DNA of 64,000 nucleotides from Symmetrospora coprosmae (Eukaryota; Basidiomycota; Cystobasidiomycetes; Symmetrosporaceae). Positions 1 through 64,000 of this stretch are shown here, one piece after another. Below the pieces are notes generated by a model, which saw only the letters and a program-made list of their open reading frames with translations, ran no database searches and had not been told where the DNA came from. Where the stretch lies: positions 496,001 to 560,000 of the forward strand of contig VUYT01000010.1 in NCBI GenBank assembly GCA_008802785.1, read 5' to 3'. A program made the position numbers and the translations under genes. Each line of letters opens with the position of its first letter. Position 1 is the stretch's first letter.

Positions 1-948
1 CCGGTGCCAAAGCGCCAGTAGTGGTGCTCTCTGCTGCTCGTCGATTTCTCGAGCTGGAACAGGCGCCACATGTCGCTCTGCAGGTTCTTCTTGTTCTCGC
101 TGTCGACGGCGAGGATCTCGCGCTCGGTGCACCCGTCCGTAAAGAGCGGGGCAATGAAGAACTGCGCGAAGCGGTCCAGGGCGCCCTCGAGCGCGGGCGG
201 GTGCACGTCAAAGAAGTAGACGGTCTCGTCCATTGCCGTGTATGCGTTGGACTGCCCGTTGTTTCGCGAGAGGTATTCGTTATAGTCGTTTTCAGAGGGG
301 TACTGCAGGGGAGCGGGGATTGTTAATGTCAGTGACCGCTTTCGAAAGTATGGTCTGACAGCATAGACACACCTTCTCTGTCCCCATGAACAGCAGGTGC
401 TCGCAGAAATGAGCCATTCCCTGCGCATTTTCCGGATCGCTGAGGTGGCCAACGCGGACGCTGATTCCCGCTGCACACTTGTCGGTCTTTGGATCACTGA
501 CGAGCAGGCACTCGAGGCCGTTGTCGAGCCTGACGAGCCTGTAGCTCCGGTCGTCGTTCGGTGACTGCTCGATGGGGCGAGAGAATGTGGCGTACGATGA
601 CGAGGCGACCCGCTCGTACCCGTGCGGCAGCTCGCTCCCATTCAGGTGCGACAGGGAAGGAGCGTAGGGATCTGATGGGATCGCAGTCGAGTGCGAGGTG
701 GTGGAGGCTACCGTGGCGTATCCTCTTGAAGAGTCCGGCGATGCAGCGGCTCCTGACCCGGATCCGGAGGCAGCGGCGAGCCCGACAGCTTCAGGCGCGG
801 TAACCATCCTCGAAGCGGGGATGGTGGTGATGGAGCGGGCTGCTAGGGTAGGCTGTGCTGCAGGACGCAGTAGAGACGCGGCTTTGCTGCTGCTGCTGCT
901 GCTGAATCGAGCTCTTGGTAGGCGAGAGAGGGCAATGGCTCGGCGCAT
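1..948 (-). CDS. Insulysin-type M16 zinc metalloprotease, 5' part only
   Basis: This is the N-terminal part of an insulin-degrading-enzyme/Ste23-type peptidase; the rest lies beyond the left edge. Exon 1 (948-373) encodes an Arg/Ser-rich leader that resembles a mitochondrial presequence and contains a serine run from a CAG/CTG microsatellite near 887-903. The M16 core follows, with the inverted zinc motif HFCEH and then LLFMGTEK. A GTGTGT...CTGCAG intron (372-303) is in phase 0 and joins GTEK to YPSENDYNEYLSRNNGQSNA in exon 2 (302-1), as in known insulysins. In this family the two His of HxxEH and a downstream Glu bind zinc and the motif Glu is the catalytic base. I chose the ATG at 948 because the presequence-like stretch begins there. 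An in-frame ATG at 1251 would add a hydrophobic segment and cannot be excluded. The family degrades short peptides; yeast Ste23 matures a-factor. Confidence 0.9.
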
Positions 949-1690
949 AGGTGAGGAAAGGAGCACGGCGAGCAGGAGGATGCAAGCAGATGCAGCAGCT
1001 GCAATGTACCACTGTCGAGGTCGTCGGGGGCAGCAAGTACTTGACAGAATGGTCAATTGGGATGGGGATCCTGAGGCTATACTATTGTTGAGTTGATGGA
1101 CGAACAAAAGACGGCAAGAGGTCGAGCTGGAAGACGAGGAGGGCCTCGGTGGCGGCGGCGCAGCAGGACAGGGGCAGAGCAGCGACCTCATCGGTGATGG
1201 AGTATAACCTGCTGATGCATCGCGTCTACAGGGGCGTGCAGCAGTACACATCTACGATTTGTGACAGTGGAGAAGAAGAATGCTCGTCCATTGCACGCGC
1301 ATTGTGGCTCGTGAGGGAAGAAGGCAGGCAGAAATGCATGATGGTACATACGGTCTGCCAGAAGGGGATTGGAGTCCACGCAACGCACGAGTTGGCATCT
1401 CCACAGTGCAATCGCTGCAGAATCGCGTTGACAAGCTGCAAAGAAGAAACTCCGTCGTTGCCCTCCGCTGACTGACGCCCGAGCGCGTTCCCGGAACGAG
1501 GGCGGCAAGCTTAAGGCCCAGAGGAAACTGGACATGCTCCGCTCACATCACATCCCATCCGACCTCGTCATCTTCGCCCTTCTACACGGAATGCCACGCA
1601 CCTAGGCCTACTGCTTCGAGAACCTCCGTCTCCTCGCCCCCCCCCCCTCTCCTTGAGTGGTGGACGTCCTCCGCGCACTAAAGTATCGAC

Positions 1691-4600
1691 ATGGCTTTAC
1701 CACCATCACAGCCCGCAGAAGGCGAGCACCACACCCCAGATGCCGACACAAGCACCACAGCGCCAGCCGTACCTCCGGACACTGCACCTTACTTTGTCGA
1801 CCACCCCGCCGACACAGGCCGCGAGATCTGCCGCCAGTGCCTCCGGGCGGAGCAAACCCCGCTCGTCGCGTCGATACTGCAAGACCTCGAAGATGACGCA
1901 CCGTTCCAGAAAGAGGAAGCCTTGCTTGGAGACTCACTGGGTATCACCATCGTAGTGCAGCCGCCAGTCTCGGAACGCACGCGGAATCTTTGCGGACGAG
2001 GTGAGCGCAGCACCAGCTTGCAGGCTACCAATAGCCTAGAACGCAGACAGTATCCACTGTCTGAATGGTCATTGCTGTGCATCTTCCAGTCGAGAGTGCC
2101 TACTGGGGGAAGTCGAAGATGCCGAGGAGAGTCAACGAGCGACGAAAAATGCACCTCGCTACCTGCCCTCACCAGCCTCAAAGCACCCGAGACATGTTCG
2201 CGCAATGGGGCGGGCCAAGGCGTAGAATGGGTAAACGCAATAACAAGAGGACTCAGCAGCCGCCGGAGCGACAGCGGACTTCGCCGCTGGACGCTGCCTG
2301 CCTAGGGACGGAGACAGGTCTCGCAGAGGCCCTGGCAAACGATTGCAACAACGGCGAGCTTCTGCGGGACCTTGATGTGCACGCACATGCAGGTCCGAGC
2401 GTCGGGCAGGAGATCTCCAAGTCGGCCGACCCCAGCGATACGCTTGCAATCCTGCCAGTGGCCACTCCCTCTCCTGTCACCACCCGCCCGGCAAATGAAG
2501 CAGGCTTAGAGCCTGAATGGACCTCAATGGACGCAGGTCGAATGGTCGTCCCCACGACTTGTGCTGCCGTTGCTCTTGCAGCCACGGATCTGCCTGCCGG
2601 CCTCGATGCAATCTCCTCACCGGAGCAGGCTACCATGGACATGTATGTGTGCATCCGCACCTGCAATCTACACAGTGCGCTGAAAAACGTTCTGCGGTGT
2701 TCAGGAACGATGTTTACGGGATCCAGACCGACGAGGACGACGAGGACGAAGGCGATGAGGCGGTCGGCGGGCTCTGCGCTGGACCGTCAACATGTCTAGA
2801 AACCGGGATCGTCAGTGACTCTCGCTGGCAATCAGGTATTCTCGTTATCAAGCATCCAGCAAACAAGAAGCGCGAGACGTGCCGGCGGTCCTTAGATAAG
2901 CTGCAGGCCGATCTTCGAGCGGCCGAAGTCAGAGCTGCTGAGCTGGAAAATACGGCACGATGCGCTGGGGGAGCTTCAGCAGCTGCAGCTTCGCACGAAG
3001 GAGCGACGTCTGCGGCCACGGTTTCGCACATACGCCAGCTCAGTAGGTCGCGACAGCCATGCCAGGTGGTGATCTGCAGGAAGATTGACGGCCGAGCGAC
3101 TGACCTCCCATGCATATCTTTCTTCTTCGCCGACACCGCAGTCCGCAAATCGTACTGGGATGTCGGGCGTCCGCTGGACCGCAAGCGTCACCTGGCGGCC
3201 TGTGCTTATCAGCCCGAGAGCGTGCGAGACCGGGCCAACCGGGATCTCAAGAACAGAGATGAAAGAGTCAAAGGCTATGCTGAGCTGAAGCGGGCTGTTA
3301 GAGAGGTTCAACGCACCGACTTGGCGCAGGCTGCAGCGCTCGGGAACCCGCCGGAGACCAGGCGAGCGAGATCAGGTGAGACGGATGCCGCCAACCTGCC
3401 CTCACATTCGCACCTAGCGATCGATCCGGGAGACTCAACAGCGTTCGATACGAGGGATCTGCCGGCCTATCCACACCTGCAGCCGCGCCCGCCTTCTTCC
3501 GGCTGTCTAGGCGCCGCTCCGATTCCCGCTGGCATGCGCCCTGTCTGCTGTACACAACCCACTTCACGCTCTTCGCAGCTATCCGCTAGTATGGCGTCTG
3601 ACAAGTGAGCGATGCGCAGTCTCGAGACGCTTCACATGCGAGCTGATACCTTTCATTTGTCTTGCGATGCGCAGCGCAATCGCATCATCAGCAAGAGAGG
3701 ACGCCGATTGCGATGACGAAGATGACGGATCGGACTGCGACATACGCGGGGATGCCCCCGACAAAAAGAACGGTGCGAAAGCCATCACGGTGCCCTGGAG
3801 ATCCGCCCATCTGGTCGTGAAGCATCCCACCGATACAAGTCTAGAAACATGCCGACTATGCCTAGATGGGCTCCATGTGGAGCTGGAGGCAGCGCTCGCG
3901 CGAGACCTGCAGCTGGCAGGCTTCGCCACCCCGACGGCTGCGGCGGATCTCTCTCACCGAGAGCTCGCTCAAGCGGCTGGAGTCTGGGAGCGCAGTGCGT
4001 GCCTGCGCTGGTCTTTGTCCGGAAATCGCGCTGATTCCCCACTTCTCCTGCGATCTTCTGCAGTCGAGGCCTCATACTGGATAGCTTCAAAATGGCTACG
4101 CCGAGCACGGCACCTGAAGATCTGCATGGCGCAGCCGCAAGACGTGCGCGACCTAGCTGCGGCTCATGTCGAGCGAACCGTTGCCGAGAACAGGCGCAAG
4201 GTTGCACTGTACCAGAAGCAGTTGAAGGAGTCGCGACAGCGGCAGAAGCGGGCAACGGGAAGGCTCGCGGAGGATGCTGAAGCAGATGCGCGATACAAGA
4301 AAGATCCCATCGGGGACGAAGGCCAAGATGCAGCTCCCGACAGCCGGCATTCCCCGCGCGAAGGCGATCAGCAGCCCAATTCATGGTCTTGCGAACCTGC
4401 ACCCGCCGTCCGCGTCGGCCTCGACTACGCGAACACTTCGCTCACGCTTGAACAAGAAGCGAGGAAGCTGCAGTGCCTGTGAGCCATGTCTCGTGTCCGA
4501 GTCCTCTGAGGTTTCGAAGACTGATTCGTACAGCTACGCGGTACCCGCCCCTCAGGCTCGATACGTACAAGGAGGAAGATGACGATGAGGACGATGAGGA

Positions 4601-6057
4601 CCTAGATGCGAGCATCTTCGATCTGTCCGGAATCACAGGTGCTACAAGCTCTCCAATCGTTTATGTACCGATCGCAGGCCCAACTCAGGTCGAGCCTGAA
4701 GGCACCGCAGACATTACCGCTTCCAGTTACGACCGACTTGCAGCCTTCTATGCGCAAATCCCGCTCACTCCTACATCGGTACCGACTTCTTCCCAGACGT
4801 CCGAACGGCAACAAAGCGCGCTGGAGCAGTCTTGCGTTGGATCATCTGCGGCAGTAGAGTAGGTTGTGCTCGTCGCTGCCGGTGATGTCGGAAATGCCGA
4901 CCCATGTGTATGCCCCTCCGCAGAACATCAGCGTCCAGCACAAACAGGGCACCCTCCGTCGAAGAGGCAGCTGCTAGCATGATGGCACAGGCGACTGCAA
5001 TGCCCTCCTCGAGACTCACGACCGCCAAACGAGGAAGAAAGGCAACCAAGAAAATCAAGGCAACCAAGAAAATCAAGGCAGACGTCCTGTGCGGCTTCTG
5101 CGAGCTCCGAGCCGGCGAGCTAAAGAAGCCGAGGGACAAGGGACAGCCCCAAGAGAAGCTGGTATCGTGCAAGAAATGTGGCCAAAGCGGTGCGTTTGCT
5201 GGGCCCGGTCTCGGCTGTTTGGCCATGTTAGACTGATCGTGCCGTATCCCAATTACTTAGCACACCCATGGTGTCTCGAGATCGAGGACCGAAAGCTCAT
5301 CGCCAAGATGCACAGCTACGCTTGGGAGTGCACCGATTGCAAGGAGTGCCAAATATGCGGCATCCACGATGGCTTCGCTCTCTACTGTGATGTATGTGAC
5401 AGGGCCGAACACAAGCGGGGCCCGGACGCCATCGGTCAGACATTGGGCGATGAAGGTGCGGGCGCTTCAGTTCTTCAGTGTTCGTGCAAGGAGCTGAGAG
5501 CGAGAGTCTGCATATGTGCCTCGCGGTAGACGATCCCTTTACCTGTTCAGCATGCTTGCGCAAGAAGGGTCCGGCAGGTCAGCTGGAAGCAGATGCACGC
5601 GATGGCTTCGCTTGTAGGGCCGGACCTCCCTCAGAGGTGGATGCCCGCAGCAGCGAGCCTGCGCCTTGTTCCTCCCACTTGTCCTGCTACAACTAGAGCT
5701 TCCCGACGGACATCGCAGGCAGCAACAGCGACGCCACCCTCGCTTACGCGCTCGCCGAGAGCTCCGCCATGACGCGAAGCTTCAGCTTAGAAAGCACAGC
5801 GAGCATGCCTAGCTTGGTGAGTCAATTTTTCCGTGCCGTGAGTGGTGGGTCCTTGCATGTCAGACTCGCTGACCGCTCATTCCGCTTCATAGACCTTTGA
5901 CTCGTCCGCGGAGGAGAAGTCCTTGCCAAATAACGAGGATTACTCCAGGTCCATCAAGAGAAGGCAATCGGATTGCGTGCACGACAGCGAGGGAAGCGCG
6001 TCCGGCCTCCTTGGGATCAGACTGGATCTCGGCAACAAGCGTATGAGACTTGCTTGA
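1691..6057 (+). CDS. Double PHD-finger protein with a triplicated Cys/His module
   Basis: This is a predicted chromatin reader with about 12 exons. Mapped exons are 1691-2000, 2090-2642, 2705-3042, 3142-3604, 3675-3994, 4064-4478, 4556-4858, 4924-5189, 5261 to about 5435 (3' end unresolved), about 5490 to 5636, 5697-5816 and 5893-6057. Each resolved junction has GT-AG ends and matching phase. Exons 1-2, 3-4 and 5-6 each encode one copy of the same module: an acidic stretch in copies 2 and 3, HP-x7-ETCRxCL, then YW...RHL-x3-C...QP...RD. Exon 7 repeats the acidic run. A basic patch with a short KATKKIK duplication precedes the first PHD finger (CGFC, CKKC, HPWC). The second follows directly (CTDCKECQIC, CDVC, then HMCL and CSAC across an unresolved intron), the tandem arrangement of DPF/Requiem proteins. 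In that family the pair reads histone H3 tails. The module itself I do not recognise. The tail is Ser-rich and ends LGNKRMRLA. Confidence 0.75.
1780..4180 (+). repeat. Three tandem copies of a Cys/His module within the PHD gene
   Basis: Copy 1 spans about 1790-2200, copy 2 about 2835-3245 and copy 3 about 3810-4170. Shared residues are HP(A/T)(D/N), E(T/I)CR, then after an intron YW, R(R/K)-(M/R)HL, a Cys three residues after HL, QP and RD. The intron inside each copy is in phase 1 and its acceptor is followed by TC in all three, so the split codon becomes GTC or ATC. The introns linking copies are phase 2. This exon pattern shows duplication of a two-exon unit. Copies 1 and 3 keep CxxC plus HLxxxC, which could bind zinc. 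Copy 2 has CRRS, losing one Cys. Confidence 0.8.
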
Positions 6058-7225
6058 GAAGGCAGCAATGGGCACGACGGGGAGATGCGCTGAACAGAAG
6101 GGAGAGGAAGGCACGACGCGAACTCGGCATGTGGAGCATACTAGAGATGGGGTGGCTGCCTTTGTCAGCTGGAGACCGAGACAAGGGTAGCGAGGCCGGG
6201 CGGCTCAGCGATACGGCTCCCTGTCATCGAGGTTATGCGTCCTTTCAATGCAGAACATTTAGCGTTTCACTAGCAGACCTGAGCAGATACAGGCGGTACA
6301 AATGCAATCACCTGTTCTGCGGAACGTAGCCCACCATGGTCACGTCGTTGCTAAGCTCTCGTAGGGTCTTTCTGGACAGGCAAGATGCAGATGGCGGTTC
6401 GCTCATCGGTTAGCACCCTGAAGATCTAGCGATACATTTGCGGAGAGGAGAAGTGTTGGATATTCCGATCAGTCCGCAAGGTCGCAGCCAACCATATTCG
6501 GCATCTTGCTGTACTCCTCCAGGTTGGCTTGCGGCATGCAAGTCGCAGTCTGCTTCGCGTCGCTATTCATGGGCCGCAAGCCGCAAAGCGTGCAGACCCA
6601 TGCCACTTCACTGCTCTTTCCTGCTCAGTTCTGAGGCATGCTCCATTTGGCCTTGTTCTGGTCATCCGTTCGGCAACGGTACAGAACATTGCGGTCGTCG
6701 CCTGTGCCGCATCTGTCCGGCATACTGGCAGGCCATTAAGGGCGCAACACCCTGTCCGAGTCAGTTCAGAATAGCAACAACATCCACGAGCAAGTTGTTA
6801 TTCAACTCACCCGCCTGACCCGGATCCGCAAGTGTCGCCGACTCCAGTACTGAATGGAATACAGGCTTCGGAGGGTGGTCCGGCTAGTACGATAGTAGAT
6901 GCGCCAAGTAGAGTCGAGCATGCCACTGCAAGCCCCGATGTTACACGAAGCTTGACCATAGTGTGTTTGACGGCGTAGTGCGTCACGCCTTGAGGATTGC
7001 AGCTGTCGCGTTGAGATGGAACCGGGTTTCGACAGCGGAAGGGGGAGAGTGCCAGCTCTAATCGTGCAGCAGCTATGCTTCGGTGACTGTTGCGATCCCT
7101 TGCAACCTTTGGCGTCCTCAAGGCGGACGGCGGCCGAAAGACAGGAAAAGAGGCCTTTGTCGCTTCGGCTCGGGGCGGAAGAATTGACTGAGCAATGCTG
7201 TTCTGCGAGCCGGATCATATCCATC
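6058..7225. other. Intergenic stretch, no supported gene
   Basis: Between the PHD gene stop and the stop codon of the Siw14-like gene. Open frames here are short, overlap on several frames and show no domain or consistent splice pattern. It probably holds the two 3' untranslated regions of the converging genes. I see no repeat or RNA gene. Confidence 0.5.
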
Positions 7226-8242
7226 TCATGCATCACGCAGCGACCGCATATCAAAGGTTTCGATCCACTGTGCAGGACCTCTGTCGGCATCAGCGCACCG
7301 TGCGAAGCGCCCGCGCCCGTCCCGCCCATAGCGCACCTCGTAGTCCCCGGTGCGCTCGCCCTTTGTCCCTCCGCCTTCGCCGCTCGTCTCTCCAAAAAAG
7401 CGCCTGTACTCGTCAAAGACCATGGTGAGGCTCCAGCCCTGTGTGCGGCGGACGAGCGCGCCGAGGAGGCCTGCGCGGTGCCGGCCGCGGTTGCACATGA
7501 TTAACACAGGGTGGTTGGCGGAATCTGGGTGAAAACAGGTGAAGAGATTTCAGCATCTAGGCTGAGGACAGTCGGGAGGCCGCGCTAGGCTCACCGAGGA
7601 CGAAGCGCAGAGCGTCGAGCATGTCTGTCTCAGAGGCCTGGACGAGCGGCTCTTTGTTGCTCTCGATGCTATGGCCGGGAAAGAGGCAGAATGAGATCAG
7701 ACAGTGCACGGGTGGCAGCTTTGCATGCGGATGACCTACCGGAAGTGCTGCACTTTCAGGCCTTTGCGAGTAGCCCATGCCAGGGTGTCCTCTTTCATGT
7801 CCTGGTCTGCGAGGTATCTGCGAAGTTGGCTCCAGATAGCATCAGTCTGTAGTCATTGCCCGAGTCTGACCCCTCTCGCATCGCGCGAGACTGACACGAC
7901 ACTCGCCAGGTTGAGCGAATCGAGCTGAGCGAAGTTCTCTGGGCGTGGAAAGCCGGAGCGGTAGATCCCGGGCGAGAGGAGGGCAAAGTTGAGCGGCGGG
8001 ACAAAGATGGGGACACTGCTGTGCTGGGCGAGGGGGTCTGAGGAGACGGGCGAGAGCGCCAGAGCCATTCGCGGAGGTGCGGCGGGGTCATTCCGGCCAG
8101 CGTGCGCGCTTGAGCTGGAGGCTGAGCTCGAGCTGGAAGAGCTGCGCGAGAATTGAGCTCGGATGTGCGAAGAGATTTGGAGAAGGAAGCTCGGGGTCGC
8201 GCTCAATGGTTGAGCTTCGTCTGTTGCGCTCGTTGAGGACAT
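7226..8242 (-). CDS. Siw14/Oca-like tyrosine phosphatase
   Basis: Four exons (8242-7896, 7817-7740, 7668-7595, 7524-7226) give a 265-residue protein, close to the usual family size. The N-terminus is Ser/Pro-rich. The core starts at LNFALLSPGIYRSGFPRPEN, the family's hallmark N-terminal block, and continues through NKEPLV to the active-site loop CNRGRHRAG (CxxxxxR, Cys near residue 177). It ends near WIETFDMRSL, matching the typical FIELF terminus. Yeast Siw14 is a phosphatase for inositol pyrophosphates; that this protein shares the activity is inferred from the signature. The introns use GTCAGT, GTAGGT and GTGAGC donors and all phases agree. The start could instead be the ATG at 8287, adding 15 residues. 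The gene converges with the PHD gene on its left. Confidence 0.88.
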
Positions 8243-8626
8243 GGTCGGGCGCCGCCGCCTGGCTTGCGGCACTCCGGTATCGGGCACCGTCCAGTATCTG
8301 GAGGAGGCAGCTCGTCTATGTTATGTTTTGGCAGGATGTGTGCGGATGAGACGCTTTGCCAATCTTGCTATGCATGGGACCCGAAGGAGCCATCCTTTGA
8401 CGATTGACGTCCGACGCGTGCCTGACCGACAATCCCCGCCGGGCGAGCAGCCGGACTGCAGGCCTCACCTCACCTTGCGGGTACACCTCTAGCTTTCTCC
8501 CTTCCTACCCGACACACCACATCCAGCAGCACAAAGCTCACCATCACACAGTGCGTGGAGTGATGTCACAAGGCGGCGAGGACGACGCTGAATGCGGATG
8601 ACACGCTCGCTCCCTCACCGTTAGAC

Positions 8627-9089
8627 ATGTCTGCCACAGCATCCGCAGGAACGCAGTCGCCCAAGCAGGAGCAGGTCGACCCCATGGGCGAGACGGGTGC
8701 GGGGAGCAGAGCTACCTAGTGTATGGAGAGCACCATGCTGATGCTGCTACAATCCTTGTCATCCTGGTCGACCCGCATTCATACAGGCAAGTCCAAGCCC
8801 ATGTCGGACGGCGAGCAGCGCTCGGAGCAGTTCAAAGAGGGCAAGGGCGATTCGAAGATTGAGAGCGGGTCTGCCACCGACATTGGCAAGGTGCGTGCGA
8901 GTCTGTCTTGCTAATGCGTCTCGTACAGTCTGCTGATGCGTCCTCGCTCCACTGTACCGTCTTGATCGTCCGCTGCTGCTCGTCGCCTGCCCCTCCCTCC
9001 CTCCCTCACGCATGACGTCGCCCTCGCAGGTCGCAGAGGAGGCTTCCGCAACAGCCGACGCATACAACAAGAAGACAAACATGGGTTAG
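8627..9089 (+). CDS. Small hydrophilic protein, 77 residues, three exons
   Basis: Exons 8627-8696, 8787-8890 and 9030-9089 join in phase (GTGCGG donor with ATACAG acceptor; GTGCGT donor with CTCGCAG acceptor) to give exactly 78 codons including TAG. The product starts MSATASAGTQSPKQEQ. It is rich in Lys, Glu, Ser and Gly, has no hydrophobic segment, and ends AYNKKTNMG. Its composition resembles small stress hydrophilins or LEA-like proteins, but I recognise no specific family, so that is only a suggestion. It lies head-to-head with the Siw14-like gene, about 385 bp apart. The exons are too short to stand out alone; the support is the combined phase agreement and the sensible ATG context (acATGTCT). 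Confidence 0.55.
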
Positions 9090-9621
9090 AGCGGGTGCTC
9101 GGTGTAGCTCGCATGCTTGTGATTGGAACCCTCGTTGCCAACAATCGCATCTGAAACGCATCGCCTGCTGTCTGTGCCTATGCTCCTGCGCGTCTCGTCT
9201 CTTCTGCATGACTAACCGCTGCTAACCGTCGCTCGCGGGCTGCAGAGGAGAGGTCTGGCTGCTCGGACCGGTCCAGACACTGATTGAGCGGCTCGTTACG
9301 GATGCACGGCGAGCTGTCGGTGCTGCTCTAAGATGTTGAGATTGCCCTGTGTGTGCCGCTCCTGTGGGCGATATCGATTACTGTGGCGGGCCTGACCGGC
9401 CGAGAGAGGGAGCTCGAGGTGCCCCTGCTCGCAAAGCCCCGCCGGCGGTGGTTCCTTTGGGGGGGACGAGCGGGCCAGCGGGCAGCGGGCAGGCGAAGGC
9501 AGCGAGAGATTTCCGACACGTTCTCCGTCATCACGACGACTGCCAGATTCGCACTGATAGTCTGAACAGAGAAGAGGAGTATTACACACCACACGTACCT
9601 GCATCACCCCTACCGCACACC
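9090..9621. other. Upstream region of transketolase
   Basis: No gene is supported between the small protein and transketolase. The region presumably carries the transketolase promoter and 5' leader. I see no clear TATA box or repeat. Confidence 0.4.
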
Positions 9622-12600
9622 ATGTCGTTCCAGAAAGGTGGGCCTGAGCTGGCGAGGGAAGAAGAGAGCTCCATCATGCATGACGGTCGCAAGCTGCTGA
9701 TCCATACACGGGACAATTCGACAGAGCAAAACGATGAGCTCTGCATCAACACCATCCGGTGAGCAGATGCTCCACATCAAGATGACGCTGGACGCATCCT
9801 CATGTGCGGCTATGACTGACTTCCGCTTGATATCGTCCCGCACAGAACCCTCGCGGTCGATGTCGTGAACAAGGTGCGCAGTTCGATAGGCGCCCAGCAT
9901 CAGCTGAAGCAGTCGCACCGGTGTCAAAATGCTCGCAACAGATGCAGGAAACTAATGGCTGTACTGCTTTACCTCCTCCTCAGGCCAACTCGGGTCACCC
10001 GGGAGCCCCAATGGGCATGGCACCCGTCGCCCACCTGCTGTGGAGCCGATTCCTCAAGGCCAACCCGAAGAACTCGAGCTGGATCAACAGGGACAGGTTT
10101 GTCCTCTCGAACGGACACGGATGTGCCCTCCAGTACATTGTCCTGCACCTCCTCGGGTACAAGCTGTCGATGGACGACCTCAAGCAGGTGTGTGCGACTG
10201 TAGAGGGCTTGCCGCCGTCGGAGCATGAGCTGACAGTATGTATGTCACCGCGCAACAGTTCCGCCAGCTCGACTCCATCACGCCCGGCCACCCGGAGCTC
10301 GGCGTCACGGACGGTATCGAGGTCACCACCGGCCCGCTCGGCCAGGGTATCGCCAACGCTGTCGGACTCGCCATTGCCGAGGCACACATCGCTGCGACCT
10401 TCAACAAGCCCGATCTCGAGATCATCGACAACTACACCTACTGCTTCCTCGGTGACGGATGCCTCCAGGAGGGTGTCGCGTCCGAGGCGTGCTCGCTCGC
10501 CGGGCACCTCCAGCTCGGCAAGCTCATTGCCGTGTACGACGACAACAAGATTACGATCGACGGCGACACGGCCGTCTCGTTCACCGAGAATGTCGAGATG
10601 CGCTTCAAGGCGTACGGCTGGCAGGTCCTCCACGTCGAGAACGGCGACAGCGACCTCGAGGCAATGTACAATGCCATCGCCGAGGCGCAGAAGGAGACGA
10701 CCAAGCCCACGCTCATCAACCTCAAGACGACCATCGGCTTCGGCTCCAAGCTCCAGGGCACCCACGGTGTCCACGGCAACGCCCTCAAGCCGGACGACGC
10801 CGCGCACATCAAGACGCTCTTCGGATTTGACCCGGAGCAGTTCTTCGCCGTCCCCCAGGGCACCACCGACACGTACAAGGCCATCACCGAGCGAGGTCAG
10901 AAGGCAAACGCAGACTGGGACAAGCTCTTTGCCCAGTACAAGGAGAAGTACCCCACAGAGGCGTCCGAGCTCCAGAGGAGGATCGACGGAAAGCTCCCCG
11001 ACGGGTGGGAGAAGGCCCTCCCCACCTACAAGCCCACCGACGCTGCCGTCGCCTCCAGGAAGCTCTCTGAGATCGTCATCACCAAGCTTGCCGATGTCAT
11101 CCCCGAGTTTGTCTGCGGTGTGAGTGGTCGCAGGCGTGACACGTGCGCTGGTGGCAAAATTTCTGACCGTCCCATCTCCATGTTCCAACTCCTCTGCGAC
11201 ATCCGACTGGCCGCCACTGCACACTAATGGATATGTGCAATCCATCTGCATCACTAGTCGGCCGATCTGACCGGCTCCAACCTCACCCGATGGAAGAGCG
11301 CCACCGACTTCCAGCCGCCCTCCACCAAGCTCGGAGAGTACGCAGGACGCTACTTCCGATACGGCGTTCGAGAGCACGGCATGGGAGCCATTGCTAACGG
11401 CATGTCTGGTGAGTTCTGCTCGTTGTTCCGGCCGCTGGGGCCGTGATTTCCGCCACCGGGCCTCCAGAGGGTCCCCAAGGCTTCTACTGACTTCCAGAAC
11501 CTCCCCAAAGCATACGGCAAGGGTCTGATCATCCCTGGAGTATCCACTTTTGCCAACTTCACGTTTTTTTGATTCCTGCTCTGTGGTGTTTCTGGCGTCC
11601 GCTGACCTTCCTGTCATCTTTTGTAGGAGCTACGCCGCAGGAGCCATCCGATTGACCGCCCTCTCACACCAGCGAGTTATCTGGGTCGCTACGCACGACA
11701 GCATCGTACGTGTGGTCTCCGCTCGCCTTGTGCGCGCTTTGCGCGACCTCGCAGGCCCGGTATGTCAGGCTGAGCCGCCCTTTGCCCCCCGCGCCTCCCA
11801 AACAACAGGGACTCGGCGAGGATGGGCCTACGCATCAGCCGATCGAAGTACTGGCCCATTGGAGAGCCCTGCCAAACTGTCTCGTTTGGAGGTGCGTGCA
11901 GTCCTCGGTTCGCGTCTGGCGTGCCTGGCTGGGTGGCGGACGCCCTTCGGCGGCCTTAAGAGGAGCGAGCGGGCTTATACTGACGAACGCCTTTGCTATC
12001 ACACTCTCCACTGCACACAACGTCCTGGCTTGCACATCCGCCCTTTCCGGCTCTGTATGTGACGTCCCGGCGTTGCCGCAGGCCTGCCGATGGTGAGTCC
12101 GAGGCTGTCGGCTACCAAGAGGACCACACGAGCTGCTGCGCATGCTAACAACGTCCTACACGTACAGGCAACGAGACTTCGGCATCGTACTTGCTTGCCT
12201 TGAATTCGCACGCTCCGTCCATCCTCGCTCTTTCCAGGCAGAACCTCGTGAGTCCCGTCACCTCTCGCCTTGCTTCCTAATGGAGGTACTGACTTCCTTC
12301 CATCGTACGCAGGCCCAGCTCGAGGGCAGCTCCATCGAGAAGGCTGCGAAGGGTGCCTACGTCCTCCGAGATGTCGAGGGCAAGGCCGACATCACCCTCG
12401 TCTCCACCGGCTCGGAGGTCGCCATCGCCGTCGAGACTGCCATCCTTCTCGAGAAGGAGGGCAAGAAGGCTCGAGTCGTCTCCATGCCGTGCCAGGAGAT
12501 CTTCTCCATCCAGTCGCAGGAGTACAAGCTCTCGGTCCTGCCCGACGGCCACCCTATCCTCTCCATCGAGGCCATGAGCACCAGCGGATGGTCCAAGTGG

Positions 12601-12858
12601 TCGCACGAGCAGTACGGACTGGACACCTTCGGAGCGAGTGCCCCCGTAGGTCTGATATTCTATGGCTGCTGCTATGGCCTCCGCATACACCTAGCTGACG
12701 TGACGTTCTCCGGCCGATTCCGCTAGGCCCCAGCTCTTTATTCTAAGTTTGGCTTCACTGGGGAAAACCTCTCTCGCGTCAGCAAGGAGGTGCTCAAGTA
12801 CTACGAGGGCCAGACCGTCAGGTCGCCCGTCCACCGTGCCTTCCAGCACATCCTCTAG
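9622..12858 (+). CDS. TKL1: Transketolase
   Basis: This cytosolic enzyme moves two-carbon units between sugar phosphates in the pentose phosphate pathway, using thiamine diphosphate. Thirteen exons give 687 residues, the normal family length: 9622-9637, 9725-9758, 9846-9873, 9984-10187, 10259-11119, 11258-11408, 11511-11562, 11627-11705, 11809-11891, 12082-12092, 12168-12247, 12313-12645 and 12727-12858. Visible landmarks are [11 protein letters not shown], the thiamine-diphosphate motif [29 protein letters not shown] and [13 protein letters not shown]. The last is assembled through an 11-nt microexon. The first intron (MSFQK joined to [12 protein letters not shown]) is optional, since the frame stays open through it; removing it gives the conserved N-terminus. 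Donor GTTTTT after exon 7 is unusual. The third domain ends [14 protein letters not shown]. Confidence 0.95.
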
Positions 12859-13081
12859 GTGGCTGTTTCAGGCGGCTTCAGGCCTGCGCGAAAGGCGCTC
12901 TCTACCATACATGCCTCCATCGAGTAGAGCAAACAGACATACGTGTAGCTCACGTTGCACTGTCTGCACGAAACAATCTAGATCTCCCGATGCTGCTGTC
13001 CGGCCAAAGCGGCGGACATCACTAATTTGCCACCGTGCCGTTCAATATCGACCGTATGCGAGCGCGGCTAGTGGTCGACGT

Positions 13082-14919
13082 TTACGTGCGCATCACTTCA
13101 TGCGCAAACCATAGCTCAGTTTCCCATACTTTCTCTAACATCTTCACTAAGTCATCCCCCGGCATGTCCCGCTGAATACCCTTTAGGGCGCTGACGGCAT
13201 CCTTCTCAAGGTCCAGACAAATCTCCACTAGGGATGAACGAGAAGCTGCGTCATTCTCTGCGGATATGTTGGCAACCTCACCGTTGACTAAAGCGAGCCA
13301 AGGATTGTATGCTGTCTCGGATGCCGGATCGTCGGAGCTGCCAATCTTCTGTTTTTTCGCGGGCCGCTTTGGCAGGTTGAGCAGTGCTAAGGCGATTGTT
13401 AAGCGGTATGAGACGTCTGCGTTGCCTTCGCTATCTAGCTGAAGATGGTAATATCTGCAGATAGAGTCGGGTTCAGCAATCGCAGGCAGATTGTAGCCGG
13501 GCTATAACCGCACCCCCAATACTGATGCTCCCTCAACAGGTCTACCTTCTCTTCCCGCTCTGCTGTATCCAGTCGATGAAATAACGCCTCCACACGCTGC
13601 GTAACATCAACGTTATTGTGGCTATTCAGCGGAACACCCAGCACGAATCCGTATTCCGCTAGTAGGGTGTCGTCTGAATGCGCTCCGTACGTATAGAAGA
13701 TCTCGTCCCCTTCTCGGATCAATATCTGCTTCGCGGGGATTACAGGCAGGAACGGTGACACCTGGCGAGTTGAGGAGAGCAGCACGAAGGTGCCATCTGG
13801 GTCGTCGCTCATGGTTTCCTGCGGAGGGCTATCGACCTTAGCACTAAGCTCCTTCTTCACGCGAGTCGCGAACCCTCACCTTCCGTCCTGGCAAGTGATT
13901 GCCCTGCGATAGGAACGTCAGCTCTAGCTACAAACGGAAGAGTCTGAATGAAACGCGTGCCTCCACGCACCATCTGGAAGCGGTGAACAAGTCAGCGGAT
14001 TCACGAAGAGGTGAAGGTTGAGGATCCGCGCTCACATCGATGATTGGAGCCAGGGTAATGTTGTCTTCGCGCAAGGGAAGAGCCAGATCATGCCAGATGC
14101 ATCGGCTATTCACGCATAGCCAGGCCCAGACAAAGTTCTCCAGAGTCAAACTGCCAAAGTCATCTAGTCCGGGTAGGCTTTCCAAGCTGGCTGCTTTCTG
14201 CGTGAAAGAGAGGCTGTCAGCCGCGCTCAGGAAGGCTATAGACGGGCGCGACTCGCCCAGACATGCTGAACTTTCTCCCAGTCGCTGGTGAAGCGCTTCG
14301 ATACGTCTTCGGTCTTTGCGCGTAGACCTTCTGGTAGTAGGCCACTGTCCGGCTTCTCCAGACGCTGCCAGATCTTACAGCCAGTCTTCTCCCGCCAAAG
14401 CGGCACCGTGCTGAAGTCTTGCGGCAACGTCTGTATGTATGCGGTAAACGTCTCATGTGTACTGGACGAGCTTTGATGGCCGTACGCTTGATGGCGGTAG
14501 AGGGCGATATGCAGGGGTAGCAGCTGGTTTGCCGTCAGGTTGTCTCGGATACTGACAGGGTACAGAGGGACCAATGTCGCGAGGTTGAGCAGCGATTTGG
14601 ATGGTAGCTTGACGAGACATTCGCGAGGCTGCAAGCATGGGAAGGACGTGAAACGGTGTCCAGATCTTTAGGTCGCTTTTCGACACCGCACTAACATAGA
14701 TGTCTCGAGTAGCCACGAGCTTCCGTCCGCCTTCGGAGGGAAGGAAGCAGAGAGGCGCCTCCGTCAGTCTACATACCCAGTAAGGAGCAGCTCCACAAGC
14801 GACCGCGTACCGCCAGCATCTGTGCTATCTCGGAGCTCGACCGCAAGACTGTTAACGTTCCGGGCGAACCCTTTGAAGCTCTCGAGCCACACCAGCAGAG
14901 TTGACCAGTTGTCGGACAT
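13082..14919 (-). CDS. SET-domain lysine methyltransferase (SETD4/Rkm-like)
   Basis: A predicted S-adenosylmethionine-dependent protein lysine methyltransferase of the split-SET, Rubisco-LSMT-like group. Exon 1 starts MSDNWSTLLVWLESFKGFAR at 14919. Later exons give LVATRDIY (N-SET), an insertion, ENFVWAWLCVNSRCIW and LAPIID (SET core), and GDEIFYTYGAHSDDTLLAEY, matching the conserved NY/YG cofactor and substrate loop. The C-terminal exon, from about 13458 to the TAA at 13082, begins YYHLQLDSEGNADVSYRL, typical of the LSMT substrate-binding domain. About seven exons are needed. Junctions near 14700-14770, 14200-14260 and 13870-13990 are approximate, and around IID the expected NH motif appears as GNHLPGRK in a short exon. 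Related yeast enzymes (Rkm1-4) methylate ribosomal proteins; the substrate here is unknown. Confidence 0.8.
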
Positions 14920-15119
14920 GTGCGCGAGAGCTTCTAGATGCTGTGTGAAGCTTGAATATCAGTCGATCCCATCCTTGCGAAGGCGTATAGATGGCAATTT
15001 GCGAGGAGCAAAGGAGGGTCTGTTCGGGCTAGCCAGTAAGGCTGGACTGCTTGACTATTTTCTCAATCTCGTTACACAACACAGAATCCCTATCGCTACG
15101 AACCACCGCGTTACGGTAC

Positions 15120-18100
15120 CTAGGCTTCAGCCATCGAGATGTCGCCATCTCCAGCTGTCTGTTCTTTTTGCTCGCTGGCTGCGCTGCCCACGGTGGAGGG
15201 CTCGAGTGCCGCTCCGGCTGGCTCTCCTGGAGCAGCAGCGGCTGCCTGCTCCTTGTCGCCAGCGGTCGTCTCAGGGCTGACTGGATCTACCGAAGCGTCT
15301 GCTGGCTGGTGTGCCTTTGACCCGCTCGCTGGCTGGTCTGCCTTTCCCTCGCTCGCCTCCGGCCCGAGTGCGGATTCGGGCTTCTCGGTAGGTTCGGCAG
15401 GTGTCGCCGTTGTCGCGATGGCAGGAACGCTCGATGCGGTCTCGGCGGCATCCGTGACAGTAGCAGGAGCGGCAGTATCCTTGGCCGGTGCCGCAAACTC
15501 CTTCTGTGCGTCCGCTTGCGGCTCGGATGTGGCCTCGTGGGCAGGAGGATTCAACTCCTTTTCCTTTGCCGCGAGCCACTTGTTCGCCCTTTCCTTGCGC
15601 TTAGCTGCTACGTCTGCCATCTTCTCCTCAGTACCATGAGACCAGGCCCGATGCATGGCATCTTCGGTTCGCGTCTGCCAGAACATGCGGTAGCTGCGCA
15701 TGCAGATCCGACTTTGTAGCTCCGAGCGCGCGATGAGCTGTGGCAGGGAAGCGGCAGATTGCTTTGCTTTGACCAGATCCCTGCAAGTGTCCAGCATCCT
15801 CATCAGCACATTCTCACGCTTATAGGACAAGCTACGACCACTCACCGCTTGATATAGGCGTTCTTGACTATAGCAGCCGCACTGGTAGTCAAGCCCGCTG
15901 TATGCTCGTCATTGACGAACGACTCGACGTATCGGTCCCAGATCTTGCAGAGATCGGCCTCGTCCTCTGGCAGTACCTCGTCCTTTCCGAGGATCTGGAA
16001 TGTGAGAAGGTGTCTTCGCGGCATCCACTCGATGCGGTAGAGGTTCTCGTCGGACCCAGCCGCCAGCTCGGCGTTTGTGCGGTAGCTAATCTGTTGAGCC
16101 TGAGCAGTAGTAGGATAGCGACGGTCGTCGACGAGGAGCTTGAAAATATCCCCGTTCGCTGAGTACGCCTCCCTGTTCGAGTCAATGAGGCTCCAGACCG
16201 TCTTGACCAGCGCTGACAAGAGCTTGTCGATGGTGAAGACTTGGTAGCCCTTGTTCCCGAACAAGCTTCGAATGCCGTCCTCGAAGGCAGGCTGATCTAT
16301 CTCGCCACCGAACAGCTTCTCGCACATTTCAAGCATGCTGTCGTACATCGCAGTCGGCGCGATAACGTCCTGTCCGTTGAAGCGAGGGTTGGACTTGCCG
16401 TAGAGTGTGTAAGCGGAGTTGCTGAGCGCGTCTTTCGTAGTAGTCGAGCTGAGGTGACGCGCAGTCTCCTTCATGGTGTTTAGGCGCGAGTACAGGAGCT
16501 GGAGGGCAAGGAAAGGGTTAGCGTCCAAGGCATGATACACCCGTAATTTGGCGGCTCACCTGAAGCAGCCGAATTGCGCAATAGTAGGGGGTATTGCAGA
16601 AGAAGTTGAATCTGCGGATCTGATGCTCGCCGCGGGGCTGTGCATTGTGCAGTGCAGGGCTGGGCGAGCCGGAAGAGCTACTATTCGGCTGAGTCTGGTC
16701 ATCACCGCCGCTTGCAGACGCTGGTCCGCTTCCGACCTGCTGCTGATGTACCTGCTCCTGGGCTGTGGCTGGGACGTATACGGTAGATGCAGCGGGTCCA
16801 TTTTGCATCGTCTCGCTCGCCGTTTGTATGGAGTCGCTGACAGCCTGTTGAGTGACGGGAGTCGGTGCGGTTGTCGTCGCTTCCACAGGACCGCCTGCTA
16901 ATGTATCCGGCTGGGGTACGGCGATGTCGGACGTGGCAGCTTGCACTGTCTCAACGCCAACCATGCCATCCAGTCCAGCTGCAGAGGCAGGTACGTCGGT
17001 CTTGAAGGTGCTCTGACCATCCTTTGGCTCCTCCAGCAGCCTCTGAGCATCGCTGCCCGTCGAAGGCTGGACATCTGCATCCGCCATGATGGTATCGCCG
17101 CCTCCATTCACCGCCGCGTCCGGGGTCGGCGTCGCCATCCGCATCGCTGTGGCAATTGTGTGAGGGACTGGCGTCGAGTCTCGGGATGACGTTGGAGTGT
17201 CGCCCTCAGCACGTCCGCCCTTCTTCCCGCTTTCCCCCGTAGCATTCTTCATCGCCTTCTTGCGCAGATCCGCTGTCTTCTTGGCAGCGGCAGTTTGGCT
17301 CTGCGAAGGCGTCTGGGTGCGGGCGCGAATGTGCATGGGCCCGTCTAGGATGGACGAAGCCGCCGAGTCAGACATGCCGTCATCGTCTTCCGATGCCGTG
17401 ACGGAGCGCGAATCATCCTGTACAGGCGTGAGCATCGAGTCCAGCACCGAGACCGGGATCGCGAAGACGAGCGAAGTGAGTGAGCGGAGGAATGCTTCGA
17501 TGCGGTCGCGCTCGGCGGTCGTGTGGTAGCCGGGAGCACGGTCGAGGTACGATAGGAAGAGCTTGAGGGAGTCGCACAGGACGTTCTCGTCGGAGATGGC
17601 GAATGAGAGCTGGTAAGTCGGAGATGTTGGGCGGTAGCGAGGAGGCGCAGAGATTTGGCGCTGCAGCTCCGTTCTGCGCATCAATTCGATCTCGTTGACG
17701 AGCGCTTTCGACGCAATATAGCGCTTATCCAGCGCCTTGAAGTTGATGCCGAGGTGCTGTCGAGAGAAGCATACCGTGTTCAGTCAAGCTCGACGTCTCG
17801 GCTGTTAATACGAATATACTCACGTCGAGACTGCGGTAGAAGTTCTTTGCGTCCACCTCTCTCCAGACTCTGTTCCACTCTCGCAGTGCCCGCTTCCACT
17901 CCTCGTCCTTCTGCTTCAGGCGGGCCAGCATGATGGGAACACTGACGCAGGGATTGTCGTGCAGTGCCTGAATGACCTCCCGCCCCATCTCCTTGCCGTA
18001 GACCTTCTTGATGATCCTCTGATAGATGCTCTTGCTCTGACCGCCAAGCCCGGGCTTCAGCCGGAAGTTGATGCGCTCCTCCGGGTCCATGCTGGCAATG

Positions 18101-21023
18101 CGAGCGGCAATGGGCTCGAGCAGCGCGATAGTGCGCAGGTTGGCCTCGATATGGAAGTCGTATTCGTGCCGCTCTTCCTCGGAGCGGTGCAGAGCCTCTT
18201 CGAACGGGTTCTTCTTACTCGCCAGGAAGACCTCCTCGCTGCCCATGTTCATCACCGACACCCACTCGTCATTGAGCACCTCCCAGCAGAGGCTGTCGCG
18301 CCCTGAGCAGGCCATGTTGATCTCCTGTCATAGATTGCGTCGTCAGCATTACGCCTGCTTCCTGAAAGAGCGCATTTTGACTGACATGCTTCGGCAAGCG
18401 CCGGTAGCTTGGTCCGGCAGCCTCGCATCGAGTCAGATCAGCTGTCCGCCGCTCAATGACGGGCACATTCTCGACGATCCATTCGCCATTCTCGATGACC
18501 CGCCCATTGACGTTCGCGCCGTCCTTCCAGCCAACGACCTCCCTGAAGTCCAGCCAGAGATCTGGCGCCGAGCCGAGGAAGAGCCAGGCGCGCGATACTA
18601 GGGTCGGCAAGTCGATGATCTCTTGCGTGTAGAGGTTAAGAAGCTTGAGAAACTCGTAGTAGGCGAACTTGTCGTCGATGAACTCGGCAATCCTGTCGAA
18701 GAAGACCTTCTCCTCAGGCGTCTCCTGCGCCAGAGGGGCGGGTATCTGACCCGTTGCGCCAGGTCCAGTGCCAGGTAGCGTATAGCCGGGCGGAAGGTAG
18801 CTGAGAATGGGCTGAGGGTACCCAAGTCCTGCTGCCGACTGCCCCGGAGCTGGCTCGTACCGCATCGTGCTCTGCTGTGAGATTGTGGGCGGGTCCTTGA
18901 CGCCGGGCGGCGCACCCTTGCCCTTTCCCTTCCCATTTGCAGCGCCCTTGCCTTTGTTGGCGACGTCATTCTGTGCAACTTGTGCAGCGGCCTTCTCCTG
19001 TCCCGGAGGTGCCCGCTTCCTCTTCCCAGAGGCGCCAGCTATCGACCCGGCGACATCATCGCTTGCTACCGAAGGTGGTCCCGACGGCTTGACACGCGCT
19101 CGGGATACAGCTTGACTGGCAGCAGGAATGAGAGGTGGTGCGGCCTGCGCTTTCTTCCTCTCGAGCGCAGCTGCTGCGCTCGTCGTGGCAGCGGGAGGTA
19201 CAGAAGCTGCAGATGGCGTCGCGACTGCCGCCGCAGCAGCGGCTACTGCTGAGTCGGCGGCGGCTGCAGTCACTGCGGCCGAAGCTTGCTGCTGCTGTCC
19301 TTGGTTACCCTGCTGAGAATGGTCGGGGAGGAACTGCTTGAACTCATCTAGGAGGTCTGGTGCCCCCTTGAACAGCTTCGTGACTTGCGCGTAGACCTGG
19401 GAACGTTGGTGGAATCAGCTCCATGACTCCGCACAGACAGCTTAGCCAGACTCACATCTTGAATCGGCCGCTGTTCCTTCTGATACGTCTGCAGGATATC
19501 GAGGAAGCTTTTGTAGATCTCGGGCTGGCTAATGAAGCGGTTCTTGATCTTGTTCACATAGGAGATCGCATGGTTGAACTCGATAGGCGGTCGCTTGTCG
19601 GCCGCAATTCCGCCTGCACTCGTAGGCGTAGCCGTTCGGCTGGCACCGCCTGGCGTAGTAGTCTGCGAGGGAGCTTGAGGCTGGGACTGCGCAACTGCGC
19701 CAGCCGGCCGCGCTGGACCTGCCGTCCTGTCGTCTTCCTCTGCTGGGCGAGATGCCGAAGCGGAGTCTTGCGCTCCGGGTGGATCCGGGCGACGCCCGCC
19801 AAGCATGTTCGAGGACGTCTGTATGACTCTCTTTGGGTTTGGTTTGGCAGGTGCAGCGGCCGGCGGCTTTACAGCAGCGGTTGGTTTTGGCGGGGGCGGA
19901 GCCGGTTTCGAGACAGGCTTTTGCGAAGCGGGGCGGTAGTGTCGGGTGATGGGCGTCGGCTCTACCATCCCCGGTAGCCTGATCCCCGTAAGATTGGATG
20001 ATCGACCAGGCGGAAGGAGCTGGATGCCAGCCGGGGTGATGACATCGATGGATGTGACGCGGTCGGGGTTGCCTCGGTCGAAGTGGCAGTCCAGCCGGTA
20101 ACCGTCAGGGAGGAAGAGGTTGAAATCGCTAATCAGGACTGGGTAGTTGCGGAAGAGGGACGAGACGCGGTCGATGACGCCCGGTGTGTCAATGCTGTGG
20201 GCGGAACGGCCCAAAAGAAGAGCCGGATGGAAGGGAAGAGTAAGCTCGGCGGTCCGCAGGACTCGGACAGATCGAACAAGCATGAAAGTACTGACACTGA
20301 AGTCTTGAAGTCCTTCATGCTGTTTAGGCAGCATACCAATGCAAGACAGGCCGGATCCTCATGTCAGCGATCTCTGCAGGACGATGGGGTTTGCGCAAGA
20401 CTCCACCCACATGTCGAGGAAGTCATTGTAGACATCTGCCTGATTGGCAAACTTGCTCTTGACCTGGTCGAGGTAGCTGAGGGCGTCCTTGACTGTGCGT
20501 TTCATTGGACGGCATCGCCCTTTCCCGTCAGCAGTCACGTTCCTTCGAGGCGTCCCTGCGAGGAAGCTCGCTCACCATTCAGTGGCTCCCTCTCGCGTGG
20601 CTTGGCAGAGGGTAGCTTATTCAGCGATGCAGTCAGCGCTGCGCTGTCGAGCTTGCCCTTGGCTGGCCCTGCTGGTGGTGCTGTTGTTGCTGCTGCTCCT
20701 GGTGTCGCTGTGTTCGCTGGCGGTTCCTCCTTGTCCTTAACGGCGCCGCCACCCGGAGGTGCAGCTGCAGGAGCAGGAGCTGCCGGCGTAGGACCCGCAT
20801 CGGCACCAGAGGGAGCCGTTTGGGCAGCAGCTGGTGCCTGGTCTGCAACCGCTGGCGCCTGCTGTACCGCTGCAGTCGTGGCAGGCGCGCCCTGGGCTGC
20901 CTGAATCCCTCCTGCTGTCGCCGCCGCTGCTGCTGGCGCTGCAGGTGTCGCCTCGGTTGCCGGAGCTGCCACAGCGGCTTCGCCTTCTCGAGCGGCCGGC
21001 GGACCGCCAGCGTTGCTCTGCAT
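15120..21023 (-). CDS. SIN3: SIN3 transcriptional corepressor
   Basis: This is the scaffold of the Rpd3/Sin3 histone deacetylase complex. Nine exons (21023-20576, 20492-20411, 20319-20296, 20194-19456, 19396-18386, 18324-17824, 17756-16560, 16498-15846, 15780-15120) keep phase throughout and give 1771 residues. After an Ala/Pro-rich leader comes PAH1 ([18 protein letters not shown], then [19 protein letters not shown]), PAH2 ([13 protein letters not shown]), and a third PAH-like region ([20 protein letters not shown]). The HDAC-interaction region follows ([18 protein letters not shown]), then the Sin3 C-terminal domain ([31 protein letters not shown]). Long acidic and Ala/Pro-rich linkers separate the domains. 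PAH1 is completed by a 24-nt microexon (IMKDFKTSV). The gene is tail-to-head with the SET gene, which starts 201 bp beyond its stop. Confidence 0.95.
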
Positions 21024-21190
21024 CGTGTTGTCCCTGCGTGGACGTCTCTTACCGCCCTGATGCCACTTGCCTCGTCGCTCGTCACTTGCAGAGAAGGCAA
21101 GCGTGATCAGCTTCGCGCGTCGGGCTAGGGCTGCCAGGGACGCGAGCCGGCGGCGGTTCTTTAGGGCCGTCCCGTTGTGTCTTGGACTTT

Positions 21191-21249
21191 TGCATCATAT
21201 TCCATTGGACAACATCTGGCATGCATCATATTCCATTGGACAACATCTG
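21191..21249 (+). repeat. 31-bp-period tandem duplication carrying a CCAAT box
   Basis: A 28-nt block beginning TGCATCATATTCCATTGG at 21191 recurs identically at 21222, giving a 31-bp period. Each copy contains CCATTGG, whose reverse complement holds CCAAT, so relative to SIN3 (minus strand, ATG at 21023) there are two CCAAT boxes about 180-225 bp upstream of the start codon. CCAAT boxes bind the Hap/NF-Y complex. A regulatory role is inferred from position and motif only. Confidence 0.7.
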
Positions 21250-21709
21250 ACAACGTTCTTACGCACACAAGACTCACCCGGCATGTACTTATGAGCAACT
21301 AGACATTTTCGAACCTAGAACACCTGTCCACCTCGGACTTGCGGGGAAGCTGCACGATGTGTGGCAAACATAGACCGAGAATCGAAAGCGATAAAGATGA
21401 AGCGAGTAACTTGTTGCTGTACTCTTTTGGTTCTACTCTACATTGGGCCCACGACCATGCATGATTTGACCTCTACTTCTACTTGATACTCTAGATGTGG
21501 GATGGATGGGATGTCGAAGAACGAAGGTGTGGGGACGGCAGCTGCGACGAATAGATGTTCTACACTAGATGTCCGCGTCGATTTTGATGCTACAGCGTCC
21601 CTTCTATGCGTTAGGCGATGGAAGCCTTGCGATAGATGCGGATCGAGGTTTGTTTGGCCGGTTCCTGGACCTTGAGGCGGTTCAGGATGACCAAAAGTGT
21701 GGAAAGAGC
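21250..21709. other. Intergenic region, no gene seen
   Basis: Between the SIN3 upstream repeat and the stop codon of the secreted DPBB gene. The sequence is less GC-rich than its surroundings and has no supported open frame. It probably contains the far SIN3 promoter and the 3' untranslated region of the next gene. Confidence 0.5.
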
Positions 21710-23045
21710 TTAAGCCCAGTTCCAGCTGATGGGGAGAACACCGCTGTCAAGGTTTCCGATGGCCTGGAAGGCGCCAAGGGACAGATCGAGCGATCTACGG
21801 CAGAAAAAGGCGAGAAAACGCAGGAAAGTCAGCTTTTTTGGCACAGGCAACGCAGAGCACATACGAGAAGCTTGTAAGACGCACCCAGAGCCGCAACCCG
21901 GGCAGCTATCAGCGACCGTTGCATAAACGGAGCGTCCGTTGGCTGTGTTGGTGATCTGGACTCCCTGGCCGCATCGGCCCATGTTGAAGATCGAGCTCGA
22001 AAGCGCAACAATGTAGGCGCTGTCGCTGTTAACGTTGCCGCAGTGCCCAGCGTTAGAATTTTGCGTGAACCATGTCGCACGTCCGCTGTTACCACCACTC
22101 TGCCTCTGCGGGGTAGGTGCGGCCTCCTGCTTGCGGCTCGAGGTGGTCGACGGGGTGTAAGCGGGGGTGTACTCCTCCTTCTTCTCGGAGGTGGTAGGAG
22201 CGACCCATCGGCTGCTGCTGGAGGAGGTGGTCTTCGGGGTGTACTCGGCCTCAGGGGTGTGCTCGGGCTGGCGGCGGCTGGAAGAAGACGACGACGACTT
22301 GGGGGTGTACTCGGCCTCGTGGCTAGACGAAGAGGAAGAGGGGGTGTGTGCAGGGGCGCGGTGAGAGCTGGAAGTGGAAGTTTCCTCGGCCTTGGGCTCC
22401 TCGTGCTTGGGCTCCTCGGACTTGGGCTCCTCGTGCTTGGGCTCCTCAGTCTTGGGCTCCTCAGTCTTGGGCTCCTCGACGTGGGCACTGTGGGACGATC
22501 GCTGAGTGGAGTGCTCGCCAGTCAGGGTGTATGTGGCCTCAATGTGGCCGTAGCTGATGGGGGCGAGCTCCTCGAAGGCGACTCGGGAGAGGTTGAGGTA
22601 GCCGGCGGGGACATCCTTGCGCTCTGAAACGATGCAGAGTAGGTCGTCAGCACGTGGCGAAGGAGAAGGTGGAAGGAGATGTCACACACCATCAACGATC
22701 TGGGCGAGGACGGACTCTCCGTTCCAGAGCGAGGTGACGTTGATGGTGCGGCCGCAGAGAGCTCCGTCGGTGGCGGAAGCGTTGACGGCAACACTGGCAA
22801 TGAACTGGTTGGTTCGGTTGGTCCAGCCGCACGAGCCCTCGAAGTGGGTAGAGCGGAAGTGCGTGGCGTCTGTGTAGCGAAACGCGGGGTCAGAGGAAGT
22901 CGGACGGGAGAGACCGGCAGGAGACGGGCTCACTGTAAGGGCCGTAGGTGATGATGGACTCGGCGGCACGGGCGAAGTTGTTCGTCAGGGGCGCAGCGGC
23001 GGCAAGGCCGGCGAAAGCCGAAGCGATAACAATCTGGGAGAGCAT
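21710..23045 (-). CDS. Secreted protein with two RlpA-like double-psi beta-barrel domains
   Basis: Four exons (23045-22934, 22869-22690, 22623-21885, 21794-21710) give 371 residues. The N-terminus MLSQIVIASAFAGLAAAAP is a classic signal peptide. The first barrel runs from ATHF...CGWTNRTNQFIASVAV through CGRTINVTS to YLNLSRVAFEEL. A linker of six EEPK units and Ser/Pro-rich sequence follows. The second barrel runs from ATWFTQNSNAGHCGNVN through CGQGVQI, VADSCPGCG and LDLSLGAFQAI. Both carry the Cys pattern and the closing D/N-L-S...F-hydrophobic motif of fungal expansin-like/barwin-fold proteins. The first lacks the CPGCG pair. Single-domain relatives act at the cell wall, often without known catalysis. 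A wall or adhesion role is inferred. TATA-like ATTATATAGC lies about 100 bp upstream of the ATG (23150-23141 on the minus strand). Confidence 0.85.
22383..22479 (-). repeat. 15-bp tandem repeats encoding EEPK units
   Basis: Six 15-bp units plus a diverged seventh encode xEEPK, with x being V, T, T, H, S and H, then AEET. They form the linker between the two barrel domains. Units differ mainly at the x codon, which suggests expansion by slippage with little constraint on that position. Confidence 0.85.
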
Positions 23046-24031
23046 CCTGGAGGAATGAGGCTACCTAAGCGGGTGGATAGAAGTGGAGCGGAAGGGGTGG
23101 AATGGTGGAGAAAGAGGAGAGAGGAGAGGCATGCAAGAACGGCGCATTATATAGCAGGCACGGAAGAGCAGTCAGAATTTGATACGTCCCCTCAGTGTTG
23201 ACCGCTGCACGCGGTCGTCCCCCTCGAGGAGGTGCGGGACGGCGAAGGGACGACCCTCAAAAATCTCAACAACACTGACTCCTCGCGGAGAATGCTTTGG
23301 AGAATGCGACAGGAGAACATCCCGATGTCCCCCTCCGAGGAAGAGAACGGCCGCGGTCTGCCGGAGTTGGTGTCATTCGAAGCGGCCGCATCTCCTGAAA
23401 GGCGGCAGCACGGCTTCGAGGCGCGGCCATGTACCCCGAGAAAGAGGGACATGCGGTCCGCAAAACGAAAGACTCCCCGTCTGCTTTATCTGATTGTTCC
23501 GGTCTTTCGGTGAGCTGTCAGAGAGGGCATTGCTTGTTTCGGAAAGGCGCTCTCGCTCCCGACAGTCCTGGCGGGTTCGGAGAAATTCCAGGAGGGCGCT
23601 GCAAGCACACCACCACAATATTTTGAGGATCTCTGCACTTCGGATAACAATGCCACTTTCCGGTGTTTGCTGTGGTCGAGAGCACCTGAATTTGCAGAAC
23701 GAGGGTCGCCGCGGACCGGGGGTCCTTCCTCATTTGGGAGACAAGGCTCGGGGTACAACCGAGGTGCAATGAAGAGGGCACTCGAGTTTCCGGGGTGTCA
23801 GTGCGGTTATACCGGTACTTGGGTACCAGTGCTTTGTGCTTAAGCAAGATGGACAATGAAGCTGTGCTGTGTGAGGAACCGGTTGAAGGAGCTCCTGTTC
23901 GAACTTCGATGTTGCGGCCACGCCCGAAATCGCCTGCGAGCTGGAGGCGAGGGAATAGCTGCGGAAGAAGGAAGGTGGATCTCGCAAGTGCTTAAATCAT
24001 ATGCCTCATACACAAGCTGGTCTTTTCGACT
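23046..24031. other. Intergenic region upstream of the DPBB gene
   Basis: Nearly 1 kb without a supported gene. It contains a TATA-like element for the DPBB gene near 23141-23150. Several overlapping open frames of about 100 codons occur on both strands between 23200 and 23860, without recognisable domains, consistent splice sites or convincing composition. I read it as promoter plus the 3' flank of the membrane-protein gene. Confidence 0.5.
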
Positions 24032-25271
24032 TCAGTATTCCGGCGGATCCATCATGTCGGCGCTTCCTCCGGCACCCGCGCTGCCGGATACCGACTTGAG
24101 CTTCGACCCGAAGACGAGCGCCTGGGGACGTTGCCCGTCACTCTACCCTCAGCACGAGTCTACAGCCGATATGGATGACAGCTGACTCACGAAAAGCAGA
24201 CCGAGAACGCCTACGACCATCAAGCTATAGGCCGCGATGTACGAGATCGTGCCAATGCTGAAATGCTCGGGAAAGATGTAGCGCCGTCAATCTGCGAGGA
24301 ACGGATGCTGGACTGAAGGCCGCTCACAAATGGTTTGCGGCTGAGGAGGCTAGCCACTGCGCGGATGCGACAAAGCGTCGGCATCAGCTTGTCACGCTGG
24401 CGAGGCCGGCATGCATCGAATCTCACCATCTCCAGCAGAGAGAATGTGACTAGACCGACGTTCCCGATAGGCGGTAACGAGAAGCGCGATATCCCTAGCA
24501 TCTGAGATGCTTCAACGGGTCCTGGCCTCTCAAGCCAGAGCAAGCCGCACAGGAAGATGGCTGAGAAGGCGGCAAGGTCAATAACCGGCTCGCTCTGACT
24601 GTTGACCCGTGGTGACCCGACTCACAATTCGCGAAATGGTACACCATTGATCTTGCCTTGCCAGCGGTTCTGCATGAAGGGCCCTGTCAGCAGCACCCTT
24701 CGTTGCGCTTGTGCCCGGCGAGCCGCTCACTAACACAGCCGGCACATCGAATCCTTGAAAGTACTCGCAATCGATGGCAAGGGTCTTGTTGGCGCTAGCA
24801 GTCGACTTCTTGCTCTTACTGTCGTCTCCAGCAGCACGAGCGACAAGGCTAGCACCTACGTGCACGAGTACGTCGCGCTTTCTGAAGCTGTTCTTGGCCA
24901 TGAGGCTGCTGGAGAGGCTGCTCATCTGGACATCTCTGTCGGAAGGTCAAGAAGAAGCGGACTCTTAGCGGGTCCTTGACAGTGCCCGTTTCCGTATAGA
25001 CTGACTGTATAGCTATTGCCGCTTCGAGGGCAATGACCGCCAGGATGGCGGAGACGCTCAGCAATTTGCGGAACAGCATGATGGGACCAAAGATGCCGCC
25101 ACCCGCACCACCACCGCCGCCGCCTCCTCCAACCGGCGGTCCATAGTCATCGACTGGTCCATCTGGGCACAAATCTAGAGATTAGCGGGATTGCGGACGA
25201 TCGGATGGCAGGTTCCGCTGACCATCATAGTCGCCCTCGTCTGCGAAGTCGTCCGGTGGAGCTTGGGCCAT
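24032..25271 (-). CDS. Predicted multi-pass membrane protein, family not recognised
   Basis: The chain starts MAQAPPDDFADEGDYD (exon 25271-25223). Exon 2 starts at 25162 and encodes DGPVDDYGPPV, a glycine run and a first hydrophobic segment (LLSVSAILAVIALEAAIAIQ). After a GTCAGT intron comes DVQMSSLSSSLMAKNSF. Further exons encode MVYHFAN joined to IFLCGLLWLERPGPV, a stretch around FSLPPIGNVGLVTF, and a last membrane segment ISYIAAYSLMVVGVLGLLF. The C-terminus ALVFGSKLKSVSG...MMDPPEY ends at TGA 24034-24032. About seven exons are implied. The first two, the last two and the reading direction are well supported; junctions between 24570 and 24850 are uncertain. The Gly-rich N-terminus followed by about four membrane spans suggests an endomembrane protein, but I cannot name the family. 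Confidence 0.5.
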
Positions 25272-25638
25272 GCGAGCACTCGGAGTGTACGGACGACCGT
25301 AAGAACCAGCCCAGATATCCTGTTAGATAGGGGGAGCGAAGCATCATAGCTTGCAGGCCGCCATTCCCTCCAGCGCATCAAAGGGTTGTTCAGTTGTGGC
25401 CATCTAGTCAGCGCCACCTGAAAGGGCGCCTCTGCAAAGGCGGCTGGCTAGCGGAAGGCCAGTCTGAGCGCATGCGCGGCCGCAGGACGTGCGGCAAGAG
25501 CGCAGACCTGTCAGTCTCCTTGCCCGTGAGCGTTTGCGTACGGAGGTCGTCAGCGCGTCAAGGCACGTGTCTGCGCAGGGGTACGCTTGCTCAAGGACCA
25601 TCACGTCGAGACTGGACACTTGACGGACGCAGAGCACC

Positions 25639-27317
25639 ATGTCTTTCCGTCAAGACTTCCTCAGAGCACGTCTGTCGCATTTGCCTGCTGACGTGCCAGG
25701 CGGAGCAGAGGTAGCGGAGAATGAGGACGAGGAGGAGGAGCTGGACGACTTCGACGTGAATGGCCTGGGCGCAGCCGGCAGGAGCGGCGGCAGGGAGAGC
25801 TTCATGAGGTGAGTCTTCTCTCTTGACCCGACGGACTTGGCTCTTGCGGGTCGTGAGGACTGCCGGGACTGCATTGCTTCGCTTTGCTGATGCGATGCCG
25901 TTGTCCTCCCCGTCGAGCGGGCTCAGGCCCCGCCAGCCAGGCAGCAGCGGCTCGAGCAGGAGCAGCGGACCAAGCTCCGACTGGACGCCCTTATCCGGCA
26001 AGGAATGCTTTGCGCAAGCTCTACAGGTTGACGCTGGTCCGTCGTCGAACTTTCGCGTCTACTACACGCCTCCGTCGGTAAGCCCTGGTGGCGGACTCGA
26101 TGATGACGACCAAGAGTCGCCGGTGGTTTTCGTGTGCCACCACGGTGCGGGCTACTCGGCCATGAGTTTCGCCTTGCTGGCCAAGGAGCTCGTCAAGGAG
26201 AGCGGAGGCAAGGCGGGCGTTCTCGCGCTGGACTGCCGAGGCCATGGTGCGTACACATTGCTTGCTGCCACATCTCAGCTACTCTGGACTGAAACGTTCT
26301 CGCGTCCTTTATCTCGCTTCCATGAACTATCGATGCTCATCCAGGCAAGACGACTACATCGGAAGACACCGCGCTGGACATCGACACTCTGGCTGCCGAT
26401 CTGCTCGCTGTTCTGAAGGAGGTCTTTCCGGACCGTCAAAGCAATCCCAATCTCGCCCTCGTCGGGCATAGCATGGTGAGCCGAGACCGCATTCTACTCT
26501 GCCTGGGCTAGGCGCTAACACCGCTGGCAATGCCTGTAGGGCGGCAGCGTTGTCGTCAAGGCCTGCGCTTCGATACAGAAAGAAATCGGCAATGTGGTCG
26601 GGGTCGTCAATCTAGATGTGGTCGAAGGTGCGCATTATCAATGCAAGATATCGAAGCCTGCTTTCACCTGCTGAGACGCCATGGCAGGCACGGCCATGGA
26701 GGCGCTCAGTAGCATGATGGACATTATCTCGACCCGCCCGAAAGGCTTCAACTCGCTCGAAGACGCGATACAGTGGCAGTGAGCGCAGTCTTCTGCTGTG
26801 GAAGATCTGATGTTCGAGGCACTGATATAGCTTGCGTGTCAGCGTCCGGTCAAGAACGATAGGCTCCGCAGAGTCCGCCCGCATCTCCGTTCCACCGCTG
26901 TTTGTCGAGGCACCCGATGCAGCATCATCAGGCTTTCGATATGTCTGGCGGACCGACCTAGCCGCTACGCAACCATTTTGGGAGAGTCAGTACTTGGGCA
27001 GATATTCGTACGGATTTGATCTTGCTGACAGTCTCTACGCAACAGGCTGGTTCTCGAAGCTCTCGTCCTCGTTCCTCACGCAAAGATGTGCCAAGCTGCT
27101 GGTGCTGGCGGGAGCAGAGTCATTAGACAAGGATCTGATGATTGGGCAGATGCAGGGACGGTTTCAGATAGGCGTCTTCCAGGACGTAGGTCACTGCCTG
27201 CAGGAGGAGGCGCCGCAAAGGCTCGCCCACCTGCTGCTGGAGTTCTGGCGGCGCAACGAGCAGGGTCGGGATCAGAGGAAGATCCTAAAGAATGTCAAGA
27301 AGGTCGGCGAGGTGTAG
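25639..27317 (+). CDS. PPE1: Protein phosphatase methylesterase (PME-1/Ppe1)
   Basis: This serine hydrolase removes the methyl ester from the C-terminal Leu of the PP2A catalytic subunit. Exon 1 (25639-25808) starts MSFRQDFLRARLSHLPAD and is acidic. Exon 2 (from 25926) carries the oxyanion block VCHHGAGYSAMSFALLAKEL and DCRGHG. The nucleophile elbow GHSMGGS is split by an intron after GHSM. The segment TAMEALSSMMDIISTRP and the domain FRYVWRTDLAATQPFWESQY match the family. The catalytic His sits in VFQDVGHCLQEEAP, close to the C-terminal stop at 27315-27317. About six exons are needed; all visible junctions are GT-AG and in phase. The order nucleophile Ser, Asp, His is kept, so an active enzyme is expected. 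In yeast the gene is not essential. Confidence 0.92.
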
Positions 27318-27594
27318 CATACATGTTATGATCTGTTTCGCTCCGAGTTCGCGGGCGTATGTCTGGAGTCTGCTGCTGTGGCGGCCGAGGCTCTTCGGGC
27401 ATCGTCGTCATGATGAGCGTGAAAGGTGCCCGGAGTAGCCGGAGCGCACGAGTTGGCCCTGTTTGGTGCCTCCTGCTCGACAGGTTGATCCCCTTGCACC
27501 TCGAGCTGCACTTTCACTCTACTTCGCAATACTCGATTGCTGCATTGCGTTGCACTGCTCTGTCCTTCGACCTTCATCCTCTCATCCATTCACC

Positions 27595-30500
27595 ATGGCC
27601 CAGCCGCGCGAGACGACGACCAAGGCCGTCAATGGCACTGGACCGGTACCCACGCCCATCGAGACGATGCGGAGGGAGAGAGAGTACTGCCCATTCGACA
27701 AGAGGAAGCTTTCCGAGGCACTGCACGACGGCAGAGCTAACCTCGAGCTGTGCGTCGGCGGCTCCATCCATGCTCGCTGGTCGCGCCTCTCGCTGACGCC
27801 AGTGTCCTGGGCTTGGCCTGCCTGCGTGGCAACGATGCAACAGCAAGGAGAAGGTGAGGCACAGGGATTCGAGGTGCTCTGCTAGCGATAAGCGTGCTGA
27901 CTATGCCCGCCTTCGACGTCCTGTCGCTGCTGCAGGTGGGCTCGCTCGACGGACAGCTCTGGCGATCTCCTGGCGGAGGCAAGCGGGCTGATCCGACGCG
28001 CTTCCCAAACCGTCCCCACAGTTCATGACGGAAATAGCGAGAGATCCTTCCTTCCGCCTCGACGAGTGAGTCTCTGGTATCCGGGCGCGCATCCAGGCGC
28101 AAAGACCAGGTGCTAACAGCCATCTATCCCCGCCCGACAGCATTCACGACCTGTCCAAGAACGAGTTCCGCGAGCGCACAATGGAGAAGTTCAACAGCAT
28201 CACCCACTTCGTTACGAGTGAGCGCCTGGACGTGTTCCAGAAGCGCATGTCCGTCATCGGCATCGCCGATCCGAGCTTCTGGACGCGCTTCGGAGTTCAT
28301 TACGGCCTCTTCGTAGGTGCTCATTTTCCCAACAGAACCCAGACTACGCTCGGCTGACCATTTGCGAACGAGGCACCAGCTCGGAGCCATCAGGTCCGGC
28401 GCCACCTCGAACCAGTTCAACTACTGGATGGAGAAGGGTGTGCTTGGCTTGAACGGCACGATAGGATGCTTTGCCATGACAGAAGTGAGCAAGGCCACAT
28501 CTGACAGCCAGCGTAACCAGATTGCGCCTTCTGACCTCCTCTCTGCTTCCCTAGCTCGCGCACGGCTCGAATGTCGCTGCCCTCGAGACGACAGCAACCT
28601 TCGATGAACGGACCGACGAATTCGTCATTCACACACCTGCGGTCTCGGCCACCAAGTGGTGGATTGGTGGGTCAAGAGACAGTCAGGTCAGTAGTGGCAA
28701 GTGGGCTAACGCGCACACTGTCCTTTGCTCATGACCAGGTGGAGCGGCTCAGACTGCGACACACTGCAGCTGCTTCGCGCAGATGTGGGTCAGGGGCAAG
28801 AACTACGGGACAAAGACGTTCATGTGAGCGAGTCAGACAGAGCTGGGCTTGACACCATACGCAGCTGACGCCTTCCGTCGCACAGTGTCCCGCTGCGAGA
28901 CCCAAAGACGTTCCAGACACTGCCAGGCATCACGATTGGCGACATTGGCAAGAAGATGGGCCGAGACGGCATCGACAACGGCTACATCCAGTTCACCTAC
29001 GTCCGCATCCCGCGCTCGTACATGCTGCAGAAGCACACCCAGGTTACGCGGCAGGGAGACGTGTACGAGCCGGCCCTCGCTCAGCTCACGTACGGCGCGC
29101 TGCTGCAGGGTCGGACGGCAATGGTGGAGGATGCAGGCAATATCAGCAAGAAGGCATTGACGATCGCACTGCGATATGGAGTCGTCCGGCGGCAGTTCAA
29201 GACGGGTAACAACGCGGTGAGTCTAATCGCAGCAAGGGGTTCATCAGCGTCCGAATTCAGGCTGACCCGGGTCCTCCCGACATTAGCTCGAAACGCAGAT
29301 CCTGGACTATCCTCTCCACCAGAGACGGCTCATCCCTCTGATGGCTCAGTCGGTAGCTATGGGCTTCACAGCGATCCGGTACGTGAGGCTCGAAAATGGA
29401 CATCCTATCCGCATTGTCTGACTGTTCATCGCCGCCGCAGAATGAATGCTCTCTACATCGACTTGACGACGCGGCTGGAAGCGCTAGACGGTGGATCCGA
29501 TGCCAAGGAGACGAAAGAGGTGCTTGAAAAGCTGAAAGAAACGCACGCAACGTCTGCCGGTCTGAAGGCGTTCTGCACATGGGCATGCCTGGACACCATC
29601 GAGGTGTGCAGACAGGCCTGTGGAGGACATGGATACTCGGCATACGTCAATCTGGCTGGCAGTAAGTCCCGTTGCTTGTCCATAACTGGACAGGGGCTGA
29701 CTCCATCTGGTCGCCCGCACAGTGTACCAGGACCAGGCTGTCCAGTGCTCATGGGAGGGTGACAACACGTGAGTTCGACGAACCGTGCTGCCCCTCTCGT
29801 ATATATGGATGCTGACCCTTCATTGCTCCCTGCAGCATCCTGACGCTACAGTCAGGACGAAGCCTGATCGGCAGCTACCTCGAGGCCAAGGAGGGCAAAA
29901 AGCTACCCGATGGAGTCAGCTACCTCAACAACCTCGACAAGACGCTCAAGTTCAAGTGTCCCTCCGACTCCAAGACGACAGACCTCGCCGTCATCGACGA
30001 TGCGTGGGCGTGCGTCGCGGCACATTGCGTGCAGAAGGCAGCAGACGAGTTCTTCAGGCATCGCAAGGCGGGCAAGGACAAGGACGTCGCTTTCGAGCTG
30101 TGCTCTCAGGAGCGCTTCATTGCCTCCAAGGTGCACTCGACGGGCTACATCTACCGGAACTTCCGCTCGGCCATCGACGAGCTCGCGACGCGTGGAGACT
30201 CGGGTGACGGGGTTGTCGAAATTCTCAGCAGGATTTGCGAGCTTTACGGCCTATGGGCAATCGACGAAAATGCTGCCTTCTTCCTCAAATACCATTTCTA
30301 CACGCCGCAGCAGATGGACATCATCTCTGCGAGGATCACGGACTTGTGTCTTGAGCTACGCAAGAGCATCATGAGCATTGTCGACGCCTTTGCCTACTCG
30401 GACCACATCATCAACTCGCCACTCGGTATTGCATCTGGCGACGTCTACAACACATATTTCAATCAGGTACGCGCCGCCAACCCGGCCCCGAAGGAGCACC

Positions 30501-30676
30501 CCTACTTCCAGCGTCTCATCCGCCCTCTCCTCGCCCGTGAGCCTCTCCAGCTCGACGAGGGAGCTTCGATGGATCTCGACGAGGAGATTGAGGAGATGAT
30601 CGAGGAGAGGAACGCAAACAATGGCAAGAAGGCGATTGGGGAGGAGGAGCCAGTGACTAAAGCCGACAAGCTCTAG
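27595..30676 (+). CDS. POX1: Peroxisomal acyl-CoA oxidase
   Basis: This FAD enzyme catalyses the first step of peroxisomal beta-oxidation, converting acyl-CoA to trans-2-enoyl-CoA and producing hydrogen peroxide. Twelve exons give 737 residues: 27595-27749, 27844-27853, 28022-28065, 28141-28312, 28380-28484, 28555-28666, 28739-28823, 28886-29216, 29287-29378, 29441-29661, 29723-29768 and 29836-30676. Landmarks are [57 protein letters not shown] and [15 protein letters not shown], all typical of the FAD-binding core. The second exon is only 10 nt and supplies KEK between ANLEL and FMTEIARDP; without it the frame fails. The protein ends ADKL; -DKL resembles but does not match the canonical peroxisomal signal SKL. 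Confidence 0.95.
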
Positions 30677-31124
30677 AGGCCCGCGCTATGTGCTCTCGCC
30701 TCTTCTTGCATCAGTCATGCATGTGTACCTTACTGCGCAGCCACACCATGTAGATTAGCATCACCTTTCTGCATATCTCGTTGCGGCTGACTCCGAAGCA
30801 CGTCCGACGAAGCAGCTTGCGCCGCCGGCATCCAGCTCTGGTCGCCTCCCGACCATGATGAGCGATTCAGCAAAAGCTCAATTGTTTCCTCTGGCTGCTT
30901 GCAGTGACACGAAAGCACAACGCTGCTCGTAGCACATGCAGACACGAGGCTGAGCGCCGTGGTCGTCTCTGCCCCTCTGACAAAGCCGGGATCGTCCGGC
31001 GCTCGCGACTCGCCTGACCCACACGACAGGCGGGCGACAAGAGACGCCGCCGCGCTGATCCCACCTGGATGCATCGACTGTGCCTTCTCCTTCCCTCTCT
31101 ATCTCGACACACTGAAGTCAGGCG
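30677..31124. other. Intergenic region
   Basis: About 450 bp between acyl-CoA oxidase and the first F-box-like gene. I see no supported gene, repeat or RNA here. Confidence 0.5.
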
Positions 31125-32418
31125 ATGCGACAAAGTGTACAGAGAGTGTGTCAGCTGGCGACCCGGTTCCTGCCCCTTCGGGCGAGCCGACCTCCTCTCG
31201 AAGCTGCTCTGGTTTCAGCATCCGAAGAGGGGTCTGGAATATCGGTCGGATCTGGTCTAGGTGATCACGTCAAGCTCCCTCTGGACATTCTCCTGGTCGT
31301 TGTTGCACATGGAGACTCTCAGAAGCTGGCAAGCTGGGCGCGCACCAACCGCCTTTTGCAGAATCCAGCAGAAAGGGCGTTGTATCACCGTCTGCACCCA
31401 CGATTCTTTCGAGCATGGTCAGAAAACATTCGGAAGAACAGACTTCGCACGCGAAGGAGATTGGAAGGTGAGGCGACCTGGCAGAACAATCATTAACAGG
31501 GTCATCTGTTGCTGACCTCGCTTTTCTACAGTCATTGATCCGAATGCACCGGCGACTGCGGCAGAGATTGTCCCCATCTGTGCGCGTGCTCATTATGTGC
31601 GGCACATCACCATCTTGCAAGACTGCTTCCCGCATGCCTCCGACATCCTTTGCGCTATTGGACCCGAACCTTTCACGTCCCTGGAAAGCATCACGCTCCC
31701 AGTCGGTTCCGCGATGGAGCCTCGAGTACGCAAAGGAGGAGCAGACATAGCTGCCCTCTTCGCCAACGTTCCCGTGTGGCGCCTGGGGATCCAACAACCT
31801 TCCTGGAGGACCAGACCATTTGCCGACGGTGCCTCCTCTTTGGCTCAATGGACCCCTTCATGCCCGAGAGAGGTTCACCTCGCCTGCCCATCCCTCTACC
31901 TGCTCACATCGTCCCTCAGCACGACTTTGATGGATGTGCTCGGCGATCAGCCAGCTCTCGAGCGCCTCATTATCGTTACTGCCAACGATGAGAGCTTCCT
32001 CACGAAGGGTCTGCCAACGGCCAGGTGCGAAGAGGCGTGCGGTGACTACGCCGCAGCTGTTGCCAGTTTACTATCGCCAGTCACGGTGTCTCGAGACAGT
32101 CAGGCGGATGGTATAGAAGGGCTAGTCCTTCCACAACTCCGCGAGATCAACGTACAGGTGCCGATGCAGGCTTGGACGAGAGACAAATCTGGACGTTTTC
32201 ATAATCTCCGTCCACCGACAGATGGGCTCTCGTGGGAGAAGTCGAGGCATTCTATTCACGCTCACTTGCGCCGTCTGTTCGAAAGCCTCCACGAAGGAGG
32301 AAATGGCGGCTCACGCGGAACAGGGCTGGGCAATTCCGTCAGTGTTAGGCTGGAATTGGTCGACAATCGGGCTCTTCGGTGCTTTAGTGCCTGGGTGTCA
32401 AACTCTTTCGACGACTGA
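31125..32418 (+). CDS. F-box-like protein
   Basis: Two exons (31125-31469 and from 31533) join through a GTGAGG...CTACAG phase-1 intron so that RRLEG changes to RRLEV followed by IDPNAPATAAEIVPICARAH. The first exon carries an F-box-like motif: HVKLPLDILLVVVAHGDSQK then LASWARTNRLLQNPAERALY. The rest is a loose leucine-rich region, LPQLREINVQVPM and LERLIIVTAN, ending SNSFDD. F-box proteins usually recruit substrates to SCF ubiquitin ligases, with the F-box binding Skp1. The match is by pattern only and fungal families of this kind diverge fast. It is tail-to-tail with a second F-box-like gene, with 85 bp between the stop codons. Confidence 0.65.
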
Positions 32419-32503
32419 AGAGATGACAACGGGTCTGGGTCCCACATCACGTTTACGCAATATCATCATCATCCATCTCGATGGAATGTCCTCGTTGAAA
32501 ACC

Positions 32504-34015
32504 TTACTCCTGCCCTTCGAGATCCTGATCGTGATCCTGATCCTGCGCATTGATGGGTATGATAGCTAGATCCGGCGCAAAGTCTTGAGCAGGCCAGACA
32601 GGCCAATCCACTATCGGCATCCAAAGAGGAATATCATTATCCTGCGCCGCCTGCCATTGCTCTACTCCCGGCTGCGTGTTCGCCCATGCCCCCGCTATTG
32701 CTTGCTGCACGTGGAGCGGTGGTGAAGCAGCGTCGACGGCAGCTCGGTATGCCACCAACGACTCTTTCCAAATCTGTTTTGGTCCACGTTCCGAGCGGTT
32801 CGGCATGATGCGAAGACCTCTCTTCCTGAGGCTCTTCAGTGCGACCGTCCGAGCAGCAAAGATCGTCTCTTCATAAGGAAGGTGCTGCTCCGAAGCTGTC
32901 GGCGCGTCGCGCACGATGATCGGTATCGCCTTCAAGGCGGGAAGACAGTCGCTCCTAGCGAGAGCTTCCAGCAGTAGCTTGGTTTCGCGACCAGTACCGC
33001 TGGCTCGCACTCGGAGGAAATGAAGTGAGGTGGGAAAGAGCGCCAGACACGGCATTGCTCCTGAAGCGAGTGTGAGATCGAGTCGGACCAGCTGAAGATG
33101 GCTGAGATCCATCTGCCAGAACTCAAGTCGTGGCTCGGATATGCGAAGGTAACGGAGTCCCCCTTGAAGTGCGTTGATGACGTCCTTCCAAAGGGGCTCG
33201 ACGCCAGGTCCCGCATTCCAACGTGACGAATGTTCGTCTGTGATGATGAGCGTGGTGATGGCGCCCGCCCAGATTCCTCCGAGGACATCTCGCACAAAGT
33301 CTGGGTGCAAGATGAGGGAGCGAAGGTGGAGGCTTCGCATGCCTACCTGCCCGAAGTCCATCTTTGCAAGGGCTGTGTGCATGACCATAGCCGACACGGC
33401 CCCTCCGATGACCACGTGGCGAGTACGAGTCATGAGTTGCATCTCTGCCTCTGTTACGAGCAGGATAGGATTACCTGCGGCATCGACAGCCATCTGATCG
33501 CGGTCGCGATCCGGAGACAGGTCCAGATATAGGTTATCCAGTCGGGGGAGCCTAGGTTCGATGACTTCGACAATGGCAGGGTCGTTTATTCGCAGGCCAG
33601 TGAGGCGAGGCATGAGGTCGATGAGCATAAGGATTGCCCGCCGTCCGAACGCTGGAACGCCTCTGATGTCGTACGTGATGACGGAGGCTGTGTCGAAGTA
33701 TCTGACCAGAACAGCTAAATGAGGATTCTCCTTGAGAGTGCGATAGAGGAGGATCGGCGCGTCGATATTGCACGTCGAGAGGTGAATCTCCGAGTACAGG
33801 ATCTCATTTCCTGCCTCTCTGCATGTCCTCGAGATGCGAACAAAGCGTTCGATGGGGGTGTAAGGTTGGTCACGCATCGGGTGAATCAATTCCGCGTTGT
33901 TGAACCTCCTCGCCGGCAGGAGATGCGAAGCGACTTTGACGAGAAGATCGTGGCAGTCGAAGAATCTGCCGAGGGCGAGCGATGCAGCAGGGGCATCCGC
34001 ATTTGATGTTGCCAT
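32504..34015 (-). CDS. F-box/leucine-rich-like protein, single exon
   Basis: An uninterrupted frame of about 500 residues. The preferred start is MATSNADAPAASLALGRFFD at 34015; an upstream in-frame ATG at 34057 adds 14 residues. The N-terminus CHDLLVKVASHLLPARRF and RFVRISRTCREAGNEILYSE resembles an F-box followed by the usual 'C..W/I..L.Y..I' segment of fungal F-box proteins. Irregular leucine-rich repeats follow (LMPRLTGLRIND, LPRLDNLYLDLSPD, MRSLHLRSLILHPD, LQLVRLDLTL). The C-terminus is an acidic DQD/HDQD run from a short GATCCT-type repeat. A substrate adaptor role is inferred. Being intronless, it differs from most neighbours. Confidence 0.7.
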   Translation of the reverse strand: MATSNADAPAASLALGRFFDCHDLLVKVASHLLPARRFNNAELIHPMRDQPYTPIERFVRISRTCREAGNEILYSEIHLSTCNIDAPILLYRTLKENPHLAVLVRYFDTASVITYDIRGVPAFGRRAILMLIDLMPRLTGLRINDPAIVEVIEPRLPRLDNLYLDLSPDRDRDQMAVDAAGNPILLVTEAEMQLMTRTRHVVIGGAVSAMVMHTALAKMDFGQVGMRSLHLRSLILHPDFVRDVLGGIWAGAITTLIITDEHSSRWNAGPGVEPLWKDVINALQGGLRYLRISEPRLEFWQMDLSHLQLVRLDLTLASGAMPCLALFPTSLHFLRVRASGTGRETKLLLEALARSDCLPALKAIPIIVRDAPTASEQHLPYEETIFAARTVALKSLRKRGLRIMPNRSERGPKQIWKESLVAYRAAVDAASPPLHVQQAIAGAWANTQPGVEQWQAAQDNDIPLWMPIVDWPVWPAQDFAPDLAIIPINAQDQDHDQDLEGQE

Positions 34016-34638
34016 GTTGGCAACTGTGTCTCTGTAAGTGATCATGTGCGTTAGCACTGGGAGATACGGCGCGTACTCGTGGTCAAGAAGGTACGCTGCA
34101 ACCTACGACTCGACGAGAACCAGTTGAGAGGAAAGCAGCGTTGATGGAAGTGGGAGTCAGTGCGCTGTGCGGAAGCAAGAGACACAGAAGGTTGAGCGAA
34201 GCAGGGCATGGCCGAGCATAGGGCGATGATCCTGGGAGGATGCGGACGTCAGTCAGTCAGGTACCGGTCTGACGGTCTAACTGGCGACCATCCGTACGAC
34301 TCGGATCCCGTTAGTGGGAGCCGGTTGTCTGCCAGTCAACCACAAAATGCGTCATAAGAGACCCAGCGGTCTGTCAGGTGAAGATTTCGACCTTCATGGC
34401 AGTTGGCTTGGGGCTAACCAGCGCGGATGGAAGCGGCGCCGCTTCAGCTGACTTCCCGGGCCTTTCGCTCACCCGGACTAACTCGCCCTGAGATTGCAGC
34501 GCGTCGAGATGCTCACAAGGTGCATCTACCGCTTCAGACCAGCCTAAGAAGTCCATCCTCCCGTTACAATTCCCTTCCCCGCTTCCGTCTCTCCCTCTTT
34601 CGCCGGATTCACCGTTTCCCCAGCATCGCGCAGTACCG
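34016..34638. other. Divergent promoter region
   Basis: About 620 bp between the start codons of the F-box-like gene (minus) and the DUF3632 gene (plus). It must contain both promoters. The part before 34639 is pyrimidine-rich (CCGTTACAATTCCCTTCCCC near 34560), usual just upstream of fungal starts. No gene is supported. Confidence 0.5.
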
Positions 34639-35459
34639 ATGGAGCAATCACACGACAAACACATCTCCGAGGTGCTGGACACCTTCCTCAATGCGAAAAC
34701 CTTGTCCGCAACTGAAGCGGCCACCGAAGTGACTGACCTATGCGATCTGAAAGACCCCGAAGGCTTCTGCTGGGCGCTTTGGGCGGGCATCATCGCTCGC
34801 GCATCCGATGGTACTACGGACACAGATCAACACGACCGACTCGACAACATCGAGGACCTTGTCGATCTGACCGCTGCTATCAAGGCCCAGCCAGCGTTGC
34901 TCAACCCCGATACAGGCGAAGACGTCACCTTCTGGGCAGGAACGTGCTGGAAAGACCTGCCTCTGCTCAGTGCACAGATGCGCGAGACCTGGAATGGTGA
35001 GGAGGGTGCTTAGTTACGGCGCTACATCGTCACACGCTGTGGGCTGACACCGTTCCAGCAGACATCGACAGGCATACCATCTACTTAACGATCTTTGCCG
35101 CACGTCTCACTGCGCGAGAGGTCATGTCGTTCTCCCTCTACGCGATTTGGGCATTCCGTGCTGCGCTGGAAGGCGATACACCATGGTGCCATCGCGGTCC
35201 TAGGTCTGTCACGATCCCCGCGGCTTGCGCTTGGGTAGAGCACGCTGGCGCGGATCTTATCAAGCTGGACGACGACTATGGGCGAGCAGGTCAAGGCGGG
35301 ACACTATGGACGGGGAAGAGCGGGTATTGCAAAGAGCGGTGGCAACTATGGCGGAACGGCCTTAGGCTTGCTGCGGAAGATGCAAGCTTATCCCAAGACA
35401 CCAGGGAAGGAGCAGGACAGGCAGCAGGCCGGATAGCCGAGCTACTACTAGTGCATTGA
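34639..35459 (+). CDS. DUF3632 family protein
   Basis: Two exons (34639-34995 and from 35060) joined by a GTGAGG...TTCCAG intron. The first encodes MEQSHDKHISEVLDTFLNAK, WALWAGIIARASDGT and FWAGTCWKDLPLLSAQMRET. The second encodes ADIDRHTIYLTIFAARLTAR, YAIWAFRAALEG and PAACAWVEHAGADLIKL, ending LLLVH. The W..LW pattern, the L/P-x2-W/M-R-x3-W block and the repeated FxAxL/ALxxALE helices fit the fungal DUF3632 family of about 250-300 residues. The family's function is unknown and it is often found in variable, lineage-specific regions with F-box genes, as here. The stop lies only 29 bp from the end of the converging Mrp51 gene. Confidence 0.7.
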
Positions 35460-35488
35460 CAGTAGCAGATCATATTGGTGTCGGCATG

Positions 35489-37303
35489 TTAATTACGACA
35501 TCTGGGGACATTTGGCAGCCTATCGGGAAGACTTGTCCATCTGGGAGATCCGGGCTGTTGAGGACGAGCGGAAAAAGATTGGTGCTGATCAGCCTTTCGA
35601 TTCGCGCATAGAGATGATGCCGCAGTATACTGACCCAAGAGATCCTGGACCTCAGACTGTCCTTCTGCATCCCTCTTACCGCGCTTGGCCCCTTCACTCT
35701 GACCGGAGTAACGACCGGGGTTTGGCGGGGTTACCTTGTACGCCCCATCCCGGTATTGATTATCGCCCCCATAAAAGAGTTCTCCAGTGGATCTCTCGCT
35801 GACCGGTCGATAGTCCGGCTTCTTAGTGTTGGTCGCGACCCAAGCCTGGCCGCCAATGCGGCTGTCGCGGTTCGTCTGCCTGAACCTGACGGCTTTCAGG
35901 GTGTCATCGATGTATAAGCTGATTTGGAGTGGGTCGTCGTCCAGAATGGTGTGCCCAGACTCTCGGCGGTCTGGAATGACGTGATTGGCGAAAGAATCGG
36001 CAGTGTCTCTCTTTTCCTGGTGGTTCTTCTTTGTGAGTCTGCCCGTGGCCGGATCGTACTGGCCAGCAACCTGCACCGACTCGATGAGAGTGATAGTCTT
36101 GCCAAAGTCCACATTCATTTGCCCTTCGGTATCGGGCGTATACCTGGCAGTCGGGCCTCTGTATTCGCCTGACGGTACGGCGGCAACTGTGCCGAGGGCA
36201 GACGTCGGCCTACAGGAACTGTCGCCCCCCCTGGCGTCGCGCCGTATGGTCGTGTTGCTGAGGACGCGTGCTTCAAACGGACGTGATGAAACGTCGGAGC
36301 GGTACAGGTTGGGCGGCACGTACGCCAGACCGAGAGAATGGTGCGGGCGGTGCTTGAGAGTCCGTAGAGTGGGATCGTGCTCCTTCTCTCCTGCATGCTC
36401 GGCGAGGAAGGCATCTATGAGCTGTCCAACGCGACGTGATACCTGCATGGTGTCCCCTCTCTGTCCCGCAGCCTTGACGCCATCATCGAAGACACTGAAG
36501 AGTGAGATGGCCTCCGGGTGCAGCCGTCGCATGCTCTGCAAGGTCGAAGATGCTTCGTAGGGCTCTGCCTGGACACTATTGCCCTGCTGCCGCGGTCGGT
36601 GGCGCTCCGTCCTGTCTCTCTGCGCCCGAGTGTGCTGCTCCTCCATAAACTGCATGAAGTCCGGCTGTAGAGCGCGGAGCTTTGAGAGGAAGCGCTGGAA
36701 TGTCTCTTCCTCCATGGCGAGGAAGTCGGGAGGGAAGGCAGCCGGCGCGTCCGGCTTCGCATCTCCAGCTCCTTCTTGCCTCTGTGCCTCTGTCGATTCC
36801 TGCGCATCTACCTCCTGTATGCTCTTCCTCACGAGGTCGAGCACTTCCTGCCTGCGCCTCGCTTCGTGTTCCCTCTGTGCCTTGCGCTTGCCCGTTTTCG
36901 CTACCATCTTGAGCTCCTCGACGTCCTCAAACGTCTCGGTATCCCAAGTCGAGGCTCCAGGCCGCTCGGCAACGCCCTTGAGAGACCCTTCATGTGTAGT
37001 CACGTAAGGGTCGGCGTGTCCAACGGCGACATTGGCTTCACGCGCGCGGCGCACGAATTGCAGCTCGCGGCTGCCGTACTCGAAGTCGGTGAGCTTTGTC
37101 TGAGGCGAGTCGAGGTGGGCCACGCGAATCGCAGGCGAGCGCAGCTTTGGCAGAGCGCGCTTCAGGCCAAAGTCTGAGCGCTTGAACGAGCCGCCATGGC
37201 TCGTGTAGACCAGCGATGGGATCTGCGCATCATACTGCGAGATGACCTTGCTGCTCTTGAGCAGGCGGGCGAAGTTGCCCGACGAGCTGGATGCTCCCGC
37301 CAT
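35489..37303 (-). CDS. MRP51: Mitochondrial small-subunit ribosomal protein bS1m (Mrp51-like)
   Basis: A single open frame of 604 residues. The N-terminus NFARLLKSSKVISQYDAQIP, SFKRSDFGLKRALPKL, IRVAHLDSPQTKLTDFEYGS and QFVRRAREANV follow the fungal Mrp51 pattern, in which a G/S-D-W/F-GLKR-LP motif and LT-x-FE mark the conserved core. Yeast Mrp51 helps start translation of some mitochondrial mRNAs. The middle is charged and coiled-coil-like (KRKAQREHEARRRQEVLDLV), with LQPDFMQFMEE and LGLAYVPPNLYRSDV further on. It is longer than yeast Mrp51 (344 residues) mostly through disordered insertions. The first 20 residues (MAGASSSSGNFARLLKSSK) are basic and Ser-rich, fitting mitochondrial import. 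Confidence 0.8.
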   Translation of the reverse strand: MAGASSSSGNFARLLKSSKVISQYDAQIPSLVYTSHGGSFKRSDFGLKRALPKLRSPAIRVAHLDSPQTKLTDFEYGSRELQFVRRAREANVAVGHADPYVTTHEGSLKGVAERPGASTWDTETFEDVEELKMVAKTGKRKAQREHEARRRQEVLDLVRKSIQEVDAQESTEAQRQEGAGDAKPDAPAAFPPDFLAMEEETFQRFLSKLRALQPDFMQFMEEQHTRAQRDRTERHRPRQQGNSVQAEPYEASSTLQSMRRLHPEAISLFSVFDDGVKAAGQRGDTMQVSRRVGQLIDAFLAEHAGEKEHDPTLRTLKHRPHHSLGLAYVPPNLYRSDVSSRPFEARVLSNTTIRRDARGGDSSCRPTSALGTVAAVPSGEYRGPTARYTPDTEGQMNVDFGKTITLIESVQVAGQYDPATGRLTKKNHQEKRDTADSFANHVIPDRRESGHTILDDDPLQISLYIDDTLKAVRFRQTNRDSRIGGQAWVATNTKKPDYRPVSERSTGELFYGGDNQYRDGAYKVTPPNPGRYSGQSEGAKRGKRDAEGQSEVQDLLGQYTAASSLCANRKADQHQSFSARPQQPGSPRWTSLPDRLPNVPRCRN

Positions 37304-37825
37304 GGTTGATCAGCGACAGCAAGCAGGAGGGCACGTATGGGGTTCCTCGTCGTCTGTATGCGATGGTTATCTCGACCCTATGCCTGCTGCCTCCGTCGCC
37401 CTGTGCTGAAAGGCGGAGCTGGTTGGAACGCGCTGAAGCCAAAAGTTGCAAGGTTGGAGCAGCGCAGACCAGCGAGGAGACAGACAGAGACCGTCTCGTC
37501 GTTTCCCCTCACCCGCAGCCGGGCAGCAAGTTTGCACATGTACAGGCACGCAGGTAAGCGAACACTGAGGAAGTTGTCCACGCAGCGCGCACGGTTGCCG
37601 GGATGTGCGGGCGAGAGCGGCTTGCCCGGAGCAGCCAACCCAAGGCGTTCTGTACCCTCTAACACGCTATGAACAAGCTATTCACACAATTATGAGATAG
37701 AAGCTGCTGCCGTACGAACCGATACATACTTGAAGTGACTAGTCTACCCTTCCAGCGGCCAGCGAACCGGCGCTTACCCCTTCCAACACTCTGCCTCAAT
37801 CCTCCCAAACATCGCCCGATAGCGA
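37304..37825. other. Intergenic region
   Basis: About 520 bp between the Mrp51 start codon and the stop of the AhpC/TSA gene. It presumably holds the Mrp51 promoter. No gene or repeat is supported; the overlapping open frames look like chance. Confidence 0.5.
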
Positions 37826-40229
37826 CTACGATCGCAGCTCCTGGTTGTCAATCAGCCGAATGACGAGCTTTCCTTCTCCTCCGCTCCTTCCCACCATCGA
37901 CAGCTTCCGGCTCGGACTAAGCGGCGCCTCCTTCTGAGGACGAGCAGGACTGCCGAGCTGCCGGGCGAGCGAGTCCGGGAGCATGACGCCGAGCGCCTTG
38001 AGGATGTCCTGAAGCTCTGCGTGGTCGCGCGTGTTCTTCATCCGGTGCGCATACGTGCACTCTAGCCCGGGGCCAAGCACGAACTCGCCACCCAGCCCAC
38101 CGAGCTCTCCGGGGTCCTTGAGCGGCATGGCCAGGTTGCGCTTCAGACTGATGAGCGTGTTGACAGCCATCCCGTGCTGGACATAGTCGGGCTTTGCACC
38201 AGGGCTCATCGAAGTGCGCGTCATGCCAAATTGTCGGTATAGCGCTCGAGTTGGGTCCGAAACGATGGGGAACGGGCAATTGGCGAGCATGCCTATCATG
38301 CAAAATAGGCAGAAACGTCAGACATCGCCCGCGCCTTTCATGACAGATGGCAGATGGTTGGCACTCACTCCGATATCCGGAGATCATCTTCCAATTGCCG
38401 CATCCAACGACGATAAGGCGGAGATTCAGCGCGCGCAGCTGCTCTGGCGTGATTCGCATGATGGACGCCATATAATCCTGGCATGATGGGCACCTGCTCA
38501 TTTGAAACGACATCAGCAACGTGAGCGAGCACCCAGAACAAGCTGGGAAGGGCAGACTAACCAGTAGTGTCGGATGAAGCAGACGATGGTCCGCTGGCCC
38601 TCCCACAAGTCACCGAATCGGACAAGGTCGCCCTGCTCCGTGTACACCATTGCATCGGCAGCATTGAGGAGCTCCTCCGTCGTCGGCTTGGCGAACTGGC
38701 TAAATTCTCGCTTCTTCAGTGCTTTCCTGGCGAGTTTCCGCTCTCGTTTGCTGGGTGTTGACGAAGCTGACGAGCTTGGTGAATCTGACAGTCCAGAAGA
38801 GTTTGAGTATTCAGATGACAGCGATCCATATGCCGCCACGTCGATAGAGTCCAAAGCGCGGTCGTAAAGCTGAGCGTTCTATAACGGTAGAAGGGCGGGC
38901 TCGATCAGCTTGGGATCAGGCCGAGAGCCGAAATGATATGATGCGACTCACGCTACTCCCCCTTGTCCGCATGCTCTGCTCCTCGCCCACCGTTGACAGC
39001 TGGCGCTGACGTCGACTCTCGACATGGCCTTCTTGAGCGCTCTTGGCAAGCTCGTCATCCCCCAGGTTCAGCGCCGTGTTCAGGCTGACATTGGTCTCGG
39101 TGCTGGCGAGGGAGCCGTGCCGCATGATGGCTTCTTCAGATTGCTGGCCGTGATACGAGTCGAAAATGCTCTCGTTGCCGGACGAGATGGACGAAGAGAC
39201 GGAAGATGCCGAGTCCTGCGAGGAGATGCTGACGGAGCGACCGAAGGTGCCATCGTCGCTCACGACAGTCACTGCCGACGGGAACACATCCGTGTCTTGC
39301 GTTTCCGAGCGCGAGTGCGGGACTGGCACGCGTTTTGAGCCTGACTGCCATCGATAGTGCGACAATCGGACACTGTCACCTTGGCCCGAGCTGGATGTAT
39401 ATCCAGTGGCCGTCGATCGTACTAGATCGCCAAGGCTGTCGAGCTGCTCGTTGGCCGAGCTTTGCGAGTATGGGACGCTGACGCTCGACATTGCCGTGGT
39501 CTGCCTCTGGCGGGATGACGATGCATCCTCGGCATCGCAGCCACAATCTTCCATCACCTCGGGAGGGATGCCACTCGTCTTTCGTGAAGGCTCTGCTGCG
39601 CCATCACGCTGGATGGGTGCCGCGACAGGCGAGTATCCAGCTACCCACCGACCGGGCGAGGGCGCAGGCACAGGCGAAGGAGGCAGAGGGAAACGGTAGT
39701 CGGACGCCTCCAGGATGGAAAAGGGCGTTTCGGTGACTGAAGGGCTATAGGCTGGGCTGGTGGCTGCGGAGGTGCCGTTGCCGCTGCTTGCGGAGGCGAG
39801 CGATGGCTTTCGGGAGGCTGCAGTAGCCGCAGGTGAGACCACATTGGGCTTGCTCTTCCCGGCAACCTGCTGAAGCTCCAGAGGCGAGGCAACGCTCATC
39901 CTCCTCGAGGCCGGAGGGAAGAAGGAGGCGGCCGACCCGCTCGAGCGTGTGTAGGAAAGCGAAGGCAGGCGATATCGGGCTTGGTCGTGCTGAGCGAGAA
40001 GGTGCTGCTCTGCGTCCGAGAGACGCGGGACAGGCTTCCTCCTGATCTCGGACGGCCGTCGGCTCGAGGTTGGAGAGAGCGGCAAGGTGACGCTCGATGA
40101 AGTGGGCGAGCTCGGGGTCGCATACGAGTATGGCGACGAGGCACCGGACGAGACGGTCTGGTGGAGCGAGACCATGGAGGCGAAAGCGCCGGGCATGGCG
40201 CGAGTGTCGACGAAGAGGTTGCTGCTCAT
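37826..40229 (-). CDS. AhpC/TSA (Prx-like, AAED1/PRXL2-type) protein with long disordered N-terminus
   Basis: Exon 1 (40229-38952) encodes 426 residues rich in Ser, Pro and Thr, starting MSSNLFVDTRAMPGAFASMV. Its GTGAGT donor joins in phase 0 to exon 2 at 38869 (LYDRALDSIDVAAYGSLSS). Exon 2 carries ADAMVYTEQGDLVRFGDLWE and FIRHYW, the start of the thioredoxin-like fold. The next exon begins with the redox motif CPSC in WCPSCQDYMASIMRITPEQL. After another intron come NCPFPIVSDPTRALYRQFGM and RTSMSPGAKPD. The C-terminus ends KLVIRLIDNQELRS. CxxC in a (R)H(F/Y)-x-C-x2-C setting marks the Prx-like family, related to peroxiredoxins but with unproven peroxidase activity. The splice joining exon 1 to the domain is inferred; otherwise exon 1 is a separate gene of disordered sequence. 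Confidence 0.75.
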
Positions 40230-41879
40230 CCTGTGTTTGCTGGGGATAGTGAGGCGTCTGGAAGGGGGGAAGGCGCAGCAGCGGAAGTGCGTCAGTCGAG
40301 TGCGACGCGACGAGCTGGTGGCGTTTGTTGCGAGGCGGGAGGAGGATGAGAACGACGAAGAAGAGGCAGAGCAGCGGCGAGGACGGGGAGCCACGCAGGT
40401 CTGGATGTCCGGAGCGGACGACCGTGCGATGTCTCATCTGCGGCTTGCGCATGCGATGCCAGCTCCAGCCGGTCCCGCAATGGAACCATGCCCACGCACC
40501 GCAGGGGTCGCGGCCCGCCGCCTGGATAAAGGGGGTACGGCGCACCCCTGGCAATCTCGAGAACTCACACTCTGCTGTTGAACGGCCTTGCTGAAAGAGT
40601 TGGTCAGAGTGCAACTGGAGCTGTGCACCTTGCCCAGAGAAGCCGATCTTCTTGCTGCCCGTCTGTTCTACGCTAGGCGCTCCCGCTTTCTCGGACGAGT
40701 CTTGATGAGCCTGATTGATCTGCGGAAACACGTGACTGGTCTTGGAGGATCCACCGAAGAACGGCACAAGGAAGGAAGGAAGGAGGACCAGCAGCAGCAC
40801 GAAGAGGAGGAGAGGGTTCGCTAATGAGTGAAATGCACTTGTGCTCTTCGTGCGTGCAGGAGGCCCGGACTGGTGGCGATGCCGGCTCACCTGGCAGCTT
40901 TCGTCGAAAGTGAGGCGACCTTGGCAGGCAGGACGTCACTTGTTCAAGTTCCAAGACAAGGACGTTTGGATGGAGCGGGAGAGGTCTGTGCTTATGCTGC
41001 GCAACTTGACGTAGACGAAGAGGAGACAAGGAAGAGAAGCGAGCGACAGCCCGCAGGACATGCCTGCAGCAGCATGATGGTGCTCTCCTCGAGCTCTCGA
41101 ATGGGCCCACTGGCACCGCTCCCACAGGATGGAGCCGCCACTGGCACTTCCCAGAAGACGTTGGCCCTGTCTCACTCCCTAACAAATCTGCGCCCGGGCC
41201 CGTCAAGCTACCAGTGTAGTCCACTTTGCAGCGATATCAGACGGAGCAACTGCGTATGCCCTTACGGCAGCCGCTATCTGGTGGTCCTCGGTCCCTGTCA
41301 GCTCCAGCTCGGCTTCGTCCCGAAGGTGCAGGCGCACTTTCCGAATGCGGCATGTTTTGTGGAAGTGCAGCAAATATCCAGCGCTCGAGCGCGACAGAGT
41401 TGGCTCTACGCCTGCACGTCTGCCAGGGTCCGTGCATCTAGGGAGGATGCGAAGAGTGGGCCCAAACGACCGCTCGCCCTCCAGCCATCCAGCCAAGCGG
41501 TGGTCGACCCATCAGTGCGCTTCTCCTCGGGAGCAGACAAGTCAGGGTATCTGAAGTCCGCAAGGCTTGAGATGTTAGATATTGCTCAGTGCGGACATGG
41601 CAATCCAATTGGCCCTGCGCTCGCAGCACTAGCCGCTTGGAGGATTTGGCAATGGTTTCGATTGACAGCGCTTCCATCGGCTCTGCTGCTCCTGGCCGAC
41701 CAGACCGCACCCATTCGCTGCTGGAGCGCCCCCGGCTCGGCTATGGAAGTGCTCGACCTCCTGCCTTCTACACCGTACGCTGTGCTTCGCCGCTTGCCGC
41801 ACGTCCGCTAGTCACTAGTGCCTCCGCCGCCGACGATGATGAGGTGCAGTCCGACTAAAGTCCGCCATCCTCGACTGCG
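40230..41879. other. Long intergenic region without a supported gene
   Basis: About 1.65 kb. One plus-strand open frame (40828-41811, 327 codons) and several minus-strand ones overlap it, but their composition looks random, no domain is visible and codons do not resemble neighbouring genes. The left part carries the promoter of the AhpC/TSA gene. I would treat the long frame as chance in GC-rich DNA until transcripts show otherwise. Confidence 0.5.
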
Positions 41880-44660
41880 TTACTCTGGCGCGGCCTCCCG
41901 CGGCTTTCTGCTTGCTTTCTTCGTTTTCGAACCCGGTGGCCGACCTACTCTCTTACCGTTGACCGTAAGTCGTGGGGTCTTGCCGCCTGCCGTTTTCTGC
42001 TCGTCCTTTTGCGCCTGGTTGCTGCCGCTGCTTGGTGTTCGTCGCATTGCCGTATCTGGAAGCGATGCCCGTCGACTGCGTGCGCTCCCCGTCGCCGCAT
42101 TCGCGACGCTCGCGTCTGCATTGTCATCTTCATCCTCGCTATCCTCCTGCGTCTGGGTTTGTGTCGGCTGCGTGCCGGCAGGTCGACTGTTCTTTCGCGC
42201 CATCGCTCCCGGCCTCCCATTCTTCGACTCGATGCCATGGACTTTCGCGTAAGGCCCATTTTGCAGCTGCAGAGGGGCTCCATCGTCGCTTTGAGATGCA
42301 GGTGGAGCACTGATGGGCAACTTGGGTGGCCGGCCTCGCCTCTTCGCGGTGGCCACGGCGCTGGGCTGGAGAGACGGTACCGTCTCGTCTGCAGCATTGG
42401 CTTCCTCATCTTCTGAGTCGGAGCGTGTCTCCGAATTCCTGGCACGGCTCCCGGTCAGCTGAGACTGCCTCCGACTTTTGTGGTCCTGCTTCGGTGCACT
42501 TCCCCTAGCGGGCCTAGAAGGCCGACTCTTGCCCTCCGCTTCAGTCTCGCGCGAGGACGATGACGGCCGCCAGTAAGGCTGACTCTGAATGTCCTCAAAC
42601 TCCATCAACAGCGACTTGCTAGCGGTGCTCCCCCGCGGCCTTCCTTTGCGCTTGACTGGTTGACTCGACCCTGCAATGATCTCGGACGTGGCAAATGTCG
42701 ACGAGTCCGGGTGCGTAACCGACGCTGACGTGCCAGGGCCGAAGCTAGAGGACGCTGACGAAGCGATCGCGGCACTCGAAGCTGGAGCGATGAATGAGCC
42801 ATCTGCAACCGGCGGAGTGTACTCCAGCTCCATTTCCGACTGTGAAGCGGCCTCTGATCGCGCTCTCTTCGAGGGAAAGAAGTCGTCATCCGCTCTTCCT
42901 CGGCGCTCTGGGGCCCGGTATTGCCATCCGGGCGGCAGCTTCCCCAGCAATATTCCCTGCCTTTTAAGCTCAGCCTGTAGCCGCACCTCAGCGGTTGGGA
43001 TTCCCTTGCGGAAGGCTGGCGGGACGCCAGGACGACGCTTCCCTATCTTGCTGCTGTCTGCTTCATTCACATCGGCTGAGTCGGCAGGCGGACCCGCTTC
43101 TGTGCCAAAGAAAGACGACGACGATATCGGCGGGGCGTCTTGACTGGACTGAGCAGATGCGCTCCTCGAGGCAGTGACGTGAGGTGCGCCATCATCGGAA
43201 TCCTCGTCACTGGACTCGTTCAAAGACGAGGCTGAGGCTGGGGCTGCAGATACTTTGGCGTTCTGCGCTCGGGTGATTTTTGAAGCCTGTTGAGCGATTG
43301 CCGGCGCTTGCTGAGTCTGTGAGGTCGCCTGCTCTCCATCTAAGGCCATGTCCAGCTCTTCCTCGGATGATTCATCCTCCTCTTCTGCCTCTGTCGGAGC
43401 GGTCGCTACTGCAGCCGACCGTTTAGGGATCCCGGAAGCCTCGGGAGTTGCGAAGCTGGTGGGTTCCGTGGTACGCAGGCGCTTCTTTGCTCTTGACTGA
43501 GTGCCGTTACTTGTGCTTTGCACGAGCGCCTGCTGCTCTTCTGCTTCCTCTTCGGCCTCCCCGTCCCCTTCGGAGCCGTCCTCCTCCTGCTCCGTACCCG
43601 CCCGTTTCCTCTTAAAGCCGCCCTGCAACAGACCAGCCTTGGCATCCCTGAGCGTGCTCCACAACTCTTCCACCGCCGGGAGTCCGGAAGCCTCTTCTGC
43701 TGCTGCCAACCGTTCCTGGAGGTCCGCAAGCAGCGTTTGTGCTTCCTCAAGGTAGTGTGCACGCTTCTGCTCCTTCTCCTTCGCTCGCGCCTGCAGCTCG
43801 GCGTACGTGTGCGTGTGCGTTGTGGGGTGGAAGAGCTTGATCATGCTGGCGACCTGCGAGCCAGTTTCGGCGGATGCGGAGGCGGCTTTGGAGGTCGAAG
43901 CGGCGGCTGAGGAGCGGTGAGACTTGCGGGGCGAGCCGTATGTCCTTGTGACGCGTGTGCGTGCGGGAGACGCTGCAGCGAGTGGCGCCGACGCGACAGT
44001 GGCTCGGTCATTGTCGAGGGGCAGCAGGACCCGCAATGTGCCGGTGCAGTCGTCCTCCGCGTCTTCGTCCCCGTCCACATCTGACGCAGGATGCGCGCAC
44101 CGGTAGTATAGCCCGATCTGCGTCCCATCCTGAGACACTGCATCGCCCGTGTAGCTGGGTGTGTTTATTACGCAGAGGCGGCCTGAGCGTCAGTGCCGAG
44201 CCCGGCCGCAGTGTGCACGAGACCGCGGTAGCGGCTCTACGGTGACTCACAGATAGCGGCATCCCGTCGACTCTTCAATGACTGGCAGCAGCAATTTGCT
44301 ACTCAGGAAGCGCCTCTCTACGCGTGCGCGCAGGTCCACCTCTGTACGAGCCTCGGCCTCTGTCTGTCTGCCCTTTCCTTTTCCTTTGCCCTTGCCCTGC
44401 TTCGGGCTTTCGCCTCTAGCCTTGCCCATTGTTGACGCAGAGGCGGTTGCTGCTTCGATCTTCCCACTCTGTTGCTTCTTCTGTGCATATCGAGCGAGCA
44501 CGTCGACCTGCTCGTGCTCCTCCTCCGTGAGCTGCCCGGGAACAACGACCTGCACAAAGAGAGCATCCTGCACAGGTGCGCGGTGGGAGCTGCTGGATGA
44601 TGCAGCGGCAGCGTTGCGCTTGAGGAGGACTCGCAGCTCTGCAATGGAGAGACCCTCCAT
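41880..44660 (-). CDS. AT-hook nuclear protein, function unknown
   Basis: Two exons. Exon 1 (44660-44258) starts MEGLSIAELRVLLKRNAAAA, has a KGKGKGKG stretch, and ends RRFLSSKLLLPVIEESTGC. The GTGAGT intron joins in phase 2 at about 44153 to give RYLYTGDAVSQDGTQIGLYY. Exon 2 continues with LRVLLPLDNDRATV, a coiled-coil-like segment (ARAKEKEQKRAHYLEEAQTL), long Ser/Glu-rich disordered stretches, and three AT-hooks: KRKGRPRGST, KRRGRPPKLP and KRVGRPPGSK near the C-terminus. AT-hooks bind the minor groove of AT-rich DNA, so a chromatin role is likely. The N-terminal fold I do not recognise. The length is about 890 residues. Confidence 0.75.
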
Positions 44661-44818
44661 GCTGGCTGCTGATATACTCTGCCTCGCAATTTTGCTGGAG
44701 TTGTCGTGATGTCAACGAGACGCGCCCACCGCGCTCCGATGGGGCCGGGGCGGAGTACCGTACCCAGGCTTGCTGCCAACGAGCAAGAGACGAGTCTAGA
44801 TTACACGGAACTGCCGCT

Positions 44819-45505
44819 TCATTGCGCGGCTACTGCTTCTACAGATTCTGACGCTTCTGATGATGTTGCTATTGGGGCACCGCTGCGGTTGCTGATGCTG
44901 TCGCTGCTCGGGTGGAGATACTCGCGAGATGCTTTGGTCAAGTTCGCGCTCCCGGCTCGCGTGAACACCCCACGAGCAGCCTCCTCGCTGAGCCCGGTCA
45001 ACGAGCCCTGTGGCCGAGATGGGTTATTGTCAACGAGGCGCCCACCTGTGGTACTCCTGGCAGACTCGGCGCCTCACTCACCAGAGCTCTGACGTCCTCC
45101 TCCTTGACTGCCTGTTCCTGCTTGGGCTTGTCGCCTTCCGAGGATGACGCCGCAGCCAGCTGCGAGGTCGACGCGACAGGGGCCGCTTCAGCAGCCTGAG
45201 AGCTCTCTGCAGCCTGCTTGAGAACGACCTGGTACGCTTCCGAGAACTTCTGGCCGTCGTAGCCCTGCGTGGGCGAGTCGGAAAAGAAGTGGATGACCTT
45301 GCCTACAGGAGCGCGGCGGGCGGGTGCCGCTGCAGGCATCGCAGGCGCTTTGCTGGTGGAAGTCGTCGAGGCTTTCGGCTGCTCCGCCTTCACCTTGCCT
45401 TTACTGTAGTGTGAGCGCAGCGGGTGTACACTTCGATGTCAGCTCGCCGAGGTCCAAGTTCGTCTCAGCCTGCCCGACGGCTGTCGGAGCGGCGCACGTT
45501 GACAT
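44819..45505 (-). CDS. Small protein of unknown function, three exons
   Basis: The C-terminal exon (45001-44819) reads GSLTGLSEEAARGVFTRAGS then ANLTKASREYLHPSSDS, and follows a GTGAGT...GGCCACAG phase-0 intron. The middle exon carries VGKVIHFFSDSPTQGYDGQK and FSEAYQVVLKQAAES with Lys/Glu-rich sequence. The likely start is MSTCAAPTAVGQAETNLDLG at 45505. Joining it to the middle exon needs an unusually short intron (about 28 nt, GTGTAC...CTACAG near 45431-45404), so the 5' end is uncertain. I do not recognise the family. It is divergent from the zinc-cluster gene with 252 bp between starts. Confidence 0.5.
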
Positions 45506-45757
45506 GATGGAGCGATGTTCTTCTGTAGTGCGTGACGAGCAAGGATGTCCTGCCTTGCCTGGTCTATACGAGAGTGCGCTGCTGCTTGGTGGTTGCGCGC
45601 GGAACAGAGGAGGAGGAGGACGAGCGAAAGGCATCTCTTCCACCTTTCCGACATTCTGTCCATCTATCCAACATATCAATATTCAGCTCAGTCCACACGG
45701 CTCTCGCACAAGGATGGTCATACCTACGACGCACATAACACCCTGTCGTCGTCGAGC

Positions 45758-48174
45758 ATGTCTTCCAGCCGCTCACGCAGTCGACAATCGTCGATGGTAA
45801 TCCCCTCGTCAACCTCAAATCCAGCAGCCGCGAGCTCGATACCCTGCAGCTTCCCCGTGCTGCACCTCCCTGCAGACCTACATGACCGCAGCCTCATCTA
45901 TCCGTCAACGAGCACCAGCGCGCCCCGCTTCCGGCACGCAATCTGTCTGCCGTGCCGCAGCCATGGCTCCCGCTGCGAAGGGCACGAGGGTCACGTCGTG
46001 GCGTGCATCCAGTGCATAAAGCGAGGAGAGGCGTGCGCGTGGAAGCTCGATACGCGCACAGATGTGCAGAGGGAGAGGCGGCAGACCCAGCAGTCTACGG
46101 GCAAGCGGCGCAAGCGGGCAAAGCGAGACACCTCGGCATCAGGGGCAGGGACGACCGAGTCCGAGGATACGCAGGACCAGGAAGAGGACAGCGAGGACGA
46201 GGACGAGGAGGACGCGTCCGATCGGTCTACAGACGCGGACGACGCCGAACGCGAGAAGAAGCGAAGGAGGAGCAGACGCTCCGTCTCGAGGGACCGGGCA
46301 AAGCTGCCAGTGCCGAGCGCGGGCTGGCCAGAAGCGAGACGCCTCCCTGTCCTGGCCGCTGCGCGGAAAGTGAAACAGGAGAAGCGCAAGCCGGGCAAGG
46401 TGATCAAGCGAGAGGTGGACGAAGAGAAAGATGGAGACGGACATCAGGACCCTGCGGCCACTCAAGATGGCAAGATGGCTATCGACAGTATCAAGGCGGA
46501 GAGTGCCACCCAGCTTTCGGCCGGTGCGATGGAGCGAGAGCAAACAGAAGTCGACGCGTCCGGCACTAGTTCGGAAGACGAGGAGGACGATGAAGACCAG
46601 GGCACGGACGGCGCAGACGAAGAGGGCTTCCACGAAGGTGCGGATCCTGCCATGCGTACAAGCACACAACGGCAACAGCTGCTCGAGAACCCCGAGGCGT
46701 TCTTGGTGGCTCTGGAGAGCACGCAAACAGGCTCCGACTTTCTCGGGCTCCAATCTTACAAATCCCTTCTCGGCTCTCTCTTCGCGAGTGACTCCTCCGA
46801 CCTGGCCAAGTCCTTGCACTGGTGGACCACCTCACCCGCCGCAGCAGCCATCAAACGCAGCCACCCGGACCCGATCGCGTGCAGTAAAGCAGAATGGGAC
46901 AGCCTCACCCATCTCCAGCTGCTCCTCGCAGAGAATGCGCGGACATGGGATGTCTGGCCTAGGCAGCAGTCCGCGCGAGGCGGCGGCTCGCTGAACGACA
47001 CAAGCGGGCGCAGAGGAAGAACCACTTCGGATCGTGATCCGCACGTCGCGGAGGAGATCGCTGCATTGGCTCTCTCGACCCTCCAGCAGTCGTCCTTGAT
47101 CCCCGATCTCCTGTCTTCTCTTACCCCGCTGCATTTGCACCAGCTCGCAATCAACAAAGCGGAGTCGGGACTCCCGGCATCAATGCAGGGCTCGAGCAGA
47201 CCAGGCTACGGCGGCAGCTGGTCATCCAGCCATCGATCCGCGAACTCGCCCTTTGCGCGCTCAACCTACGCGATACCACCCATCTCGCCCCAGGAGGTTG
47301 AAGTACAGCTTCTCGACCGAGACGAATTGCTTCTCAGCCACGTCGAGGATATCCGCGTGCCGCTGATACAGCAAACAAGCCTGGCCATCGATAGCGTCCT
47401 GCTCAAGCTTGCCGAGATGCGCAAACCGGAAGGAATGCGCCGCCGTCCAATGCGGGAGACAGCTTCCGCCGACGAGGATGCGCCAATGAGCGAGAAGAAG
47501 CGCGGCAAGCAGCGAGCGCCTAATGCAACGGAAGACAGCGATTTTACAAAGGCAGTCGAGGCCGACGAGACGCGCATGGGCAGCGACGAGGATCAAGCGG
47601 GTGATGAGACCACGACCATACAGCAGCACAAGGTCAAGCAGAAGAAGAAGCGGGCGAAGCAGGGGCCCAGTGACTGGAAGGGGATGCTGCTCGCTGCAGC
47701 CTATACGAAAGGGTTTCCACGGAGGTGGGCAATGGCGTTGCGGAGCATGGCCCTGTGTAACTAGGCTAATGAGCTTGGTCTCGCAGCGCGCTCGAGGAGT
47801 CCGTCAAGCGTCTCGAAGACATCTTTGGCCCAGCTGGAATAGATTGTGGGCGGAGTCGTCGCCCAGATCCGCTTTAGTCGACGGACGCTGAATACCCGCA
47901 TTGTGCGCATGTTTTCACGCAAGCAGTCCTCCAGCGGTACGATGCTATCAACGGGTCTCTGCCGCAGCGACGCCAGCCAACCGCGTCGGTGCTGCCGAGC
48001 ATCCCGCTGAAGCCACCGAGGCTACAGCGGCGTAGGCCGAGAGCGGCTGCCCAGCCTCCGCTTTCACAATCCTTTGTGGACGTGGAGAAGGAGGCTAGGC
48101 AAGAGCAAAGCTATCCATCTCATCTTGACCCTTCCTTGCAGCCGGACTTTGGCGACATGAGCCTGGACGGGTGA
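45758..48174 (+). CDS. Zinc-cluster (Zn2Cys6-like) transcription factor candidate
   Basis: The start is [20 protein letters not shown]. The Cys-rich block AICLPCRSHGSRCEG then VVACIQCIKRGEACAWKL has the CxxC-x6-C...CxxC-x6-C spacing of fungal binuclear zinc clusters. It is followed by a basic KRRKRAKRD stretch, fitting DNA binding. Long acidic, Ser-rich segments follow (EDTQDQEEDSEDEDEEDAS), then a helical region around FLVALESTQTGSDFLGLQSY and LLAAAYTKGFPRR. A GTGGGC...CTCGCAG intron near 47736-47786 extends the frame to SALEESVKRLEDIFGPAGID. A second intron would join the last exon, ending DFGDMSLDG at 48174. If that second intron is not used the protein stops at 47877. The target genes are unknown. 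Confidence 0.7.
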
Positions 48175-49390
48175 GCCAGTCGAGCAGGAATCACGATTCG
48201 ATAGGATATGACAATTCCGTCGAATCACGTATTGGTCTATTTGTTGTTGTCTACATCTACGTGAGGCATTGTGGGCCCCGATGCATCATCTTCGATTCTT
48301 CTCTACCTTATCTTTCACCCCCCCTCCTTCTCCATCCTTCTTTCTTTCCTTCCCCTTCCGGCCCCTGTACCTGCTTCGCGTCGGATCGACCGATCTCCAC
48401 GCCCTCGAACCAACCAGCTCGGGCCTCTTCCATCCCAGTCTTCCTCCGTTCGACCGATATCATCTCTTCTCTCCTTCTCTCCAGTACCTCCACGAGACGG
48501 ATCTAAACAGCAGAGGTCGACGCGTCAGAACACTCTCAAGCACAGAACCCGCCTGCGCTCGACACATCCAAGCGGTCTTGGACATTGCACGACTTCCGCT
48601 CCGCGCCCTTCCCTCCCTCCTTCTTCTCCTGACCGCACCTAACAGAGTAGAATATAAGGCGATAGAAGGAGGTGTCCGCTACGACCTGGAGCGAGTGAGG
48701 ACGACCGATGGCTATTGCAAATTGCAGAACCTCGTCTGAAGTGCTCGCCTGTCACGCATCCGGACCAGTCACGCGAAGCCGGACACGAGCCGCTCGTGCG
48801 CTCAGCAGTGAATTCGTCCAACAACACTCCTCTCTCGGCGGTTCGTCTGCGCCGTCGAGGCCGAAAGGAAGGCAGGCGCTCAAGCCTGTCCTGCACGGTA
48901 TCCTGAAGAAAGGGGGCCGGAAGAGGGGCACTGCCAGGAAGAAGGTGAGCCAGCCTGCTATGCTGTTTCGGGTCTGCCATTTCCTCCTTCTCTTCTAGCA
49001 GTGTCGCCTACAGGCATCTTCCACCTGCTACCCTTCCTTCTCCTCGCGGCGCTTGTTCCCCTTTCCCACCGTCACAACGGCTCTTCCCTCCCTCCCTCCT
49101 TCCTTTCCCTACCCTTCCTCTCCGGCCCCTTTCTCGTTGCAGATTGCAGGCTGATCGTACCCAAACGCGACAGCGTCTGACCTGGAACGACAAGCAGCTC
49201 ACTCGTGTACACATTGTAACTCCTCGACCGACACCACCTTCTTCGACGGAGCAGACACTGTCCAGCCCTCGACGAAGCGAACGACTTAACTCGGCAAAGA
49301 AGGGGTCCAAAGGTCGAGGCTGACCCCTGCTACGTTAACGAGCTCCCGGAGCTAGCCCGCCGGAGCACGCCGGTAACAGTTTGATTCAGA
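48175..49390 (+). other. Pyrimidine-rich upstream region, no supported gene
   Basis: About 1.2 kb between the zinc-cluster gene and the disordered basic protein gene. It contains strong plus-strand CT tracts (48310-48490 and 49075-49135, for example CCCTCCCTCCCTCC), common in fungal promoters and 5' leaders. Open frames here are low-complexity or random. A 5' leader with introns is possible. Confidence 0.5.
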
Positions 49391-52300
49391 ATGGCACGCA
49401 AGACTCGCTCCGCATCCGCCAACACCGAGCAAGAAAGCAAGCAGAAGAAATCAGCTCGACAGGCAACCGATACGACTACCAGCGGCAACGGTAAACGGAA
49501 AGCGAAAGGCACAGCGGCTCCTACTAGCCACGGCAAACCGAAGAAAGGGAAGAAGGACGACGAAGCCTACCGTCCGCCTCCCTCTGTGGGCGCGTCGATA
49601 AGGCAGTCCGCGAGACTAGCGAGCACCACTCTGCCGGCTACGCCGGACCTGCCTTCGACCACTTCGAAAGATCGTGCACTCTCCCATGCAGATCCGCAGC
49701 TCTCGCCGCCCCAGAAGACGCCGCCCCAGAACACGCCGCTAGCCCGTGTAGATGAGTTAGCTACAGCTCTCGCCGCCCCAGAAGACGCCGCCCCAGAACA
49801 CGCCGCTAGCCCGTGTAGATGAGTTAGCTACAGCAGCAGAAAGCGGCGGTAGTGATGATAAGGCAAGAATCTGCGCAGGCAGGAAGCCAGAGTCGCGTAC
49901 CATCGCGCAGTCCGACTACCTGCCCGATCGAAAAGCGGGCCTACGCGCCGGGACGCTCATGGGGTCACAATCGAGGTCATGTCCTGGCTCGAGCGCTAAT
50001 AAGGCAGTCAAGGTCGGAACACCGGGCGTCAGCAGAGTCACGGAGCGACGGCTCGATGCGACATCAACAGATGAAGACACGAGCAGCAGCGACAGCGCGA
50101 TAGGGGAAAGCAGAGTGACTCGAGGCTTGGCGCAATCGGCGAGTCAAGCACAGAAAGGCGAGAAGGCCGGCATGCATCAAGGCTCAAGACGGGAAGCGAC
50201 ACATGAAGGAAGTTCCACGCACATCTCTGCCCTCCCTTCCCGGAAGAAAAGGAAGATGGAGCAGGCAGAGGGCAATAGCTCAGCGAAGAAGCAGAGGTCA
50301 AAGATTCGGCCAGGCGAGACCGGCGAAGCCACAGAGAAGGGGAATGCGCCTGCTCCAGCAGCTACAGAGGGAGCCGGGCCTGACAGCCCCAAGAGGCGCT
50401 CCGACAATCCGCCCCTGTTCCGGCCTCTATCGGAATCGTCCAGAGCCTCGTCTGCCCCAACTTCGCATGCGGGACTGGCTCCTTCTACTGCACTCACTCC
50501 AGACTCGCGCTTTTCAAAACAAGCCGAGCTCGACAAGGCTCTCATCCTCGCCATGCCTGCACCGTCGGATCCCGATCCTGCACCGCTGGTGCAGGCGGTC
50601 ACAGCTCAACAAGTTTACCCTCGACCGCTATCGAACATCACAGAGATCGACGAGCTACTGACGGACGAAGAGTCCGCTCAGCTTTCAATGGCCGCTTTGT
50701 ACCCGGAACGACAGCATGCAGGAGCGGCGGCGGGCGCGGCTACGGGTGCAGGAATGAGCGAGACCGCCGCAACAGAGCGGGAATACGTGCTCGAACCAAC
50801 ATACGATCTGCAGGAGGATCCGACTTTCCTGGCCATGCCTGATGTAGTTATCGCCAGCTCGCACACTCAGGCTAACCGATTGCCGAGCGGCACTACTGCG
50901 GTCAAGGATGCATCTCCTCAGGCCAGGCAAGGGACACCTTCTGTCCCTCCCATCAACAACCCAGACTCGCGGGCAGAAAACACGGCCATGTGCGCTGCGG
51001 AAGACCTGCAAAATATCACAGGAGCTCCGGATGGCTCACTCCCCCGTAGCGATACAGTGCTCTCGTTGCCGGGCACGGCACCAACAGCGTTTGTCTCGCC
51101 AAGTGCAGCAGGCGGCACGCCACTTCGCCGCTCAAGTCGCGCTTCCGGCTCCGGCGGGAGCGTCATGAAGGTCGGAAGCTACAGCGAGACCCGACCCCGT
51201 AAACGGAAGCACGCGGAGGAGGTCGCCGCCAACACTGAGACCTCGTCCTCTCGGACCACGCTGCAGTCCGCCGGTGCAAAGAAGAAGTCCAAGACCAGCG
51301 TCTCTCGACCCGGTGCTGAGGGTGAGCATAGACCTGCATTCAAGCTGCCTGTCGGCGGCGGAACCGCTGCTATCGCTCGACAGATGGCGAAGGTGCCCAA
51401 GCATGTCAAGCGCAAGTTCCGATTGTCGAGCTTTAAGCCGACGAGTAAAGACCAGCTATCAGCACCTCTGCAATCCAATCTGCTCGCTCCAGGTAGCTGG
51501 CTCAAGCCAACAACTTCCGGCGACCCGGAAAACCGCGAAACACCAGCTTTTTTCCTAGCCTGCGGCAACACTCCTTTCGACACGTCTGCCTTGCGCTTCT
51601 CCTTCGATCTCGACAACGATGGCAATCCCAACCATCGCAGGGTCGTTCAGCCACGGGAGGGTCAGCTCGAAGATGATGACGCCGATAACACTGCTGCCAT
51701 GGTGGTCAGGAAGGCCCAGCAGCGCATGCTCCTGTCGCTGAAGGAAATGAGGATCCGCTCCACATGCTATTACGTGCCGCTCAGATGATCTCACTCGATA
51801 AGCCAACCGCGGCAGACGACACTGCCGAGACAGGATCGAGGATCAGACGACGGGGCCTGCTCAACCCGCTGCCCGTTTTCGACAAGGATTGTCGTGTGTC
51901 GGATGCTTGCAGGCTAGAGCTGCTCGCCGATGTCGCCGCGATGCGAGAGCGCCTACCCAGACCGGCCCGCACCCCTTCTGCTGCGAGCGGCTCGTCAACA
52001 GCACAGGATTTAACCGCAGTGCGAAACGATGCAAGCTTCGCTGCGGTCATCTCGCCAACTGTATGCGACCAGGACAGCATGATCGAGAAACAAGCGGAGG
52101 AGCAAGGAGAGGAACAGATCCAGCAGGAGTCCGCGCAGCAGTCGGAGCCGTCGGTGCCGCAGCAAGCGACCCCAGATCGTCAGCTTTCACCGGACGATGA
52201 GCTTGCATCGCCCCTGCACAACGGTGATACGCTCGATATTGCCCACGCAAGGAAGGATACCGAAGCTGTATTGAACGCAGACGAGCAGACCGATCAGTTG

Positions 52301-53086
52301 ATGTTGGAGCATACGACTTCGCTCATGAAAAACTCCAACTACGAAGACGACGGGCCGATCTGTCCCAGCTGCCCTACGGAACCTGGCCTGCCGGATGGAC
52401 ACGAGCACAGCGAGTGCTACATAAACGCAATGCAAGACGCATCTATCGGAGAAAGCGAGCAGATGTCAATGGAGGAACCCTTGCCGCTTCCAATCAAGCA
52501 CAACCGCTCTCCCGCCCTTCCGACCGTCACGCCCGACCTTCCTGGATCGAGACCGCGCAGAGCCCGAAGACCCGTATTGCAGGTATCGTCACCGCACAAA
52601 TCGCCAACAAGCGCTCATACGGGACCCTACGTACCACCGTCGCGCGGATCCAGCTCGTCGAGTGGCTCGAAAGGCAGAGCCAGCCGCCGGCGCAGCTCAT
52701 CAGTCGTGCCACGCCATCGATCTCATGCTCCCTCGCCCATGCCCTCCTCCTTGTACCGCAATGAGAGCGACATGATCGGACTCATCAGATCCTTCAAAGC
52801 GGATCCAGGGCATTTCAGCAAGAGGCTGGTACGAAACGCCAGGACCTCTCACAGACCTAGAATGCCGGTCACAAGGTCCGTTGTAGCGACAGCTTCAGTG
52901 AGGGCATCGAGCCCTCCCGCCTCAGATGGTGTCGAGTCGAAGAAGAAGGCTGGAGCGGCAAAGGAGAAAAAGCGCAGCCAGAAGTCGCTGAAGTCGGCGG
53001 CATCGTCCCTGCCTGGCGGGATCAAGTCGAGTATGGGAATAACGGCCGCATCCAAGAGCAGCGGATCTCGGAGGACAGAGCTCTGA
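49391..53086 (+). CDS. Long disordered basic nuclear-type protein, frame interrupted by tandem duplication
   Basis: The start is MARKTRSASANTEQESKQKK. The protein is rich in Ser, Lys, Pro and Glu with several basic clusters (KKGKKDDEAYRPPP, SRKKRKMEQ, RPRKRKHAEEVA), suggesting a nuclear protein; I recognise no domain. The first frame runs to 49822 and the second (to 51788) lies in another frame. The shift is caused exactly by a 67-bp tandem duplication (49697-49830). With a single copy the two frames are continuous and stop-free. Splicing with 88-nt or 76-nt introns inside the duplication would restore the frame. A further change of frame at 51702-51784 can be explained by an intron (GTGGTC...GCTCAG). 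The last part contains CPSCPTEPG and ends SGSRRTEL. The gene may be functional, alternatively spliced or decaying. Confidence 0.55.
49697..49834 (+). repeat. Exact 67-bp tandem duplication inside a coding region
   Basis: Bases 49697-49763 and 49764-49830 are identical and are followed by CAGC, the first four bases of the unit. Because 67 is not a multiple of three, the reading frame changes after the duplication. The identity of the copies and the four-base homology at the ends indicate a recent slippage or repair event, or an assembly artefact. Confidence 0.95.
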
Positions 53087-53314
53087 ATGAGAGGAAGCCG
53101 GCAGCTACTGGCTAGCTATGTGGGAAGAGTTGATAGGGCGATGCAGGGGAGCAAGTGAGCGAGGCCGACATCGCGCGTACGCATGTCATTTAAAACCCCG
53201 CGGGCTGGCCCATCTCACCCGAAGGCATAGCAAATAAGGTAGCATTGGTAGCATTATGTCAGGATAACGGAGAGATTGAAACGTGTACGATTTGATGACG
53301 GGCCTGGTGTCGCG

Positions 53315-54515
53315 ATGGGTGGACCACCCCTGCCACCCTCTTACCCTCCGCACCGCGAGAATTTTGTCCGAGGTGACCTGAGCCTCTCAAGTACCCTTAC
53401 AGCGATGTCGGGGATAGATACGCAAGGAGCTGGCCTCTCTAGCGCATCTGAGCGTTCTGTCCGCATTCTATGGATCAGACATGGCGAGGTTCGCTTCCGA
53501 GGTCATTTGCTGGCACTCGCCTATGTCCGCCGGAACTGACAGCTCACGCGTCCGCACTGATGCTCGCAGACCGAAGACAATGCGCGCAAGATCATCCAAG
53601 TGCGCGCCCGAGCTCTCTTCCTTGAATGCTGCGCCAAGGGCTGAAGGGCGAGGCACTCCTGACAGGGTCACATTGACACCGCGCTCAACGATGCAGGCGT
53701 CGCACAGGCTGAAAAGACCCGCGATGCGCTCGCCAACACTCGTATCGACGTGTGCTATACGAGCGACCTGTCGCGGGCGAAGCGAACCGCCGAAATCATC
53801 ATGGAGGCGCACGCCGATAGTCCCTTGATCGTGGACGCACGAATCAAGGAGAAGGCGCTTGGACTTCTCGAGGGAACCGTCTACTACAAGCCACATCCGC
53901 CCGAGGTCATGGAAAGCATAGAGCCGCTCGAGACATTCACGAAGCGCCTGCTCGACTTCTTTGACGCGATGTTCCCGCTCGACTCGAAAGGCAAATCCGC
54001 AGCGACTTCCATCATTCCCGATCTCGAGATGAAGCGCAACATTACCGTCCTTGTCGTGTCCCATGGCGGACCTATCAAGGTCCTCCTGCCCACTCTGTGG
54101 AAGCGCCGGAACGTGATATGGGATCCCTCAGCCGAAGAACGTGGACGGCAACTCAAGTATCGAGTCTGGAACTGCTCCATATCGGAGCTAGTCATGAAGC
54201 CGTGTCACCCCGATGATGATCGGGCGCCTTCGCAGAAAGCACCTCCGAGAAACGGATGGACGGGCGTGGTGACCAGGTGAGTAGGCAAGCGGCCTGACAG
54301 CGGGCTTGAGATAGACACTGTTGACCGGGAAGATGCACTCTCTGCTCATCGATGTGTGATACAGGTTCGCTGATACCTCGCACCTGGATGGAGCGCTCGC
54401 TGCACCCCGCGAAGGCACATCAGCCGATGACGTGGCTGACGAGCCGCAGGAGGAGGCCAAACGGAAGCAGCAGGTGCAGGAGACTGTCCAGTGGTTTGAT
54501 CCGGATAAGCCGTGA
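53315..54515 (+). CDS. Histidine phosphatase superfamily (phosphoglycerate-mutase-like) protein
   Basis: The catalytic motif RILWIRHGE (RHG) is followed, after a GTTCGC...CTCGCAG intron, by TEDNARKIIQ and, after another, by GHIDTALNDAGVAQAEKTRD. This matches the usual RHGET...G-x-x-D-x-x-L-x-x-G-x-x-QA start, with the HG/ET pair split by an intron. YTSDLSRAKRTAEIIMEAH supplies the second Arg and VVSHGGPIKVLLPTLW the second His. A disordered Pro-rich stretch precedes the domain. A last intron near 54278-54363 leads to FADTSHLDGALAAPREG and the end VQWFDPDKP. Members include fructose-2,6-bisphosphatase-like and acid phosphatase-like enzymes; the substrate is unknown. The ATG could be 53315 or 53402. 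Confidence 0.85.
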
Positions 54516-54703
54516 CGGGCGGTTCCGGATCAGGCCTCCGGTAAGCGCAGTAGGGAGCGTCCGGAAGGAGCCCGGCATGCGAAACGACCAATTAGATAAG
54601 ACTGCAAGCTAGTTGTACACTGTTGGAGGACGGTTCTAGACAGATTGGCGCTGAGATCTATCGGGTAACTCGTGTCTGACAGTCCTTGGCACCAACCCCT
54701 TGC

Positions 54704-57700
54704 TTATTGCGGTCTCTGCTGATCCACGAAAGGGTCGCTATGCTGATTTGCGTCAGCCTGATTAAGGGGCGGGTCAACCGAGATGACGTGCATAGCAGGC
54801 TGCCCGCTCTCGTATGCTGGCGCGCGCATGCGCGATGGCGTGGGTGGCTCTGGCTGCTCGCCGAGAGTGGACACCGTCCCCGAGCGGTTCTTCTTGCTCT
54901 TGCTGCGCCCGATGCTTCCGGGACTGGCGATCGAAGGGATGCTGAAGGCGACAGGACCGAGCTTCACTGAGCGCGAACGCTTGCGCCTGTCCGCCGTGGG
55001 TCCCAGTATGGACGCTGGTCTGCTACCCGTAGACCGACGTGGGTATGGATCCTCGTCCTGGACAGACGGGAGAAGGTGGTCAGTCCGGATCGAAGCATTT
55101 CTAAACAGACGCATGGTCAAACTCACGAAGGCAAAGCCTCTGCTCGACACAGGCACGAGATTTCCCTCGGCGTCTGTCATACGCCTGCCCTGCTGAGCGA
55201 GTGTCTGCATTGCAAGGCCCTCGTCTGGGTCCGCCGATCCTGCCTTGGCAGACTTGCTGGGGTATGGAGTACGACGAGCACCGGTTGGGATGGCTGGGTC
55301 GTTGGCGAAGTCGTGGTCAGGATTCTGCTTGTGGATGTATTTCAGGATGTCGACATCTGACGAGCGGTAGTTCTCGTTCCAGTACCGCATGAAGTACTTT
55401 GGCAGGAACGACGTAATGATGCAGATGAGGAGGCCGAACCACCAATATGCGGCCGGCCAGAGGAACGAGTTGAGGCCATAGAAGAGAGTCCAGATCCATC
55501 CAGGTCTGATGGCAGCATACACGGCTGTGTAGCAGAGGATGAGGACCGGCCCAACAAGAACCGAGCCGAGCACCCACCAATTCCACGCAAAGGTATTGAA
55601 ACCCTGGTAGAGATTGGTAATGATGACGGCAGCAATAGCCATGACGGTCGAGAACTCGTACATGATGACCTCGTATCCATCCGAGCGTGCCGAGATTGTG
55701 TCGTATGTGTAGAGGAGGAAGAAGTAGCAGATAGCGGACTGGAGAATGAAGCGTGGTCAGCGGGGTGTTCCACAAGTGCGCCATCGCCACGCGCAACACT
55801 CACGGCGTAGATACCGTCAATCATGTAGTAGGTGAATCTCTTCAAGCCGAACCAAGCATTCTGGATACCGTAGCGGTAGACCTCCGGCACGGCCATGATG
55901 ACTCGCTGGTCGAGGTTGCGATCGAAGATACCCATGGCAAGCACCGGCAGAAGCGTCCAGAAGACGTTCCAGAACAGGATGAGCTGAAGAAAGCGGGAGA
56001 GTCCCGACCCATCAGCTTTGTGCTCGTGGGCGAGCGCAGTGCAGACCACTCACGGTGTACTCGTAGACAGTCGTGGTCGAGAAGGCGCAGTAGAACTGGA
56101 AGAAGAACAGGATGCCGATACCAATGATCTCCTTATAGAAGAAGTTGACGATGAGCTCCGAGTTGCGCATGTATGACCAGTGCCCATGGATGAAGAGGAG
56201 CCGGCATAGGAATCTGAACTGGCCGATGGCGTAGTCGGACGAGTTGACGGCCTGCAAGCCCTCCTCGCCTGCAACTCCGATACCAACGTCGGCAGCCTGG
56301 ATCATCGAGACATCGTTGGCGCCGTCGCCGATGGCCAGACACATAACGCCCAGACCCTCCTTGACGAGCTTGACGACGAGAGCCTTCTGAAGCGGTGAAA
56401 CTCGGCAGCAGATGACGGCCTTGCATCGCGTTGCGAGGAAGAGTAGCATCTCCTTGCTGAACTCCTCGCTCAGGACGTGCTGCAGCGATCCGCCATCAAT
56501 GACGAGCCCGAAACCGCCGGGCTTCTTGCCATTGTCATCATCGAGGAACTCGGAGAGGCCAGAGATGCCAGAAGCGCGCCGGTCAATGTGCGGAACCGAG
56601 CGCCGGCTACTTGTGCGGCGCTGACCCCTAGCCCGGTCAATGCTGTGCCGACTGCGAGACTGTTGACGCTCCAGGTAGTCGTGAGGCTGGTATTCGAAGT
56701 CATCGATAGCATCCTGCGCATCGAAGAAGTTGACGAGGGCCGTCCGCATTTGGTTGTATGCCGATTTAGGCGTGCCGTATTCTCCGCCCTTGATGATGAT
56801 AAGGTTCATATCCCGAGTGAGCAGATTCGAGCTCATGCCGATGGCGATTGCCGTTTCGAGCTTGTCTCCGGTGGCGACCCAAACCTAACAATGCGAGCAG
56901 ATGGTCAGGACGTGCGGCGTGACGCAATCTCGGCGCGATGGCAACCTACCTTGATGCCAGCTCGCTTGAGATCTGCGATAGCCTCCGGTACACCATCCTG
57001 GAGCTTGTCCTCGATGGCGGTCGCTCCCAGCAGGGTGAGCTCCCCTTCGATTTCGGCCGACACGCGCTCAATGACCTCGTCTCGCCCCTCGACCATAACG
57101 ATGGCGTTGTGGTATCGCGCTGCCCAGTCATTGTACTCCTCGACGGAGAGTGTCTTGTATGCTAGAGTGAGCGTGCGAAGACCTTCCGATGCAAACTCTT
57201 GCAGATGGTTATCGGTGGTCTTCTTGTAGGCGTCATCGCCAGCACGCAGTCGCTCAAAGATGACGTTGTCGGCCCCCTTCGCGAAGAGGATGACGGGACT
57301 GTCGCGCTCGGGCTCGCCGTCTGAGCCGAGTTTGCGCAGAAGGACCGACATTCGCTTGCGTGCAGAGGTGAATTCGAGCGTCTCGAGCAGCTCGTACTGA
57401 TCCAGAATCTTGGAGTCCGGCGTCTGAAGGTTGAGCGTTTCTCTGTCGCGTCCGCGGAAGACAAAGCCAGCATCGGCGGCCGCTTGCACGAGGGCGGCCT
57501 CGTCTGGCGACTGCGCCTTGTACTCGAGATGCCCTTCGCCGTCGTCCGAAGCGAGGACAGTGTGGCACAGGCCAAGGTTGGTGAAGAACATGCGGATCCG
57601 CTCGGCACGCTCGCCGCCTGCTGCGAGGTCGCTATCGATGGCGCTGTCGTGGAAAGGTGCCTGGACCTCAGCAGCCAGTTTGACAGGCTTGAGGTCCTTG

Positions 57701-60225
57701 TCTGCAATGCCGACTTTGGCGCTCGACGCGCCGACTTGGGTGTCGTCGCCGGACGAGGACGTGTTCGAGCCAGAAGCACCACCGCGCGTCATGCCAAGCT
57801 GGGTATTCTCGGCCTCATCCTGACGCTCGGCCTGCCCCTTTCCGGCGTGTTCGGGCACGACAATCCCCTCTGGCACCTGCCCGTCTCCCTTGTAAACTCG
57901 ACCACCGATGGAGCAGTGACGGAACTGCATGCTGTTCTGAGTAAGTGTTCCGGTCTTATCGCTAAAGATGTACTCGATCTGACCCAGATCGTCCGACAGG
58001 TTCCACGAGCGCGCCATGGTCCTCCTTCCCGTCGGCTCGTAGCGGATCTCGTCATCGGCCCAGATGTAGAAGGCCTGGACGAGGCGCACGAACTCGATGG
58101 AGATGTACAGCGAGATGGGGACGATGTTCTGAAACGTGATGAGCGCGTTGGCGAATGCGATAAGACCGTTGATCTGGGGGTTATCTCCACCCCGATCGGC
58201 GCCGTACATCCAGGGTGCGTTCTGACCGAAGTAGCGGACTTCGAGGATGTGGTCACCAATGGCGCACATGACACACATGGCTGCAAGGAGGGCTAAGTTC
58301 CAGAATCTACGGGCGTCATGTAAGTGAGCCTGCGGTCCAGGCAATGCATGAAGGGCGGTACGGGCACTTACACCATCGGATTCATCAGGCGTTCAACACG
58401 ACTGCGCTTGCTTGGCGTCCCGCCAGAGTTCATGACAATTTTGGTGTCGATGCCGGTAAAGACGACGAGGCCGATGACCCACTCGGTGTTCCTGAGGACA
58501 CACCCGCGGAGGAGGACGGTATTAAGGTTGACAGGTGCACGAGCGGGCTGACCGTCCTTGCCGAGCTGGCCGTCGTGCATCTCGATGCTCGCAGAGTACT
58601 TGAACATGTTTACATCGGGCGCCTCGGAGCGGACGAGGAACTTTGCTTGCGACGCAAGGCGCGCGTTCCGGATGTGCGTGAGCTCTGGTACCGCTTGCCG
58701 CACCTTGAGATTCGTTTCGCCGTCCAGATTCTTCGTCTCGAGATAGCACACGTTCTCCTCCTCTGACGTGGCGCAGATGATGATGTCTGGGTGCGGAGAT
58801 GCGGTAGATCAGCATCGCGCTCAGTGGCGCCTAGCCTACGTAAGCAGAAGCACCCACCCGCAGGCAATGATTCGTTCTCGCGCAGGCGGATAAAGTCGCC
58901 CACTCGGACATCCTCCCAGCGACTCTTGCGCCAGTGTGCTCTGTCTGGGCCCGCGCTAGCCTCTGGTGTCTCGATGCCAGCGGTCGCAGAGTGCCCCACG
59001 CTGGACCCGCTGACCCGCTGCGTTTGCTGCTGCTGATGCGGAAGGTTGTGGTCGTCCTCATCATCGAAGAGGACACTCTGCATTGGCGGCGCTCCTGCCT
59101 GAGGCATGCCGTGCTTCTGATCGCCCTTGCCCCCGAGCAGTCCTGCGAGTCCGCCGCCGCCACCACCTCCAGCAGCCCCACCGGACTTTGAGCTCTTGCT
59201 CACAGCGCGCTTCCTGCTTCCCCACCAGTTCCTCCGACCGCCTGCGAGCGACTGGCGATCTGCTGCATCAAAGTCGTCGGGCGTCACGCCGTCGTCGCCC
59301 ATGGCTAGCTGGGCGCTCGTCAAGCCTTCCTTCTCGGCCTTCTCCGAGTCCTTCTCTGCGTTCTTAGCCGCTCGACGCTTACTCCCCAGCGCAGGGAAGA
59401 TGTTGCCGACCCAGCGGAGCGAGATGCCACGCGATTTGGGCGTCGTCATATTTGGGTTGTGCACGCCCGGTCCAGCGAGGACGTGACAGCCGATGTTGTT
59501 GATGAAGCGGTCCGACTGGTGCCGCTTCAGGTCCTCGTACGCGTCTTTGAGCGCCGTGATGGCGAGCACAGCCAGCAAGGGCAATGCTGCGAGCGCGGGC
59601 GAGACGTTCGAGAACCGCGGGAAGAATTGCAGGACTGCGACCACCAAGAAGAAGATGTTGGCGATGCGGCGGAACTGCTCGAGCATGTTCTTGGGGAGGA
59701 AGGTCACGACATTGTACTTGGACGTAGTGACCTGCGAGGCGAACGATGTCAACCTGCTGAGCGAAGGTCGAGCATTGTCACGGCCTCCGACGCGGGCTCA
59801 CTTGATTGCTCGGGTACATCCAGTGCTGCTGTGCTTGCTTCCCGACTTTCCGGTCGACCTGATCGGGCGGGACATTGCCCTGCTTGATCTGCTTCTTTCC
59901 CGCTGATGTCGGCGCCCAGACCTCATGCGGCAAGGGCATGTCTACGAAGATGGTTCTCGGCACAGGCGGCGGGCGCTTGCGTTCCAGCAAGGTGAGGGCG
60001 TCGAAGTCTCCGACTGGAAGGCGGGACAACGGCAAGACGCAGCTCAGCATGTGCAAGGGCACGATACACGTCCTCCCTCGACGTCCGGTGTCACTCACCC
60101 TTCTTCCAGAACCGCGTGTAGGCGTTCCCGTTGCCTCGCCGGCGGATGGCTTTTGGCGTGACTGGGACATCCTGCGGACGCTCCACGTTGGCCGGGGTGG
60201 TCCCCGTTTGGAAGATCTCGGGCAT
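54704..60225 (-). CDS. P4-ATPase phospholipid flippase (Dnf/Drs2 group)
   Basis: This flippase moves phospholipids to the cytosolic leaflet of the plasma or Golgi-endosomal membrane. The start is MPEIFQTGTTPANVERPQDV (60225). Early exons carry LPHEVWAPTSAGK and then TTSKYNVVTFLPKNMLEQF and RRIANIFF, typical of Dnf1/2-type enzymes. The actuator motif appears as LDGETNLK, the phosphorylation site as FSDKTGTLTQNSMQF, the nucleotide-domain FVFRGRDRETL and SARKRMSVLL, and the hinge as GDGANDVSMIQAADVGIGV. The final membrane segments include QFYCAFSTTTVYEYT, WNWWVLGSVLVGPVLILCYT and AAYWWFGLLICIITSFLPKY. The C-tail is basic and Ser/Pro-rich and ends SDPFVDQQRPQ. A Lys-rich and Gly-rich insertion lies before the actuator domain. 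Roughly nine exons are implied. Flippases of this group usually need a Cdc50/Lem3 partner, not seen here. Confidence 0.93.
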
Positions 60226-61093
60226 CTTGGGTTGTCTGCACTATCCAGATCTGCTCTGCTGTATGTCGTCAATGAGAGTGGTGGCGTCGCCGCGGTGGCT
60301 TTCCCGTCTGGGCAGATCTTGCGGAGATGTCTCTGCTTGCCAGGGTCGCAGCAGCAGTAGTAGGCTCTCTTTTCTTCCCTGTCCTACTGTCTCTGCTTGC
60401 CAAAATGCTCTGCTCTCCAGTTCCCTTGCGTCTCGTCTCCTGTGCGCCTGTCGCACCTCCTCCCCCAGCTTCGGTGCAGACAGACCGACGTGACAAAGGC
60501 GGCGTAAGCGTCCAAGGCTGTCGGAGTGCCGGTCTGCAGTGTCGAAGTGCAGTCAAGGAAGCGCCAGAGATGTGTTGCTGTATTTGATCGCTCTCTCCCC
60601 TTGTCTTGTCCTGCTGCTGTCCCTTTCCTGCTTTGCTCCTCTCTCTCCCCTCCTGCCTGCCTGCTTGCCCTGCGCGGCAGCCCGAATCGAGAGGGTGTGC
60701 TGCCGACGGGGATAGCTGCGCTCCTGCTGTTGCCCTGGCTGCCCTACTTGGCTGCAACAACGATTGATGCGACGTGCAGAGCACAAAGAGCAAGCTGCTC
60801 TTGCAGAAATGCGTATGCTCGCTCGCAGAAATGCAGTCGGAGCGGGAGCGGGAGGGGCAGCAAGCGACTGACTGATGGGGTCCGCCAGGCTGACACACTC
60901 CGGCTCCGTAAAGGGTCAGACCAGGCACGCACGCGCTCGGCCAGGTGAGGGGACGATCGGGATCAGGACAGCGCGCTCGGCCGAGCACACCACCACGGAA
61001 AGCTGCCTGTCTGTAATATTCGGGTTACAGCATTGCATTGACTTCGCTTTATCTCTGAGCAGACGCCGCCCGTGACCGAGCGCGTACCGAGCT
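60226..61093. other. Intergenic region
   Basis: About 870 bp between the flippase start and the stop of the NAPE-PLD-like gene. The part near 60595-60670 is pyrimidine-rich on the plus strand, hence purine-rich in the direction of the flippase. I see no supported gene. Confidence 0.5.
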
Positions 61094-63342
61094 TCACGGC
61101 GAGGGCGACTCGATGCTAACGCCGCGCCCGATATCGAGCAGCGCAAACGCCGAAGACGAACGTGTCTCCTCGCGACTGACTGTCCAGTCCTCTGTGCAAC
61201 GCCGCAGAGGGACATCTGCCTGCTCACACGCTTCGTTGAGCATCTCGACTGACCACAGCATCTGCGCAGGTGGCAGGGCAGTGTTAGCGCGCGGCCGACC
61301 GACCGACCTCTAAGGAGGGGCTAGCACTCACTTCGTCACGGTTCACAAAGGTTCCAAAATGGATGGGTACGCTCAGCTTCGACTTCAAATCCATGTGCAT
61401 CGCTAGCGCATCCTCGGGCGTCGCATGGCACTTGCGGGTGAAGGCCGTTGGCTTGAGCTATGCCAGTTCCCGGCACAGACAGGCGCGCGTCAGCAATAGG
61501 TGCCTGCCTGCCTGAATATCAACGAGCAGACAGGCCTACCCGGAGACCGAGTCGGGAGAGGAAGGACAGGCATCCGCCGCGCCAGATGGGGATGAACGCC
61601 AGGTCGAACCCGCCAAAGTGCGCGCCGATCTCGGCGAAGGCCGGGCAGACGGGCCCGTCAGGCCCCGCGCGGTATCCAGTGTCTCTGGAAGGTTGCCATA
61701 CAACCTGATTCAGCTGTTTACCGCTCCAATGCGAAGGCTGCGCAGCACTCACCCGCCAAAGTACACCGCCTGCCGCTGCATGCGCGTCTCTCCGGTCTTC
61801 CCGGCAGTAAAGAGCTTTGAAATGTCAAGAGACGTCGATCCATGCTTTTCGTCACTGTCTGCAATGTGCTCGACGACCCAGCTACTCCACAGGCTCTTGT
61901 TCCAGTCGACGAGCCGGCGGCCTGTGGCAATGTGCGTCAGCATTCGCCCGTTCTGGCGCCAAAGCAGGAGGCGCGTCGGACTCACTGCTCCCGTGCTGTG
62001 CAGGTGTGCAAGTGATGCGGATGTACGAGCTCGGAGATGCGCTGTCTCTGCTCAGCTTTTGTCTTTCCATGCCATCATCGTCATCAACCCCGACCATCTC
62101 GGTACCGACGTGGGCATCAGGTAGCATCACCTCGTCCCACCAGTCCATGCTGTGCAGACGCTCCGCCCGTACTCCGGCTGTGAGAAGGGGTTGCTCATTA
62201 CCCAGCGGAAGGAAGAAGCGAGTATGCTCGCCGCCGGGGCGAGCGACGAGCCGCACAATGGTGGCTCGGTCGAGGTGGTCGTAGCTACGGCGAGCGCGAG
62301 TCTCAGTCAGCTTGAGCACCTCGTCGACCGGACGGACAGGACGGATCCGGGTAGCAGGACAGCGTACTGGTTGTGGGATATGCAGACGTAATCGATATGG
62401 GGAAGGTCGTCGACTGTGCACGGCGCCGGCAGGAACCGTTTCGGGCTACAGGTCCTCTAGGCATCAGTACGGCTTGTCCGTAGCGGTCGCCGAAACGCTC
62501 GTCCAGAGTCCTGCACCCACCCGACAAAGGAAAAAGGCGATACTCGTGCGCTGAAGACCGGATCAAAGAGTACGTTGATCGGCCGGCTTTTCCCTGCGAT
62601 AGCAAACTGCACGAGAACGCTCTGCGCACATAGCGGGCAAGTCTCTCAGCCGGCTTTCTCCATCAGCCCAGTGGCATACGGATACTCACAGCATGCCCGA
62701 GCCATGTCGAGTGCGTCCCGGGTCCGTCCAGAGAGGTCCAAAACCTTGGTTTCTTCACGAGTATAGCTGATGAGACCAGTAATTCCGCACGATGAGTTCG
62801 ATCGAGCAAGGAGCACGGTAATACGTTTGGCAACTGTCGCGCCATCGCTCACCTTGTGCTCGGACAGACTCGCTGAATGCTCTGCTCCGCTCGAAGGGCT
62901 TATTGAGGAGATCCTTGATCGTGGAGCCCTGCGCAGATGGCCAGGGGTTGCGGAATCCGCCGTCCCATCGTCGTGTCGCTGCCTCGTGCGCCCCAGTCAC
63001 GCTACTCTGTGCGGGAACGCGAGGCACTTCGATGAGCGTGCTATCTGAGAACGTTGATGAGTGTGAGACGACTTTGGCGACGGGTTCTGTACGTGGAAGC
63101 TCTGCGGATCCCGACTTCTTTGGTATCAGGGTGTCCGCGCTCGCCGACCTGATCATGGGCAGAGGTAGCTCGATGGGAATGAGACGGGGAGATGCGGGAG
63201 AATTGCTCTGAGCTACAGAGACTGTCGGCATGGACTTGCGGAACTTGCCAGAAGAGCTGGAGAGCATAAGGGCGCAGCGCATGGCGTTGGACAGGGCAGC
63301 CAGGGTAAAGCAGGAGGGTGAATCAGTCGGCGTCAAAGGCAC
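61094..63342 (-). CDS. NAPE-PLD-like metallo-beta-lactamase-fold phospholipase
   Basis: The N-terminus is basic and Ser-rich. The family block RRWDGGFRNPWPSAQGSTIK and DLLNKPFERSRAF follows. Later exons encode VKKPRFWTSLDGPG, SVLVQFAIAGKSRPINVLFD and SPKRFLPAPCTVDDLPHIDY. The zinc-binding motif ISHNHYDHLD (HxHxDH) is assembled across an intron. Then come RFFLPLGNEQ, DWWDEVMLPDA, TPAQH, DWNKSLWSSWVV, DTGYRAGPDG, FIPIW, ATPEDALAMHMDL and PIHFGTF. These follow human NAPE-PLD and yeast Fmp30 in order. The family cleaves N-acyl-phosphatidylethanolamine to N-acylethanolamine and phosphatidic acid. About nine exons are needed and all the metal ligands I can place are present. The stop is at 61096-61094. 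The first ATG at 63342 is a choice by open frame only. Confidence 0.88.
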
Positions 63343-64000
63343 ATAGCAGGATGCGGGTGCAGTTCAAGATGCGAGTGACAGCGATTGCGAGCGAGCGTCA
63401 CTGCAGTCACACGCTGGTACGTTCGACTAACCCGTAAATCCTACCGGAGGGCTGCAAGGCGTCAAGCCCAGCACTAACAGTGAGAGAGCGTGAACCAGGA
63501 CCAGCCATGGTTTAGGAGAGATGACTCGCAGAGTCTCCAGTTAGTGAGTGTGGTATAGAGCGAAGGGTTGATGATCAGAATCAGGCAGGTCAGACGTCCC
63601 CTCTGCATGTCGCGCCTGTCGAAGGGGCAGGGTCCCCTTGACGGTACTGATACAGTGGCTGGTCCGGACAAGCGGTGCGGGCGAGGTGGTGCCTGAGAAT
63701 GAAATGAAGATGATTCTGCAGGCTGTCGCAGACTCAGCCGTCAGTTGCCGCGCTGATGAAAGAGAGGCTAGCAGCCTTCCATCTGTCCGTCTGCGGGCAC
63801 GGCGTCTCTACTGAGCACCGGCAGTGCTCTGCATTGCTCGCGACAAGGCCCGCTCGAGACCGCTCCCGCGCACTGTTATACTCTGCTGTCGCTCATACAA
63901 TGTATATGACGGCCAGGCTGATGCAGCTCCTCCTCTCGTGGTGCAGAGCGAAGCCGAGCGAGGTTCCGCTGCCAGCTGACTTCGCCCCTTTGCCCTTGTC
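63343..64000. other. Right-edge region, no supported gene
   Basis: About 660 bp upstream of the NAPE-PLD-like gene. It contains only short open frames without recognisable domains. It may include that gene's promoter and the edge of a neighbour. Confidence 0.45.

Follow-up and report, generated by a model that had tools for sequence, protein, structure and literature searches.

What does an exact tandem duplication inside a coding region of Symmetrospora coprosmae (contig VUYT01000010.1) stand for: an intron at its birth, a frameshift in a broken gene, or an artefact of assembly? All three options were raised by the original prediction, which preferred the first. We analysed the locus within a window of 64,000 nucleotides (the whole stretch of DNA considered here; coordinates are those of its forward strand). 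The duplication, the break in the reading frame and a single-copy sister are all supported, while the nascent intron is not. We consider it probable that the locus carries a recent 67-bp tandem duplication, flanked by microhomology, which arose in coding sequence and shifts the frame of an orphan fungal gene.

The duplication and the reading frame

The two copies of the 67-bp unit are located at 49697-49763 and 49764-49830, with zero differences between them. Identity at period 67 extends over a 71-base run spanning 49697-49834, as detected by an exact period scan with which TRF agrees, so the two identical copies announced by the original prediction are indeed present in the assembled sequence. 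The CAGC microhomology that it described at the flanks was recovered as well: the motif occurs at 49697-49700, at 49764-49767 and, for the third time, at 49831-49834.

Such a repeat is unusual in the sequence examined. Across 264 kb (the 64-kb window plus contig 1 up to 200 kb), a scan of periods 12 to 1,499 found, above period 28, no further exact tandem repeat that reaches two full copies. Two near-tandem repeats come close, one with a period of 31 and a run of 28 (window 21191-21249) and the other with a period of 30 and a run of 29 (contig 1, 126924-126982). The longest exact tandem run of the 264 kb after that of the 67-bp unit consists of four exact copies of a 14-bp unit (9649-9704 of the stretch labelled L004). 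The absence of any comparable repeat from the rest of the 264 kb speaks for a recent duplication event, and equally for the main rival explanation, which is an assembly or consensus artefact: in the strain the unit would be single (or mixed with the double form), and the second copy would have been introduced during assembly. We regard this as possible but unlikely. When 67-bp units are drawn at random from the same sequences (200,000 draws), their flanks are identical over 4 bp or more with a probability of 0.020, so the CAGC identity modestly favours a microhomology-driven event. The same low chance counts against the artefact, as we would not expect an overlapping join of contig ends to predict by itself an extra 4-bp identity at the flanks. 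The locus displays three features that characterize a microhomology-flanked tandem duplication, namely exact direct copies, end identity (CAGC) and a single-copy sister. A hairpin was also considered as a cause of the duplication and is not supported, because 192 of 200 shuffles fold at least as well as the DNA of 49697-49767.

The unit length of 67 bp is not divisible by 3, so the duplication shifts the reading frame. The open reading frame (ORF) that starts at the ATG at 49391 leaves the native frame past copy 1 and ends at a stop at 49820-49822, confirming the predicted frame break. This upstream part of the gene (49391-49822, from the ORF list and the coding score) comprises 143 codons, the last 17 of which are out of frame. 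The downstream part lies in a different frame (ORF 49761-51788), whose first ATG past the copy junction is at 49959, and the upstream frame contains 25 stops up to 51740. Hexamer coding scores per codon step reach 0.163 for 49391-49768 and 0.225 for 49836-51308, each in its ORF frame, and are negative in the remaining frames and on the opposite strand for both flanks. Training of the hexamer model used 100 long ORFs from the same 264 kb, two of them from this gene; the downstream ORF 49761-51788 was among them, and the upstream ORF was too short to be included. The positive frames of the two flanks are those that a single copy would join. As far as can be read from ORFs and coding scores, only the single-copy state yields a coherent coding frame over 49391-51788. 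That the duplication disrupts an otherwise coding frame is also a point in favour of the artefact.

Under our preferred explanation, the 67-bp duplication would have arisen between two 4-bp CAGC repeats, through replication slippage or microhomology-mediated template switching. The two-copy state would be derived and would be an allele of a living strain, beyond the assembly alone. Its product would be truncated, with 126 native residues followed by 17 out-of-frame ones, and would presumably have lost its function, making inactivation of the gene in the strain or culture probable.

A useful comparison comes from the fission yeast gene ssp1. For ssp1, passages of a review (PMC13207564) describe tandem duplications that are mediated by microhomology and create a premature stop. 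The duplication reported here resembles them in its short direct copies, its microhomology of a few bases, its location in a coding region and its premature stop, as far as the relevant passages go (PMC13207564), but it concerns another fungus and another gene, and is known from assembled sequence alone. The duplication is real in the sequence as given and would be an ordinary kind of mutation.

A public protein with a single copy of the unit

A protein search with ORF 49761-51785 as a query retrieved a single match among 7,993 scored candidates. This match, P0001, is an ENA protein of 618 aa from a 3,671-base contig. It starts at the ATG of the window (49391) and 616 of its 618 residues match the window, in three blocks of 126 (49391-49768), 97 (49836-50126) and 393 residues (50130-51308). 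Within the downstream ORF 49761-51788, the match to P0001 thus covers 49836 to 51308 and contains a single internal substitution, at 50127-50129. The last residue of P0001 (618; window 51309) differs from the window exactly where the match stops, which may reflect the end of the contig or a change in that allele.

P0001 reads through the region with exactly one copy of the 67-bp unit, joining the coding frames of the two flanks. It was predicted that removal of one copy would make the gene continuous, which is what this protein displays, and P0001 also supplies a single-copy reading of the kind to be sought in related strains. None of the 72 possible 67-nt excisions of the two-copy DNA has GT-AG, GC-AG or AT-AC ends, so canonical splicing of two-copy DNA cannot give the P0001 reading. 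The DNA behind P0001 very probably holds one copy, as deduced from the protein, and we infer a single-copy sister allele, known from one protein on a short contig. A near-identical single-copy protein is equally what the artefact would lead us to expect. When the truncated two-copy form was used as a query (49391-49819), no public protein was found among 223 candidates; this is a weak negative, because the protein library gave only one sequence of this gene.

P0001 could conversely have lost a copy through recombination from an old two-copy state. Recombination between tandem copies can return a locus to a single copy, as stated in part of the review mentioned above (PMC13207564). However, a coherent frame across 49391-51788 is obtained with one copy only, and the copies have not diverged at all; we therefore give this scenario the smallest probability of all those considered. 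If the duplication exists in a living strain, it adds one more recent microhomology-flanked duplication in fungal coding sequence for which a single-copy sister is known, and knowledge of this sister makes reversion and subclonality accessible from reads.

Other relatives of the gene were sought. Among bacterial and archaeal genome contigs, 245 stretches match a peptide pattern of P0001, as do 80 stretches in viral contigs, and none of them was confirmed as a relative. P0001 has no Pfam match at E 0.01 and no relative in PDB at E 1. The two ORFs 49391-49822 and 49761-51788 have no Pfam match at E 1; a third ORF, located downstream (51689-53086), matches only MauJ, at E 0.25 and below the MauJ cut-off, and a protein search with its 51689-53083 interval found no homologue among 7,989 scored candidates. 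In the genome itself, which is compact (20.05 Mb, 77 contigs) and probably basidiomycete to judge by its introns and genes, the locus occurs once at the DNA level, and the sole second match at the protein level is the duplicated peptide itself. Scans of the window for tRNA and Rfam families gave no matches. Read from its sequence, the gene product looks lineage-restricted, lysine- and serine-rich, and possibly nuclear.

Splice signals around the duplication

The preferred reading of the original prediction was intron birth by tandem duplication, through an intron of 88 nt (49746-49833) or 76 nt (49748-49823) restoring the frame. Both intervals do have GT-AG ends and leave the frame open to 51788. 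However, the acceptor end of the 76-nt interval is GATGAG and not the TTAGCTACAG named in the original prediction.

These candidates were scored with a splice model trained on 40 introns of this genome, which are candidates selected from sequence by a rule combining a GTRNGY donor, a YAG acceptor and CTRAC. Training introns are 53-125 nt long (32 of 40 within 61-80 nt). Their donors include GTGAGC, GTGCGT and GTGAGT, their acceptors are CAG or TAG, and a branch motif (CTGAC in 37 of 40, CTAAC in 3 of 40) lies 13-30 nt upstream of the acceptor. All 40 have G at donor position +5, although this G and the branch motif are present by construction, as the selection rule demanded them. When no donor rule is imposed, 41 of 46 branch-selected candidates still have G at +5 and two have A; when no branch rule is imposed, 43 of 59 donor-selected candidates have CTRAY near the acceptor. 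The preference for CTGAC itself is 37/40 in the set chosen for CTRAC and 25/59 in the donor-selected set without a branch rule (stretches L004-L023 and the window). Leave-one-out scores of training introns range from 15.4 to 27.6.

Against this minimum of 15.4, the 88-nt candidate scores -1.1 and the 76-nt candidate -7.3, and 30% and 59%, respectively, of 20,000 random GT-AG pairs score equally well or better. Both have A at donor +5, the base found in two of the 46 branch-selected candidates, and both are devoid of CTRAY; neither was judged to be an intron. A few signals do point the other way. The acceptor of the 88-nt candidate is good (6.7), and among loose candidates GTAGAT (the donor of the 76-nt candidate) is 2.2-fold enriched (4 of 77 sites) and the GTGTAG donor 1.4-fold (3 of 90 sites), these enrichments resting on small counts. 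Of the latent donor, branch site and acceptor that imprecise gain calls for, the sequence model recognizes none but the acceptor of the 88-nt candidate.

An open frame can be restored by 115 GT-AG pairs (30-400 nt, donor in 49560-49822), which at first sight favours an intron. The best pair joining the frames across the duplication, at 49586-49766 (181 nt), reaches 13.2; it is nevertheless below the training minimum of 15.4, longer than all training introns and picked as the best of many. As a control, 888 native coding windows, each 138 bp long, were examined: a GT-AG pair of frame-changing length is present in 82% of them (stops past the junction being ignored), one that scores at least -1.1 in 46% and one that scores at least 15 in 1.4%. 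The presence of pairs of frame-changing length is thus no evidence for an intron, and calls for caution wherever such pairs are met in coding windows of this genome.

According to parts of two papers (PMC3443670, PMC4974935), classical intron gain by tandem duplication requires AGGT within the duplicated segment. There is no AGGT inside the 67-bp unit, nor any canonical exact excision. In principle, gain can also be imprecise and proceed through latent sites, for which there is published precedent, as a passage of the first paper indicates (PMC3443670), and the second mentions, in the portion concerned, a potato case with an activated cryptic donor (PMC4974935). Unlike intron gain by tandem duplication as these sections present it (PMC3443670, PMC4974935), our locus has no AGGT, no CTRAY and weak donors, and is seen as DNA only. 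A nascent intron gained imprecisely through latent splice sites is accordingly very unlikely, and a newborn intron is not supported by the sequence model. We give an equally slight chance to a duplication that is strain-specific and still segregating, with weak latent sites (e.g., 49586-49766 or 49746-49833) being spliced in a few transcripts and partly rescuing the frame. If true, this would be an intron caught at birth, with the single-copy allele still in the species.

A second frame change downstream

The gene shows another irregularity about 2 kb downstream of the duplication. Near 51.70-51.76 kb, the coding signal shifts to the frame of a further coding-like ORF (51689-53086, from the ORF list and the coding score), reached via a second frame change at about 51700-51760. 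None of the GT-AG pairs joining the two frames reaches the quality of the training introns. The best one, 51661-51722, has a score of 13.4 against the minimum of 15.4, and the first frame keeps its coding signal across it. The phase shift is opposite to that of the duplication. The second frame change does not compensate the duplication, because the 25 stops of the upstream frame precede it. Decay of the gene, local sequencing errors or a weak intron at this position may each explain the change.

A further frame change without a good intron in the same gene is what locally poor sequence would produce, and it adds to the case for an assembly or consensus artefact. A scan for frame changes nevertheless retained 57 cases, of which 45 have a joining GT-AG pair scoring at least 14.0 and 39 one scoring at least 15.4. 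The sampled sequence is thus not generally frame-broken, which argues against the artefact. No pair of at least 15.4 was found in 18 cases and no pair of at least 14.0 in 12, two of which are in this gene; seven of these 12 have an ORF overlap above 200 nt and are shadow-frame-like. For the ten located outside this gene, the best pairs score 3.6 to 13.9, a range that includes the 13.2 obtained at 49586-49766, which weighs further against a nascent intron there. Finally, a GT-AG pair at 51322-51383 has an intron-like score of 19.5 within a positively coding stretch, and is probably a decoy.
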